Source of the DNA: Beverwykella pulmonaria
Lineage: Eukaryota; Ascomycota; Dothideomycetes; Pleosporales; Melanommataceae
Direction of reading: 5' to 3'
Assembly (NCBI GenBank): GCA_001599595.1
Contig: BCHH01000005.1
Coordinates: 1,123,552 to 1,187,551, forward strand
DNA: 64,000 nt
The notes under the pieces are model-generated. The model was not told the DNA's origin and made no database searches. It saw only the letters and a program-made list of their open reading frames with translations. The position numbers and the translations under genes were made by a program. Shown piece by piece: positions 1-64,000 of the stretch (position 1 is its first letter; each line of letters begins with the position of its first letter).

Positions 1-1909
1 GTAGAATTTTCGACTGCACTTTGAGCGACCAGCTAATTAGAGAACATGTATTTAATTTAACCCCCACCTCTCCCAACTCATGATACTACTTTTGGCAGTC
101 TAAATGACACGGAAAACACCATTGGAGCGGAAAGAAAACTTGCGAAAAGCCGCAACGCCGGTCCGGTGGCTCAAGCGACCTTTAAGGCGTTCGGTAGTGT
201 CAGACTCTCTACTAATGGCTGCAGGTGAACCATTGGGTGTTAAAGAAATCAGGACATCAGTGAGATGTGGCGCTTAAGGCTGAAAACTGTTCGCCATGAA
301 GAAGATGGAAATTAAGAGATCAAACTGCTCAACCCGACCGTGTCGCAAGTCAGACACGGGGTAACCTTCTCAGTCGAAGGGGTGGGTAAATTTAGAAGAT
401 GATGAGTAAATCACTTTCATGTCAAAGCGGAATTGCCCTATTTTATTTGTCGCCGGTCTTACGGAAGATTGAACGATCTTTCCGCCGCTACTTGAAATCG
501 ATATTGATATCGAATGTCTCGAGCTGCGCCATAACACCGAGTACATATCACACGCATAATTTTTTTTGTAACTCTAGTAACGTCACTGCAATGTGCACAT
601 TTCATAAGCTACTCTGAGTAAGATTACCTATTAAATATCACATAAAGAGCATACGGCCTCCCTAATTCTTCCCCACTCGAAGTTTGGCAAACCCTTTGGC
701 GACTATGGCATCAGAAGGCCCTTGGTTTATCCGACGAAGCGTTTGTAAGTGACAGAGTCCCACTTCGAACTTTTTTCAATTTCCAAGCTGTCCACATCGG
801 TAATCATGGGGCACTCAAATAACTGTTGCATTGTCATCGGGATTTGCTTGAACGAGTCTACCAAGGTATTACCTGGTTCGTGCCATACACAACTGTTTCT
901 TCTTCTCATTGAACTACTGCAAGGACTTCACTAGCCGCAGCTTGATTTTCCAGGGCCATGCACTTAATAAGGATTTTAAGGAGTTGCAGTAAACAGGGGG
1001 TGGATGTTGTATTGCCAGACGATATTCGCCATCACGCTTGCATTTTTCACCCTCATCCACAGTTGTATAGGGACAATGACGGTATCCGGCCTGGCGTTTC
1101 TGAATCAAAATGACCAGATTCCCACCATCGAATACCTTGACCGGAAGCTCAACGCATCTGCAACATATTTTCATGAGTTTAGTTGTTGGGCCTCATGGAT
1201 TCATGACCTAAGAGCTGCTTGAAAGCAGTGAGGGAAAATGGGGTTTCCACATGGTGAAGTGAGAATAGATCTTGAAAAAGAAGCCCATAGCAAGACCAAC
1301 TTCGTACCATGTCGCGGAGCATCATTCCAAGTAAAAGTCCTTAAAATAGAGCTAATAATCAGTAGTTAGTGTCAGAGGGATTGGCAAGATTTGAGTAAGT
1401 CGAAGACTAATTCAGTGGCCTAGCCAAGTCAGTGAATGCAAGCCGTAGATAAGTAAGCGGTACAGATAGTACCTGAATATAGCCATTCACTGTGCAAGCA
1501 TAGTGTCAAGAGAATAGAGACACCGGGGATTTCCTCACCACTTGTCCCATGCACGCACCTAATGGAATAATAACTTCTACGACACACGGCTATTGCAATC
1601 AAACACCAAACAAGAGACCAAGAGATAACAGACCAAACATTTTATCGATGAATGGCGACGACCACCGTTGAAATCCGTTCCTCTTACGGCAAGTCATGAC
1701 AAATTCTATTTGCTGTGAAGCATGCGGTGGGCTGAGATCGTGATTGAAATGGTAGCAGTCATTCAGTAAAAGCGGTTAAAACAAGCGAGACACGAAGTGG
1801 GTCTCTTCTTGTTAGCTCGATATCATACCTCCCGAACAACATCTCAATCACGCCTTTAAATCGGGCTGTGTGGTATCGCCTAGACTTTTGCTCATCTGAA
1901 GGTTATGGA
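1..1909. other. Gene-poor stretch left of the hAT-like element
   Basis: No convincing gene is visible. Short ORFs occur on both strands (for example minus 914-1174 and 727-909), but none shows a domain I recognise and none joins to a neighbour by plausible splice sites. The minus-strand ORFs at 727-1174 contain a few cysteines and could be relics of a decayed gene; I cannot support that further. Confidence 0.4.
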
Positions 1910-3022
1910 CAGCGTGGTCAACGTACCGTAGTACGCCATACAATTACGGACCGTAATGGTGAATTGCTCCGTACGTACGTAACAGCCATATGAGCCGTAC
2001 CGTAGCCGTATTTGTATATAATTTGTCCCGTAATTACGGCTGTACGGCCGCCTTCTTAAGTGGTATTTTGGCTATTTTGGCAGTTACTTTTAATGTAACA
2101 CAACGCCTGAATCACTAAGCGTCGCAGGCTATATTCCCTTAAGTGTTTAGCTAAACCCAACGCAGTAACTTATTAACCTTTGCATACAAAATAGAGCAAT
2201 ACTTACAATCTTAGGCTTTGCAATCATCTCAAGCTTTAGCCGCGTATACGCCCTATTATACTGCCACGCTGAGGAGAGCTTTTAAAGCTTCTACTAGCCG
2301 CCTGCTATTACTGTCACGTATATCACGTGTTCTACTATGTCACGTGTATCACGTATGTCACGTGTCTCACATGACATACCATATGTCCTATTCTAGCTAG
2401 CTCACCCTTCATGGGTATATATAGTCGTCGTGCGAGCAGTCAGCTCTTCACAGCTTTCTCACTCTTTATACACACTTTCCATCAGACAGTTGACTTCCGC
2501 CTCTACTTGTGACAGTTACTAGAGCTATCTTAGCTATCTTAATCGTGTGAGAGTACACTAGGCGTTTTTTTTAAGCAATCTTATGAGGCATGGTGTGACG
2601 ATATTATACATCGCCAGCCCCTAAAGGCACTCAGGCAGGCTACGGGCCAGCCACGGGCCAGTCACGGGTCCTCAAAATAATCACGTGACTAAGTCAGGCT
2701 CACGTGACCTCACAGAAGTATATAACCTTCTCAACGTTCCTGAGTCAACCTCAAAGATTCATCTCAATACAATAATACACCTATATTCAAGCCCTCTACT
2801 TACAAAACTCCTCACACAAAGCTCAACACCAAGAAAACGATCACCAATTACCTAATTTGGAAAGTGCTATACGCTCCGTAGCGTGCCCTGGATGTCCTGC
2901 TACGGTTACGGACCGTAATCCACCTTTTTTGGCGGTCGCCGTACGTACGTAACCACCATACAAGCCGTACCGTACAGCAACAAGGACCTCCCGTACCGTA
3001 CTACGCTACGTTGACTACGCTG
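1910..3022. mobile_element. Non-autonomous hAT-like DNA transposon (about 1.1 kb)
   Basis: The element begins CAGCGTGGTCAACGTA at 1910 and ends with the near-perfect inverse at 2997-3022; 24 of 26 terminal bases match as an inverted repeat. It is flanked by an exact 8-bp direct repeat, GTTATGGA, at 1902-1909 and 3023-3030. An 8-bp target duplication with termini starting CAG is the hallmark of hAT elements. Both subterminal zones are rich in short TACGTACG/CCGTACGG motifs, as hAT transposase-binding zones often are. No transposase ORF is present, so it could only move with a transposase supplied elsewhere. An LTR relic is nested inside at about 2312-2514. A promoter-like stretch with a TATA motif (tatataacc, about 2718) precedes the right end. 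Confidence 0.8.
2312..2514 (+). repeat. Solo LTR (copy 1), nested in the hAT-like element
   Basis: It starts TGTCACGTATATCACG and ends CTTGTGACA, the short inverted TG..CA ends of an LTR. The core (CATATGTCCTATTCTAG, tatatatag, GTGCGAGCAGTCAGCTC) is shared with copies near 27690, 54981 and 60539. Flanking pentamers are attac (2307-2311) and gttac (2515-2519), 4 of 5 matching, which fits a decayed 5-bp target duplication. The left part holds extra TCACGTG repeats, so the true start could instead be 2356. No internal retroelement sequence follows. Confidence 0.65.
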
Positions 3023-3030
3023 GTTATGGA

Positions 3031-3524
3031 ATACTTGATAGACTTAGGCAGGGCACATAATCCTGCCTTAGATCCCAGCCTCCTCCCCGCTACACCTTTG
3101 GTATGGCAATAGCAACGATGATTATAGCAAACCGATATCTATCAATCCAAACGATGGTTGTCTCATACACCTAGAAAGTCTCTGAATAACCCTCATGGCC
3201 TTGTCTTGATCATAGGTGTTGGGATAATGCCGGCACGCGACACCCATACCACAGGTCCACAGCTGGGCACCTATGACTCGGCCTCATTACCAAGGATACA
3301 CAGAACATCCGCCATCACCATGAACTCACCCGTATCATCTGGTATTGGTAAATCTTTCCAGAATTTATGCAACTAGTTATGAGATAACGAAACCAGTTCT
3401 CAACAACCATGGACACGTTCTGTCTACACCCAGCTAGTTACGTTCAAGGCTGGGGATTAGAAAGACGATTGGACTATCAAAAACTTGAGAACTTGTAAAT
3501 AGAGGACTGTCCAGCCCTTGGCTC
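3031..3524. other. Spacer with no visible gene
   Basis: I see nothing coding here beyond short ORFs, such as 3158-3376 on plus, with no recognisable features. Confidence 0.4.
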
Positions 3525-5774
3525 ATGAGCTGGACCCTCTTATTTGACATGAGCCAAGCTTTCGTAGAACCTTCAGACTTCACTTTCGAAATGCCTGACA
3601 ATACCTCGATGGAGGAACGTCAGCTTTCCCAAGGCTTCCTAACACAGGACACTCGCAGACGGTTGAGGCCATCTCTGATCGTTCTCTTGCAATTGATAGA
3701 CCCTTTCTAGACCCTTTCGCGGTCAATGCCGAAAGTTGCGTAGATATTGGCTTTACGTCTTCCGCCAGTCCATTTCACCACAAACGAACGACGCATGAAC
3801 TGCATGGACGGGAATCTTCGAGCACTGCCACGATTTTGAAAGGTAGTAGTCTGGCGCCTCCAACTCCTTTAAATCTTGAGGAAATGCCTCGGTGCCGTTA
3901 CTGGCAGCCACCGAGTATCAACTCTAATCAAACTCCTGGTGAGAAAATCCCCTTGCCGACTTAGATATTTCTCAGATTGCTCTCATTGTTTAGAAGTCAA
4001 GGCAATCCAGCTAATCTGCGCGTTCAAAATTCGGGATCAAAGCCTCAATTCTGGGAACACGTATGGAACGGACGACAATTCTCAACATTCAGTGATCTCC
4101 TACGGCACCAAGGGGAGATATCCGGTCGTTCAGGATACTCGCATCAGGGTGGAATTCACACCAAACGGGCGAAGGTTCAGCTTCAGTAGCCAAGTCTCAG
4201 CAGGAGAGATTTTCCAGCTACAACGCCGTTCGACGATGAGCAGCGAAATTTTCCTAACAGTAATCTACCACAAGTTAAGCATGCCCGACCAATTTTGCCT
4301 GGGAGCGCATCAACTTGGGCCCTGTAATCCCCTAACAGTCCCCGAGGAGATTTGAGTCGAGCTATTTCCGCAGCCAGTATACAGAGTCGCCAAGGTAGGA
4401 TCAGTACGAGGCCTTCCAGTATACAAAGTAGAGCTAGCTCAGGCCATGGGGAATTTATCTTCGAAGCCAATCCTACGCGCTCCTCAAGCAGGGCTTGGGC
4501 GGCTTCTGGACGGCGCGGCCCACTGGACACAATCGCTGAGGCCGGGATGAATGCGCTGAAAAAACTGAGGGCATGCTGGCGGTTCAAGGTTCTGAAAAAA
4601 TTAGTACGTCTTTTGGATTAACATATTTGTTAAGCTAATTGAATCTATTTAGTCCAAGGATGAGACGCCTTGTCCCGCGTGTTCTGAGCGAAATCAAGAC
4701 TCCCAGTGGCCAGCTTCAAACTGTGATGCGTCCTATCATTCTGTGTCCTCGCGCGATAACAGACCGCCTCATCCAACCATCAGTTACCTCACCAGTTACT
4801 AGCCCCTAGATCACTAACGAATCTGCCGAGAAAGCCGAAGATGCAGCAGGGGATTTGGATCTTACTGCACTGCTTCCGGGCGACCTAGTCTCATCGACAG
4901 ATGAAGCACAGGATAAAAAAAATGGTGACACTGTCCGACGCAGTGACAGACGTGGAAACTTTTGCGTCTTCTTTTGCAACAGCTTAGAAGCCTCTTCACG
5001 AATGTACTATCAATATTCACCAGCATTTAATTCAGTGCCCTTGGATGAAGAGGATGGTGCGGTCTCTACCTTCATCTACCAATTTGGACAATTTATAATT
5101 TTGTGGATATGCTGAATTCTGCTGCGACCTACCAAGCCTACTGCTAAACTGTGAGTGTGAATTGATTCAGCTCGTTGAAAGAACTGACCCACTTGAAAGG
5201 ATTAATTGGTTGCTCAAGCACTCATTTGTCTGCGTATTAGCCTCGAAGTCTTGCGTAATAAATTGCGCCTTCCTACCTGGTACGAGCATCTTGATTATCA
5301 CGGGCAGAGTAATTACAAGATCAATAATGTCCCTGAATTACAGATTCCATTGGCTAAATACGTCGAAGAGCTCTCGCAGGTATTCTTCAAGAAAGAGAAT
5401 CTACGAGGCACTGATTAGTGGCTTTCAGCTAATAGCCTTTGCTTTCAGGGTTCGTTCAGGAAAGTACTGTGCAGCATAATTACAGCAGGCGACGTACCAG
5501 AGCATATAAAACTCCTTCGAAACAGTATTTGTATCTGGCCGTTCGATTGTTTATCGCCAGGTCCGGATCGTATGACCCATTAGTCACGGAACGGGACTCT
5601 CAAAACAATCAGGCAGAGCCTTCGGTCGTGTCCCACTTCACAACTGCTGATATTTATTTAAATAAATCCTGCTGGAGATCGCAGAGAATTTCCAGCTCTG
5701 CCGATTCTCTTCAAGGGCTGTTCGAAGACAAAGGAGAATCCTTGGAAACAAATGAAACGAGCCAACAACCCTAA
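3525..5774 (+). pseudogene. Decayed fungal Zn-cluster-type regulator
   Basis: Several frames together spell a family I recognise from filamentous fungi: Ser-rich region, then GRRGPLDTIAEAGMNALKK, then an ACWRxKxLKK cysteine cluster (about 4490-4600). A likely intron (GTACGT at about 4600 to TTTAG) leads to PCPACSERNQ. Later come a helical stretch (ISLEVLRNKLRLPTWYE, from about 5230) and YLYLAVRLFIARSGSYDPL (about 5520-5580). It is broken: in-frame TAG at 4187-4189, TAA at 4325-4327 and TAG at 5416-5418, plus at least one frameshift between 5420 and 5520. A cluster Cys reads Phe (CWRF instead of CWRC). The first two stops are each one C-to-T change from Gln codons. The left limit is approximate. 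Family assignment rests on motif memory, not a search. Confidence 0.55.
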
Positions 5775-6639
5775 AGTACTGCAACCTCAGTCTGCAGCGA
5801 TCTTGCAAAAGAAGCAATCAAAGTGGGACCCACAAGAAGACGTTGAAATCATTAAGCTTCGTGGTAAAGGCATGAAATGGGACGGTATTTCAAAGCATTT
5901 ACAAGGATTTTCGGCGATCTCCTGTCGCTTGAGATACCAAAATTACCTAGAAAAGAGCTTCACATGGGACGAAGAGAGGAAGAACAAGATCTCAAGATTA
6001 TACTCCAGGTAAGAATTGGAGCCCAAAACAAAGCCTAGGAACTATACACAATAGAAACACTCTGGGTTGACTTTAATACAGATTCAAAGAGCAGATGTGG
6101 GAGAAAATTGATACGGAAATGGGAGTACTCTGGCCGTCAGCTGAGATTCAGGCATGGAAGCTCGGCCTACGGGAGATAAACACTCGTTCGAACGCTCCCA
6201 TCTTTCCGTCAAGAACTACCACATTATCATCCTTGTCACCCTTTCGTCCCTAACGAGTACTATTGATGCCCATGTAACTCCCTTCATGCAAACCAGCGTA
6301 ACAACTGTATTTACATCTGAGGTCAATACGCCTACCAACCAGTCTCCAGGTCCAATACATATGGCCCCTTCTAGACAATTCAGCATTCAAATCATGACGA
6401 CCAAGAACCAACAAGGACAAGATATCCACCCTCCAGTCGAAACCTCAGGACCATCAAAGCTTCGCGAAGAAAGGAGCATACGCAATTTAGAGGCTTCCGC
6501 GAGATTCCGAGCTCGGAGGAACGAGAAGGAACGGGAAGCCGTACTTAGGGTACTCGAACTGGAACAGCGGGAGCGAGAGTCTACACGTAGGATATCTCAT
6601 CTAGCACAACGGGTTCATGACGCAGTTGAAGATATATAA
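5752..6639 (+). pseudogene. SANT/Myb-like domain gene with a bZIP-like tail in another frame
   Basis: From ATG 5752 the protein reads through a Myb/SANT-like module: KWDPQEDVEIIKLRGKGMKW, then ISCRLRYQNYLEK, and WDEERKNK. A clean intron (GTAAGA at 6009 to ACAG at 6081) joins it to FKEQMWEKIDTEMG, the usual continuation of this family. That frame then stops at about 6252. In a different frame, 6154-6639 encodes NLEASARFRARRNEKERE followed by a Glu/Arg/Leu-rich helix, which resembles the bZIP basic region of the Met4/Cys-3 type (NxxASARFRxRR). I found no good intron linking the two frames. Either there is a frameshift or two genes overlap. The locus lies next to another broken regulator, which favours decay. 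Confidence 0.5.
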
Positions 6640-8100
6640 TATTACCATAGCGAGAGAGACTACTTCAGATCAAGAGCTGGTCGAGACGAATTTTCCGTAC
6701 GACCCCTTTCCCCATGGCGATGGTGAAGAGACATCGCACTCCGCACCTTCGGTGTTCAACAATACACTAATAACAATATTTAGTGCGCACGCTTGGAATA
6801 AGTGTGATAATTGTCGATCATAACGGCTACACAAATCATGCTAGATGTCATATCGGTCCCTTACAATATCAACACTAACCTTAGTAGGTAAGTTTTGAGC
6901 AAGTCTAGGCCAGAACCGACCCTACAATGTAGCATTTTCACAGATCAGGAACTAGAGCATATGCAGAATCAACTTCAGACGCTTCCCGCTCAAGCCCGCA
7001 CTCTTTACCGCAGGCGCAAGGTAAAGTGACAGGATACGAGATCGTGCAATAATTGCTGAAGGCTTAAGAAAGACTGTCATTTCACAGACAGACCACTTCC
7101 AAAGTAGCTCCATGCATGGATTCTAGCGAATTTCGGAAAAGACAGTTGGTTTTATTAGTCGGCATCGGCCACGTTGGGTTGAGTGGCATAATGATGGCAC
7201 GGGTAAAGCACAAGCCATAGCTGCGCAGAGCGATCAGAAGCAAGGACCTGCACGGAATTTCTGGTATCTAAATACGATATTCGCTGCACTAAAAGCTAGA
7301 TACATCTTACTGTTCCTGCAAAGCTCTTGAATAGAGTTGTATGGTGTGACTTATTGTATGGTCCCCGACAATGACGGTTGTCTTCTGACAGGTTAACAAA
7401 CATCTCGGACGGCACAACATTTGATGTCACCCTTGCCAATGGTGGTGTGAGGAGTATTTTGACCCTCCATCTTGGATCTGGTCAGAGGTTTCCGATCTCT
7501 TTCAAAAAATGTAAAACGAAGATGGGCTCCATCTCATTATCTCCTTCGTATTTACGAAGACCATGGATAATTATGAACCCTATTTAGCCGGACAGAAGAG
7601 ACCAAAGGATATGCTCAATGATGCCTTGGAGATGAGAGGGGTAGTATTGAGAAATGCAAAGCATCTGCTGGGTGAACGTTGAGGCATGGGGATATTGCAA
7701 AAGCTGATAGATCAAGGCTCGGAGAAGATATATAGAATGACCCTAGTGTGGAAGATGAGTCTCTACAGAAGAATTGGAGCACTACTGCTCGAGATGCCTT
7801 CCGTATTCTGTCAATCAAAGTTGTGGCAACGAGGGCAAATGTGCGAGCCAACTCAATATTGACGGCATTCCGACGAAGAAAAACGATTCCAGAATTGTTC
7901 GATTGGATCCAGTATTTTGAATCAAGGATGCTTCAGCACCTGTTGCACTAGGTAACCGCTCTGCTGCGAGTTCCGTGGGCCATGAGCGATCGCTTGCCTG
8001 GACTGTTGACTGAGGACTCCATCATCCACATTAATGAACTATACTACAGCCTTCTTACTTGCTTACATGGGTGCTTGTATAAAGAGCTAGATCGCTAGCT
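6640..8100. other. Stretch with no supported gene
   Basis: Short ORFs (6617-6823, 7378-7587, 7748-7951 on plus; 7615-7851 on minus) have no recognisable domain. A small open segment after a possible acceptor near 6945 (QELEHMQNQLQTLPAQAR) may be the tail of the preceding decayed locus. Confidence 0.35.
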
Positions 8101-11100
8101 AGGATACTAGTGGTGTTGGAGTGTTGCACCTGGAAATCATCACTTCAATCGCTTCGAATTTGGATCACATTGCATCAAGTAGTCTGCCATACTTATACAG
8201 CCGTACATTACATACATCATACACACCACACCTACATACACATCACACCTACATACCAAAACACATCATCATACCACCCTGCTTACAGAAACTATCAAAC
8301 ACAAAACGTATGGAAAGTACTCTCAAATCTTAGACTTTCATACTTGGATTAAATAGCGAGGAAAATTCCTCTTTCGGTATAATGTACTCACAATTCTCGC
8401 TCAATTTATTTGATCCGCCAATCAGAGAACGGGAGGGTAATTACAAATGCAAATACATACACCCATACGTGTCCACGTTTTCAAAACTGCAGCCTCGGTC
8501 TCCGAATACGCATGAACTAGCCTATAAAAAAGATAGCACAACAATACCGAACGGCTGTTGACAATCTTGTCGGGCATCCAACCCATACCCCTGCAAGTCC
8601 CTATTTGGCATCCTTCCAGAAGAATCTTCGATGGCTGACATGCATGGGTTTCCTCAACGATGACTGGCCAGTCAGCCACCGAAGGCAAAGACAATGATGG
8701 CGCAAGCCTGCACCGCAGCAAGCAATAAAGCTCGGCCATCATAGTATCCATGCTCAAGTGCCTTACGGACTTCCGTGCGGCCACGTTTTCGACCCATGAT
8801 CCTTCCCTCGGCAAGTTGTTCCCATGATCTTGTTTCGTGGGCTGAAGGCGTGAATGACTTTCCAGATTAGGGGTCGAGTACGAGATTGTAGTACAGGGTT
8901 AGGCAACAGAGACGAATAGACAAAGAAGGAAGCGCCAGGCTTAGACAACGCACTCGGATCTGACCTATCCGCGGGTTTGAAGCAGGATTGGAGATATACA
9001 TGTATGCTAATTTGGAGTAGAAAGCGCACGTGCTCCTTGATTGCGTACTCTTCTCTGCTGTTTATAGAAATACGGACGCTAGTTATCTCAAAAATGTCTG
9101 CTTCGTAACACAACATGTAGACAAACTTCCAATCTAATAGACCCTCCGTATTCATCGGCTTTCGATTCCAAAGTCGTAGATATGCTAGATCCCAGCTAAG
9201 CCCTCCATAACACGGGTGAATAGAAGTGGAGATCCGTACCGTTCAGTCGGGCGCCGGATCCCGACTGATCGCATCTGACGTGTGTGGAGCTGGGGCTTGG
9301 AGCTTATGGTGTCTAGCATGTAGTACGGCAAGCATGATCCTTGGGTTGAAGGTGGGGATGCGGATTCCACGTGGTGAAGTTTGATCTTGTCATGGAGGTG
9401 AGTTGGTTGCCTGTTCACTTAGTTTTCGTCTTTGGTTTAATCGGGATGTGAGCGCATGAGTGTACGTAGCTTGGGGAACCAAGGCGTGCTTCGCGGAATA
9501 TACTAAAATTTGTTGGCTTTTGAATTCGTGCGAGAACGTAGGTCGATCTGAACTCTGAAACGTTGAATGCAAAATGTATTGCAGTATATTGTTATCTGCA
9601 ATCATACATGTGACTTGGCATGCAGCAGTTTCACAGCAACACACCGAAATGACTCCTATTCTCGCTACAGAGAAATAGGAAGATGCGAGACAGTGATGTC
9701 ACCTCTATCCCAGACTAACAAGCCATTGGGGGCGGAGTGTTTGCTGCGTACTTTTCGAACTTCAACTTTAGATGGCGGTGTGGATGTAGTAGCTGGCTGA
9801 TTTTGTGACGCGAGGCCCTCCAGAATCCTTAGAACTTTATCCTCGACGTCGCGACGAGCGCGCCCGACGTGGATTGCTTACCTATGGAGAACTCAATGGG
9901 GCCAAAGTGACCCTCAGGCGTGCTGCATTAGTCATAACCGGTAGTATTCATGATCCTACAGATAGAGGATTCCGAGCTATGAGCATTAGGCGACAGTGCG
10001 GCTGCGCTTATGGCGTTAAAATGTTTTAATCACGAAGGATGGAAGGAAGCTTACTATTTCACACGCTGGGAAACAGAAAAAGCGGCGTGAGCTTCGCGCA
10101 GAGATTATGTGAGAGATTGTATCGTTGATGGCGTAGATGTTGAGGTGGTACGGGACGGGCCGTTTGCATGTTCAAGCTGAGGAGAGGCAACAGGATATTG
10201 GCTACTGTGGAGCGTTGGTAACATATGTACATTGAAGATCACACGTCATCGCAGAGCGGATATTCTCGAGGAAGAAAGAAAGTAACAGAGACTTCAGTAC
10301 TTTACAAAAAGCTTCATATGAGAGGAAAACGTATACCTCGGTTTCCCTTCGCCACTACCAACACCCACTCCCCCAATGACGGGTACAATTATACATTCCC
10401 CGATAAATTTTTCCTATAAAGGAATATTGTGTTTAACAGCAACCGTCAACGGTCTAACATCAAGGAAAAGCAACACAAGGTTTATTTGAGTCTTTATGCA
10501 TAAAGGCCACGGCGCTCGCCTCTATTGACATTGCAAAGCTTGTCTACGCCAAGGTATCACAGTCAGCCTCGGTTCTCAAGTAAAAGTCAAGGGTGTTGAA
10601 GATAGTATCTGTAAACGTAAGAATAAAGCACAGCTTTTACACGTAAAAAAGCGCCAATGATTAAACACAAGCTTCTGTGTAATTCACTCATGGAATGCAA
10701 CGTCGGTAGCCCTAAACTGATTCTTTAGACTTGTGTCAAGATATAACGTTATATAGAATTTGAAGGTCAATTTTGCTAGTCATCTGCGCGAACAAAAATT
10801 GGGCTCCAATAGAAAACTCAAAAGGGAAATGGAAGTAAAAAAATGATATCAACGGATTGGAGAGTGAGATCGTGCGGGTGATTAGGACACTTTGTCAGCT
10901 TTATACGCTATGAGGTAGTTTCATGGCGAGCACCTGATAAGAAATGGAGGTAGGAATACGTGTGGACGGAGAAGGGGGAGGAAGATACACAATGCCAGCC
11001 ACACACATCTCGAAGTCCCGAACTTTTCCATATGAATAGCTCGAGGCAAGCCGTGATGACACCTTCCTCGCTGTCGAGGAACAGTATATTATTTGCTATC

Positions 11101-11217
11101 TCATCAGCACCGATTTATCTCTCTATACCCCCAAAGCGTTGTCGTCTCTGAAAGTCCGGGCTCGCCGACCCGTCTCTTTTTACCCAGTCCTACCTTTCGT
11201 GTAGATCTCCACAAACA
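8101..11217. other. Long gene-poor stretch with a CA-rich patch
   Basis: Bases 8205-8275 are a CACAC/ACATAC-rich, low-complexity patch. Several ORFs of 60-130 codons overlap on both strands (for example minus 8422-8814 and 8763-9155), with no recognised motif, no start context and no splice pattern. I cannot support a gene here. Confidence 0.4.
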
Positions 11218-11319
11218 ATGAGTAATGCCTCCACTCCCCTTCCACCTCTAGACTTCCCATCGCCCGACTCACTTAATAATCCACCACAGTACCCTAAAAA
11301 TCTCGAATCTAGGGAGTGA
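11218..11319 (+). CDS. Possible small gene or first exon (33 codons)
   Basis: The ORF starts in a strong fungal context (acaaacaATGAG) after a pyrimidine-rich leader that looks like a transcription start region. It encodes a Pro/Ser/Asn-rich 33-residue peptide beginning MSNASTPLPPLDFPSPD and ending at TGA 11317-11319. The stop overlaps a GTGAGC that would serve as a splice donor; joining to an acceptor at about 11390 would add roughly ten residues. No family recognised. It may equally be a chance ORF. Confidence 0.25.
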   Translation: MSNASTPLPPLDFPSPDSLNNPPQYPKNLESRE

Positions 11320-14300
11320 GCAGCGAGCGGCTGCGTCTATTCCAAGACATGACTGCGGCGCCGATCAGGTACATTCTTAGCATAGCCTCTACCGATCAGG
11401 TAATTGTGGTGTAACACCGACGATCTTTCAGCCTTACAAGAGTGCGAGGCTGTCATATCATGTCAGCATGATCTCCTCCCCTTCCCCCTCCCCGAATTTT
11501 AGATGAGGGTAGTACGGAGACCCCGTGCCCATCTTTTCTTTTCGTAGGCAGTGCTGGTGATCAGGGTTATTGAAGTTGATTGAGATGCCGATGCCGATAT
11601 CGATAGTTTACGCGGTGCAATATTGCGAAAACGGCCGAACGCATGCCTCACTGTATTGCAATGCAGAACCTAGCCACGAGAACGAGCTCTCGGAACAGAG
11701 GGTGGTGGATCGATGATGCACAATGACTCGGAAGGCTGGTGCCTTGATCGGAGTCACTCTTGCGGGGAGAGCATGTGTGCGAGCCTCTCAGAAGACCGGG
11801 GCGGGACGGAAAGGAATGTGAAACAGTACACGACGTCTTATTCTCGTGGCGTGTGATCAATAATTATGGCATCGGCGGGATGAGCCGAGAGGAGGATGTC
11901 TCATGTCTAGTACGTGTGGCACGAAGCTAGCGGCCCGATCTGTGCAACGAACACCTGTTCGTCACTTTTTCCTCTTTCGACTTGGGTAATTCGGTACTGT
12001 GAAACAGTTTTCTTGGAGCTGCGTAAGTCGACGCAAATTCCGACTTAATGTCGGAACGGATATAGCAACGCTGCGCAAGGCTTTTTTGACCGGAGGTAGA
12101 GATGAAGCATGCGTAAATGCAGCATCATCTCTGTGCGATGAGGCCACGGGCGAGAAAAGCCAGGGGCTGGATGCCTCACTCCATATCGTTGTGGCATCGT
12201 GCATATCGACGATTTCAAAGCAGCCCTTCTAGAAGAAAAGCCCTTTTAGAACAGAAAGGCCGTAAATCAGCCCAAAGCAGTAATCCCTTTGACCTCAAAA
12301 TAGACTACATTTGTCTCGTTTCCAAGAAAGATACCTTTTTCGTGGGCTGACTTGCATAATTATAGGTAATTGCCACGCCTTCTATCCAATGAAAACCTTC
12401 AGCTGCCCTCCATAACGCTAGATAAAGGTGGTAAAAAGCGTAGCCGCTTCGGGGCAATGGCTGAGATCATTTTGCGGCACAGTCATTTTCGTCAGCCCTA
12501 TTGTAGGGATGCAACGTGGGAAGATCCCTGTGTAAGCGCGCCTGTCGCGGCTAAATCATCCGATCGGTGGAGGGGCTATTTTTGGGTCTCGCTATCGCGT
12601 GAAGGAGCTGAGGGGGGCAGAGGGTTCCTGCAGCCGTGACATTGAGTCGGGTCTGCGCTACTGTGTTTTGCGAGGGAGACGGCGATTATGGGAACAGGGC
12701 TTGGATCGGCAAGGTTGGAGTGCCCACATCGATTCTGTGATGCAGCTTTTCCATCTGCCTCGCCAGAAGATATCACCGCCATGCTCTCCGAAGTCCATCG
12801 CCCCCGAATCCCATGACAATAATGATGCTGGGGATCAGTGTGCCCGACTGGGCCCCTCGTGCTCCTCTCCCTTCTTATTCGCGTGCAACTGTCACCTCTT
12901 CCGCCGTGTTTCGGCCCCAAAGATAGAATAATCCAGGACCGTAGTTCCCCAATCGATACACGTCCCGTGCTGTCGGGAAGCGACATGCAGTCCCCATGCT
13001 GGCAACCCTCGTGGCTCGAGTGGTACAGACGAGGCTCAATCCCGGCGCCGGAGCGAGCCAGCCTTTAGGAACGGAGAAACGTAAAGAGGAGTGGTAAGGG
13101 AATGAGGTGAGAGGGCCGGGGACTTAGAAGGAGGCAATCCAGTGGGGAAGAAGATAATGCAGGCTCTAGTTCTGGAATACATTGGAGATTTCTAATCGGA
13201 ATGATGGAGTTGTTGTGGTTGGTGATTGGGACTTGCGTGACTAGGGTGCGAGTCTTGATCTCCGAATATTGATTGGAGCGTGGGATGTTGGTCCGTGCGT
13301 GAGTGAATGTCAAATTATTTTCGGCATTCGATTTCAAACAGTATTCATTTCTATGTTGTGTTGGCATTGTGCAGTTCTGCCTTGTTTGCCTCCTCGGTGA
13401 CGAGGGAAGGCAGATGATACAGGCTCGGTGCCAATATCTTCAGCAGACCCGTTACAGCTACACGTTGTGAGAAGCTGCGCAGACACGGACGCTGTAAATT
13501 GTAGAAACGCTCGGCGGCACAGCAACCTCGTGTTCGTTTCCTAGCAGCGGCCACCATTCCGCTCCGGGGGAGCGCCCAGATTTGCGACTGCGCATTGGCG
13601 AAAATCGAAGCCATTGACAGCTGAAGCCACCTCGCTCGAACATGTCTGCTGAGGTGGAGACGTTCGTGCTTTACTGTTGCAGCACAGGACGCCGGAATCC
13701 TCGCCAAAGTTGCGTGCGCGATGCGACTGGCCCATCCCACTCTCGCCTTTCACATCTTCTCCAACTTTCCAACGGCCAAGATGAGGCAACTGGAAACTGT
13801 CTTTCAGGCACTCGGTGCCCTCGCACCGCCATGCGCTGTATTCCCAAGAAATCGTTATAGCCGAACCATCGTTTTAACACTGTCATTCGCTGCCGAGAGG
13901 GGAAGACGATGCGAGGCAAGCCTACGAAACTGGCAAGCGGTGCTGCAACGTGGTTTCGACTCGGAACCAAATTTGCCTTCCGAAGCAACACACCACACAG
14001 AGGGCAAAGATGCACACAAGGCGCGGCTCCCCATTCGGCCATGAATTCATCGTCATTCCACACTGATCTTGACAAATGTCCGCGACAGTCGAGGAAAATG
14101 GAAGAGCGCCAAACCACGCTACACGGCTGGCCGACGATCAACGGCGCGCCCGTGACGATCTAAAGATTGGAGATTTACAAAGACGGTGTAACGGCCGCGG
14201 ATGGGTGAATCTGCTGAAACGGTGTATTCGGATGACGTGGATTTGAGTTCGACCAACTAGAGACTCGAAAGCGCCTATTCAGTGAAGGGGATCCCTGCCG

Positions 14301-14880
14301 CGCACCCCACGCTTCTGACCCAAGCCATCAAGCGATCCTATTCGAACGCTCGTAGATTCGTCTGAAAGAGTTGAGTCAGAGAGTCAGAGAAGCAGAGAAG
14401 AAGCAGAGAGGCAGAAGGAGGCAGGCGGGCGGTCACCTCGCACACGCTCTGAGGCAGACTTGTCCCCCATTGTGCAACGCCGCTTGCGCAGCGCGGTGCC
14501 GCATCACATCACTACCGATGCCCACCCGTTCACCTCCTCATCTTCCTCTTGCAGCGTATCAATCTAAGGGTCCAGCATTCTTCCATCAGCCGCCGGGACC
14601 CCTGCCCTGCGTTGCTATCCCTGCCCTGCGTGCATGCTCTCCCTGCCCTCCAGCCACACGGCGTCCGAGCGTGGGCACTAAAGAATTGCGGCTCCCATCT
14701 CACTGCCACACACCCCAGCTCCCACACGCCTGCCAATCTGTGCAGCACCACTATTCCTGTCTCCCTGGGCTACTGCGACGGGAGCGAGGGGGCCGCCATG
14801 GACATGCGTATGGGATGACTAGATGCCTGCGCGTGGCTGCTGCAGGGCGGGAGTAATCCGGTGCCCTGGATTGGTATGGA
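11320..14880. other. Gene-poor, GC-richer stretch
   Basis: Many overlapping 70-160-codon ORFs on both strands reflect low stop density in GC-rich DNA. None has a recognisable domain or splice structure. Bases 14365-14440 are a purine-rich GAGA/CAGAG tract. Bases about 14595-14650 contain a thrice-repeated CCCTGCCCT motif. Both may belong to the upstream regulatory region of the short transcript that follows. Confidence 0.35.
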
Positions 14881-15288
14881 TTTGGGTTGAAGGTAAATGT
14901 TGCTTCGTTATAAAGATGCCTGCCAGGCACTCAGGGCAGGGCATACCCTCCTCCCACGCCGCACTTCACATCAGTCATTTGGTCATAAGGACGCCTCCTT
15001 CTACCTATCCTATTGCATTCCTTCCCGTTTATAAGTCTGCCATTTCTTTGAGTCAGTCGTTCAGTCATCAGCTTTCGTCTTCCGCACTCTTCCATTATAT
15101 CGCCGGCCTCTTTCTACCTTGACTCCTTAGTCTTCGACTCATCGCATTTATATCCCCGCCGTTTTATCTCTCATCGTCAGCACTACCCGCCCTACAACGA
15201 CGGTACAGCGCCACGTTTCCGCTCTATACTCACTGAAACGCATCGACTTCAGCAACTTCATACCATACTCGAGTTCATTGCATTCTCA
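14881..15288 (+). promoter_or_regulatory. Promoter and leader of the micro-ORF transcript
   Basis: The segment has the look of a strongly expressed fungal promoter: ttataaag at about 14908, then a long C/T-rich, purine-poor run (about 14990-15190) with several tttata/ttatatc motifs, then an A/C-rich leader leading into the first micro-ORF at 15289. No long ORF competes with it. The transcription start is not determinable by eye. Confidence 0.45.
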
Positions 15289-15312
15289 ATGGGACGTGGA
15301 GGCTACAACTAG
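15289..15312 (+). CDS. Micro-ORF 1: heptapeptide MGRGGYN
   Basis: Eight codons: ATG GGA CGT GGA GGC TAC, then AAC TAG. The start context is tctcaATGG. An identical peptide is encoded 70 nt downstream using different codons for all three non-final Gly-family and Arg positions. That pattern is expected if the peptide, rather than the DNA, is conserved. It lies at the end of an A/C-rich leader. Function unknown; it could act as a uORF, as a signalling or structural peptide, or as a ribosome regulator. I do not recognise it as a named gene. Confidence 0.65.
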   Translation: MGRGGYN

Positions 15313-15382
15313 TCTAAGCATTCCAAAACTCGAGCCTCAAGGCACCCATCCTCAATACACACCAACACTCTACACCATCACG

Positions 15383-15406
15383 ATGGGCCGCGGCGGATAC
15401 AACTAA
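15383..15406 (+). CDS. Micro-ORF 2: identical heptapeptide MGRGGYN
   Basis: Codons are ATG GGC CGC GGC GGA TAC, then AAC TAA, in the context atcacgATGG. Compared with micro-ORF 1, four of the six sense codons after Met differ, all synonymously (GGA/GGC, CGT/CGC, GGA/GGC, GGC/GGA), and the stop differs too (TAG/TAA). The two micro-ORFs are in different reading frames (94-nt offset), so they are two separate ORFs and not one repeat-bearing protein. The stop codon runs straight into a strong hairpin. Confidence 0.65.
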   Translation: MGRGGYN

Positions 15407-15427
15407 GAAGAGCCCGTGGGCTCTTCT
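15406..15427 (+). promoter_or_regulatory. Hairpin abutting the micro-ORF 2 stop codon
   Basis: AGAAGAGCCC (15406-15415) pairs perfectly with GGGCTCTTCT (15418-15427) around a 2-nt centre; in RNA the loop would open to CGUG with a 9-bp stem. The first paired base is the last base of the TAA stop. It may affect termination, reinitiation or mRNA stability. This is seen in sequence; the role is inference. Confidence 0.5.
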
Positions 15428-15474
15428 ATAATCGAACATTCCACGACGCCCCCCTTCGCAATTATATTACAATC

Positions 15475-15597
15475 ATGATATCTCACTTCATCAAAACCGC
15501 CACTTCCCTCGCAACCATGCCACCTCGTACACATCTCCACCCACGACCACCACCGAAGACACTTCGCAAGAAACGCGTCGAGCGATGGCGAATCTGA
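15475..15597 (+). CDS. Small basic ORF (40 aa) downstream of the micro-ORFs
   Basis: ATG 15475 to TGA 15595-15597 gives a 40-residue peptide, Pro-rich then strongly basic at the end (KTLRKKRVERW). It sits 68 nt after micro-ORF 2 with no new promoter visible, so it could be the third ORF of the same transcript. An internal Met at codon 15 gives a 26-residue alternative. No family recognised, and a chance ORF is possible. Confidence 0.3.
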   Translation: MISHFIKTATSLATMPPRTHLHPRPPPKTLRKKRVERWRI

Positions 15598-16675
15598 CTC
15601 CCTACATCCGATTTCTCCTTTCTTTTCTTCTCCTTAGTTTTGGCCCGTGTTGCCAAGTTATTTGTCCCTTTCCCACATAGCGTTTCTGTTCGCACATTGT
15701 ATTTCTTGTTTAGAGTTTGCAGCCTGTTTCCTTTTGTTTTCCTGTCAGCATTCTAGCAAGCGATGGAGTCAAGGTTTTAATAGAGTCACGGACACGATTT
15801 ACGGATCTACAACCATGGCAACGGCATAGGCATGGGATGGGTGGCTCGATTCGAGCTTGGATAAGCTTGTCAGCCACGCGGCGTTTTTGATTTATAGACG
15901 GGTATGGTATGGAGCGCTCTTCATTGAGCCACGGGTCTTCGACCTCTCCCCCATTATTGTTCGCATTGGATATCCACCTCTCAGCCGTCCGCTTTGGCTT
16001 TTCTTGTTCTTTGTAGCGTTTTGTCCATTTATTAGAGAGTAACGATAGGGCTGGCCCTGGTCGCATTCCAGGCGGGCACTGGGGACCACACTCATCCTCC
16101 GTAGTGATCCAATCCACATATCCAAGACATATATCTTTATTGTGCTGTGTCATACTCCGCTCGTCTCGTCTCGTCTTGTCTCGCGATGCTCGGTACGGCC
16201 TTCGTGCGGCTTGAAGAATGGACTTGCTCGCTCGACGCATTTGCTCGCTACTTTCCGACGCAGAATCTAATTTCACAGAACCGCCAAATCAGTCTCAACG
16301 TCCACAAAACTAATCAAATTATGGAGACCGAACGTGCCACAAAACGGCGTGGGACGGGAAGTGGAGCCACGCGCCGTTGAGAAACGGGGGACGCAACGGC
16401 AACGGCAACGGTGGAGACGGGTGGATAGCGAATGCTGTGCCGCGCGCACACCCAACACGCCTCATATGGGCCGCCAACTCTATATGTCGCTATAACGATT
16501 GTGGCTTCCTTGTACGCAAAGCGGCACAGTCAGGCAGCGTTGGGGCGTAATCGATAAATGTTGCGCACAATGTGAGACAACATAGCGTTCTTGTCATGGG
16601 ACTCGGGCCTTATCGATGCGAAGGATTTCGCCCGAAGGGTGTATGACTAGAGTAGAGTGAAACTAGGGAGAAGAC
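15598..16675. other. Likely 3' region of the micro-ORF transcript, then spacer
   Basis: Bases 15600-15780 are T-rich with many TTTG/TTGT motifs, like a fungal 3' untranslated region. ORFs at 15710-16276 (minus) and 15857-16380 (plus) have no recognisable features. Bases 16390-16415 contain a short GGCAAC repeat. Nothing else is supported. Confidence 0.35.
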
Positions 16676-18457
16676 TTACTTCTCGAATACAACACCTAAT
16701 ACTTCCTCGACATCGTCGCTTTCACTCCGACCCGTGATCCTCGCTAGGGTGTCTGCAGCTAGGCGGAGTGACTCGGCGGCTACGACGATGTCAACCTCAT
16801 CCGCACCTTCGGGACGGGCAAGCGCGTGGTTAAATGGGTCGTGGGGCGTTCGCAGTTCGGAGTGCACATTCGCAACCATGTGGGTATTGGGTTGAACTGC
16901 CATCAGGAATGCCTCCAGATGCTGGAGACACTCGGAGAGCAAGACGCGTTGGCGCTCAGTTGCGCCGAGAGACTCTTGCCAAATGGACGGGTCGGGCTCT
17001 GAGTCGGGAACGAGGGCGGCGGTTATATCTTCGAAGGTGTGAATGAGGCCTTGGAGAAAGCACTGAATGTTGCCGGGGTCTTTGCTTCGAGACACTGCGA
17101 CACTGGACGTTGTAGCTTCTTTACAGGACACAAAGAATACACGGTCAGCAGGAACACCCAGTGCAGAGTGCATCTTTGCCCTCCAGTCTGACAACGGGCA
17201 CGGATATGGCACCTGGTCGATCTTGTTGATAGCAACAACGACACTGATGCCCCGATCAACGCACTGCTTCGCCGTCTCGGTGACTTCGGGATCCATCTCG
17301 GCTGTGGCGTCGTGGACGACGATAAGGACGTCTGACTCGAGGGCTCGCTGCTTGGCGCGCTTGATGCCTTCTTGCTCTACGGCGCCGACGACATGGGGCC
17401 CTACGAGTCCCGCTCTGCGTAGTCCAGCCATGTCGCCAATTTTGACTAGCCATCCTTCCAGGTCGATGCCCACCTCGACTACATCCCTTGTTGTTCCGGC
17501 CTCATGGGAGACAATGGCCGCCTCTCTTCCCACGATGCGATTGAGAAGACTGCTCTTGCCCGCATTGGGGGCACCGAGGAGGGCGACGCTGATGCCGCTC
17601 CGTAAGAGCTCGCCTCGAACGGCATTGGCGACGTGGGCTTCCATGTGCGTAGTCAATTTGCGCACCTGGGCCGCAACAGAAGCACACAAGGCTGATGGCG
17701 ATTCGTCAAAGTGCTGGTCTTCCGAGAAGTCGATCAGTGCTTCCAGCTCGCCGCGAGCCTCCAGCAAGAGCATGCGCCATTCTTCATATCGCGCTGCGAG
17801 CGACGACGTTGTGCCGCGCACCGAGAGCTTGCGCTGCTGTTCGGTGGAGGCAGACAGGGTCTCCCCCAGCGACTCGATCTGGGGCAGGTCCATGCGATTG
17901 TTGGCAAAGGCGCGGCGAGTGAATTCGCCAGGCTCAGCGTATCTGATGCGAGCCTCACGCGGGCCTTGTCTACCATTTCGAGAAACGCATCGAGGTATGG
18001 CGGCCAACACGGCACGGACGACGGCAGGCCCGCCGTGGACATGAAATTCGAGCACAGGCTCGCCTGTCACGGTATGCGGTGCGGGGAAGAACAGCACGAG
18101 GGCGCCGGAATCGAGCAGTGTCGAAGGCGACGGCGGGACATGGGGCGTGTAGAGCCTGCGGAGGGCGGCATAGCGAGGTTTGGGAAGCGGTGTCGCGGGA
18201 CAGAGGCCCTCATAGATGTCTCTATAGGCTGGGCCTGAGATGCGGATAACGGCTATCGCAGCCTTGCCACTGGCGGTGGACAGCGCGTATATGGTGGGCT
18301 CATCGTAGCTGGCGGGGACGCCAGAGTACAGTCGGTGCTGGAGTGGGCGGCTCAGGCGCCGTGGTATGCGCGGGGAGAAGCACTGAGCGGGCGGAAAGGG
18401 CGATCGTCTGAATGATACAAGATGGGCTCGGCTAATTGACGGGATGAATACTCTCAT
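16676..18457 (-). CDS. MSS1: Mitochondrial tRNA-modification GTPase (MnmE/MSS1 family)
   Basis: The 593-residue protein belongs to the MnmE/GTPBP3 family. With the MnmG/MTO1 partner it modifies the wobble uridine of mitochondrial tRNAs. The first 45 residues are Arg/Ser-rich, typical of a mitochondrial targeting peptide. The TrmE N-terminal domain follows (TIYALSTASGKAAIAVIRISG). The G domain shows GAPNAGKSSLLN (P-loop), GTTRD, DMAGL (DxxG) and NKID. I chose ATG at 18455-18457; an upstream ATG adds 70 residues that would place the targeting peptide internally. Oddity: the family usually ends in C-[IV]-G-K, but this frame ends VVFEK just before a stop embedded in AAGTAAGT, a perfect splice-donor sequence, so a short last exon may be missing. 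Divergent from MAK16. Confidence 0.92.
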   Translation of the reverse strand: MRVFIPSISRAHLVSFRRSPFPPAQCFSPRIPRRLSRPLQHRLYSGVPASYDEPTIYALSTASGKAAIAVIRISGPAYRDIYEGLCPATPLPKPRYAALRRLYTPHVPPSPSTLLDSGALVLFFPAPHTVTGEPVLEFHVHGGPAVVRAVLAAIPRCVSRNGRQGPREARIRYAEPGEFTRRAFANNRMDLPQIESLGETLSASTEQQRKLSVRGTTSSLAARYEEWRMLLLEARGELEALIDFSEDQHFDESPSALCASVAAQVRKLTTHMEAHVANAVRGELLRSGISVALLGAPNAGKSSLLNRIVGREAAIVSHEAGTTRDVVEVGIDLEGWLVKIGDMAGLRRAGLVGPHVVGAVEQEGIKRAKQRALESDVLIVVHDATAEMDPEVTETAKQCVDRGISVVVAINKIDQVPYPCPLSDWRAKMHSALGVPADRVFFVSCKEATTSSVAVSRSKDPGNIQCFLQGLIHTFEDITAALVPDSEPDPSIWQESLGATERQRVLLSECLQHLEAFLMAVQPNTHMVANVHSELRTPHDPFNHALARPEGADEVDIVVAAESLRLAADTLARITGRSESDDVEEVLGVVFEK

Positions 18458-18666
18458 TACGAGAGCAACAATGAGGGCGCATCGTGGTGGTGATCGAGAA
18501 GAGCGAACTGCTCCGCACTTTGCGCACTGGCCCCCGCCAGAGAGCCCTTGGCGCGCTAACCTTGGTAGCACTTTTTTGCTTTGCGAAATCCCATCCCACG
18601 GCTCTTCCACTCCCGCCTTCAACGTCGCTCGCTCTCCACAGTCGGCGCTGCGCAGAAACACTCGCA
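18458..18666. promoter_or_regulatory. Short bidirectional promoter between MSS1 and MAK16
   Basis: Only 209 bp separate the two divergent start codons, so both housekeeping genes must share this control region. No TATA box is evident. An upstream in-frame ATG for MSS1 (18667 end) would overlap the MAK16 start codon, which is one more reason to prefer the shorter MSS1 start. Confidence 0.5.
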
Positions 18667-19797
18667 ATGGCTTCCGACGATCTGGTGTGGAATATCATTG
18701 GGACTGACTTTTGTGCGTCTTATCCTTCCTGCGGTTCTATCTAGCCTCTCGCGATATACGCTTCATTCTGCAACGAATACGGTAGAGCAATGCAGCTAAC
18801 AGATGGAACAGGCGCCTTCAAGCTCAAAACCTCCAAAGACCAGACGTTCTGTAGAAACGAACACAATGTTACTGGCTTCTGCTCCCGTCAGGCCTGCCCG
18901 CTCGCCAACAGTCGCTATGCTACCATTCGCTCCGATCCTGCGACGGGCAACCTCTACCTCTACATAAAGGCCATCGAGCGCTCGCACCTGCCCTCCAAGT
19001 GGTGGGAGAAAATCAAGCTCTCCAACAACTATACAAAAGCCCTCGAGCAAGTCGACCACGAGCTCAAGTACTACCCCAAGTTCCTGGTCCACAAGAACAA
19101 GCAGCGCTTGACCCGCCTTACTCAAGTCAACATCCGCATAAGGAAGCTCGCAAAGGAGGAGGAGCGTCTGGGTGAGCGTCTTGTGCCTCGGCTCGCGCCA
19201 AAGGTGCGGAGGCGAGAAGATGGCAGGGAGAGGAAGGCGCTGGCGGCTGCCAAAGTCGAGCGCGCAATCGAGAGGGTCTTGATTGATCGCTTGCGGAGCG
19301 GTGCCTATGGAGACAGACCCCTCAACGTCGAGCCCAACGTCTGGAAGAGGGTCATGGCCGGCTTGGAGAAGGAAGGCCAGGCTACTCGCGACGAAGACCT
19401 CGACGATGGCATCGAAGAGGAGGACGAGGGGGTCGAGTACGAGCAAGAGCTAGAGAACGGCGTTGGGGACGTTGAGTATGTGAGCGACATCGAGGGCGAG
19501 TCAGACGACGATCTCGAGGATTTCGAAGACTGGGTTGGTGGCCAGAGCCCAGACGAGGACGAGGATGACGAAGACGAGGATAGCGAGAGCGCTAGTGGGA
19601 ACAGCGAGGAAGAGGATGGATCAGAGGATGAGGTCGAGACGCTCCAGAAGAAGCTTGCCAGTCTGAAGCGAAAACGGCCGAGCGGACCCACCCCCAAGCC
19701 GAAGAAGAAGTCTTCCAGGGATTCCAGGGGACCGCGCATGGAAATTGAGATCGAGAGAGAACCTGCTCCTCGGGAACGGCAAACGATTCACCGATGA
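18667..19797 (+). CDS. MAK16: Ribosome biogenesis protein MAK16
   Basis: Exons 18667-18712 and 18812-19797 are joined by a 99-bp intron (GTGCGT..ACAG) and give 343 residues. The first exon reads MASDDLVWNIIGTDFC and splices into AFKLKTSKDQTFCRNE. The protein then follows yeast Mak16 closely: NVTGFCxRQxCPLANSxYAT, IKLSNNYTKALxQ, LTQV, APKVxRRE, RERKALxAAK, and LRSGAYGDxPLNV. The Cys residues in the first 50 positions form its zinc-ribbon-like fold. The C-terminal third is an acidic Glu/Asp/Ser stretch followed by a Lys-rich tail, as in the family. It acts in the nucleolus in 60S subunit assembly. The length matches orthologues. Confidence 0.97.
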
Positions 19798-20247
19798 TAC
19801 CCTTCACATCCTGCTATGACTTTGGCGTTTCAAGAGGGGCAGGCGTTCACTTGACTTCACACTGTGTGGATGTCACTACTAAAATGGGCTCTCGATGGCG
19901 GATATTGTTCCTTGGCTCTTCAAGCATTCTTCGTTATATTCATGTGGTTACCCCTTGACTCTATCTTGCACATCACACGCACTAATGTCTGTTCGCAAAT
20001 GTGGCCTCGCCCAATCTAGATTCACGGTGACATTTCCCAGGTACGCATGCCACCTTTCTCCGAACTCTCCTATGCGTCTTTGAGTAGTACAGTTCCAAGT
20101 ATTCTTACCGGCTACTCTCCAACGAGCCGCGAAGTTTGGGTAACTTAGTAGGTGTTCTGGCTGTATCATCTCGGCGCATTTCGCAAACCAACCGTAACTC
20201 AGAAGATGTTATCCGAGTCGCCCACATTCCAATACTTTCCAAACTTC
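19798..20247. other. Convergent intergenic region
   Basis: It lies between the 3' end of MAK16 and the 3' end of the minus-strand F-box-like locus. It likely holds both 3' untranslated regions; no gene seen. Confidence 0.4.
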
Positions 20248-21381
20248 TCAGTCACTCTCAGACCGTGCGAGCTTCTCCAAAGTCTCGTTGAGCATCCTCC
20301 TCGCCACAACCCTTGTCCTCTCCTTGACAATCACGTTGCCAGTTCGGATGTTTACACCTTGCAGCCCTTCAAAAGGCTCCAGTACCTTCTTCCTAACTTC
20401 CCACTTCTCCTCCTTATCAACGCCGTCTTTCCAATCGATAAGCAGCATATCCAAGCTGCTCGCTTTCTCCTTCCCAACACTCACCAATCCCCTAGCCTGT
20501 GGCCTAATCAATCCCACACATTCCACACCAATTTCCTCAAAATTCATGGGCCCTCCTGTCCTCGTTAACTTCCAAATAGCCATAAAACTCCGCATGTGTC
20601 CGCATCTGGTTTTCGGGCATTTACTCCGCCGGCGTGGGCTGGATCTGAATCACATCTTCACGAGGCCAGCTCTCACTCCCAATCTCTTCACTTTGGCTAG
20701 GCTTGAAAGGTGCGACTTCGAAGGTGGTTGTCCAATGCGAGTAGCGCTTCATGACCACGGCCCGGATGTGCTTGCAGACAAGAATAAGTTCCTCAAGGGG
20801 TGTGGGGGTGGGCTATAGATTGCCATCACACCAGTGTCAGCATTAGGTTGCATTGCGACGAACTGATCGTTGGACATGATGTGCAGAGTGTCTGTAGTGC
20901 AGTGGAAATGCGAATGCGTCGGACACCGACTCCACGTAGGTCGTGCAACGTTCGCAGGTCGCAGGCGACTAGGATGGCGAATGCTGGCATCGTTGCACAG
21001 CTCGATATCCGGCGCGTTGGTGTCGACTGGGTAGTCGTATATCTTGTCGCACAGCTCACGTGGGAGTCTGACAAATGGGAAGACACTGGGGCTGGCTTGA
21101 AGACGAGAGTGAGCCGCTGTTTGGTCTTTCGGCACACATCGCGGACGATTCCTTGCTGTATATGGGTCGGTGTGGGGTGTCGCGGGGTATCTAGGTGGGC
21201 GTGATGTTGTCCGTAGCCCTGGAAAAGGACTAGGTGCGACTGCGGTGGTGGTTTGAACTTCTGACGTGGGAAGGAACAGAGGCAGAAGCAGAACATCCAG
21301 GAGGTATGAGCACCAGCAGCAGCATCCGCGCCGTCTCAAGGCTTGGTGTGAAAATGATGGAAAGTGAGAAGCAAGGCGCAA
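20248..21381 (-). pseudogene. F-box-like gene spread over three reading frames
   Basis: Three minus-strand pieces read as one protein. About 20830-21180 encodes VFPFVRLPRELCDKIYDY, the start of a fungal F-box, and continues to IYSPPPHPL. Then, one frame away, comes an ILVCKHIRAVVMKRYSHW segment (about 20650-20790). Then, another frame away, 20248-20595 encodes a Lys/Glu-rich tail. No good GT..AG pair bridges either junction. The first shift falls at a C-rich run (about 20797-20813), where a one-base indel would do it. It is either a pseudogene, a sequencing error in a homopolymer-like tract, or an exon structure I missed. The N-terminal limit is uncertain. F-box proteins serve as substrate receptors for SCF ubiquitin ligases. 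Confidence 0.45.
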
Positions 21382-22263
21382 AGTGTTCGAGTTTGTGGTA
21401 CCGTGGTACGTTTAGCTCTTGGAGTTGCAGAGCCGTGAGGGAAGTCAGAACAGTAAAGTCTTTCGTCAAGAGAAATTTTCATGAGCTCACGACGATATAG
21501 GCTCAGATAGACTCTGTTTGGCCCTCACTCAGACGCCCACTCTCACTTGGAGACTTCTGCGTCGAGACGCTCGCGAGGATGGAGCGCGCAAACGTGCAGG
21601 CCGAGCCGAGCAGCGCAACAACTGGCGAGGGGACGTTTACCCCAGTCTTCGCAGACAAGATGTTTGACACATGTCATCATCTGCCCCAGCTTGCACGGCA
21701 AAACTGGGTAAACACCCCGCCCTCGTCGCTCAGCAAGCTGTGTGCATCTGCCGGGGCCTTCATATCGCTCGTTTGGAAGTTCTCACCCTACCCGCCGCCC
21801 TCGCTATCCCCATTCGCCCTGTTTCGCCGTGGCTTCTGGTGGCTTCACTCGTACCACGGCTAAGACACACTCATCCGGAACAATTTGAAATCCACCCTCG
21901 CACCCCTCTCCTGCTCAAAAATTATTGCGGTCGGACTAAGGAGTAACCTCTCCACTTCGCATTCCAGCCGCGTTAGCGACAGACATATTGTAGTACATCC
22001 GGAGACCAGCGACCGGGGACGATAAATTGCGCGTGAAGCATTGGCTGGGAGTGGTCATAGGCGATAAATTGGGGGAGCAGGCATGTCAACGTCTATCGCC
22101 GGGTTGAACCTGGTCTCTTAACGAAAGGAACGAGGCTCCGGGTAGCTCATCAAAGCTTGAGTTGCAACGACAATATAAAGAACGAACGGATCCGCCGCTC
22201 GTCTCCGCTGATTTTCCGGGACGCTCCAGAGTCCATCTTCTCTTACTCCACTTCCCTTTCACC
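21382..22263. other. Intergenic region upstream of the secreted-protein gene
   Basis: No supported gene. ORFs on both strands (21234-21500 plus, 21230-21469 minus) overlap each other and lack features. Bases about 22200-22260 are pyrimidine-rich, like a fungal start region, and probably belong to the promoter of the next gene. Confidence 0.35.
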
Positions 22264-22977
22264 ATGTCGCTCTCCCAATTCCTCACCTCGGCGTTTCTGC
22301 TGTCGTCTGCCATGGTCGCGCAGGCGGGCGTCTCGCAGAAAGATTTCACCGGCATTGGCCACATCTTCGTGCTCAAGTCCGATGACTGGAGCACGGCAAA
22401 CCCTTCGCAGAAAGTTGGCTGCCTCGATGACGACGGTCGCTTCATCAATGGCGGGAGTGGGAAGGACTGTGGCGTCTTTGCGCGTTTGGACACCTATCCC
22501 TACACGCTCTCCAGCAAAAGCGGGAACTGCACCTTCGACGACCCAAACACGGTCGCGAACACGGATAGCTACTACGGCAAGAGCGACCATGCGTGGACCT
22601 GCAATGCTTCGTACACGGCTGTGATTTACGATGAATTATATACCATTGTCAGCCCGTCCAAGTCCTACCTCCTTCCCCTTGCCAATACTGACCCTATTCA
22701 GGACGGCTTTGCTTATCCTTTCCTCTGCTTCGGCGACATCGCATGCTACTATGACGCGAAAGCCCTGCCTCAGGCAGAGGACCGCCTCCCGCTGTGGCAG
22801 TTCCGCTGGGGCTCACAGCAGCGCGGCATCACGCCGGGGCATGTCCAGCTGCAGTTGCTATGGGATAAGATTGGGGGCACGCCGAAGAGGGAGGGCGCGA
22901 AGACGATTCCGAGTCCGAGGCTGGAGCTGAGCGAGGGCATGCAGGTCCCACTTACGGGGCAGCATGTTCGTTCGTGA
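22264..22977 (+). CDS. Secreted protein of unknown function
   Basis: The 237-residue intronless ORF starts at ATG 22264 (ttcaccATGTCG). Upstream in-frame codons were rejected because a classical signal peptide follows this Met: MSLSQFLTSAFLLSSAMVAQ, then AG. The mature part has six cysteines (GC, DC, NC, TC, LC and AC pairs of context), consistent with three disulfides, and N-glycosylation sequons NCT and NAS. Aromatic and Gly-rich segments (FTGIGHIFVL, WQFRWG) suggest a beta-rich fold. I do not recognise the family. It may be an extracellular enzyme or effector-like protein; no toxin motif is evident. Confidence 0.75.
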   Translation: MSLSQFLTSAFLLSSAMVAQAGVSQKDFTGIGHIFVLKSDDWSTANPSQKVGCLDDDGRFINGGSGKDCGVFARLDTYPYTLSSKSGNCTFDDPNTVANTDSYYGKSDHAWTCNASYTAVIYDELYTIVSPSKSYLLPLANTDPIQDGFAYPFLCFGDIACYYDAKALPQAEDRLPLWQFRWGSQQRGITPGHVQLQLLWDKIGGTPKREGAKTIPSPRLELSEGMQVPLTGQHVRS

Positions 22978-24378
22978 TGGGCATGGCAGGGGTTGGTCGC
23001 GCTGGAGAGGGGCTGGATGCTGGATGGACTGCATCATGGCATGACTTCTTTCAATCGTTTGATATGTATTTGCCATAATGACACCTATACCCTGCAGGAT
23101 CCGTCATCGATTCACGATAATTGCCATACAGTTCTTCCCTCCCCTCTACCCCCTCCCCCCTCCTTTTTTTTCTCTCTCTGCGTTCTTTTCAGCCCCTGCC
23201 ATATACTACTTGCTCTATACCCTGGCCACGTAAACTCAAATCCACCTCTCCTCATAGCCTGCATAGCTACAAGTAGTGCAACGCAATAGGCATAACATGT
23301 GGTGGAACCACCGCCTAATCAACGACCATGCATCGGAATTACGCCCCAAGCATGCCTCTCCTCCTCGGGCTAACTTTCCTCGTACAACGGTCAATCCATG
23401 CAGGTACACCCTGACATATATCTGCCAACCCCTCCCTCCACCACCACTCAATTTTCCGAACCCCATGATCTTCCTTTCCAGGATTGTTCCGACGATATCG
23501 TCGCCCCACCGAGGAAGCTTTTCCACACCCATGTTCCGACCTCGGGATACGCCGTTTGTTTCATGCGGATCATCGGGCGCTAGTTGCTTTGGGGAAGCTG
23601 GGCGATCGATACGGGAAAAGGGTTCAAGGGTGGCGATTGCGTAAACGGCAGATGAAAGTCCTGGAAAAGGTAGGTTGGAGAGTACGGTAAGCTTGAGCGG
23701 CAAATGGGTTGGAGTAAACAGTCACGGGAAGGAAGGTGTGAAAGGAAAGACGGATGGATGGCTGGACGAGGAAGGAAGAGGGAAAGTGAACGACAAGGCA
23801 TAGAGGACACAGCAGGTTCTTCTTTTACAGTTCTTTCGAAAGTTCTGGTCTCTATACGGGCTTTGAAGTATGGAAGTTATCGGAGTTAGTGACATGGTCG
23901 GGAATTCGGTGTGAAGGCCGCCGGGAGCGTTGATTGGCTGGCTCACAGTGACCTTTACTCAGCCATTTACTCAGCCATCTCCTCTCGCCTTCTTCCTCAA
24001 AATGAAGCTTGTGTGCCAAGAAGGGAAAGCTTCGTAGAGCGCAATGACAAATTGTAGGCTTGATTCGAACTTGGGAGAAGAGCTCAGACTGCTGTTTCGC
24101 AATCCGCATTTCGGCCGCCGTTTCTAACATCTAGCCCCGAGCGAGCGAGCTTATCAATACACCACACCTAATTACCAGAGGCCAACGAGTAGAGCTCTAC
24201 AACGTTGAACACGCTGTATCATAAATAAGAATGAGTTGAAGCCACTGGCGAGCATACTCAGCAAGATCCTTCAGAATTTAGCCGACATTCCACCAGATTA
24301 ATTAGGTTTCAGCCCCGCTCTCATCTATTGATAACACCTCTCTCCCATTAACTCACAACCCACCTCACATCCTTCATC
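22978..24378. other. Intergenic region with a polypyrimidine tract
   Basis: Bases about 23128-23185 form a near-pure C/T tract. ORFs on both strands between 23236 and 24130 overlap and show no domains. No gene supported. Confidence 0.4.
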
Positions 24379-25389
24379 ATGTCCAAATATGCCGATGTCC
24401 TCGTCTCCAACTCTTCCTTCTTCTCTACGAAGGCGTCCTCCAACCTCACAGCCGTGTTCGTAGGCGCAACCAATGGCATCGGACTCGGCGCGCTCCGCGC
24501 CTTTGCGAAGTACACATCCGGCGCCTCGCCAACGATATATATTGTCGGTCGCTCGCAAAAAAACCTCGATTCCCTCATCAGCTCTCTGTCTGCAATCAAC
24601 TCCTCAGCCAAACTTATCCCAGTTATCGCCAAAGACCTCACGCTCATCAAAGACGCGCAAACAGCTGCCAACGAGATTGCCGCCTCAGCAACACAAGTCG
24701 ACTTCCTCATCATGAGCCCAGGCTACATTTCGCTCAAATACGACGAGAACGGAGAGGGCCTCGATCGCGTGCAAACAATTCGGTACTACTCACGCATGCG
24801 ATTCCTGCTCACGCTCGCCCCTCTGCTGCAGAAATCTCCCTCTCCGCGCGTCGTGACTGTCCTCGGCGCCGGCGGCGAATCCACACTCTGGCCTGAAGAC
24901 TGGGCTCTTAAGAACCACTACAATATCCCCAACGCCGGTGGCGCAGCTGTGAGCATGATGTCGCTCTTCCTCGAAGAATTCGTAAAGCAGCCCGGAAACG
25001 AAAAGGTTCGCGCTGTGCATATTGCACCCGGGATAGTAGGTGGGACTGCTTTGACGTTTACCGGATTTCCGGCGTGGGCGAAAGTGTTGTTCGATTGGAT
25101 TTTTCTTCCGTTTATGAAGGCTGTGGGGTATTCGATAGATGAGGCCGGGGAGAGGGTGCTGTTTGCGGCTACGAGTGAGAAGTTTCCCAGCAAAAGTGAG
25201 GAAGGTAAGGTGGAAGATAAGGTGGAAAAGGGAAGTGATGGGAAGCCAGGGAGCGGCGTGTATCTTATTAAGGGAAACTCGAGTGTGGTGCCGGGGAACA
25301 AGGTGTTGACGGGATTTAGGGAGGAAAAGATGGGCGAGAAGGTTTGGAAGCATACGCTTGAGAAATTCGAGGAGGTAGAGAGGTCGTAA
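24379..25389 (+). CDS. Short-chain dehydrogenase/reductase-like protein
   Basis: A 336-residue intronless ORF with an N-terminal Rossmann fold: VFVGATNGIGLGALRAFA matches the TGxxxGIG dinucleotide-binding motif (first Gly replaced within GATNGIG), followed by IYIVGRS and DFLIMSPGY, which resembles the NNAG strand with changes. The expected catalytic YxxxK is not visible: the corresponding region reads HYNIPNAGGAAVSMM. Fungal relatives of this sub-family are often adjacent to secondary-metabolism genes. It is probably cytosolic and NAD(P)-binding; activity is uncertain because the catalytic pair is missing. Confidence 0.8.
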   Translation: MSKYADVLVSNSSFFSTKASSNLTAVFVGATNGIGLGALRAFAKYTSGASPTIYIVGRSQKNLDSLISSLSAINSSAKLIPVIAKDLTLIKDAQTAANEIAASATQVDFLIMSPGYISLKYDENGEGLDRVQTIRYYSRMRFLLTLAPLLQKSPSPRVVTVLGAGGESTLWPEDWALKNHYNIPNAGGAAVSMMSLFLEEFVKQPGNEKVRAVHIAPGIVGGTALTFTGFPAWAKVLFDWIFLPFMKAVGYSIDEAGERVLFAATSEKFPSKSEEGKVEDKVEKGSDGKPGSGVYLIKGNSSVVPGNKVLTGFREEKMGEKVWKHTLEKFEEVERS

Positions 25390-26396
25390 GATTGAGGTTT
25401 TTACTCGAGCGAGAAAGTTATATAGTGCAATGATTGAGCTTCAGCTGCTGGGCACTGATTGTATGGGTCGAGTTCAAGGACATGTAATTGTTTGAATGAA
25501 CCAATGCATATGCTAACTGCTCTCCTGAGTAGACACCGCCGAAATACCCAAACTCTCACCAAAAATTGATTGAAGTACCTTTCAGACCGTGGCGCGTACC
25601 TAGGCCGAGTATAGTAATTTCTTCGTCTTTGCTCTAAAGAGCTAGCGGGGTTGGATAAAACTACATGGACGGTTTTATTGCAGCCAAAATTGCAGATCTA
25701 AATCAGCTTCTTAATTGCGTCGTTTTGGGCTCTAGTTTCGAAAGGCATTTTAAGACATACATCATTATCTTTTGCATTGATCTAACAGATGGACCTGATT
25801 TCAGGGAGATACCACTAGTCAGTAATCTCTCCGGCTGCACTAAGAAAGGATTCAGAGTCCTAAGCGATGCTCTTCATCCACGGAGGATGAACAACTCTGC
25901 TGACATTACCCGCATAGATTTCTCACCCTTGAAAAATATCCTAGGACGATCTTTCTCCTTGAGATTCGAGCTAGCTACCTCAAGCCACGAGTCGTTTGAA
26001 ATCCGCGAAATTGCTATAAGTGCAGATCTCGTACAAAATTGACGCGTCAGGAAGTGATTGGGCTCCTACGTGCGTAAGTCTACAGTTCGGCCGAGGCGCC
26101 ATTTTACGGAGAGAGAGAAGTAGGATCTGGAAGTTTGCTATGATTCACGAGCCTTCACACAGGATTGGCAGTTAGAAAACTCCTCGCTATGCCTTGAATA
26201 GGTTAGCGGCGTACAACGTTCGGCCCCCGGGGTACCTCAAAGCGCGAGATTCGTCCGCCCGACGCCGGTGCGCCTTAAGCACTAAGCTTGGGTATTCTTC
26301 ACGATAGTTACGAAGGGTATAAAGAGTCTTCAGTATTTCTAGGCGATCAAAGATTTATTAATCCGCAACTACACCAATTGTCATAATACCATCATT
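25390..26396 (+). other. Intergenic region with one orphan ORF (25665-26042)
   Basis: ATG 25665 opens a 125-codon ORF with no recognised domain (starts MDGFIAAKIADLNQLL). It could be a relic. The last 100 bases before 26397 are the probable promoter of the NmrA-like gene. Confidence 0.3.
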
Positions 26397-27377
26397 ATGT
26401 CGACAAGCACGTCCCAAACATACCTCATTACTGCAGCTTCCGGCAACATTGGCAAACGCCTAGTGCCACTTCTTCTCTCTCAGCCATCAAAGCCATCAGT
26501 GGTCTTACCAACAAGCAATGCCGAGCGTCTATCCTCTACACTCCCCGCATCTGCCGATCGATCCAGAATCCACGTCGTCGAAGGCAACATCCAAGATCCA
26601 AACTTCGTCGAGCAGACGCTCAAACAACACAACGTCACTGGTGTGTTCTTGTGCTTGACTGGCGATAACGAACTCTTCACCACGCTCAACTTCTTCGACG
26701 CCATCAAACAATCCGGCTGCGTAAAACACCTCGTTTACCTCTCAGGATGCGGAGATATGAGTATCGAAGCTATCCAACAAGGAGCCCTCCAGGCCATTTG
26801 CGCTGCTCACGTCGCTGTTAAATTTATCGTCGAGGCGAAGCTGCGACACGGAATGCTGCCACGGAGTGAAAAAGGAGGGTTTAGCTGGACGATAATCGCG
26901 CCATCGCTCTTCTTCTCCAACGACTTGCGAAGCAAACAGTCCATGTTGGTAGATGGCTTCTTCGACGAGCCACTCGGGAGCAAAGGCGTAAGTCGCGTAG
27001 ATCTAGGAGACATCGCACTTGGTGTTGCCAAAGCGCTTGAAGACGATGGACAGCGCTGGGCAGGGAAGAAAGTCATGATTGGCTCGCTGGAAACATACAC
27101 AAACCAGGATGTTACGAAATTGTGGTCGAAAGCTTTGGGCAAACAGATTAGGCCTGCATTGAGCGATGAAGCGGGCCTCCAGAATTTTGAGAAAGAATTC
27201 GCGGCTAAGGCTGACGCAGCTTGGGGGAGGGACTTGCGGCTTATGTATGAGACTTTTGAGAGCCATGGGTTTGGTATGACCAAGAGAGAATATGAGGAAC
27301 AAGTTACATTGTTGGGAAAGGAGCCTGAGAGCTATGAGAAGTTCGTTGAGGAGACGGCGAGAGAATGGAAAGAGTAG
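26397..27377 (+). CDS. NmrA-like NAD(P)-binding protein
   Basis: A 326-residue intronless ORF. The start reads TYLITAASGNIGKRLVPLLL, the (A/G)xxGxxG dinucleotide-binding loop of atypical SDRs. It is followed by VEGNIQD (after strand 3), VFLCLTGDNE, and VKHLVYLSG, as in NmrA/HSCARG and isoflavone-reductase-like proteins. The central FSWTIIAPSLFFSN matches the substrate-side strand of the family. These proteins act as redox sensors or reductases; no specific substrate can be inferred. Length is usual for the family. It is 1 kb downstream of the SDR on the same strand, with separate promoters. Confidence 0.85.
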   Translation: MSTSTSQTYLITAASGNIGKRLVPLLLSQPSKPSVVLPTSNAERLSSTLPASADRSRIHVVEGNIQDPNFVEQTLKQHNVTGVFLCLTGDNELFTTLNFFDAIKQSGCVKHLVYLSGCGDMSIEAIQQGALQAICAAHVAVKFIVEAKLRHGMLPRSEKGGFSWTIIAPSLFFSNDLRSKQSMLVDGFFDEPLGSKGVSRVDLGDIALGVAKALEDDGQRWAGKKVMIGSLETYTNQDVTKLWSKALGKQIRPALSDEAGLQNFEKEFAAKADAAWGRDLRLMYETFESHGFGMTKREYEEQVTLLGKEPESYEKFVEETAREWKE

Positions 27378-27684
27378 TGCGCTCTCAGAAGGTTGGTGTA
27401 GTCTCTTTTCTCGGTTGAGGATCAAACCTTTATGATTGGTGCTTGAAAATACCTGCTTCTATTAAGGAGAGCTCATAGTTGTATCTACCCTGTTAGATTT
27501 ACACTGCCTCCCTAAAGTAGGTATTCTGTCACACTATCAACTACTCGGCTCCTTGGTCTTTCTCACATCTTTGAGTCCTCCATTTTACTTGGATTTCAAC
27601 TCATCTTTCTTCTATTTGCACAGTATTCTCTACTATAGATATTCGACTCCTCCATTTCCGTACCGCAGCAAGGTCGAGAGCCGA
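27378..27684. other. Spacer before LTR copy 2
   Basis: AT-rich, with no supported gene; probably the 3' untranslated region of the NmrA-like gene followed by unannotated sequence. Confidence 0.3.
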
Positions 27685-27689
27685 GTTGG

Positions 27690-27846
27690 TGTCACGTGTC
27701 GCACGTGTTCTACCATATGTCCTATTCTAGCTCCCCTTCATGGGTATATATAGTCATCGTGCGAGCAGTCAGCTCGTCACAGCTTTCACACTCCTTATAT
27801 ACACATTTACTCATCAGAAGATTGATCGCTTCCACTCGCCGTGACA
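27690..27846 (+). repeat. LTR (copy 2), probably solo
   Basis: It runs from TGTCACGTGTCGCACGTG to CACTCGCCGTGACA (157 bp) with a tatatatag box. It is flanked by an exact 5-bp duplication GTTGG (27685-27689 and 27847-27851), as after an LTR-retrotransposon insertion. However, bases 27849-27858 (TGGTGGCGCC) also resemble an initiator-tRNA primer-binding site, so it could instead be a left LTR with a stub of internal sequence. No retroelement ORF follows; the kinase gene ends 272 bp to the right. Confidence 0.75.
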
Positions 27847-28117
27847 GTTGGTGGCGCCAAGTGGGACGCCAATGCGTCGGCTTGCCTGTTCACTCTCGCT
27901 CTCCAGCCGCCGGACCCAGCCTACATGAAAGATAGGCATTCCTACGCTCCTATTCAAAGGTATCTCGGCATTGAGATCCAATTGTAGTAATCTCCCAAAC
28001 TGCCAAAGAACTCTGCAGCGATTCTACACAAAGTCCGATCATGAGCATCGTAGATGTCCGGTTCAAGCTAGCGATTACAGCCCGCGAATCTAGACTGCCG
28101 AGCGAGCAAGACCCTGA

Positions 28118-31100
28118 CTATATCGCCAATTTAGATTCTTCTTCGGGACAAGAGGAGCACCTAATATGCCTGCAATTTGCACAAACAGGGTTCCATGATC
28201 CATAGGGACCATCGCCACACACATTACAATACCAAACAACATGCTCTTGTACGCTGTAAGACTGTGAATCGTGATCTGAGTGCCCTCGCTGATTATTAAC
28301 TACGCTTGAACTCGATGCTTCAACAGAGATTAGTTTTAGCGTTGATGAAGTTGATGACCATGGCTCTTCAAAACTCGCCATTCCACTAAGAGGTAGGGAT
28401 TCTGTATGAAGGCGCGACGGCGAATCCGTAGTCAATCCCGTTTCTCCGAAATCAAAAGGCAACTGTTGCGCAAGCTCAGACAAGTCTGAATTTCTCCTCT
28501 CGGGGATAGACCTTAGTCGTTCGGTACAATATACTTCATCAAGCAAACATTTCTCGTGGATCTCTTGCAGCTTGGTGACAACGCCGTTGCAACTGGCTCG
28601 TTTTTCTGGTCGCATTCGAAGGAGGTGGTGTTCGATGTAGTCAAGTATGTCGAGTATAAAATCGCTGCACTTTTCGTGATGACGCAGGTCCTGAATTTCA
28701 AGTCGGACAGATTCCTTGGCCGCCGCCTTTCTCATGTCCTTTCCCATATAGGTAAAGTTGAAGAAATTGTCTTCTCTGTAAGAACGCAAAAGCACGGTTA
28801 CTGAGTCGCTGATCCGTTTTTCTACAAACTCTTCGACCCCTTTCCAGCCACGTAGGTACCACTCAATGAATTCAAGTAAAACGCACCCGAAGCACCAAAT
28901 GTCATATGAAGGCGCCACGCTCTCCTTAACATCCCATTCTGGAGCTCGATAGGTTAGAGTCACGCCACGGACACGGCTCAAGGGTATTTCCGATTTTGAC
29001 TCTGAAGCTGAGAAGTCAGCGAAACCAAAATCGGATATCTTGAGACTCCCATTCACACTGTCAGGGGAATTTGTGCCACGCTGCCGGAACCATAGGATAT
29101 TTTCCGGTTTGTAGTCCCCATGCCGTCCACGTATCTTGGTAGCGGCTTCTAATTGCGAGTCTTGATCTTGGGATTGCGAGTCATCAACAGAATTGTGGTG
29201 GATAGCCTGTAGTCCGAGAGCAAGCCCTAAACACTGATGTGACACCCATCTAGCCAGATCACAGCCTCGGCTTGGAAAATTGGGCTCAGGAAATTCCTTT
29301 TTCCAGAAGTCTTGGAGATTTCCATCTGCCCATGGAAACACGAGATGCAAGTGTCCTTTGTGCTGAAATGCCACCAGAAGCCTAATAAGATTAGGGTTAT
29401 TTTCGCTGTTCAAGCGAATGAGAGATTGAACTTCGTGGTTGTCCAAGTCGTTCGCATCTGCATTGAAGTTGAGAGTCTTCACCGCAAAATAAGGCAACTC
29501 TTCGTCATAACTCTGCCAATGTTTGTCAGCTGTCTGACTGACAGAATATAACAAATCGTGGCCCTGGCAACTTACCGAGAAGTCAAGCGCGTTGTAATGC
29601 GCTGGGTGTATCTTTACCTTCTGTACCATCGAGAAGCCACCTTCGGACGCAATGTTGTTCACTTCAGTGAATGGAAGTACCACTCGGTCCTCTACGGGCA
29701 TGCGACCAACATGCTTTTCTCCGTTGCAACTAAGCTGGAAATAAGGCGTCATCATTTCCCATTGATATCTCTCAAAAATATCTTTTTCGTGGGGTTTCCA
29801 ATTCTGCTCGTTCCGAAAAAGCTCAATCGCGTTTCCGGTCTTTTTGCAATAGACCTCGGATTGATCCTCAGCGAAGACGAATGGAAGATTGCTATCGTAA
29901 ATATTCTCTTCCAAGAATTCAAGTATTGCTTCAATCTTTTCCATCAGAACTAGCACAGCGAAAATCTTTCGCCTAGTCGTTTTGTGAGTGGATGATGGTC
30001 CTCTCCAGATCCTCTCGACGAATTGGCGTTGCTTCCTTCTCGAGCCAATATTCGCTTTTTTTAGTTCTTTAGATATATTAGCCCGGGTGATTAATTCGTC
30101 CAACTTGTCCAATGGGATAAAGTAGCTGCCGTCGTTGTTTGCAGATTTCACACTCGCTGCCCTAAGCTTAAAATTAAGTGGAGTCGATGGTATCGACTTC
30201 TTTTGATTTGCTCGCAAATCGGCAAGAACTCGATCATCTCCCTCATCTTCTTTGTGAAGCCCGTCATACGTATCCCAGTCGGCATCTTCTTCATTTGGTG
30301 GAGGTATATCTTCAGCGGTAACGGACACCTCATGCTCTGTTGAGAAAGCTTCTTGATGTATTGGCCTTATCTCGAAAACTTCCTCACTCCTAGCAATTTC
30401 AATGCTCTCACCTGTCAGGTCGAAGTGGGATGAAACGTGGTGTGACCCTTGATCTTCTTCATCAGGAGTACGGTCTGGTGAGGGCAAGGAGAATAATGAT
30501 AAAGCTAGAAGATGGGCCCCAATATGATCAACCAGTCGCGATGCTTTGTCATTTTCGTTTGAGCAATGAAGGATGTCGCTTGGCACAAGCTCACACAGAG
30601 GACAATGGAAGGGCTTCCTAGTGCCTTCGCCCTTATTCCTTGCTAGCAAAGAGTCCACCAAGTACTCGTTGAAGTCTTTATGTTGATCGCTTAAATGCTC
30701 GCTGAGGTGCTTCTCTTCATGAAATTCTTTTATCGCGTGGTCGCTGTTGCAATACCAGGTAGTCATATGCACTTTTTGTGGCCAATTCGTACCATGGAAA
30801 ACCTCCATATGCTCTGCCCATTCGTGTTGGAGCAAGAAAAACTTGGGAGGGTCCCTACACCTTTCGGATAGGCAGACGTAGGGCTGGAGATCTTCTTCAA
30901 TATGTTTCCTAGTAATAATTAAAATTTAGCTAGCGAAATTTTAGAGATGGTGTCAACATACCGCCAGAATGTAGAGCTCTTTTGTAGCACGGAGGTACTC
31001 AAAGGTTTGTAGCAATACGGGCAGGTACACCAAAGCTGTGTTTTGGAAAATGATGGTTGAGGTGGCCACTCTATTTGACTATCATCCTTCGCTGACGAGC

Positions 31101-32030
31101 CTTCTGATTGTCCTGATAATATCGTTCGTGGCCTATGAGGTATCTTTAAACGCCGAGAATCTAGTGTGGACGGAACCGTGCTTGCAAGTGAGTTTTCTCT
31201 GTGTGTGAAGTTGGGTGGCACGTGAAACTCAGAGCTGACATTCAGACGTTGCGACTTCATGGCTACAAGCTCCTTATCAAGCTTCGGATCGTCTGGCTTC
31301 GTTGGAGATGTGTATTTGGTTTCGTGTCTCTGTTGATACAACAGACGCTTTCGTCGGATAGAAATTGAGAGTCCAAGCTGGTCTGCAAGCGTTTGCCTTG
31401 CAGCGGAGTGTTTGTGCCTAACTAGAGTTGCAGATAGAACCGGGAAGTAGATGTCGTCAGTTCTAGAATAATGCGTGTCTAGAAGGGAAGCTGCCTTTGG
31501 AACAACTGATCTAATTGAAAAGGCAATGGTCATCAGTACATCTACAGCTGCGCTAGTTGCCTCCCAAGGAGTTCCTCCATATGCACGCCACCTATCTCGA
31601 ATCTTTTCTTCCCCCGAAATGCCTGTTTGTGTAGTTTGTGGTATAGGTACGTCAATTTGCTCTCCCGGGGTTGCGGCAATGACTGTGCATAGTCAACAGA
31701 AGCAGTTCACACGTGAATATGTTCCATTTACGGCAGCAGAGCTGACTTACCCTGGCTTAGGTTGGAGTAAATCATATGGAGAAGATTTCGAATTGTATCT
31801 TTCAGATCTTCGTGGTCTCTCAGCCGATCGTCGAGGCATAAACCTTTGCGCGCTCTTGCCCCACTGTATCCAGACCATATGTTAAGCGCCTGGAATAATG
31901 TTTGAGCTCTCTGAGAGGTGACTTCATAGTCAGAAGTGATGAGTTTATCGAATAACTGGGTGCAGCGATCCAAGCATTCAACAATACCAATACCCGAGTT
32001 GTCGCCTCGTTGACTTGTGCTCTCTGCCAT
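28118..32030 (-). CDS. AcuF-type zinc-finger protein with a protein kinase domain
   Basis: Three exons on minus (32030-31751, 31682-30962, 30908-28118) with introns of 68 and 53 bp sum exactly to 1263 residues. The N-terminal helical region (first about 95 residues) is followed by a variable linker, then the Cys/His region typical of fungal AcuF-like C2H2 proteins: CTCPYCYKP, HIEEDLQPYVC, HEWAEHMEVFHGTNW, FHCPLCEL (about residues 310-470). A kinase domain follows at about 740-1120: FAVKTL (ATP lysine), HGDYKPENIL (catalytic loop), ISDFGFADF (DFG), YRAPEW. The extreme C-terminus has a CNVCGDG...CANCRHIRCSSC cysteine cluster. Catalytic residues are intact. It is divergent from another kinase-like gene. 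The role is unknown; such fungal proteins are candidates for signalling or non-self responses. Confidence 0.9.
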
Positions 32031-32392
32031 CTCCGCCTGCTGCTGGAAATAGAGCTGCTGGAAATAGAGCTGCTGGAAATACGCGGCGTCTAAGCTCCCT
32101 TGCGCTCGATGAGGGTATCAAATGTGGTTGAGAATTCGTCTTTTCACAATCAGGCTGAAAGAAGACGTCGTAGCCGTTGATCGGAGTAGATGCGTTATCG
32201 ATAAGCACACAGCACGTGCTTGCTGGTGGGAGCTGGGCATCTACCCAAAAGTTCAGCCTTGACGCCGTGAATCACTCAACCCTTCTTTTAGAAACTCATA
32301 ACACTACTTTATCTTAGCAGCTCTTGGTGATCAAACTGAATTTGTTGTATTTTTTTTTTCAGAAGCCTACCCAGGCGCCATCCACACCGACG
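32031..32392. promoter_or_regulatory. Shared promoter with a 15-bp tandem repeat
   Basis: The 362-bp region separates two divergent kinase genes. At 32040-32081 the unit CTGCTGGAAATAGAG occurs almost three times, beginning 10 bp upstream of the minus-strand start codon, so it lies in that gene's leader. A T-run (about 32350-32359) lies just before the plus-strand gene. Confidence 0.5.
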
Positions 32393-35300
32393 ATGGACGA
32401 CGGTGATCCAAGGACACGAGTTCGATTTCATTTACAGCTCTTGAAGGAGGTTCTACCCGTTTTCTTATTCGCACTGTCTGAAACAAGCGAAAACGACTAT
32501 AGAACACTCGCTCTCGGCATGTTGAAGGCATTTGCACTCCAGCTTGACAGGATCGACGCCCTGATGATGCCAAGGCAGCTCAACGCAGTTGCTCCGCATC
32601 ACTGTGAAAAAACTGCACAATTTGGGCATGAGTCTCTCACGCACCTGGAAAATCTATTAAAAGGCGACATCTTCGCCAGCGACTCACTTATTCGGACGGT
32701 TGGTCTAACCCTGTGGATCGTAATTACTTGCCGATGCTGATTTAATACTCATTCAGACACCATTCCCAAAATTGACATATGTGAGACATATGATGAGCAT
32801 ATGCTCAATAAAGAGTCTGGCTAGATATGTGAATTATGGCTCGACAATCGAGCTTCCAGGCGCAATCTCTCCAATGATCATGGGTATTAACCTAGTCCTC
32901 AAGGGGATCGAAGATATATCGCCGGTGCATAATATAGGTCGCTCGACCAGTGTCGTACATGACGAGTTTATCGAAGCGACGTTGCTAGAAGAAGCGAGAA
33001 TCGCCCAGAAGTTTTGCGAGTCGTCGACTCGACTGTTTGAGTTCATTTCAAAGAAGAATACCTGCTCTGGCGAACACAAAGTGCGAGTTCATCTTTCTGG
33101 TTTTGGCCATGACAATTGGGACTTGGAGATATTGTTTCATACGTGCTTGAGTTCCGATCTATATCCTGGCGGTTACCCAGTCAGCTTCTTTGATCCGGGG
33201 TAAGTAGGAGTAGTTTCCCAATTTGCCATCCGCTAGTTACTAAGGTATATTCATAGCTCTATCGAAACACCATGGATGGATGTGCCCAATATCTGCTTGC
33301 ACGTTCGACGAGTCAGAAATTCCCTACAACCAGTCAAAATTTACTTCAACGGAACCTATACCCAGGCAGCTGGCACTGCAAGGATGCCCGAAATATGTAC
33401 GGAAGATATCGTTCCATCATTTGACACTGTTGTTGAACTGTTCGACCGGAAGCTGGGCCCAGAACCTTTGAAGGATTTGGAGGGTTCGGAAACATCGGAT
33501 TTTTCAGATGCACATAGAAGACGATTGCAATGCCTGCTTGCTCAAAGTCTTCTGTACCTGTATCGGTCTCCGTGGCTTAATGATACGTGCGATCTGAACA
33601 ACCTGGAAGTCCCAAGACCTGGGTTGCGCAGCAACCTGGAAAAAGTCTACACCCTCTGTAGCATAAAGTCATTCACAGATGAAGAAGACTGTCAAGTTAC
33701 AGATGGAGATGTTTCCCACGCCTCGAATAATGACGGTACGCTAGATTTGAGAGTGTTCATGGCAAAGTTTGGACTCTTACTACTGCGAATTCAATTTCAA
33801 AAAAACCTTAAGTTGACTAAAGACGAGATATCTCGCGAAGAGGGCTATGAGATGGCTCTTCGCAGATATATAAAGCAGCTTGAGGTTCCATTGAACTCTC
33901 CAGGGGCCATACAGAGAGCCGTCAATGCTTGTCGCGATTTTCCAAGGGTGATGGAGGAGTCGTGTTCTCCATTGTTGCGCGATGATAATATCAGATGTCG
34001 CCTAACTATCTTCAAAGAGATATTGGATCCCTTGACCACTAATCTCTTTGATAATTACAGTTCGATTGGCCAAAGAATTTCGCACCTTCTATCGACACGG
34101 AAGCTGGAAGAACGAGGGAAACATGTCCGGATATCCCTCGAGAGAGCGTATGCAGAGTTACATACTCGAAAGCAAGAAACTGTGTACCCACCTCAAGGGA
34201 TGTGGATCCATAAGCACGAGATTCTCAAAGCGTGGGAAAATATCGGCTTAGAAAGCTTTTTCCAACTACGTGGGATCACCCTCAGCAAACAGGAATGTGA
34301 ACGAGTCAAAGCAAAATACCTTAGTCTTATGTCTACTCTAGTAGCGATCAAATGGCACGAATGGTCACGATTTCGCGACCTATTTCTTGAGGATGGGGAC
34401 GAACATTTCACCGATAGCAGGCTTCCAATCCAAGATGACAAGATTTTAAAGCAATATCTGGAGCAACAGGACGCCTCCCTATTCCGGAAAATGCAGTATG
34501 AATATGCCCACATTATGTTGCCCAACTGCGAATGCAAGCGACTTCTCCCGAATCAGAACCTGCCGTTCTTGAAGAAGGAGCAAAAGAGATTGGGTGGGAA
34601 CATACAAGATGAGTGTGGGGTGTACGATGAGATGATTCCCCCCTTGTGCCTGGAATTTACGAAAGGCGGCTGTAACCAGGTAAGAGCATTCAAGCTATTT
34701 CTATAGACTTCGAATACTGCTAACGATTAGATAGACTGAGCTCAGGGTTGCTCGAAAGGTTATTAATGACTATACAATGAAAAACGAGGAAAGGGTTGCA
34801 TCCCTGCTCAAAAGAAGCATAAAAAAACACGATGCCGTCGTTGACATTCTGTCATTGTATAAGAGAGTGGGATTTCTAGACATTGTGTATCCTCTTGCTT
34901 TGACGAACTTGGAAGACTTTATGGGAAGCGAGAGATATACTCAATATTGGGAAAAGTCTATAACTTTGCCTAGTCTGCTCCTCGCAATACGTTGCCTTGC
35001 GAGTGGACTGATGTTCATTCACGATGAAATAGAGGATCCCGTGCGAAAAAGCTCGATACTATGTCACATGGATTTTCGGCCAAGAAACATTCTCGTTTAC
35101 CAGAAGAAAGATGCAACTGGATTCGAAAACTTTGAATTCAGAATATGCGACTTTGGGGTCGCAAAAATCCAGCCAAAGCCTGACCAAGTGCCGCAACTGC
35201 TGCTCCCAAACTCAGAAGCGCATCCTGAAATGGTGGCAAAACGGGTTGCAGGGACACATCAAGCGCCAGAGATGTACCATAATCCTAGCCGGGTTGGGCA

Positions 35301-35685
35301 GAAGAGCGATGTCTGGTCACTTGCCTGCATCATCATGCAGCTCTTAACTCGGCATGCTTTGGGGAAAGAGGGATTAGATGAGTTTGATGAAAAAAGAGCC
35401 GAGTGTAACGAATGCGAGGACTTCTTCTTCAGCAAAAAGGACGCAAAACTCCTGAATTCTGAAGTTGAAACCAAGCTTAACGACCTCTCCAATCCAAGTA
35501 GTGTGCTGAGCACCAATATGGTAGCTGGCTTGAACCGTTCCTCTCACCAACAGAATACACTCAGAGACGTCCGGAATGCTCCTAAAAAGATTTCAAAGAT
35601 TCTTCAGCGTGCGTTAACTGTCGAAGTCAAGGACCGATGCTCGTCAGACGAAATGCATATCGATTTGATGAGTATGTGGTATTGA
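32393..35685 (+). CDS. DUF7580-like protein with a C-terminal kinase domain
   Basis: Modelled exons: 32393-32698 (or to 32719), 32757-33199, 33257-34679 and 34735-35685, giving 1040 or 1047 residues. The first donor is ambiguous (GTTGGT giving a 58-bp intron, or GTAATT giving a 37-bp intron); both keep the frame. The long N-terminal part is helical and includes RRLQCLLAQSLLYLYRSPWL, resembling fungal DUF7580. The C-terminal 310 residues are kinase-like: VARKVI (candidate ATP lysine), HMDFRPRNILV (catalytic Asp and Asn present, the usual Lys replaced by Arg), ICDFGVAKI (DFG), HQAPEM (APE), and SDVWSLACIIMQLLT. The gene is transcribed away from the AcuF-type kinase. I infer a signalling or defence-type role only from architecture. 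Confidence 0.85.
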
Positions 35686-36159
35686 AGTGGCGTTGGACTG
35701 GTGTAAAGGCATCCTTGGCGCCCAAGCGTTCAAGCCTGTGTTCTATGATTCTCAAGCTCTTCTTCAGTGGAGTGAGTCTTTACATTCCTATAAGACATAA
35801 CATATCTCGATTCAAAAACCTTGTAACCCCAAAGTATAAGAGTGTTGGCTTAAGAAATAGCTGGTGAATTTCACCGGTGGCCGGTATATATTATGATTCA
35901 AACTGAATACGTTTTAGAAATGAAAACTAGGGCGCATAAATTAAAAAATCGATTCGCTGCTCACTTCCACACCAAGCAAGTAGGATTCATGTCGGCGCTC
36001 TGACTGAATAGCGAGCTTCATATCAGCCCATACAATACTTACTTTTGCCTTCTATGGTGGTAATTGTCAGGCGTTATGTCCATAACTCAGCCTTAGGTCA
36101 AGAGAAAGTATGTCTTGGGCGTTGCTTCTCAGTACGGCCAGCTATTACGCTTCTGTATC
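35686..36159. other. Convergent intergenic region
   Basis: 3' ends of the kinase-like gene (plus) and the CorA-like gene (minus) face each other here. No gene seen. Confidence 0.4.
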
Positions 36160-37894
36160 TCAGGCTTTTTCTAGATCCTCATTCGAGACTTTCCTCACCT
36201 TGCGTCTCGACATCGACGCTCTCCGCCTCGTGTAATAGAACCAGCTTCCTACTGTAAGTATAGTCAAAGGCACAGATATGATGACAAATATCCAGAATTG
36301 CTTAGAAACCTGGAATCCCGACCCGTCGGATGTCTGGAAAGCAAACAAATTTGTACCAAGTAGTGACTAAATTGAAATTAGGATGATGCTAGAATTATAG
36401 TAATGGAAAAGATGACTGACTGCAACAAAGCTCGCAGGTAAGTATATGAGTGTTACGATCGTTACGACTCGGACAGTTGCGCTGTCTTCAACGGTATCCT
36501 TAGCGAGGCTCACCATGACATTGCTGAATCCTAGGCCTTTTTTCTGGTTCTGTAGGTTCAAACCCGCTGCCAACTAAAGAGTGCTCAGCAATCAGCTAGT
36601 CCATATTGGGTTACGGATGCTTACGATGTCCAATGTCCTTTGCGATCGTTCCTTCAACAGTTCCGTGCTATCGAGGTAACCCTGAATTTGGGATCGAAAG
36701 GACTCAGTCTCATCCAGATACATGAATTGATCTTCTGGGCTTCCGAGACGAGAGGCAGGTATTATATCTTTGAGTTTAGAGAGCGTGGTAATAGTGGCTA
36801 ATGTACTTCGAAGCCTGGGCACCAAGGGCAATATAATATCTTCGAAATGTTGCAGCTTCTGCAGTAGATCTGAGCCAATTTCATAAGCGGAAGGCTCGGT
36901 GAAGTCGATAGTGACTGCTATGTCGACCTAACACATTATAGTTAACGCCTGTTCATAAGCCACTGTAGCGATGTTGCAACATACAATTTTCTCGAAATCT
37001 GTGTTGAGGCTATCTAAATACCACCTCCAGCTCTTCAGATGCGTCGAGAGAGCGATCATATGAACTTGAAGAACACTATTGTGGCTTTCGATGGTCGACT
37101 CTAGTTTGTTCTGTATGGAGGAGTTGGGCTTTGCGTGGAGAAATATCCACAAAGATCGGGGTTGCTCTCCAGTTTTCGCAATATACTGGTGATATACGCC
37201 CACTTGGCGCATTGTCCACGGTGTTGTAGCTTTCGGAACCGCTTCCGGAAACGTAATAAGATATTGTGTATCTGGCAAGCATTTTAGTGGCAGCAATGAT
37301 GGTGAACTAGAGGGCAGATCACGTACGAACAGCACCGGACGCAGATCGCTTGATGCTCATACCTCCCGCTCCAGCGTCGCAATTCTTGGGTTTCCAACCG
37401 AATGAGAGCACCAAATCGAACAGTTCGGGATGGATCTGAGAATGATCCATCCAGCGTTGAAGGAGATCGCTGGGTAGACCGAGTGGCTGGAGGGAACTGC
37501 GAGAGCATATCGATCTAGCACAACTTAGCCCTATGCTCTGTAATTGACACCAAACAGAATAGACAAAGACATACACAAGACGAGTGCCCGGGGTTGTGCC
37601 ACCCATGATGTGCTTAGTAGCACTTTCAACATCCTCAGATCGTGTTTTGCATACTCGGATCTGATCATCCTGATCTTGCGCACTGTCAGATTGGAAACCA
37701 AAAGGACCCGATTGGCACATTTTCATGGTGTATCTACCTTCAACGTCGAGGACGACAATGGGAGTCGTCGGAGAAATAGCTCCAAGAGCCCTTGCTGAGT
37801 GCGTGCTAAGTGGGAGCGAGTAATGGCCTGGGCATATTGAGGGAGAAGTCTGCAAAGCTCCCCAAAAAGTACGATGTGATGGAGGTGGATTCAT
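36160..37894 (-). CDS. CorA-like membrane transporter family protein
   Basis: Six exons on minus (37894-37575, 37514-37327, 37271-36985, 36927-36625, 36573-36421, 36366-36160; introns 51-60 bp) sum exactly to 485 residues. The soluble N-terminal part includes TPWTMRQVGVYHQY, recurrent in fungal CorA-like proteins. Two C-terminal membrane segments follow: VTIVTLIYLPASFVA and FWIFVIISVPLTILTVGSWF. Between them is GTNLFAF at the position of the CorA signature GMN, so Met is replaced by Thr. A basic tail (RRRASMSRRKVRKV) would face the cytosol. CorA proteins are pentameric divalent-cation channels. The divergent signature makes the ion uncertain. Confidence 0.88.
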
Positions 37895-38120
37895 ATTTGT
37901 TTAAAAATATTGAAGAGTCTATGTGCGGAAAGATGATGAGGGTTCTTTTGGTTCATAAAGCGAGTTAGTGTGGTTGGGATAAGGCTGAGAGCGCCTCAAA
38001 CCGACCCACGCTAATTACATTGCGCTGCCAATTGCAATTCCCCCGCTTTCACCGGTCTGCAAAGCTAAGCCTGAGCCCGCCCGGTACCAGTCTGATTTCG
38101 TTTGTTTCTCCATGCCCTTG
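37895..38120. other. Promoter region of the CorA-like gene
   Basis: Upstream sequence of the minus-strand CorA-like gene; nothing specific recognised. Confidence 0.3.
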
Positions 38121-38720
38121 CTAAACTGGATCGTCTTCCCTAATAGTACTATCTATCGTCAGAGGTAGGCGCAAAAAAACCGACTCTAAGACTTACGCCA
38201 ATTCATACTGTTCACGAACTACCATTAGTCGGCTTTCCAGGCACATCGTACGGCTTCAGAATACTTACGTCAGTTACTTCACGCTCAGCGTTGTAGATCA
38301 GGCGATCGTTGATTCTCTGAAGAAGATCCCTGTCAGTCCCTGCTGGGAAAATGGGAATGCGGGTGCTTCTTACAGTCACTGGGATAAAGTAACCAAATAT
38401 GTTCTGCAACAAGCCTTCTAGACGCTCCTTCTTGATGTACCCCGTACGATTCATGTCGACGACGTAGCGAACCATGATGAAAATATACGCAATGAAAAGT
38501 GGAGACTGCAAAATGAGAGTGTGTAAAAGGTGAGGTGGAGGTTTGATTGTGCGAATTCTAATGAGTGATTGAATATGTATAAGTCTACATACGCCTAATT
38601 GGGCATGCCATGGTCCGGTGAAGGTTGCAGCCCAAAAAGCCCACAACTCAACCTTGCGGCTGTGTCCATCCAGACGTGGGACCCCTCTAACTACATATTG
38701 TAGCGAATGAAGACTCTAGA
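38121..38720 (-). CDS. Orphan multi-exon gene or gene fragment with a membrane-like segment
   Basis: Minus-strand splice signals are good: an exon reading VELWAFWAATFTGPWHAQLG is followed by GTATGT (about 38595) and acceptor TTTGCAG (about 38506). The next exon (SPLFIAYIFIMVRYVVDMN to AEREVTD) ends at a perfect GTAAGT (about 38269). A tiny exon (YELA) and a last exon ending at TAG 38121-38123 can be joined. No start codon was found for the first exon, so the left part is missing or decayed. I recognise no family. One hydrophobic segment is visible. Confidence 0.35.
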
Positions 38721-38878
38721 TGGAGCCTTGATGTCCATTCACTGGACGCTGAACGTGTCGTAGATGGCCCTATGCACGGGCCATGGCGCTAATTCCCCAC
38801 ACCATTCATCCGCCATCCGCCATCCGCCACTACCATAATCAAAGCTTAACGTAGGCATGCCTTCATGAAGCGTTCAAG

Positions 38879-40269
38879 ATGCGCTTCAAGGCTTCGATCC
38901 AGAACATCAACACGTTTACGAGTAAGCATTCATTCCCTCCCATAACAGTGGTGCAATACTAAAGCGCCACAGAACTCACTGCATCGCTGAACTCGTTGGG
39001 CCCGCTGGCGTGGGTCAAGCTCAGTGACGACCAGGTGTGCTTCACCATTATCCCCGAGCAGGGCACGCAGGTGTGGGCGTGAGTCGGATGCATCTTCTGC
39101 GCTGAGGATGCCACTTACCAAGATGTTGTAGTGTTCTCTCCATTGTAAGCGGGCCGTCCGTATTGTTACCGCCTTCATCGTTACTGTTACCAGTCTCATT
39201 ACCACCCTCGTTATTACCACTCGCGTCTCTCTGACGCGCCGCGCAGGATACCATCTTCGAAACGTACACAGTCCAGTCCGCCGCCGACAACGTCATCAAC
39301 CTCGAGGTTCCCCTCACGTCGCTCACGCGCGCCCTCAAATCCGCGCTGAACGCCACGTCGGCCCAGATCCGCCTCACCAAGAAAGACAACATCCCGCTGC
39401 TGGCCCTCACCATCGTCACGACATCCTCGTCTAACTCGTACGCCGCGTTTCCGCCCACAGGCGCCAGCAACGAAGAGGGACTCGATGCGCCCTTTGACAA
39501 CGCGCTCGGCGGGGGCAGCCGCGAGACCATTGTCACGCAGGAGGTGCCTGTGAGGGTGCTGGGTCCGGATACTGTCTCGGGCCTGCACGAGCCGCAGTGT
39601 CGCGAGCCCGACGTGCACATTATACTGCCACCGCTGCTGCAGCTGAAGAGCATCAGCGACAGGTTCACCAAGCTCGCGCTGGCCGGCGCAAAGTCTGGCA
39701 CGGGCGCGACGGCGGCTCGCACGAGGCTGGGGCTTGCTGCCAACATGCACGGATGCCTCAAGATGAGTATCAAGACGGACGCAATGAGCATTTCGTCTGT
39801 TTGGACCGACCTCAATAACCCAGAACTTGATCCCAACCAAGTGGCTGGTGGTGAGATTGGCCTTGCTGAGCATCCCAGCACACGCATGAAGCAACTGGGA
39901 ACTGCCGACGGCCGCAGCGACGAAGGGTGGGCGTCGGTGAGAATAGATGGACGAGACTGGGGAAAGGTCATGAGCGTGGGTAGGCTCGGCGGTAGAGTCA
40001 TCGCATGTGAGTGTGACTATACATACCTTGAGTTGGCGCCGGCCGTTTCTGAAGCCAGCTCAAATCTTTCACGGCCAATGACTCTGACTCTCTTTTAGGT
40101 TTCTGCCACGACCATGCCTTGATCCTGTACGTCTATCTTCCGAATGACAATGGTGAGGATGAGTCCGTCCTTACGGTATGTGACATTGCCTACTCTCCCC
40201 CACCCTCACAGCCTTGTGGATGTTGCCTAACGAGCCATGCAGTACTACGTCAGCTCGTATAGTGCTTAG
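38879..40269 (+). CDS. HUS1: DNA damage checkpoint clamp subunit HUS1
   Basis: Six exons (38879-38921, 38973-39078, 39132-39144, 39247-40006, 40099-40175, 40243-40269) sum to 341 residues. Landmarks match fission yeast Hus1: MRFKASIQNINTFTKLTASL, FTIIPEQGTQVW, DTIFETY, NVINLEVPL, LTKKDNIPLL, PEPDVHI-type REPDVHIILPPL, NPELDP, GGRVIACF, ALILYVYLP and a TYYVSSY end. The third exon is only 13 nt; it supplies AVLSI and restores QVWAVLSIDTIFE, which aligns to QVWSVLEVETIFE of the yeast protein. Without it the frame breaks. HUS1 forms the PCNA-like 9-1-1 ring with RAD9 and RAD1 in the nucleus and recruits checkpoint kinases. Confidence 0.95.
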
Positions 40270-41000
40270 CCGTCCGGTGTCTTCGCCGGTGCGACTTGGG
40301 ATTCATTGATGCATATTCTAGATACTAAGCTCATGCTACTACGACAATATACCTAATTATGATGCCAAGAGCTATACTTAAGCTCGAGTCATACTCGCTT
40401 GCTTGTACAATTATGCTTATACAGTCGCCAATCTACCGCTTACCATGCTGAGATGCTCCACGTAGATCTAATCAAAGCCCAATTCACCATCAGCTAATTC
40501 GTCGCGAGTTTCTCCACTTTCGTCTCGTTCCTCGACTCAGACGTTCAGCCCGGAGTTAGGAGATAAGAGAAATTGGAAAATCTGTGAACCATCGTTCCTA
40601 TACCTCTTTTGCATTGCGGACTTAGGAGGGTGGGAAAAGCAGTAGCCCTGACCTAGGTAGTGTTCTTGCTGGGAAGGCCAATGTGGATGCTCTTTCTTTC
40701 CACCCGCTAGCGCCAGACTTCACAAGCTTTCCTTAATTGGTAATACCTATCGCTGACCGTAGCCTTGCCGCCCTCTCAAACATTTCAGCTCTGCTCGTAC
40801 TATATCGATGCTCCGTCGATGCTCCGCTCTCACTCCGTAACATTTTGACCGACAGTAGAAGAGTTTGCACCCACAAATGGATATATATGCTCTGGGAACC
40901 ATGGAACGAGTCCAACCTGCCATCAAACTGCATAGACTTTCTCAATCACTGCATTCAAACCCTTCTCCAATCTTCTTTCATCCCCTCAAGCCTATCAACC
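40270..41000. other. Intergenic region
   Basis: Holds the HUS1 3' untranslated region and the promoter of the aldo-keto reductase. The reductase leader (about 40940-41000) is C/T-rich. An in-frame upstream extension of the reductase ORF starting at 40737 was rejected because it is poorly coding. Confidence 0.4.
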
Positions 41001-42032
41001 ATGGCACCCTCCTTCCCCCAACGTAAAATCGGCGAATCTCTCATCCCCGCTATGGGCTTCGGCGCCATGCGCCTTTCCACCGTCACCAGCGTCGACCCCG
41101 CAGCCGATGAGAACGCCCTCGCAGTCCTGACCCGCGCCGCGGACCTGGGTATTACCTTCTGGGACACATCGGACGCGTACGGCCCCAACGAGCTCCTGAT
41201 CGCGCGCTGGTTCCGCGAAACCGGGCGCCGCGACGAGATCTTCCTTGCTACCAAGTTCGGCATCAGGAGGGTGGATGGCAAGCCAGATGTAGATGGGTCG
41301 GAGGAATATGTCAAGGCTGCGTGTGAAAAGAGTCTGGAACGGCTGGGGGTGGAGAAAATTGATTTGTACTACCAGCATCGCGTCGATACGAAGACGCCTA
41401 TTGAGAAGACGGTGCGCGCGATGAAGAAGCTGAAGGATGAGGGGAAAATCACGTATCTGGGCTTGTCCGAGTGCTCCGCTGATACGCTGCGGCGCGCGTG
41501 CAAAATCCACCCCATTGCTGCCGCACAAATGGAATTTTCACCCTTCGCGCTGGACATCGAGTCCCCGCAGACGAAGTTCTTGGCTACAGCAAGGGAATTG
41601 GGGGTCAAGATTGTGGCGTATAGCCCATTGGGAAGAGGAGCATTGACGGCCACAATCAAGGGGAGAGAGGATCTAGATGAGAAGGATGCAAGATTGCAGT
41701 TCCCGCAGTTCTCCGAGAAAAATTTTGCGCAGAATCTTAGGTTCGCTGAGGCGCTGGCTGAGGTCGCGAAGGAGAAGGGATGTACACCCGGGCAGTTGAG
41801 TTTGGCGTGGGTGTTGGCGCAGGGTGAAGACATCATTCCCATCCCCGGCACGAAGCATGTCAAGTACCTGGAGGAGAATGTTGGAGCGATCAATGTGGAG
41901 TTTGGCAGCGAAGACGAGGAGAGGGTTAGGGCTATCATGGAGAAATTTGGTGGGGTGAAAGGGGAGAGGTATCCCGAGGTGTCTATGAAGTGGATTTTTG
42001 CGGACTCGGCAGAGCTTCAGGATGGGGAGTGA
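41001..42032 (+). CDS. Aldo-keto reductase
   Basis: A 343-residue intronless ORF from ATG 41001 (caaccATGGCA, an ideal fungal context). It is an (alpha/beta)8 NADPH-dependent oxidoreductase. The catalytic tetrad is visible: Asp and Tyr in FWDTSDAYGPNE, Lys in ATKFG, His in YYQHRVD. GLSEC and YSPLGRGAL match the substrate and cofactor strands, and IPIPGTK the C-terminal NADPH-phosphate site. It is closest in pattern to the AKR13/yakc-type group. The likely role is reduction of aldehydes or ketones in detoxification. Confidence 0.93.
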   Translation: MAPSFPQRKIGESLIPAMGFGAMRLSTVTSVDPAADENALAVLTRAADLGITFWDTSDAYGPNELLIARWFRETGRRDEIFLATKFGIRRVDGKPDVDGSEEYVKAACEKSLERLGVEKIDLYYQHRVDTKTPIEKTVRAMKKLKDEGKITYLGLSECSADTLRRACKIHPIAAAQMEFSPFALDIESPQTKFLATARELGVKIVAYSPLGRGALTATIKGREDLDEKDARLQFPQFSEKNFAQNLRFAEALAEVAKEKGCTPGQLSLAWVLAQGEDIIPIPGTKHVKYLEENVGAINVEFGSEDEERVRAIMEKFGGVKGERYPEVSMKWIFADSAELQDGE

Positions 42033-43059
42033 GTCAGGAATGAGATATGGAATGTAATAGATTACTAGTCATATCTAACTTTGGTGGCGTAGCTTCTTAC
42101 TTAAATGCGATATTATCCATCTGTCCCAGATGACGTTCGGAATCCTCGGAATAATTAGAATACGTTCAATGCCAGGATCATCAGAAAAGGTATGTGTGGA
42201 AAAGATAAGAGATCAGTAAGACTCGGCTACTACTAAACTTTGGCCCCTGGACGGGTAATACATTACGAATGGACAGTCAAACATATATTCTTTTCGCAAC
42301 TTCATTCCTTCTTTAGTATCCTCTCAAATTTCAGATACTTATCTACCATTCTTCAATAACTATACATTCTGCGGGTCATAGACAGCCAATCGAGTAAGAT
42401 GGCTTCCACATCATCCACTCCAATCCCAGCTCGACAGCGGCTGGGAACCAGCGTCTCCTCTCCAACCAATATCTACTACCAACGCGCAAGACATCATGCA
42501 CACGCCCGACGGCCACATGTCTGCGCAAATACTGAGTCCAGGCCAGCCGCCATTCGCAAACGACGACGGAGTTACACCTATAACTGAAGACGAATAGGCT
42601 GTGGTGGGCAAGAATTACTTGACGTACTCGTGGCGATTCTTTGTGGATGAGAGCAAAGAGGTGCCGTCCTCCACAGGAGGAGAGTCTCGAATATTCCAGT
42701 GCTGATGGGACAGTTGTAGAGGAGAACGGAGGAGTTGATGTGGAGGAGGATGGGGGGAATAATCAGAAGAAAACTCTGCTGAGTATGGAACTGGGAGACA
42801 CAACTTTGAGGAGAACATCATTAACTAAATTGATGCTGCTAATGAGGACATGATGGAGACAATAGTATGATGGCACAATAGTTGACCCCTCCACGCCTAG
42901 CTAGCGTGCCGAGAATGGCTTAGTGGAAGAAGGAAAAGTGAATTCCTTATCCTAGCCTCAACATTCAACACTCGCAACGTCTATCCCCAAAATCAATCCA
43001 CACAAAACTCAGGCGCCACATCCCATTTCTTTCTAGACTCCGATAGATAGACATTCATC
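42033..43059 (+). other. Intergenic region with a possible decayed small gene (42399-42720)
   Basis: ATG 42399 opens MASTSSTPIPARQRLGTSVS. A second frame then gives a protein-like stretch (TPDGHMSAQILSPGQPPF), and later KNYLTYSWRFFVDESKEV in another segment. No clean introns join them, so it may be a relic. The rest holds the 3' region of the reductase gene and the promoter of the phosphatase gene. Confidence 0.3.
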
Positions 43060-44055
43060 ATGACCCCCACCACAGGATTGAACCTGACTACACACCTCCA
43101 ATCTGTTCTCCCACCCGGCACCCGGCCCTCTCTGGTCCAAGAAGTCATCCCCAAACTCATCTCATCCCTATCCGCCATCGCGAAGGCTCTCCGCTCCTCC
43201 CAACACGTCTCCCAAGTTGGCACCGAAAACGCCTTCGGCGACGACCAGCTAAACGTCGACGTCATCGCCGAAGAGATCCTGCGAACCGCCATCTCGCAAT
43301 GCCCTTATATCTTTACCGCCAGCAGCGAAGAAGACCCCGTGGAGCGCTCCACCGGCAGCACTGCCGATACCGCGGAAAAGTATACCGTGGCGTTTGACCC
43401 GCTGGATGGGAGCTCGATTATTGCGCCCAACTGGACTGTGGGTACCATCATTGGGATCTGGGATGGCATCTCGGCGCTCAAGCAGAGTCCGAGAAACCAG
43501 ATTGCTGCGGTGCTGGGGGTGTATGGGCCGAGGACTACGGCGGTTGTTGCGTTGCGCGTCCCAGGGTGCAAGGCAGCATGCTTCGAGGTCGGTCTTGGGG
43601 ACAGCAGTAGCTCTTCGTCACCTCCTCATATCGAGATTGTGCAGCCTAAAATTCAACTCCAATCTCCACCCTTTAAATCGCGGTACGTTTCTCCGGCCAA
43701 CATGCGCGCCGCGGCCGAGGATGCAAAGTACATGTCGCTCATCACGCATTTCATTACCGAGAAATACACGCTCAGGTACAGCGGCGGCCTGGTCCCTGAT
43801 ATTGTCCACGCGCTGGTCAAGGGTCATGGTGTCTATGTGTCCCCAGTGACGGATAAGAGTAGGGCGAAGTTGAGGAAGTTGTATGAGTTAGCGCCTATTG
43901 CCCTCGTTGTGGAGTGTGCGGGTGGGCTGGCCGTCGATGCGGCAGATGGGAGGCCCATCTTGGAAGGAGAAATTGGGGATACGGATGAGAGGGCGGGATT
44001 GATTTGTGGGACGGCCGAGGATGTGGAATTTGTGAAAAAAGCGCTACTGGCGTAG
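43060..44055 (+). CDS. FBPase/SBPase-like sugar bisphosphatase
   Basis: A 331-residue intronless ORF of the inositol-phosphatase superfamily. It shows VAFDPLDGSSII, the metal-binding DPLDGSS motif, followed by NWTVGTIIGIW, plus an acidic SSEEDP pair upstream that would complete the metal site. YSGGLVPDIVHAL and a C-terminal ECAGGLAVDA match the sugar-phosphate pocket. The pattern (FDPLDGSS followed by xNxTVGTI) is closer to sedoheptulose-1,7-bisphosphatase than to gluconeogenic FBPase, but I cannot decide from sequence. Its 3' end converges with the alpha/beta hydrolase gene 160 bp away. Confidence 0.87.
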   Translation: MTPTTGLNLTTHLQSVLPPGTRPSLVQEVIPKLISSLSAIAKALRSSQHVSQVGTENAFGDDQLNVDVIAEEILRTAISQCPYIFTASSEEDPVERSTGSTADTAEKYTVAFDPLDGSSIIAPNWTVGTIIGIWDGISALKQSPRNQIAAVLGVYGPRTTAVVALRVPGCKAACFEVGLGDSSSSSSPPHIEIVQPKIQLQSPPFKSRYVSPANMRAAAEDAKYMSLITHFITEKYTLRYSGGLVPDIVHALVKGHGVYVSPVTDKSRAKLRKLYELAPIALVVECAGGLAVDAADGRPILEGEIGDTDERAGLICGTAEDVEFVKKALLA

Positions 44056-44215
44056 GGTGTACTGGACGAAGCCAAGCAATGATGACTAGAATCAGGGAAC
44101 AATACTATCTGGATCGTTGGCTCGGAAGCTCAAACGTGAAGCCGTCCCCATAGAATCAACTATACATCCATTTATCAACATCATTAATGTGAGTGTTTGA
44201 CTCAAGAGCCGTCAA

Positions 44216-45914
44216 CTACTTCTTCTCACAATAACTTCTCACCGTGTCCGCAAGCCTCTTCCTCGTCCTTTTTTTATCAAACACCTGCGCGTGATCTAAT
44301 TTCGGAAACCACAGCACGTCTAAGCCTTCACCTTTCCACGGTCCGCCTTCCTCGCCGTCTTTCTCGCCACTCCCACTCTGCTCACCCGTCAAATAGGCCC
44401 TCACAGCCGCTGTGTCAATAATCAAATCCATCCCACCGAGCACCACCGTCACTCGATAATCGCGGATATCTTCCTTCCATAGAATGTTCTCGCTCCAGAA
44501 GAAATGGCGAGAGAGCGTATGAGCGACGCCCATGTCTTTTGCCCCGAAGTAATAGAGTTGATGCTCGTTGGCGCGGACAGGTTTACGATAGGTCTAGAGA
44601 AATGTGATTAGTCGTAAATTGGTACAGACTAGGATGGCATTGCTCACGAAATTATATGCAACATCTGGATAATGCAATAAGAATGTCACAGGATCGATGA
44701 GAAGGACAGGTCCAATTTTGTGCGCAATGTGTGGCGAATAGAGGAGGTGCGTGGAGATGACGCTTCCGTAGCTGTATACACGGTCAAGAAGGTGCATCTG
44801 TGATTTAAAGAGAGGGTACTGACGAATGCGACACCATGACAAACTTGTCCCACCCGTGTTTCATTAGTATGGAGTCGATCTCCCGACACATGTCTGCTTT
44901 GTGCAGCGGCTCGCCCGTGATTCTGAAGCTGATGGGCATGATTTCCACAGCGATGATACCCAGCTGTCCATCTTCACTGTTCTCATCGTCCGAGTTCAGT
45001 TCGGCTAAGAAGTTGACGTAGGGGTAGAGACCAATGCCAATACCGTGAATGAAGAGCACTGGAAGCCGGGTCTTGGAGGTATGTGGACGGTGCCAGTAGG
45101 TGAGAGTATTTGCTGGAGATTGATGCGTCGTGAGAAGGGCAAGAGGCCGGAACGGGAATACAGTCGGGAAGCTGGCGAGAGAAGTCCGATGGAAATGGAA
45201 AGAGTGCCAAGACATGTAGCCAAATGTGATTGTGTCGACGACACCTACACACTATAACAACGTGATTAGAATCATAGTATGAGGCACATTTTCGGCCACA
45301 ACACTCACGAGGTACCACGTTAAGCTTCGATGCCTCATAGCAACCTGACATGTCTTTAGCCAAATTTCACACCCATATATGCACTGACGAACCTTGTCAA
45401 GCGTCAGTCTAAGAGACTTTGCCTTTCCCCTCCCGGGCTCAATCTTTCTACCCAGCATCTCTTCCATCTCTTCTAGATATTCTTCCAGCTCTTCCTCATC
45501 CTCAGGGTTAATCTCTGCCGTATTCAAAAATGCCCATCGGAGGAACTCATACACATTTTCCCGTTTGATCTCCGACGCTGGGGCGTCCAGGAACCATTTC
45601 GATAGATACCGCTCCAAATCCGGGATAGTATCGTGGCAGCGTTGGAAAAGCGCACGGCGCTCTTCGCGACTTCTGAGTGTCGGATGCGTGGCAGCCCTCT
45701 GTAGGTAGAATTTGCGCGGCGTATACACAAGGATGTAGAATGTTGTCTCGAGGGCGGCCCAGACCTGCAGGATTCGCGTTCCGCGAGAGTCATGCAGTGG
45801 AGAAGTCGCGAAGAGGCATGAGATGCTTAAGAGGATACTGAGAGGAGCGATGCCGTGCAGGAAGAATATGCAGGACCGGATAAAAATGTATTCGCCGATG
45901 GATGTTCCAATCAT
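44216..45914 (-). CDS. Membrane-associated alpha/beta hydrolase
   Basis: Five exons on minus (45914-45393, 45344-45309, 45251-44824, 44771-44648, 44593-44216; introns 48-57 bp) sum exactly to 495 residues. The N-terminus is hydrophobic (IFFLHGIAPLSILLSISCLF), then a long soluble segment, then the hydrolase core: LPVLFIHGIGIGLYPY (oxyanion HG loop), FVMVSHSYGSVISTHLL (nucleophile elbow), VLLIDPVTFLLH, and a C-terminal LDHAQVF with the candidate catalytic His. The elbow reads S-H-S-Y-G rather than G-x-S-x-G. The 48-bp second intron is in frame and could be retained, adding 16 residues. Likely a lipid or ester hydrolase of an intracellular membrane. Confidence 0.87.
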
Positions 45915-46447
45915 GGCGAAGTTGGAGGAAAGATGGCAATTGTTATTGGCTGAGATGCGGTGACATTGTGGAAACAGAATCTCGGAGCAACTTCTACCTT
46001 TTGTTTATCCTTCGTGGTTGCCTTGCCACGTGAAATATCGTGTTGTCGCTGCCAGATATCGAGGTTGTAGATACATGTCCTCCCAACAAAACAGCACACG
46101 CGAGCGCCTAAGTCGCGTCGCTGCTGAATTTTCCGCCACGGCATGTGACAGGTGGTTACGATCTGTATATATGTGTTAGACCGACGTCTGATTCGCGGGA
46201 GCAGGTAAAGAAACTGCGCACTAACCGAATGCAGATAGAAACGCGCTGGATCGTGGATAGAAAACATGCCGAGGTGGCCAAAAGCAATTGGCTTACGACA
46301 AACGCCCTCCCAACATGCTCACATCGTCAACGCTACCTACTAAGCTATCAAGAGCAATGCTTGCGACTCTCAACGGAGCGACAGTATGCAGCTGAACGCA
46401 TTGCATTTATTTTGCGGCACAAGCACCCAAAACCAACTTTTGCCAAG
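45915..46447. other. Intergenic region
   Basis: Promoter of the hydrolase (minus) and 3' region of the next minus gene. A plus-strand ORF through 46145-46912 is an antisense shadow of the neighbouring gene. Confidence 0.4.
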
Positions 46448-47184
46448 TCATTCGTCGTCATCGTTCTTTTCGCCTTCAGCGTCTGGCTCGGCTTTGTCCT
46501 CCGGCTCCGTCCTGCGCACCTTCCTCTCTTTCCTCACCAGCTCCACCTCGACTCGCATCATGGTGGGATCCACCACGCCTTGCAGTCCGTTATCATCGAG
46601 GTCGAAATAGAGCGCCCACTCGCCTGGGCCGTATCGGACTGCCACAAAGCCCTCCCAGTCCTCCAGCGTGACTCTTCTGTCCACCGGCGTGACGCTCCAT
46701 GGCCCGATGATGTGAGGCTCCGATGTGACGCGGTCGCCGTATTTGACCTCGCAGGTATCTCGATCCACGTAGATCCAGTTGAGCTGCGGAGGGTCGTCGG
46801 AGATGGTGGAGACCATGCCTTCGCCCCTCCGACCCCAATTTTGGTCTGGATAGGGGAGGAAATAGCCTGCGAAGGGATGGTCGTCGGGGCATCCGTCGGG
46901 GAACTCGTCTGAGGGTACTGCAATATACAACTGCGATGAATCAATCAGCCCTGACTGCTCGCTGAGACGCTGCAGGAAAGGCGCACCTTGTCGCTGCTCA
47001 GAACGATCTGGCAGCCATTGATTTCTCGTCCGGCTTTCGAGATTGGCGAGCAACTAACAATGAGATTCGTCTTGAGGCCCCGATGCTTTTCTCTGGCGTT
47101 CTGTCTTTGGCCCTGCCGGACGGCCTCCGTAGTGCCTATGATTGCCGGACAAGCAGCAATTGCGGTCAATATGCCCAACACCAT
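46448..47184 (-). CDS. Conserved fungal protein of unknown function
   Basis: Two exons on minus (47184-46987 and 46930-46448, 56-bp intron) give 226 residues. The start MVLGILTAIAACPAIIGTTE is hydrophobic and followed by a basic RQGQRQNAREKHR stretch, a pattern I recognise from a widespread Pezizomycotina family. HPFAGYFLPYPD, LVSTISDDPPQLNWIYVD-like VSTISDDPP, TCEVKYG, GPW and LEDWEGF follow. The C-terminus is charged (ending in four acidic residues). An upstream in-frame ATG adds 11 residues; I prefer the MVLG start by family pattern. No enzymatic motif. It may be membrane-anchored. Confidence 0.8.
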
Positions 47185-47824
47185 GATGTTTGTGGTTTTG
47201 AAGAAAAGCACATGCACGTAGGATAGGGAGACGGCTAGCTTGGAGAGTGGCTCGAGACGATTGGGACGACTTGATGCTCTGTGACGGCATGGCTTCCCCG
47301 GTTGGCGCTAGCCAAGAGCAGCCTAGGCAGAGTGGTGGGGTGTGCGGAAACTTGGACACATGCAGCCCGCTAGCCCGCGCCCTACGTCATTCGTCGCGAC
47401 ATCCTGGACGAGCTTGTTGATATTCGCCACGCCGTCGAGACCCCCGTGTCACTGTAAACCTGATTTCCCGGCAGGCGGAGGCGCGTCGCATGAATGACTT
47501 GCATAACGGCGCATTTTGGGGGCGTAAGCTGAGTGTTTGTGCGGGGCCTATTTCTTGCACGACTCTTAAACTTTGGGCGACAAACCTGATTTCTGTGGTA
47601 AAGTGAGCGTCCGTGATCCAGGATACGAACCAAGTTTTTCGGCCCCGCTAGAAGCCATCAACTCCCAATGTTCATAAAAGACGGATTGTTGGCTGCCTTG
47701 AACTCACTATCGTTCCACTCTCACACTACCGCCTCCGCCTTCCTTCTATCCATCCATCTACTTTCCACTACCGCTCAGCACGTCGAGCCCACCTAAAATA
47801 AAGAGATCGGATTCGGCAATATCC
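47185..47824. promoter_or_regulatory. Divergent intergenic promoter region
   Basis: It separates the conserved unknown gene (minus) from the alternative-C-terminus gene (plus). A C/T-rich block at about 47720-47790 precedes the plus start. No gene recognised. Confidence 0.4.
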
Positions 47825-48347
47825 ATGTCTCAAACGTATGTCACAACTCACCGCGTCTTGCTTCTCGTAGCCATGCGCGTGTGATTGGACTGACATTTCC
47901 TCCCAGAGCCCCCACTACCGACTTCCACGCCGATGAGAACACATCGGAAAGCTCAGGCAACCCCACCCCCCGCAAGAAGCCACAGAAGCTCGGTCAGGCC
48001 AGCCAGGGCCAGCTGCAGCGACAACAACAGCAGCAACAGCAACAACTACCCGACTACTACGACGACGAAGACGACTTGAACGTGGTGCCCGAGCCCATCG
48101 TGATGCCCCGACGAAGCGGTGGCCGCCGAATGGTACCCGTGCACCAGTCGCGCATTGCCGACCGGCCGGCCAAGGTCGGCGAGAAGGACAGCAGTTTGAA
48201 GATCAAGATTGAGCTGGATCTGGAAGTTGAGGTAGAAATTTATGCTCGCGTGAAGGGTGATGTGATGATTGGGCTGATGTAGTGTTTTCTTTGCAGGTCG
48301 AGATCTATGCCAGAGTCAAAGGAGATGTGACGATAGGCTTATTGTAA
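47825..48347 (+). CDS. Small protein with two alternative C-terminal coding ends
   Basis: Exon 1 is 47825-47835, intron 71 bp, exon 2 from 47907. The protein has a poly-Gln run (about residues 43-52), an acidic YYDDEDD patch, and a C-terminal amphipathic module IKIELDLEVEVEI. Reading through, exon 2 ends in VEIYARVKGDVMIGLM and TAG (48280-48282). A GTAGAA at 48232 and TTTCTTTGCAG ending at 48296 define a 65-nt alternative intron; splicing it gives VEIYARVKGDVTIGLL and TAA (48345-48347). Both isoforms are 128 residues. The two 17-codon blocks share 14 of 16 amino acids but only 3 identical sense codons. The C-terminal module recurs in small fungal proteins; function unknown. Confidence 0.75.
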
Positions 48348-51300
48348 GATGTGAGTTACGCATCTATCATCGGGATGAAGTAGTAATAAATTTTTAATAG
48401 TACATCCTGATACCCTGGCGCTTGAGACATAACACGTTGTGCTCGCGTTGTTTTGCGCTACCCGACCGAGAAGTCACCATTAACGACGTGGGCTTTCAGC
48501 ACCGATTAGGGCGCGATGTCCGATGCGTAGAGGGGGAGTGTAAGAGTGAGGTGCGATGGAAAAGATGGAATTCATAATGGGACCTGATAGTCTAGCAGCT
48601 GGCGTTGTATGTTCCTCCTTCTGGATTGAAGAAGTCTAGTAATGAGTTTTTGTAATAACAGATATTTTTCACAAACTACTGCAAATGTCGCATGTGCTCT
48701 GCTCCAGTCTAGCGACGCCGGGTAAGTTTTTGGATATCCTTTCGTGCTAGAGCCGAAGTCGGATTCCCGCACTTCACCTCGATAAGCTTTAATTATAGCG
48801 AACCCATTTGACTGCGGCGCAACAGTGACCAAGTTGACTTCGAGAAGAAGGTTGTTTTAATCGTTGAATAGAGCTGAATAGCAGGAGATCATGTCCCTGG
48901 ATCCTTTGGTGCCGCTCGTATACATGGCATAACTGTTAAGAGGCATTTAAGAATGGACGCTTGGCATAAGGATATGTCCAGTTCTGAAGTGCATATATTC
49001 TCGAAGATATTGGTCGTGTTTGGTTCTTAGGGTAGTCGCATGCGGTGGCTGGCCCAAGTTCATTTTCGCCATGGCCTATACCATCATCTGAGTTTCCCAC
49101 CCGTATCTAAAATTGCCGCTTTTCAGAGTGCTGATGAAGCAGCCGCTGTAGGATTAGCATGTCTTCTAACGTTTTCCGAAATTCTTCAAATACCTAAACA
49201 TAAGTTGCCTGTGAGTTCTTAACTTTGTTCGAGTCGTTTTAGCCATCTCCGTTAGATGTTACTGGTCTAGAAATGTACGTGCGGAGCTGTTCCGGGCCAA
49301 CTCTAGTGCTGTAGCGTAGCTTTCTTTCACCTCACTCAGATATCCGTTACCATATCGCACGAAGGTCCATGATAGGCTTCAATAAGAGTTCCTATCGTGT
49401 TGTCGCCTTAATGGAGGGCATTCTGTCATGAAATTTGGAGAAGGAGAAAAGGAATGTAAAGCTGCTTCGTTATTGTAGCAGTGATCTTCATACTCAATAT
49501 TAGGAATTTCGACTCAATCTAGGTATGAGTGCGCACATTGCGACATGCGAACCGTGGTCGACGGACTTCGGATAGTACTCATAACATCAATATCGTGCTG
49601 GCACCATGAAGGGGACCAATGGAGAGAGGACGTTTAACCCCAGATTGATCGACACATCCGTGCTGACGAACGATGTGCCGCCGGATAAAGTTGTGGGGTT
49701 CGTGTAGCCAGCATACGCCGGGAGCAATCAAAACCTTAATCAAACACTTCTCAAGCGGAAACAAAAGCATTGGCGATTCTTTATCAGGATATCGATAATC
49801 TGGATGCGTGATAGGTAGGGTTTGAGGAATTCCGTTCCACTAAATTCATTCATGTTGTTCCACTCACCTGTGTTTTATTAACACCACTTTCTTCTTTCTT
49901 TACTTGCGAAGTTTTGAGTCAGGTCAGAGCCACAGTCACTGCAGATAGAATCGGGCTGTCCATTGTCCTGAAAGTTGATGCCTTCAAAAGTTTGCGACGA
50001 CCAGCCCCCTCGTGGCAAGAGCCATCCCTAGTTTCACGTACGGAGGCCTCGAGTTTTACCATTAGCATACTGATTTTGAGGCGATGTGAAAATCGATATT
50101 TCCAGGCGTTAGATGTGCACTCTCTAAGCCCACAGAGGTATACCACTTCATCAGATGGCAAAGCGGTCGCCACGATGGATGGAAGACGGAGCCCCTATAT
50201 CTTCGGAAGTTATTGAGTGCGTCGCGGTACGTCTTTATGTTTTATCTTCCATATATTGTTAGTTTAGTACACCAAATAGTGCAACGCAAGTATGGTTCCT
50301 ATGTTGAAGCTTTGCCAAGCTGCTGGCTTGAGGTATGAGATAATATCCTTTGAGATAGGCGTTGTATTTTCTCTAAAGAGCATAGGTTTTCTTCAGTCTT
50401 TTTTTTCCCAACAGCTATTCAATATCGTTAGGATGAGTTGTGGTTTTTGTAGCGGAAAGTTCTTTGCCATGGTGGAGAGCTGACCGCGGCAAGCAAGGCA
50501 TGAACGGCTGACACGCAGATCGGATTGTTCGATAGGAGAAAGGTTTAGAGGATTAATGAATTGACTATTGCGAGTAGCAGGAGACAATAAAACGAGAACC
50601 TGACATCGAAATCAGCTCTACGCTTCTCTCCAGTTTATGAATGGTTGTGCTCACATTGTCAGAGGAGACTCGAGAGGCAAGGAACGGGCGCAAATGGGAG
50701 AAGTTTTGAACAACGAGAATCTAGCGACCGAAGCTCGAATGGATCACATGCCCCGTATTTCTTAAGGATGACTGAGATGGCAGAGAATTCACAAAACAGG
50801 ATCCACGTGTGCATGGAGTCTTCGGAGCTTTCGCTGCCGCCCATGTGGCAGCCACGCCCAGGCAGGCTGTGTGATGGGAAGATCCGCTTTTGGAGAGCGG
50901 GCGCCAATGGCATTCACTGCAACCTCTTCGGCGAAAAGGAGCGCGAGGAATGTTCCAGAAGTAGAACTCCTTGTTCTCCTTCCTTTCTAGCGCCATCTCG
51001 ATGCCCAAACATCTGCCAGCTGCCTGGGAACCCACATCGACGCCCGAGATTTCCAGAGCCTTCCGCATAGAAGGAGCCTCTGGAGCCGGTATTTCGTGCC
51101 CCATGGGGTCTCCGCAATAAAGTGTATAGGCCACCAAGGCTTGCTCACTGCAGCTTGGGGCGTGCGTCACAGACAATTCTCTGACCAAGATCGAGTAAGT
51201 CTTGAGTAAATGAAGCTTGCTAAGCGTGGAGGCGAGGCTCGTGGAGAGACCTGATCTTCATGCTATGTAGAGATTTCAAAGATACGTGATGTGCCAAAAT

Positions 51301-51888
51301 AATCTCCTTTCATGCGAGAGACTGCGACTGGGCAAGAGTTTCACGGGCTACCCCAGCACCTGCACGGCTAAGAGCCACGCGAGTAACAATGTTAGCATAG
51401 CCTGGTAAACCTGTTTGGTCTATCTTCGAGAGGCTCAGTTTCTCTGGTCAAAACACCCACCGTCAGCCTCACGGACTGCTGCAGTCACCATGAATTCAAC
51501 TTTGAAGCTGTACGCGTACGACTGAGCATACAGGCGTAATCCCAGTGAGCGTGGCAAGAACCGAAGAAGTGCTCAGAAATAATATAAGAATATAAGCGGC
51601 AGATATATGATAGGGTACAATACGACCAAGCGCGCAACAGGGATTGGCTGCGGAGTCTATGTTGATACTATATCGATATTGTCAACGTACTGAAATGTCC
51701 CCATGACTCGGCAATTCACCTTGAATGTGGCAGCACGGCAGTTGGACGGGAAGAATGCCACGAGATTGTTAGTCTTGCCCATGTGTGTCTTGATTTTCTT
51801 TAAAAGGGTGTGCACACCTTCTGTTCCCAATCTGCTGCCCGTTCCGCTCAGCATTCATTCCACCCTCGCGACATCACGTTCACTCACG
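48348..51888. other. 3.5-kb gene-poor stretch
   Basis: Overlapping short ORFs on both strands (for example plus 50645-51070 and minus 50721-51188) without domains, signal peptides or splice structure. No mobile-element ends noticed. I see no supportable gene. Confidence 0.4.
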
Positions 51889-53314
51889 ATGCTTTTTTCC
51901 GCCACTGTCGTCGCCGCCTTGGCGGCGCTCACTGAAGCTGCGCCTAAGGAAGAGAGCTGGCTTAGCAAGCGCCAGGGTGGCGTTACCATGTTACGATTTG
52001 GATGTCCTCAAGTTGTTATCGACCGTCTTGATCCCCTCGTCAATCCCGGACAGATTCCTTCACCCCACGTATGGCAACACTACCTAGTCCTTGAGTCACG
52101 AGACCTTCACTAACGCTGTCCAAAGATGCATCAAATTGTAGGCGGTAACGCTTTCAACGCTACCATGACAAAGGGCGATGTCTCAGGTGCCGCAAGCTGC
52201 ACGACGTGCTCCTTTACAGAAGGTATTCTCTCAGCGTCCAGACCAGTCGGTGATAGGGTTGACTAACTCCATTACAGATCTGTCCAACTACTGGACGGCA
52301 AACGTATACTTCAAGGCCCGGAACGGCACCTACCATCGTGTCCCTCAGCTCGGTGCTGCGTAAGTGCCTATGATATGGTGGGTGTGTGAAATTTGCTGAA
52401 TTTTCCCAGGCTGCAATTCAATGACAAGTTCAGCAACAATATGAAAGACGGTATTCTCGTCTACTACGTCTCAGCTACGCCCGGAAAGATTACTGTCCCT
52501 AAGCCCGTAAGCTTATAAGAAAGATTAAAGCCGTCTACTGTAACGACCCTGACATTGACCTTTAGGGCTTCCGCATGCTGTCAGGAAATCCTACTCTAAG
52601 GACGGCCGATTCCAAGATGAAGATGCAGAACTGCTACCGATGCTATACCGGACCAAACTATGGAGGTGACACGGCAGCTCCCTGCTCAGATGCCAAGCTA
52701 GACACCCAATCTTTCCCCAAGAACGCATGTGCTGGTGGCATCCGCTCAAACATCCTCTTCCCGACGTAAGATCAGCTTTCCCTTCTTGATCACAACACTA
52801 ACAAGAAACACAGGTGCTGGGATGGTGTGAACCTAGACAGCCCCAATCACCAGGATCATGTCGCATATCCAACAGGAGGCCCTGCTAACTTCCTCGCCGC
52901 TGGAGGTGCCTGCCCATCGACCCACCCCATCAAGATCCCGCAGCTTATGCTTGAGGTTGTTTGGGACACAACCAAGTTCAACAACAAAGCTGATTGGCCC
53001 GCGGACGGAAGCAACCCCTTCTACCTGAGCCACGGTGATAACACCGGCTACGGTCAGCACGCCGATTACGTTTTCGGATGGAAGGACAAGTCTCTCCAGA
53101 AGGCAATGGACACTTCCAACTGCATGGGTGCGGGCTCATGCGGAGGACTCAAGACTCAGACTGTCGATGTAGCGAAGCAGTGCTCTGTTAAGCCTGTTGT
53201 GAATGAAGATAGGGACGGATGTAAGCTTTTCTCTTCTCCACTATATGACTCGGACCGTCTAACAAAATGACAGGGCTCAAGGAGCTTCCCGGACTGGCCA
53301 TGCCAATGGTGTAA
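51889..53314 (+). CDS. Secreted DUF1996-family protein
   Basis: Seven exons (51889-52068, 52126-52222, 52278-52359, 52410-52506, 52566-52765, 52814-53220, 53274-53314; introns 48-59 bp) sum exactly to 367 residues. A signal peptide (MLFSATVVAALAALTEAA) is followed by a Lys-Arg (SKR) Kex2-type site. The mature part shows the DUF1996 pattern: RFGCPQVVIDRLDPLVNPG, PHMHQIVGGNAFN, SCTTCSFTEDLSNYWTA, VYFKARNGTY, and CWDGVNLDSPNHQDHVAYP. Many Cys pairs suggest disulfides. The family is secreted and fungal, often found on the cell wall or in plant-associated secretomes; biochemical activity is unknown. Confidence 0.95.
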
Positions 53315-53821
53315 ATGTATAGTTGATGTAGAGGGCCGACGGTGGATACGGCAGGACCTGGAACCAGTTAGACTTGAGTAAACATTCGTTGATTGGCTTG
53401 GTAAATTTGAATCTGTAGTTTCTGAAGTACAATGCTTTTGGAGGCTGTGGGATCGGTGGCCGAGTTCATTCACTTCCTCATATGAGACCAATTAATTTTC
53501 CCTTCATGTAACGGAGGTGCCTTTCGCTATGTTTGATTCATACTCTTGCAAAACGGCTAATGCGAACCAAAGAAAATTTGTGCCACTAGAAGCTGACTCA
53601 GACTCGTAGATTATGAAAAGATGTAGTGAGGGCTGCCGACGGCTAATCACGGCAATTTCGGCTACCTCTTCCTAATATAGCTTCGTACTTTCAGGGCAGT
53701 GTTATCTTTACGACACGAGTGGGTTGCCATCTACGATTCTTCCCGCATCGACATGTCATTGAGGTTTCTATATCCCCAAATCAGACACGTCTTCTCTCTA
53801 AACTTCATATCCAAGAGATCA
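53315..53821. other. Intergenic region
   Basis: 3' region of the DUF1996 gene and upstream region of the FMN-binding gene. The next ORF extends upstream to 53699; see that entry. Confidence 0.35.
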
Positions 53822-54592
53822 ATGCATCTCCCAGCGTACCACGCCGAGCATCGCATCCCAGTCCTTGAACAGTTTGTTCGGGACAATCCGCTGGGCATCC
53901 TCACGACCGCCATCCGGAACTCTACCCACCCGTTCCTACTATCTAGCCATATTCCCTGGATCATTGATTCTGCCGAGGATAGCGGCACCAAGTATGGAAA
54001 GCTCCGCGGACACGTTGCCAGACAAAATCCACAAGCGAAAGCAATCATCGAAGCGGTATCCGAATCAGCGAGCGAACCTGCAAGCCTCGAGGATGACGTA
54101 CTAATTCTCTTCAACGCCCCCTATCACCACTACATCACTGCGAAGTTCTACAAAGAGACGAAGCCAGAGACTGGCAAGACCGTTCCAACCTGGGATTACG
54201 AGGCTGTTGAAGTCTATGGAAAGGCAAAAGTTTATACTGATCCTCGCTCAGAAGTGTTCGGCACATTTCTCACAAGTCAACTAGCGGATCTCACGCTGCA
54301 CGCTGAAACTTCAATAATGAGCTATGGATCTGCTGATAGACCACTCCCGTGGCAGATCTCTGAGGCGCCTGACTCGTACATTGCGATGCTAAAGAAGAAC
54401 ATCATCGGGATAGAGATTGAAATCACTTCCATGGCCGGGAGATGGAAAATGAGCCAGGAGAAGAAGAAGGGCGATCGCGAGGGCATAATCGAAGGGATTC
54501 GAGAACTACCCAGTCCAATCGGCGCACCTATGTCGGAGATGATCGAGAAGCGTGCTACCGAGTTTGACGCACAAAAGGAAGCTGCAAAATAG
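53822..54592 (+). CDS. PaiB-like FMN-binding protein
   Basis: A 256-residue intronless ORF of the FMN_bind_2/PaiB family (split-barrel flavin-reductase-like fold). The start MHLPAYHAEHRIPVLEQFVR is the conserved family N-terminus, so I chose ATG 53822; upstream in-frame ATGs at 53753 or 53699 would add a basic leader. NPLGILTTA, HPFLLS and HIPWIID line the flavin site, and GKLRGHVARQNPQ and ILFNAPYHHYIT follow. Bacterial PaiB is a regulator of sporulation and protease genes. In fungi such proteins are probably flavin-dependent oxidoreductases or heme/flavin-utilising proteins. Confidence 0.9.
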   Translation: MHLPAYHAEHRIPVLEQFVRDNPLGILTTAIRNSTHPFLLSSHIPWIIDSAEDSGTKYGKLRGHVARQNPQAKAIIEAVSESASEPASLEDDVLILFNAPYHHYITAKFYKETKPETGKTVPTWDYEAVEVYGKAKVYTDPRSEVFGTFLTSQLADLTLHAETSIMSYGSADRPLPWQISEAPDSYIAMLKKNIIGIEIEITSMAGRWKMSQEKKKGDREGIIEGIRELPSPIGAPMSEMIEKRATEFDAQKEAAK

Positions 54593-54980
54593 TGCACTAA
54601 ACTTAGGCAGATCCCGTGGCATGCGGTTGAGACTGAGATCCGACTAGCCTCATGGTTAGGAATGCTCAACAACAGGACATGGTAAGGGATGGCGCATTAC
54701 CCAGAATCCTCCATGTAGCTACAAAAATAGAGACACCAATCACCGCCCAAATTTCCAATCAGAACCTCAAGAGCAACCCTTAGTACACTCTAATAAGTTT
54801 CAATCATTCCCTTTTTTAGCTACTGCCAATTATTCCTAATATATTCCCACGTCCTGTGACTTCCAAAATCGGGATTGATGCTTCTGGAAAACTCCTACTT
54901 TCATTAATGCTAGTAGCAGATTGTTACAGCTAGCCCCTGCCAAACCCCAACATATGGATGGAGCTTATTATGACCCATTG
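54593..54980. other. AT-rich spacer left of LTR copy 3
   Basis: No gene seen; the 3' region of the FMN-binding gene and AT-rich sequence. Confidence 0.35.
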
Positions 54981-55118
54981 TGTCACGTGACCTACTTGTT
55001 CCACTACCAGCTATTCAAGTGAGTTTTCCCGGCATGGCATATAGCGCTAGTGCGAGATAATAGCTCGAAACAGTTTCACACTCCTTATGTACGCATTGAT
55101 TCTTCAGACGATTGATAC
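54981..55118 (+). repeat. Truncated LTR (copy 3)
   Basis: It starts TGTCACGTGACCTACTTGTTC, kept short here, then shares GTGCGAG, CAGTTTCACACTCCTTATG and TTCTTCAGACGATTGAT with the other copies. The last 30 bases, including the terminal GTGACA, are missing, and no target duplication is visible. It is more diverged than the other copies. Confidence 0.6.
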
Positions 55119-55144
55119 AGAGCCCATGATCAGCTCTAGGATCA

Positions 55145-55498
55145 TTGACGTTTGAGACCATTAGTTTTGAAGATTTCGGTGCTCAGAAGTCGGCAAATGT
55201 ACTGTTCCCCTCACATGTTATTCAATATCTTTCAATTTTCAACACAGCTGCCACACTTTATCAGATCCAAGCTGTTAAAACAGATACAGGCCTTAAGGAC
55301 TATACCAACGGCGTACTGAATCTATTTAGAGTACAGAGAATGGTGGCCTTCTCAGACGACAGCCCTGTCAGTTACTTAATGCAGCTGGAATTCTTAAACC
55401 AAAGGATAGGGCTAAATGGTATCCTCCTCCCTGAGGAAACTATACGAAAACATAACGGGTGCCGTACTAATGAAATTTCCGCACTGAAAAGGATATAA
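55145..55498 (+). pseudogene. Gene fragment next to LTR copy 3
   Basis: A 117-codon open stretch whose middle (YTNGVLNLFRVQRMVAFSDD, SPVSYLMQLEFL) resembles a motif I remember from large repetitive fungal proteins associated with RecQ-like helicase elements. No start context, no ends and no continuation are found, so it is at best a fragment. The assignment is weak. Confidence 0.3.
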
Positions 55499-55899
55499 AT
55501 GCCGACTACCTGGGCATATGCTCGAGAGGTGCATCACGGCTTTGAATTTCTATTCCGTTCATTTCTAAATTTGTCCTTATACGGTTCATTCTATCGAATT
55601 GCGTCATGAAATCTCTCGTGATTACCCATTTGACTGGCTTGCTAGTCTCCACAACTATCACGGCGCCGGCAATCGTACAAAGATATCTTTTGGGGAAACG
55701 TGACCAAAAATAGTGTTTGATAAACTGTGCTGTGTGAAACATCGATCTGGTTAGAGGTGGAAGGACTTCTGTTGCATTATTCCGACTTATATTATATTTA
55801 AAATCCCCACTTTTGGTTGGGTGTGGAATCTCACGCTCTAAGTTTCACATTCTGCTCTGAGGAGGGAAAAGAGCATAGAAGATGGAAGGAGCGAGAAAC
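55499..55899. other. Spacer before the P450 gene end
   Basis: A minus ORF at 55506-55742 has no recognised domain. Otherwise empty. Confidence 0.3.
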
Positions 55900-57631
55900 T
55901 TACAGCATATTTCTACGGCAAAGAAGAACCTTGTACTTTCGATCCGGTTTGAGAATGGTAAACTCCTTGGTCCCCAACACCAACCCTGGATCTTCTAGAT
56001 GTGTTTCATATCGTAGTAATAAGCCTGCAACCATCTTCATGATGAAGTTGGTTGCCACATTCCTGCCAATGCATTGTCTGCTGCCGTAACCAAAGCCGAG
56101 AAAACACGTCTTCATGGTCGCAAGGTCATTTTTGCTGTTTGACCACCGATCCGGATTCCATTCGTCTGGATTCGAGAATACTGTGGCATTGCGGCCGATA
56201 GTAGCAGCAGGAACACCGACAGCCACACCACCTGGAACATAAACTCCTGCAATCACAGCTCCTTCTGACGGAGTATCTCGGGGCATCGAATAGCCAATTG
56301 GCGGATGTAGTCGAAGACATTCTATTTCCGCGTGCTCCAGGAGACTCAGCTTGTTGAGTGTTGTGAAAGGAAGAGGACTTGCGCCGCTGAGATTGTCGGG
56401 AAACATGGTTTCGAGCTCTTTCACGATTCGAGATCTGATGGCCGGGTTCTTGCATAGGTAGTAGATCATCCAATTCATGGTGACACTACCCGTGCTCGCG
56501 CCGGCGACCCTTCATGGGTATTAAACGTGCTTTCTCTAGGATAAGGGACGTAAACATACATCAAGGACGAGGTCTCAGCCCGCAGCTCGTCGAAGTCCAT
56601 CTGCTGTCCTGTTTCAGGATCCGTCGCTTCAATAAATCTTTGCATGATGTCTTGTCGCGGCTTCCCGCTTGGCAGAATCTGCTTCCGATCTTCCTGGAAC
56701 CGCTTTTCCAATGCTCCTTTTGCATAGTCCAGGTACTCTAGCCGAGATTGATAGAGCTCCTGTATACTGGGGAGTGGGACCCAACTCATGACCTTAACGT
56801 TGTACTTCCCGAACGGAAGGAGGCCGCTATGATTTGCGAATCTCTGAGATTTCTCGACTAGTGTGGAGTATCTTGCTGGCTCCCCTTTGTCCAGTACGCC
56901 AAAGTTATTCCCTAAGGCTAACTCACCCATGAGATCCATGGTGAAGAGCTCGAACCAAAAGTATATGTCGAAGGGTTCACCAGTTGTTGCGAACTGGTCC
57001 ATCTTGGCCATGAACTTCGCAATGGTGTTATCGATGAATGGCTCAAAAGAGAGAAGAGATTGGGCGCTGAAGCTGTGCGCCACCATGCGGCGTTTCATTG
57101 CGTGGCGCCTCTTGGAGCGTGTCGAGAAGAGCGATTCGCCCGTTGTAGAGAAAGCATCGTACCAGCTTGATTTGCCAAATCCCTCGCCGACCTTGCCATG
57201 CCCTGTATGAATGACTTATCAGCGAAGGTGTGCTACCACGTTGAAGTTTTAATCTTACCATAAATGGCCTTAATCGCATCTGGATGATTGAAAGACACAG
57301 AATTTGGCCCAGTCCGAACAGCAACTGTTCCGGGGCTTCGTTCAAAGAGACTGCTTACCCACTGTGTGCGCTGGTTTTTTTTTAATGCATTTGCCTCTGG
57401 TATGTTACTTATACGCGTTAACCATGGTCCTGGGATTTTTGCCAAGGGAGAGAAGAATAGGCGATAAATGGTGATGCAGATAGGGTAAACAAAGATCAGC
57501 AGGACCACATAGAGTCCCGCACGTGGAATGGAAGGAATTTGAAAGTAGCTGGCGAGAGTCATGATGAAAAGTATGAAAATGCAAGAGATAATAGTGAAAA
57601 TGATTGTGCCTTCGGATATGATTCTCCACAT
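55900..57631 (-). CDS. Cytochrome P450 monooxygenase
   Basis: Three exons on minus (57631-57259, 57202-56560, 56509-55900; introns 56 and 50 bp) sum exactly to 541 residues. I start at ATG 57629-57631; the longer frame begins with GTG. Two hydrophobic N-terminal segments anchor it in the ER, followed by PGPWLTRIS. The I-helix reads VAGASTGSVTMNW (with the oxygen-activating Thr), the K-helix ExxR is ECLR, then PDEWNPDRW, and the heme loop FGYGSRQCIGRN contains the Cys ligand. The overall pattern fits the fungal pisatin-demethylase/benzoate-hydroxylase-like groups. It is divergent from an MFS exporter 512 bp away, a common arrangement for detoxification or metabolite export. Confidence 0.95.
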
Positions 57632-58143
57632 AAGGTGCTCTACCACGTGACTCGTCGAGTCAGCAGAAGCGGGGTAGTGCGCCAGAGGTAGTGCGTCAGA
57701 GGTAGTGCAGAACCCTCAGGAGAAGTCTTGAGCCCCACATCATGCGATAGCGCTTGGAAATGCTTAATCAATCGTCTGGAGGTATTCACAGCTTTTCCAT
57801 GAATATACATCGACTTGCGAAATAATACCTCGCGTTCTAGGACGTTAGTGCGTCTCGAAAACGATACTCAAAGGTTACCATGGGTCAGCAATCCGTTCAG
57901 GAAGAAAATCACGATACGAAGCGCGTGCATATCAATACTTCAAATCCTTGCGTTGTACCCCACATGCAGCCACAACATGTTCCCATTCCGTATGGTCTTC
58001 TCGGCAGTCGCAACGTGGGCTAATGAGAGCTATTCACGTACCCGAGGATGTGGTTCTGCTTAGTATATGAACTATACGTAGGGAACATTCCTTTGGCAAC
58101 AATAGCTTTCTTGTGATCTTTCATTTAAAACGTATCCAACGCC
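57632..58143. promoter_or_regulatory. Divergent P450/MFS promoter with a palindrome and triple repeat
   Basis: At 57649-57661 lies GACTCGTCGAGTC, a perfect 6-bp inverted repeat around one base. At 57673-57710 the unit GGTAGTGCGCCAGA occurs nearly three times. Both are close to the P450 start and are candidate regulator sites controlling the gene pair; no specific factor can be named. Confidence 0.45.
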
Positions 58144-60069
58144 ATGAAGGACACTCCCAATCATGCCGAGCCCAGAGTCGAACATCACGAGCATCACGAT
58201 TTGCCTACTGGATACGATGACCCTCACAGAGCAGCCCTCGAAGATAATCCCGAGACCCCAGAGAAACTGACGCTGTCTGTTCTTCTTTCTGCCCTGTTCC
58301 TGGGTACTTCCTTCACTGGGCCCATCATCTTCGGCTTCATTACCGTGACCCCAATCCTCGTTCAATTATCCGAAAAGATTGGCGGCGGAAACATTGATTT
58401 TTGGATACCGTCTGGATGGGGTGCTGCTGCTGCTGTCGGGTTCAGCATCGCAGGCAGGGTTTCTGATATTTTCGGGAGGTAAGGCATGCATTTTGTAGCA
58501 TCATTTTTCTGGCGCTGTCATATTGGCAATTCATCTCACATCGGTACGGAAATCGATGTGGTGATACTAACGAATGTCAGGCGATATGTCATTCTATTCG
58601 GCCAATTGCTCACTATAGTTGGGGGCATTATTGCTGGTACAGCGGACTCGATGAATCAACTGATAGCCGGTGAGGTAGTGCTGGGTGCTTCAATTGGAAC
58701 TGTATCCGTCGCATACGCCGGTAAGTCTCACTGCCTGGTGCAAGTCAGCGACAACTCATTCACGTTTGCAGGTATATCGGAGATCTTACCAAACAAGTAC
58801 CGCGGAATGGGCCTCGCTTGGACTGAATTTAATCTCGCCAGCTGGGCCATTCCAAGTACGCTACTTGCGAATGCCATGATCTCCGATGCAAGCTGGCGCA
58901 TCATGTTTTGGATCGCAATAGGATATGGTGCCTTCTCCTTTGTCGGCACGTTCTTCGTCTACTTCCCACCGAGCCATCCCAGACCTGACGGCAAGACCAG
59001 ATGGCAAGAATTCAAGGAGCTCGATTTTGTGGGTGCGTTTCTATTCATTGCAGGTCTTGCCGTGTTCCTCTACGGTCTAAATTCAGGCGGAAATACGTAT
59101 CCATGGGAGAGCGCAGGTACACTCGCACCGTTGATCCTTGGACTGATTGTCTTCCTTGGGGCTTTCATTTACGATTTCATCGTCCCCAAAGATCCGTTGT
59201 TCCCGTGGTACTTGTTCAAGAACTTCCGCGAATTTTCGGCACTTATCGTGCTCGTCTTCGTAGCAGGCATGGTCTTCTTCGCCGCTTCCGCTCTCAACGC
59301 GCAAACAATCCTCTACCTACACACTTCCGATCCAATCAAGATTGGCGTCTATTCGATTCCCTCAGGCGTGGGCCAACTCGTCGGCGGTGTCATCATCCCT
59401 GGCCTTGTTCACTACATCAAATATGTGCAGTATCAGTTGACATTCGCCGTCTTCATGCAAACATTGTTCTTCGGCTTGGCTGCACTCATCACTCCAACCA
59501 ATCTGAACTGGTTGATGGCGGTACAATTTCTCGCCATGCTACCCTTCGGCTGGATCACGCTGAATTGTTATACTGCGGCGTCGCTCAATGTACCACAACG
59601 CGATTTAGGGGTCGCGATCGGACTCATAGGCACCTTTCGCTCAGTTGGAGGATCAATCGGTTCTGTGATATTTTCTTCAATCTTCGACCAGACCGCGACC
59701 AAGCAGGTGGCACGACGAATTGCCGAAGTAGCTGGGAGTGCCGGAGTCGAAGCGAGCACTATTCCTCCTCTGATTGCGTCTGCGAGGCTGACGCTGCTTG
59801 GGGTTCCAGGGTTGGCGGCTCAATTTTCCGACGTCCCCGCATCGGTGTACGATGCCAGCGTCACAGCCGCAAGGTACGGATATGCGTATGGATTTCGAAT
59901 CACTTGGTTGGTTTCAATCCCGTTCGGTGTAGTCGCCACACTATGCGCAATGGCAGTGAGAGACCCTTCGAAATACTTCACAAACCATGTTGAGGTGCAT
60001 CTCGAAAAAAATATCGGCGCTAAGAAGAAAGGACATGGAGAAAAACAACACGGAGTGGATGCACACTAG
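58144..60069 (+). CDS. TRI12-like major facilitator efflux pump
   Basis: Exons 58144-58478, 58581-58720 and 58772-60069 sum exactly to 590 residues. The N-terminal soluble part is His/Glu-rich. About fourteen hydrophobic segments follow, starting LTLSVLLSALFLGTSFTGPI. The loop GRVSDIFGRR is the MFS signature between helices 2 and 3, and GISEILPNKYRGMGLAWTEF matches the TRI12-like family, as does RPDGKTRWQEFKELDFVGAF. The second intron (51 nt) is in frame, so retention would insert 17 residues. These plasma-membrane proton antiporters export fungal metabolites or siderophores. The substrate is unknown; it probably functions with the divergent P450. Confidence 0.93.
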
Positions 60070-60533
60070 ATGATTTTATTTAGATGAAACTGGTAATTCC
60101 ACGTTTCTGGTAGCACTCTGTCAAAATATTGTGACTTATTTGAGAGAGGTCCTCACATTTCTTAACTCCAACAATCCAGCTAGACTCCCGATGGGGCTCA
60201 CGAGAGTGGGTATTCCGGTGATCCCCAGCCCGCCCATGAGCCCGACTCCATAAGTGTTTGGACAAAGAGATCCCAGAAAGTGCAATCTTAGAGCCACTTC
60301 GCAATGCGATATCCTCTCCTTTATCTTGGCAAAGTACGCAAGAATATCCGAATATACATCCTCAATGCTTGATCCATCTGTATTTTTCTTGATTGATCAG
60401 GCTCCGTACTGGCACAGGGGCACGAACACATCGATCGCGAAGCCCCATAATGCAGTCTATTCCATGAAAGTTAGTACTGCGATAGAAGCTCAGCGCCCAC
60501 GGCTTATGAGAGAGTTCATCAGACTGAGTAAGG
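60070..60533. other. Spacer between the MFS gene and LTR copy 4
   Basis: No supported gene. If the PTH11-like fragment to the right once continued leftward, its remaining part would lie here on the minus strand, but only a few residues are recognisable. Confidence 0.35.
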
Positions 60534-60538
60534 CTAGC

Positions 60539-60689
60539 TGTCACGATGAGAAGAAGAAGTTAATTGTCTGATGGGTAAATGTGTATATAAAGAGCGTGAA
60601 AGCCGTGAAGAGCTGACTGCTCGCACGATAACTCTATATACACGTGAAGGGGAATAGGACATATGGTAGAACACGTGTAACACGTGACA
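60539..60689 (-). repeat. Solo LTR (copy 4)
   Basis: On the minus strand it reads TGTCACGTGTTACACGTG ... CTCATCGTGACA (151 bp) with the shared core (TTCTACCATATGTCCTATTC, TCGTGCGAGCAGTCAGCTC). Flanking pentamers are ctagc (60534-60538) and ctaac (60690-60694), 4 of 5 matching, so a 5-bp target duplication. It interrupts a receptor-like reading frame. Confidence 0.75.
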
Positions 60690-60834
60690 CTAACCAGTCA
60701 TCGGAATTAACGCCCTGCTTGAGCTTGAGGCGCAAATAGAAGCGCGACGCTACAATAATCGCAGCTAGCGATTCGAAAACTGCGGCTACAATCACAAGGG
60801 TTTTGCTAACGGGGGATTTCAAGTATTCTTCCAT
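60690..60834 (-). pseudogene. PTH11/rhodopsin-like receptor fragment cut by LTR copy 4
   Basis: ATG 60832-60834 opens a 48-codon frame: a hydrophobic segment (TLVIVAAVFESLAAIIVASR) followed by FYLRLKLKQGVNSDDWL. R-x-Y-x-R followed by DDWL is the hallmark of the first cytoplasmic loop of fungal integral membrane receptors with a rhodopsin-like domain (PTH11-like). The frame ends where the LTR begins. Ignoring the LTR and one target copy, the frame continues (DDWLALLSLM) for a few residues beyond the other side and then decays. So the insertion disrupted, or postdates the decay of, a receptor gene. Confidence 0.6.
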
Positions 60835-61841
60835 GGTTACGCAGAAGTAGTTAACTGAATAGCAATAATCCTAGATACTTGAGCGTGTCGATGTAAGCCC
60901 AGGACACCATACCGTCACGTGGATATGCCACTGACTAATCAGTCCGTCATATGTATATCAGGTGTACATACATCACTTCAAATACACATCTGAATACCTT
61001 TTTCCTCCGCACTTCTGCTTACGGTCGACAACTGGGAACGGTAATGGTAGGTGAAGCGCAGACGGTAACTGTTCAAGCCCAAGCTCAATGGGGCGACAGT
61101 AAATAATGGGGAAAAGGCGCCGCCTACTTGAGTCCTGCTCGGGTCTGCCACGACTCGAAGAGGCTAATAAGATGTAATCGCACATAAGAAATGCGGCACA
61201 GGAACACCAGGTCTCGGACTACATCCCTGACATGTAAACTAAGATTTCAGTCTATACATAGCTACCCTTACGCGCCAAAGCTGGCAACGGTTCGTCCCGA
61301 CAAAACGATTCTAACAAACAGGATTTATTGGTGACACCTCCACGAAGTCCGAATTTTAATGAAAAAATCACTGCCAGCCAACAGCTTCCTACACACTCTC
61401 GTCGTGAGTGTTGGTGACCACGATGTGGGTGGGTGGCACAGCACAGCACAGGGGTGAGTGGAACTTTGAACCTTGGAACGCACTTATGAGCAGTTGATAC
61501 TTAATTTCCCGAGAGCATATTCTTCCGTGTCGAAAAAGGCAATCCTTGCCTTAATTCGTGCAAGAAGGCATGCACACTAATACACTAATTTAAAGAGGCA
61601 CAACACGGCGCAGCTTGCAAGAGTTCAAGTCTTGAAATGCATTCCAAGATTAACGCTAGACTTGACAATGTTGCCAGATTTTGACGTGAGTTACCCAGAG
61701 AATCTTTTCGACCCCATTGCATCTAGCGCTAATCAGATATACATATATTGAAACCAGCTAGACAACACATTTCTCAGCACCCTCCGCATCAGCACCCTTT
61801 TTGATCTTCACATCTGTTCAAACTTGCCACCAGCCGCCCAT
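60835..61841. other. Intergenic region
   Basis: No supported gene. Minus ORFs 60973-61185 and 61252-61449 are featureless. The last about 100 bases are the probable leader of the EthD-domain gene. Confidence 0.4.
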
Positions 61842-62372
61842 ATGTCTACGAACGACAAGTCTTCAGCGCCAAGCGCGGGAAAACAGCCCATGATTAGACT
61901 TGATATTTATGTCAAGCGTCATCCATCGTTGACCACGGAGGAATTCCATAAGTTAGTGATCACGTATTGCCGTCAATGAGAGGCTCGTATAATGGGAGAA
62001 CATAGGCGTTGGTCAAACGTACACGGCACTTTGGTCAAAGGTTGGCTTGCGGAGAAAGGAATCTACCGCTATACTCAGGTACCACGCAATGGTTGATTAT
62101 TCACCTGCTCTGCTCTAACAGGTACCTAGTATCACGCCCCACCCGATCTCACTACGCAAGCTCTTGGAATTCATGACGATGCCGCTATCTTGGATTTTGA
62201 TGGACATGCTGAGGTCGTGGTTCCTAACCTTGATGTGCTGAGGAAGCTAGTTGAGGACAATTTCTTTTCGGAGTTTGCGAAGCCTGACGAGGCAGAACTT
62301 GTAGATTTGTCTAGCGTGAAGCGATCCATCGGCTATGAGGAGCATCATGTGGAGGCTGGGAAGGTTGTCTAA
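61842..62372 (+). CDS. EthD-domain (dimeric alpha+beta barrel) protein
   Basis: Exons 61842-61951, 62006-62078 and 62130-62372 (introns 54 and 51 bp) sum exactly to 141 residues. After an N-terminal Ser/Lys tail, MIRLDIYVKRHPSLTTEEF-HKRWSNVHG matches the EthD pattern (FHxHWxxxHG). Then come IYRYTQ, YHAPPDL, DFDGHAEVVVPNLD and a C-terminal acidic strand. Such proteins are ferredoxin-like dimers. In fungi they often act as dehydratases or cyclases in polyketide or other secondary pathways. It lies between a P450/MFS pair and a medium-chain reductase. Confidence 0.9.
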
Positions 62373-63118
62373 ACTAGAACAAAGCGAACGCTTGGTCGGA
62401 TGGGTTCCAGACATTGTGAAAGACTGCGCTTGCTCTGATATCGTTTCACAATTTTGCGGTAGTAATGGAAATTAGGTTGTCCTATGCGAGTCCTTTGGCA
62501 TGAATGATCGCATTTCATGGCAACCCAAAACCTCATATTCCAAGGTCGACTTTGATTTCGTCGGCAATCTGGGAAGATAGAGTACTAGCAGTCATTCAGA
62601 TTAGGGGCACTACCGTACTCGTACTTTCTGGTTGTCGCCGTTGATCTTCTGTGCGATACAGGAATCTGGGCATGGTATTTTTTCTGGATATATGGAGCGG
62701 AAAGAAATGCCTTCACAACAAGCCTCAAAATGCTCATACATGACCACTCTCCGTTATTGCTTTGTTGAACATGTTTTAGAAATTGCAATAGCCTTCACAG
62801 CCAACGTTGTGGTGACACCGCGATTCCCGATTCTGACTGTATTTATGGTATGATATCTTCGAAATACTTAAGTTATCATAAAACTAATATCCACAAATAC
62901 ATATAGTAGATCGGCACTAGAGTTCAGTCTGGAATAATTGTTACCGGAACAAGCAGCTTGCAAGTCTTGGGCGCGTCATGATCCACAAATCCGTAGCCTA
63001 GTTTGCGATATGTTGAAAGTGAATAGTACGACAAGTGGTAGATACCGTACAATTTTCCTTTGAAGAATTGAGCGCCGTTGAGCCATATCCGAAATAGGGA
63101 CAACGCTCTTTATTCGAT
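62373..63118. other. Convergent intergenic region
   Basis: 3' ends of the EthD gene (plus) and reductase (minus). An ORF at 62632-62853 is featureless. Confidence 0.35.
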
Positions 63119-64000
63119 CTACAATTCCACCACTAGCTTGGTCGCACTAACACCAGCCTTCGACTTCTTCAGCCCTTCTTGGATGTACTCCAACCCCTTT
63201 CCGACAACGGTAGGCGGCGGAAGGCACTGGAGCTTCCCCGTCTGTAACGCGGGCGTAACATAGTCGTTCCAGACTGGGGTCGCAATGTCGTTGACGGCGA
63301 AAATCATACCCGCCTTCACGTTCGCAGGGACTTCGGCAGGAGGAGGATGCACGCAGGCAAGGTGGCCTCCACCCAGTTTGGCGAGGATGGCGAGGTCATG
63401 GGCGTATGTTTCGGGAGTAGCGATGGCATCGAAGATGCCGACAAACTCGCTTGGACCAAATTTTCTGACCGTGTCAACGACCTTCTCAACAACCGACAGA
63501 TCTTTGTGGTCCAAGACTTGGACGGCACCACAGCGCTTACTGAACGCAAAGTTGTGCGCGCCGACAATGGAGATGACTTGAATGCCAGCGGCGGTGGCCA
63601 GCTGAGTCGTCATGGAGCCAACGGACGATGAGCCACCGTACACGGCGAGCGTCTTGCCTGAGGATGGCGCGGGTTGCTGCAGCGAGGGGTATGGAAGACC
63701 GAGGGCTGGTGTAGAGACGCCAGGTAGGGCCTCGCCGGCAACCTTGAGGGAAAGCGCGCAAACCGCCGTTTCCATCGCAAATGGCACCACAACTCCGTCG
63801 GTGAAGGAGATGGAATCAGGAAGTATGGCCGCTTTGTTGGCGGGGACGACCGTGTACAGGGCAAAGGCACCATCCTGCGGGCGACCGCTGACCAGATTGA
63901 TAGCATGTCTAGAAGGCATACAGCGTCAGTCCGAGGTTATAAGGTGCTTTCACTACGAGGAAATGTCGGCCAACATACCCGATGATGCGGTTTCCTTTCT
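63119..64000 (-). CDS. Zinc-type medium-chain dehydrogenase/enoyl reductase (partial)
   Basis: The 3' exon (63908-63119) and the end of the previous exon (64000-63979), separated by a 70-bp intron, belong to a gene that continues beyond the window. It encodes the cofactor half of an MDR enzyme: TLAVYGGSSSVGSMTTQLA is the GxxxVG nucleotide-binding loop, preceded by ALSLKVAGE and followed by VISIVGAHN. No Cys/His zinc ligands are visible in this part. QDGAFALYTVVPANKAAILPD fits the trans-enoyl-reductase and zinc-binding-alcohol-dehydrogenase families of fungi. It may reduce metabolite intermediates. Confidence 0.88.

Follow-up and report, generated by a model that had tools for sequence, protein, structure and literature searches.

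Two identical heptapeptide micro-ORFs and a matching motif in a calpain tail: a putative micropeptide gene in Beverwykella pulmonaria

Two micro-ORFs in the genome of the pleosporalean fungus Beverwykella pulmonaria (Dothideomycetes) encode the same heptapeptide, MGRGGYN, and without its methionine the peptide, GRGGYN, is the exact hexapeptide that recurs in the tail region of a calpain encoded by the same genome. They lie in a 64,000-nucleotide stretch of contig BCHH01000005.1, the whole of which was analysed and is called the window below. Peptide-level selection on MGRGGYN is well supported by the comparison of the two copies, resting as it does on one pair. Two observations are new here, namely the equality of the micro-ORF peptide with the calpain-tail motif and the inverted repeat that follows the second stop codon. 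Our preferred reading, held with somewhat less than even confidence, is a short, stand-alone polycistronic micropeptide gene on the plus strand, whose free GRGGYN would act in trans through a partner of the calpain tail. More tentatively still, the entire product of the gene could be a bare short linear motif that serves as a competitor or a signal for the reader of the calpain tail.

Table 1. Features at the micro-ORF locus, in its neighbourhood and at the calpain locus (window positions unless a contig is given)
Feature	Position	Strand	Description
ATG-free stretch upstream of micro-ORF 1	14917..15288	+	372 positions; presumed promoter and 5' end
Micro-ORF 1	15289..15312	+	ATGGGACGTGGAGGCTACAACTAG; peptide MGRGGYN; stop TAG
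Spacer, 70 nt	15313..15382	+	no ATG; little structure, -3.6 kcal/mol
Micro-ORF 2	15383..15406	+	ATGGGCCGCGGCGGATACAACTAA; peptide MGRGGYN; stop TAA
Perfect 10-bp inverted repeat	15406..15427		AGAAGAGCCC-GT-GGGCTCTTCT
Third ATG ORF, 40 aa	15475..15597	+	inner ATG 15517, 26 aa; negative codon score
MSS1 / MnmE mitochondrial tRNA-modification GTPase	16676..18457	-	convergent with the micro-ORFs
MAK16 exon	18745..19797	+	open frame; Ribosomal_L28e and Mak16 domains
Calpain C2 open frame	C3:255236-257749 (locus L022:1737-4250)	-	Peptidase_C2, E 2.4e-42

The two ORFs reported by the initial annotation, each MGRGGYN followed by a stop, are present at exactly the positions in Table 1. Its statement that four codons and the stop differ silently is also confirmed: the copies differ at 5 of 24 nucleotides (positions 6, 9, 12, 15 and 24), that is, at four silent third codon positions and in the stop codon, and none of the differences changes the peptide. 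Four random substitutions within codons 2-7 would all be silent with a probability of 0.0018, and five in codons 2-7 and the stop with a probability of 0.00022. The start codons are 94 nt apart, hence the frames differ. The surroundings and the 70-nt spacer are as unlike as had been claimed. Ungapped identity of the flanks is 23/60 on one side and 17/60 on the other, and their local alignment scores were matched by 283/1000 and 342/1000 shuffles, so that the 60 nt flanking either micro-ORF are no more similar between the copies than shuffled sequence. Codon scores of the micro-ORFs (-0.9 and 2.5 bits, where alternative frames score as high as 1.7 and 4.0) are uninformative, as the ORFs are too short for codon statistics. 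A nine-residue plus-strand ORF, MGRQLYMSL, at window positions 16466-16495 starts with the same nine nucleotides as micro-ORF 2, which is likely due to chance.

Taken with the uniqueness of the pair in the genome and the lack of such pairs in simulated sequence described below, this silent-only divergence gives good support to the earlier interpretation that selection acts on the peptide itself. A cis-acting uORF role would likewise select for the peptide.

Micro-ORFs 1 and 2 begin at the first two ATGs after the ATG-free stretch, and the 40-aa ORF begins at the third. Among about 2,290 ATG-to-ATG gaps on both strands of the window, this stretch is one of two that reach at least 370 nt. It is pyrimidine-rich and TG-poor, and the depletion of ATG is weak evidence because the low TG content explains much of it; the dinucleotide composition predicts about 3.1 ATGs in 14919-15474, where two are observed. 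A TATA-like TATAAG was spotted by eye at 15030, and we infer a promoter role for the stretch. The start context of micro-ORF 1 is weak (T at -3, G at +4) and that of micro-ORF 2 is stronger (A at -3, G at +4), so leaky scanning could feed both.

The inverted repeat starts at the final base of the second stop codon. As RNA it folds into a stem of nine pairs with a four-base loop (-14.6 kcal/mol). Trimmed to 36 nt around the stem, the RNA has a folding z-score of -4.27; a 76-nt piece that includes micro-ORF 2 reaches only -1.69, and the piece around micro-ORF 1 has -1.86. The window holds three perfect stems of at least 9 bp with loops of 2-10 nt, this one among them, and a genome search that allowed two mismatches found no second copy. 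From its position, the repeat may help in choosing the start codon of micro-ORF 2 or in terminating there; it is equally possible that it acts as a DNA site instead.

Downstream of the pair, a protein search with the 40-aa ORF found no homologue in a database rich in Pleosporales proteins; the power of this search is low, as three exact 5-mers were required and small proteins are often unannotated. The ORF is probably not coding. In unspliced frames, the longest plus-strand ATG ORF between 15407 and MSS1 has 64 aa and a codon score of -3.5 bits. A consensus splice scan gave only weak donors between 15300 and 15640, such as GTGGGC at 15416 within the inverted repeat; the acceptor-like sites of the scan end at 15252, 15637 and 16278, and it revealed no convincing intron near the micro-ORFs. 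With no credible downstream ORF or intron, we thus find no main coding sequence that would make the segment a leader. It had been described as leader-like, and this stands insofar as the micro-ORFs take the first two ATGs after the ATG-free stretch; it is not supported by what follows, as no convincing main ORF was found before the convergent MSS1 gene. MSS1, presumed to be the right-hand limit of the micro-ORF transcript, has its best named relatives in Melanomma pulvis-pyrius (80%) and Pleomassaria siparia (79%), both of which belong to Pleosporales.

On the left side, the seven open frames of at least 150 aa between 3.8 and 14.9 kb of the window gave no Pfam matches. The left part of the window, positions 1-14000, has a lower GC content (about 45-47% up to 12 kb), the six open frames of at least 150 aa found up to 14.2 kb of the window are likewise without Pfam matches, and this part is probably gene-poor or repeat-derived. 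Neither an Rfam search at gathering scores nor a tRNA scan gave any hit in the window.

The order of the ATGs, the shortness of the ORFs and the stem directly after the second stop codon would all fit cis-acting uORFs, in which the nascent MGRGGYN, or the ORFs as such, control the flow of ribosomes to a downstream ORF. The duplication and the stem after micro-ORF 2 would then tighten the block. There is a fungal precedent in cpc-1, where reinitiation is governed by a short uORF1 of 3-6 codons (stop included) and a second, unlike uORF of 35-70 codons behind it (PMC5487733). The micro-ORFs resemble the uORFs of cpc-1 and GCN4 as very short ORFs at the head of a presumed transcript; they differ in that the same peptide is encoded twice and that no downstream bZIP main ORF was found in unspliced frames. 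Peptide-dependent attenuation is also known in fungi, the arginine attenuator peptide being a regulatory uORF. In comparison with such uORFs, only the 40-aa ORF lies close downstream here, and with its length, negative codon score and lack of a detected homologue it is an unconvincing target. The weak splice signals of the consensus scan and the convergent orientation of MSS1 offer no better one. Moreover, control by reinitiation could work with two different peptides, and the identity of the peptide with the calpain motif would be left unexplained. We regard a cis-acting role as unlikely, though it is the main rival of the preferred reading.

The favoured reading, a trans-acting micropeptide, draws on the match to the calpain. 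A genome search with the six residues after the methionine returned 14 places, two of which are GSGGYN since the pattern admits serine codons. The tail of the host calpain contains four copies of GRGGYN and four of GRDGYN. In the genome-wide listing, GRGGYN occurs in more than one copy only in the calpain and at the micro-ORF locus, and in the whole genome it stands immediately before a stop codon only in micro-ORFs 1 and 2.

The motif is retained in the calpains most similar to that of the host. Exact GRGGYN is present in 45 of the 120 listed homologues, in up to nine copies; it is found in 36 of the 37 best-scoring homologues versus 9 of the 83 others listed, some of which are fragments. Each of the 37 best-scoring homologues has two or more GR[GDS]GYN units. 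These units total 298, against none expected from shuffled tails, and no hexamer is repeated in more of the 37 than GRGGYN (36/37). Outside this nearest group the motif appears in a few others, e.g. five copies in Coniosporium apollinis. With one mismatch to GRGGYN allowed, 316 windows are found in the 37 best homologues. Within these near-matches five positions are 97-100% constant (G1 in 315, R2 in 316, G4 in 316, Y5 in 309 and N6 in 307), while G (209) or D (99) fills the third in almost every window; loosening the match to four of six positions adds only four windows, for a total of 320. The residues that flank the motif vary, the commonest one before it being Gln (161/298). Nearly fixed positions next to varying neighbours make the motif sharp-edged, and the micro-ORFs consist of exactly Met, the hexamer and a stop, so that their limits coincide with those of the motif.

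The GR[G/D]GYN array of the calpain is apparently an unnamed short linear motif. The open-licence full-text literature yielded no mention of MGRGGYN or GRDGYN. For GRGGYN, judging by titles and the openings of abstracts, the open-licence matches concern drug carriers and nuclear import, and no motif name was found there. The main text of a paper on septal pores (PMC10023807) has no occurrence of the word calpain. In the rice blast fungus, calpains are important for development and for the integrity of the cell wall (PMC4977516). An AlphaFold2 model of one calpain homologue (P0123) has no secondary structure at array residues 671-772 (pLDDT 32-38 by block), in a model that is poor throughout, the catalytic region included (pTM 0.32, mean pLDDT 48.7); disorder of the array is likely.

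Chance agreement with the motif has to be weighed against this conservation. At equal codon use, six random codons would spell GRGGYN with a probability of about 3e-8 by our own arithmetic, a value that would stay close to 3e-5 even if a proteome had a thousand conserved repeat motifs of this kind; both figures are for a match that was noticed post hoc, of six residues and from a Gly-rich class common in disordered proteins. Single copies of GRGGYN also occur elsewhere in the genome, in RGG-like or disordered-looking ORFs, one of them an RGG-rich tail. A long disordered-looking ORF with a single copy is reminiscent of eIF4G, and a Pfam scan of four ORFs with single copies gave no match. In addition, a 236-aa open frame without a Pfam match (C3:2600999, minus strand; locus L013:1396-2103) carries RGRGGYSGPLEHGRGGYNG; with GRGGYN and GRGGYS, it may be a second protein in which the motif occurs twice. 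One GRDGYN outside the calpain, at C2:1929182, looks fortuitous; the frame there is open for 14 codons.

We also compared 3,801 micro-ORFs of 7-30 aa from a 264-kb sample with the set of 37 calpains, which contains 10,626 distinct 6-mers. At least one 6-mer was shared by 29 of them, the MGRGGYN pair included. Sharing a 6-mer with calpains is not rare, hence unspecific, and counts against a link to the calpain. The pair stands out because the 6-mer that it has in common with the calpains is the one that they repeat almost unchanged, and because this 6-mer accounts for the entire peptide.

The single copies in RGG-like ORFs, the post hoc nature of the match and the 27 other sampled micro-ORFs that share some calpain 6-mer would be expected if the locus were a trans-acting micropeptide gene with no relation to the calpain, its match being a Gly-rich coincidence. 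This reading accounts poorly for the exact identity, boundaries included, with a motif nearly fixed in the 37 nearest homologues, or for the restriction of multiple copies to the calpain and the micro-ORF locus, and it also seems unlikely to us. Motif identity, shared boundaries and retention in the nearest homologues together suggest the link to the calpain.

An old tandem duplication under selection at the RNA or DNA level, for instance as an RNA-protein binding site, or the remnant of a gene with GRGGYN repeats, would explain why the stretch TACAACTA is common to both copies without differences and why an inverted repeat lies alongside. Such an origin is improbable. All five differences fall at third codon positions, the stop included; the copies are flush with ATG and stop, in different frames; and the 861-nt segment 15040-15900 has no match in the rest of the genome at E 0.001.

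The pair is unique in the 45.6-Mb host genome, where a degenerate 24-mer for MGRGGYN and a stop has exactly two matches, both at this locus. The reversed pattern, used as a control in the same genome, gave none, and neither did the degenerate pattern in 100 shuffles of the window. As a further control for chance, a collection of prokaryote genomes contained three matches, one per stretch and none paired; viral contigs also contained three, one per stretch, in a scan with a looser stop (TRR). A genome scan for further MGR-x-GYN-stop micro-ORFs recovered only the pair. With up to two mismatches one extra seven-residue ORF was found, MGRGSDN at C1:1845256. None of the short ORFs on that strand in the surrounding 800 nt or so resembles it; we take it as chance because the reversed control also gave one match.

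Identical peptides in neighbouring micro-ORFs are themselves exceptional. The host sample of 264 kb comprised the window and 20 ten-kb regions, on both strands, and the MGRGGYN pair is its sole same-strand pair of identical 4-20 aa peptides at most 300 nt apart. In 76 Mb of Markov-simulated sequence, scanned on one strand, two identical pairs were seen at four residues and none at five or more, in agreement with the initial annotation's view that random short ORFs would not repeat seven residues. Genome-wide uniqueness and the simulation, empty at five residues and above, argue that the pair is not due to chance and that what is preserved between the copies is the peptide. Thus, abundant as micro-ORFs are (3,160 of 5-20 aa in the 264 kb), a chance origin of the pair is very improbable, given that the sample holds no second one, the simulation none of five or more residues, and the genome only these two matches with neighbouring starts.

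Under the preferred reading, a small plus-strand gene from about 15050 to 15800 would encode one peptide twice. We infer a transcript with these ends that is translated from both micro-ORFs. Ribosomes would reach micro-ORF 1 first, at its weak start context; micro-ORF 2, with its better context and just 5' of the stem, would be used by ribosomes that miss the first start or take up scanning again. Removal of the initiator methionine would yield GRGGYN from each. The free hexapeptide, acting in trans, would bind the reader of the calpain tail, and may compete with, complement or prime the recruitment of the calpain. A partner of the calpain tail is the most likely target because the peptide has the same motif, GR[G/D]GYN, so that peptide and tail would share one partner.

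Several known systems share features with the proposed gene. The tails of C2 calpains, chiefly of Pleosporales, have the exact hexamer with the same boundaries; there it occurs in many copies in a long protein, and here it would be free, with its own start and stop. In the arthropod tal/pri/mlpt genes (tarsal-less, polished rice, mille-pattes), a single 1.5-kb polycistronic mRNA carries four smORFs that share LDPTGQY and encode peptides of 11-32 aa (PMC11475943). In both cases several smORFs encode one core peptide, here two ORFs with an identical one, and the ATG order at the micro-ORF locus is compatible with a putative polycistronic transcript of this kind. The fungal locus differs in lacking the LDPTGQY core and in encoding two identical 7-mers. 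The initial annotation knew of no described gene with two identical seven-residue ORFs; this needs qualification, since tal/pri smORFs also share a core, and it holds in that the tal/pri peptides are of 11-32 aa and are not identical heptapeptides (PMC11475943).

Short repeated GRGG motifs also occur in DUF3602/Par32 (Amu1) proteins (PF12223; three matches in the host genome). Most copies in these proteins read GRGGAGN or GRGGTGN, which has an extra residue and lacks Tyr at that place. Membership in this family was rejected, as the peptide has no residue between Tyr and Asn. Fungal RiPP precursors have repeated cores in one ORF, a signal peptide and basic cleavage sites, and were rejected too, as the cores here are separate seven-codon ORFs with their own stops. 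A literature search on tandem or identical-peptide micro-ORFs in fungi brought up nothing relevant among the open-licence matches listed.

Translation of MGRGGYN would place it among the shortest gene-encoded peptides on which selection acts, and the locus would then be, to our knowledge, the first fungal counterpart of tal/pri. If the proposed function is true, the genome would encode a protein-interaction motif separately from its parent protein. The calpain motif offers an immediate handle on this, as peptide and tail should then bind one partner.
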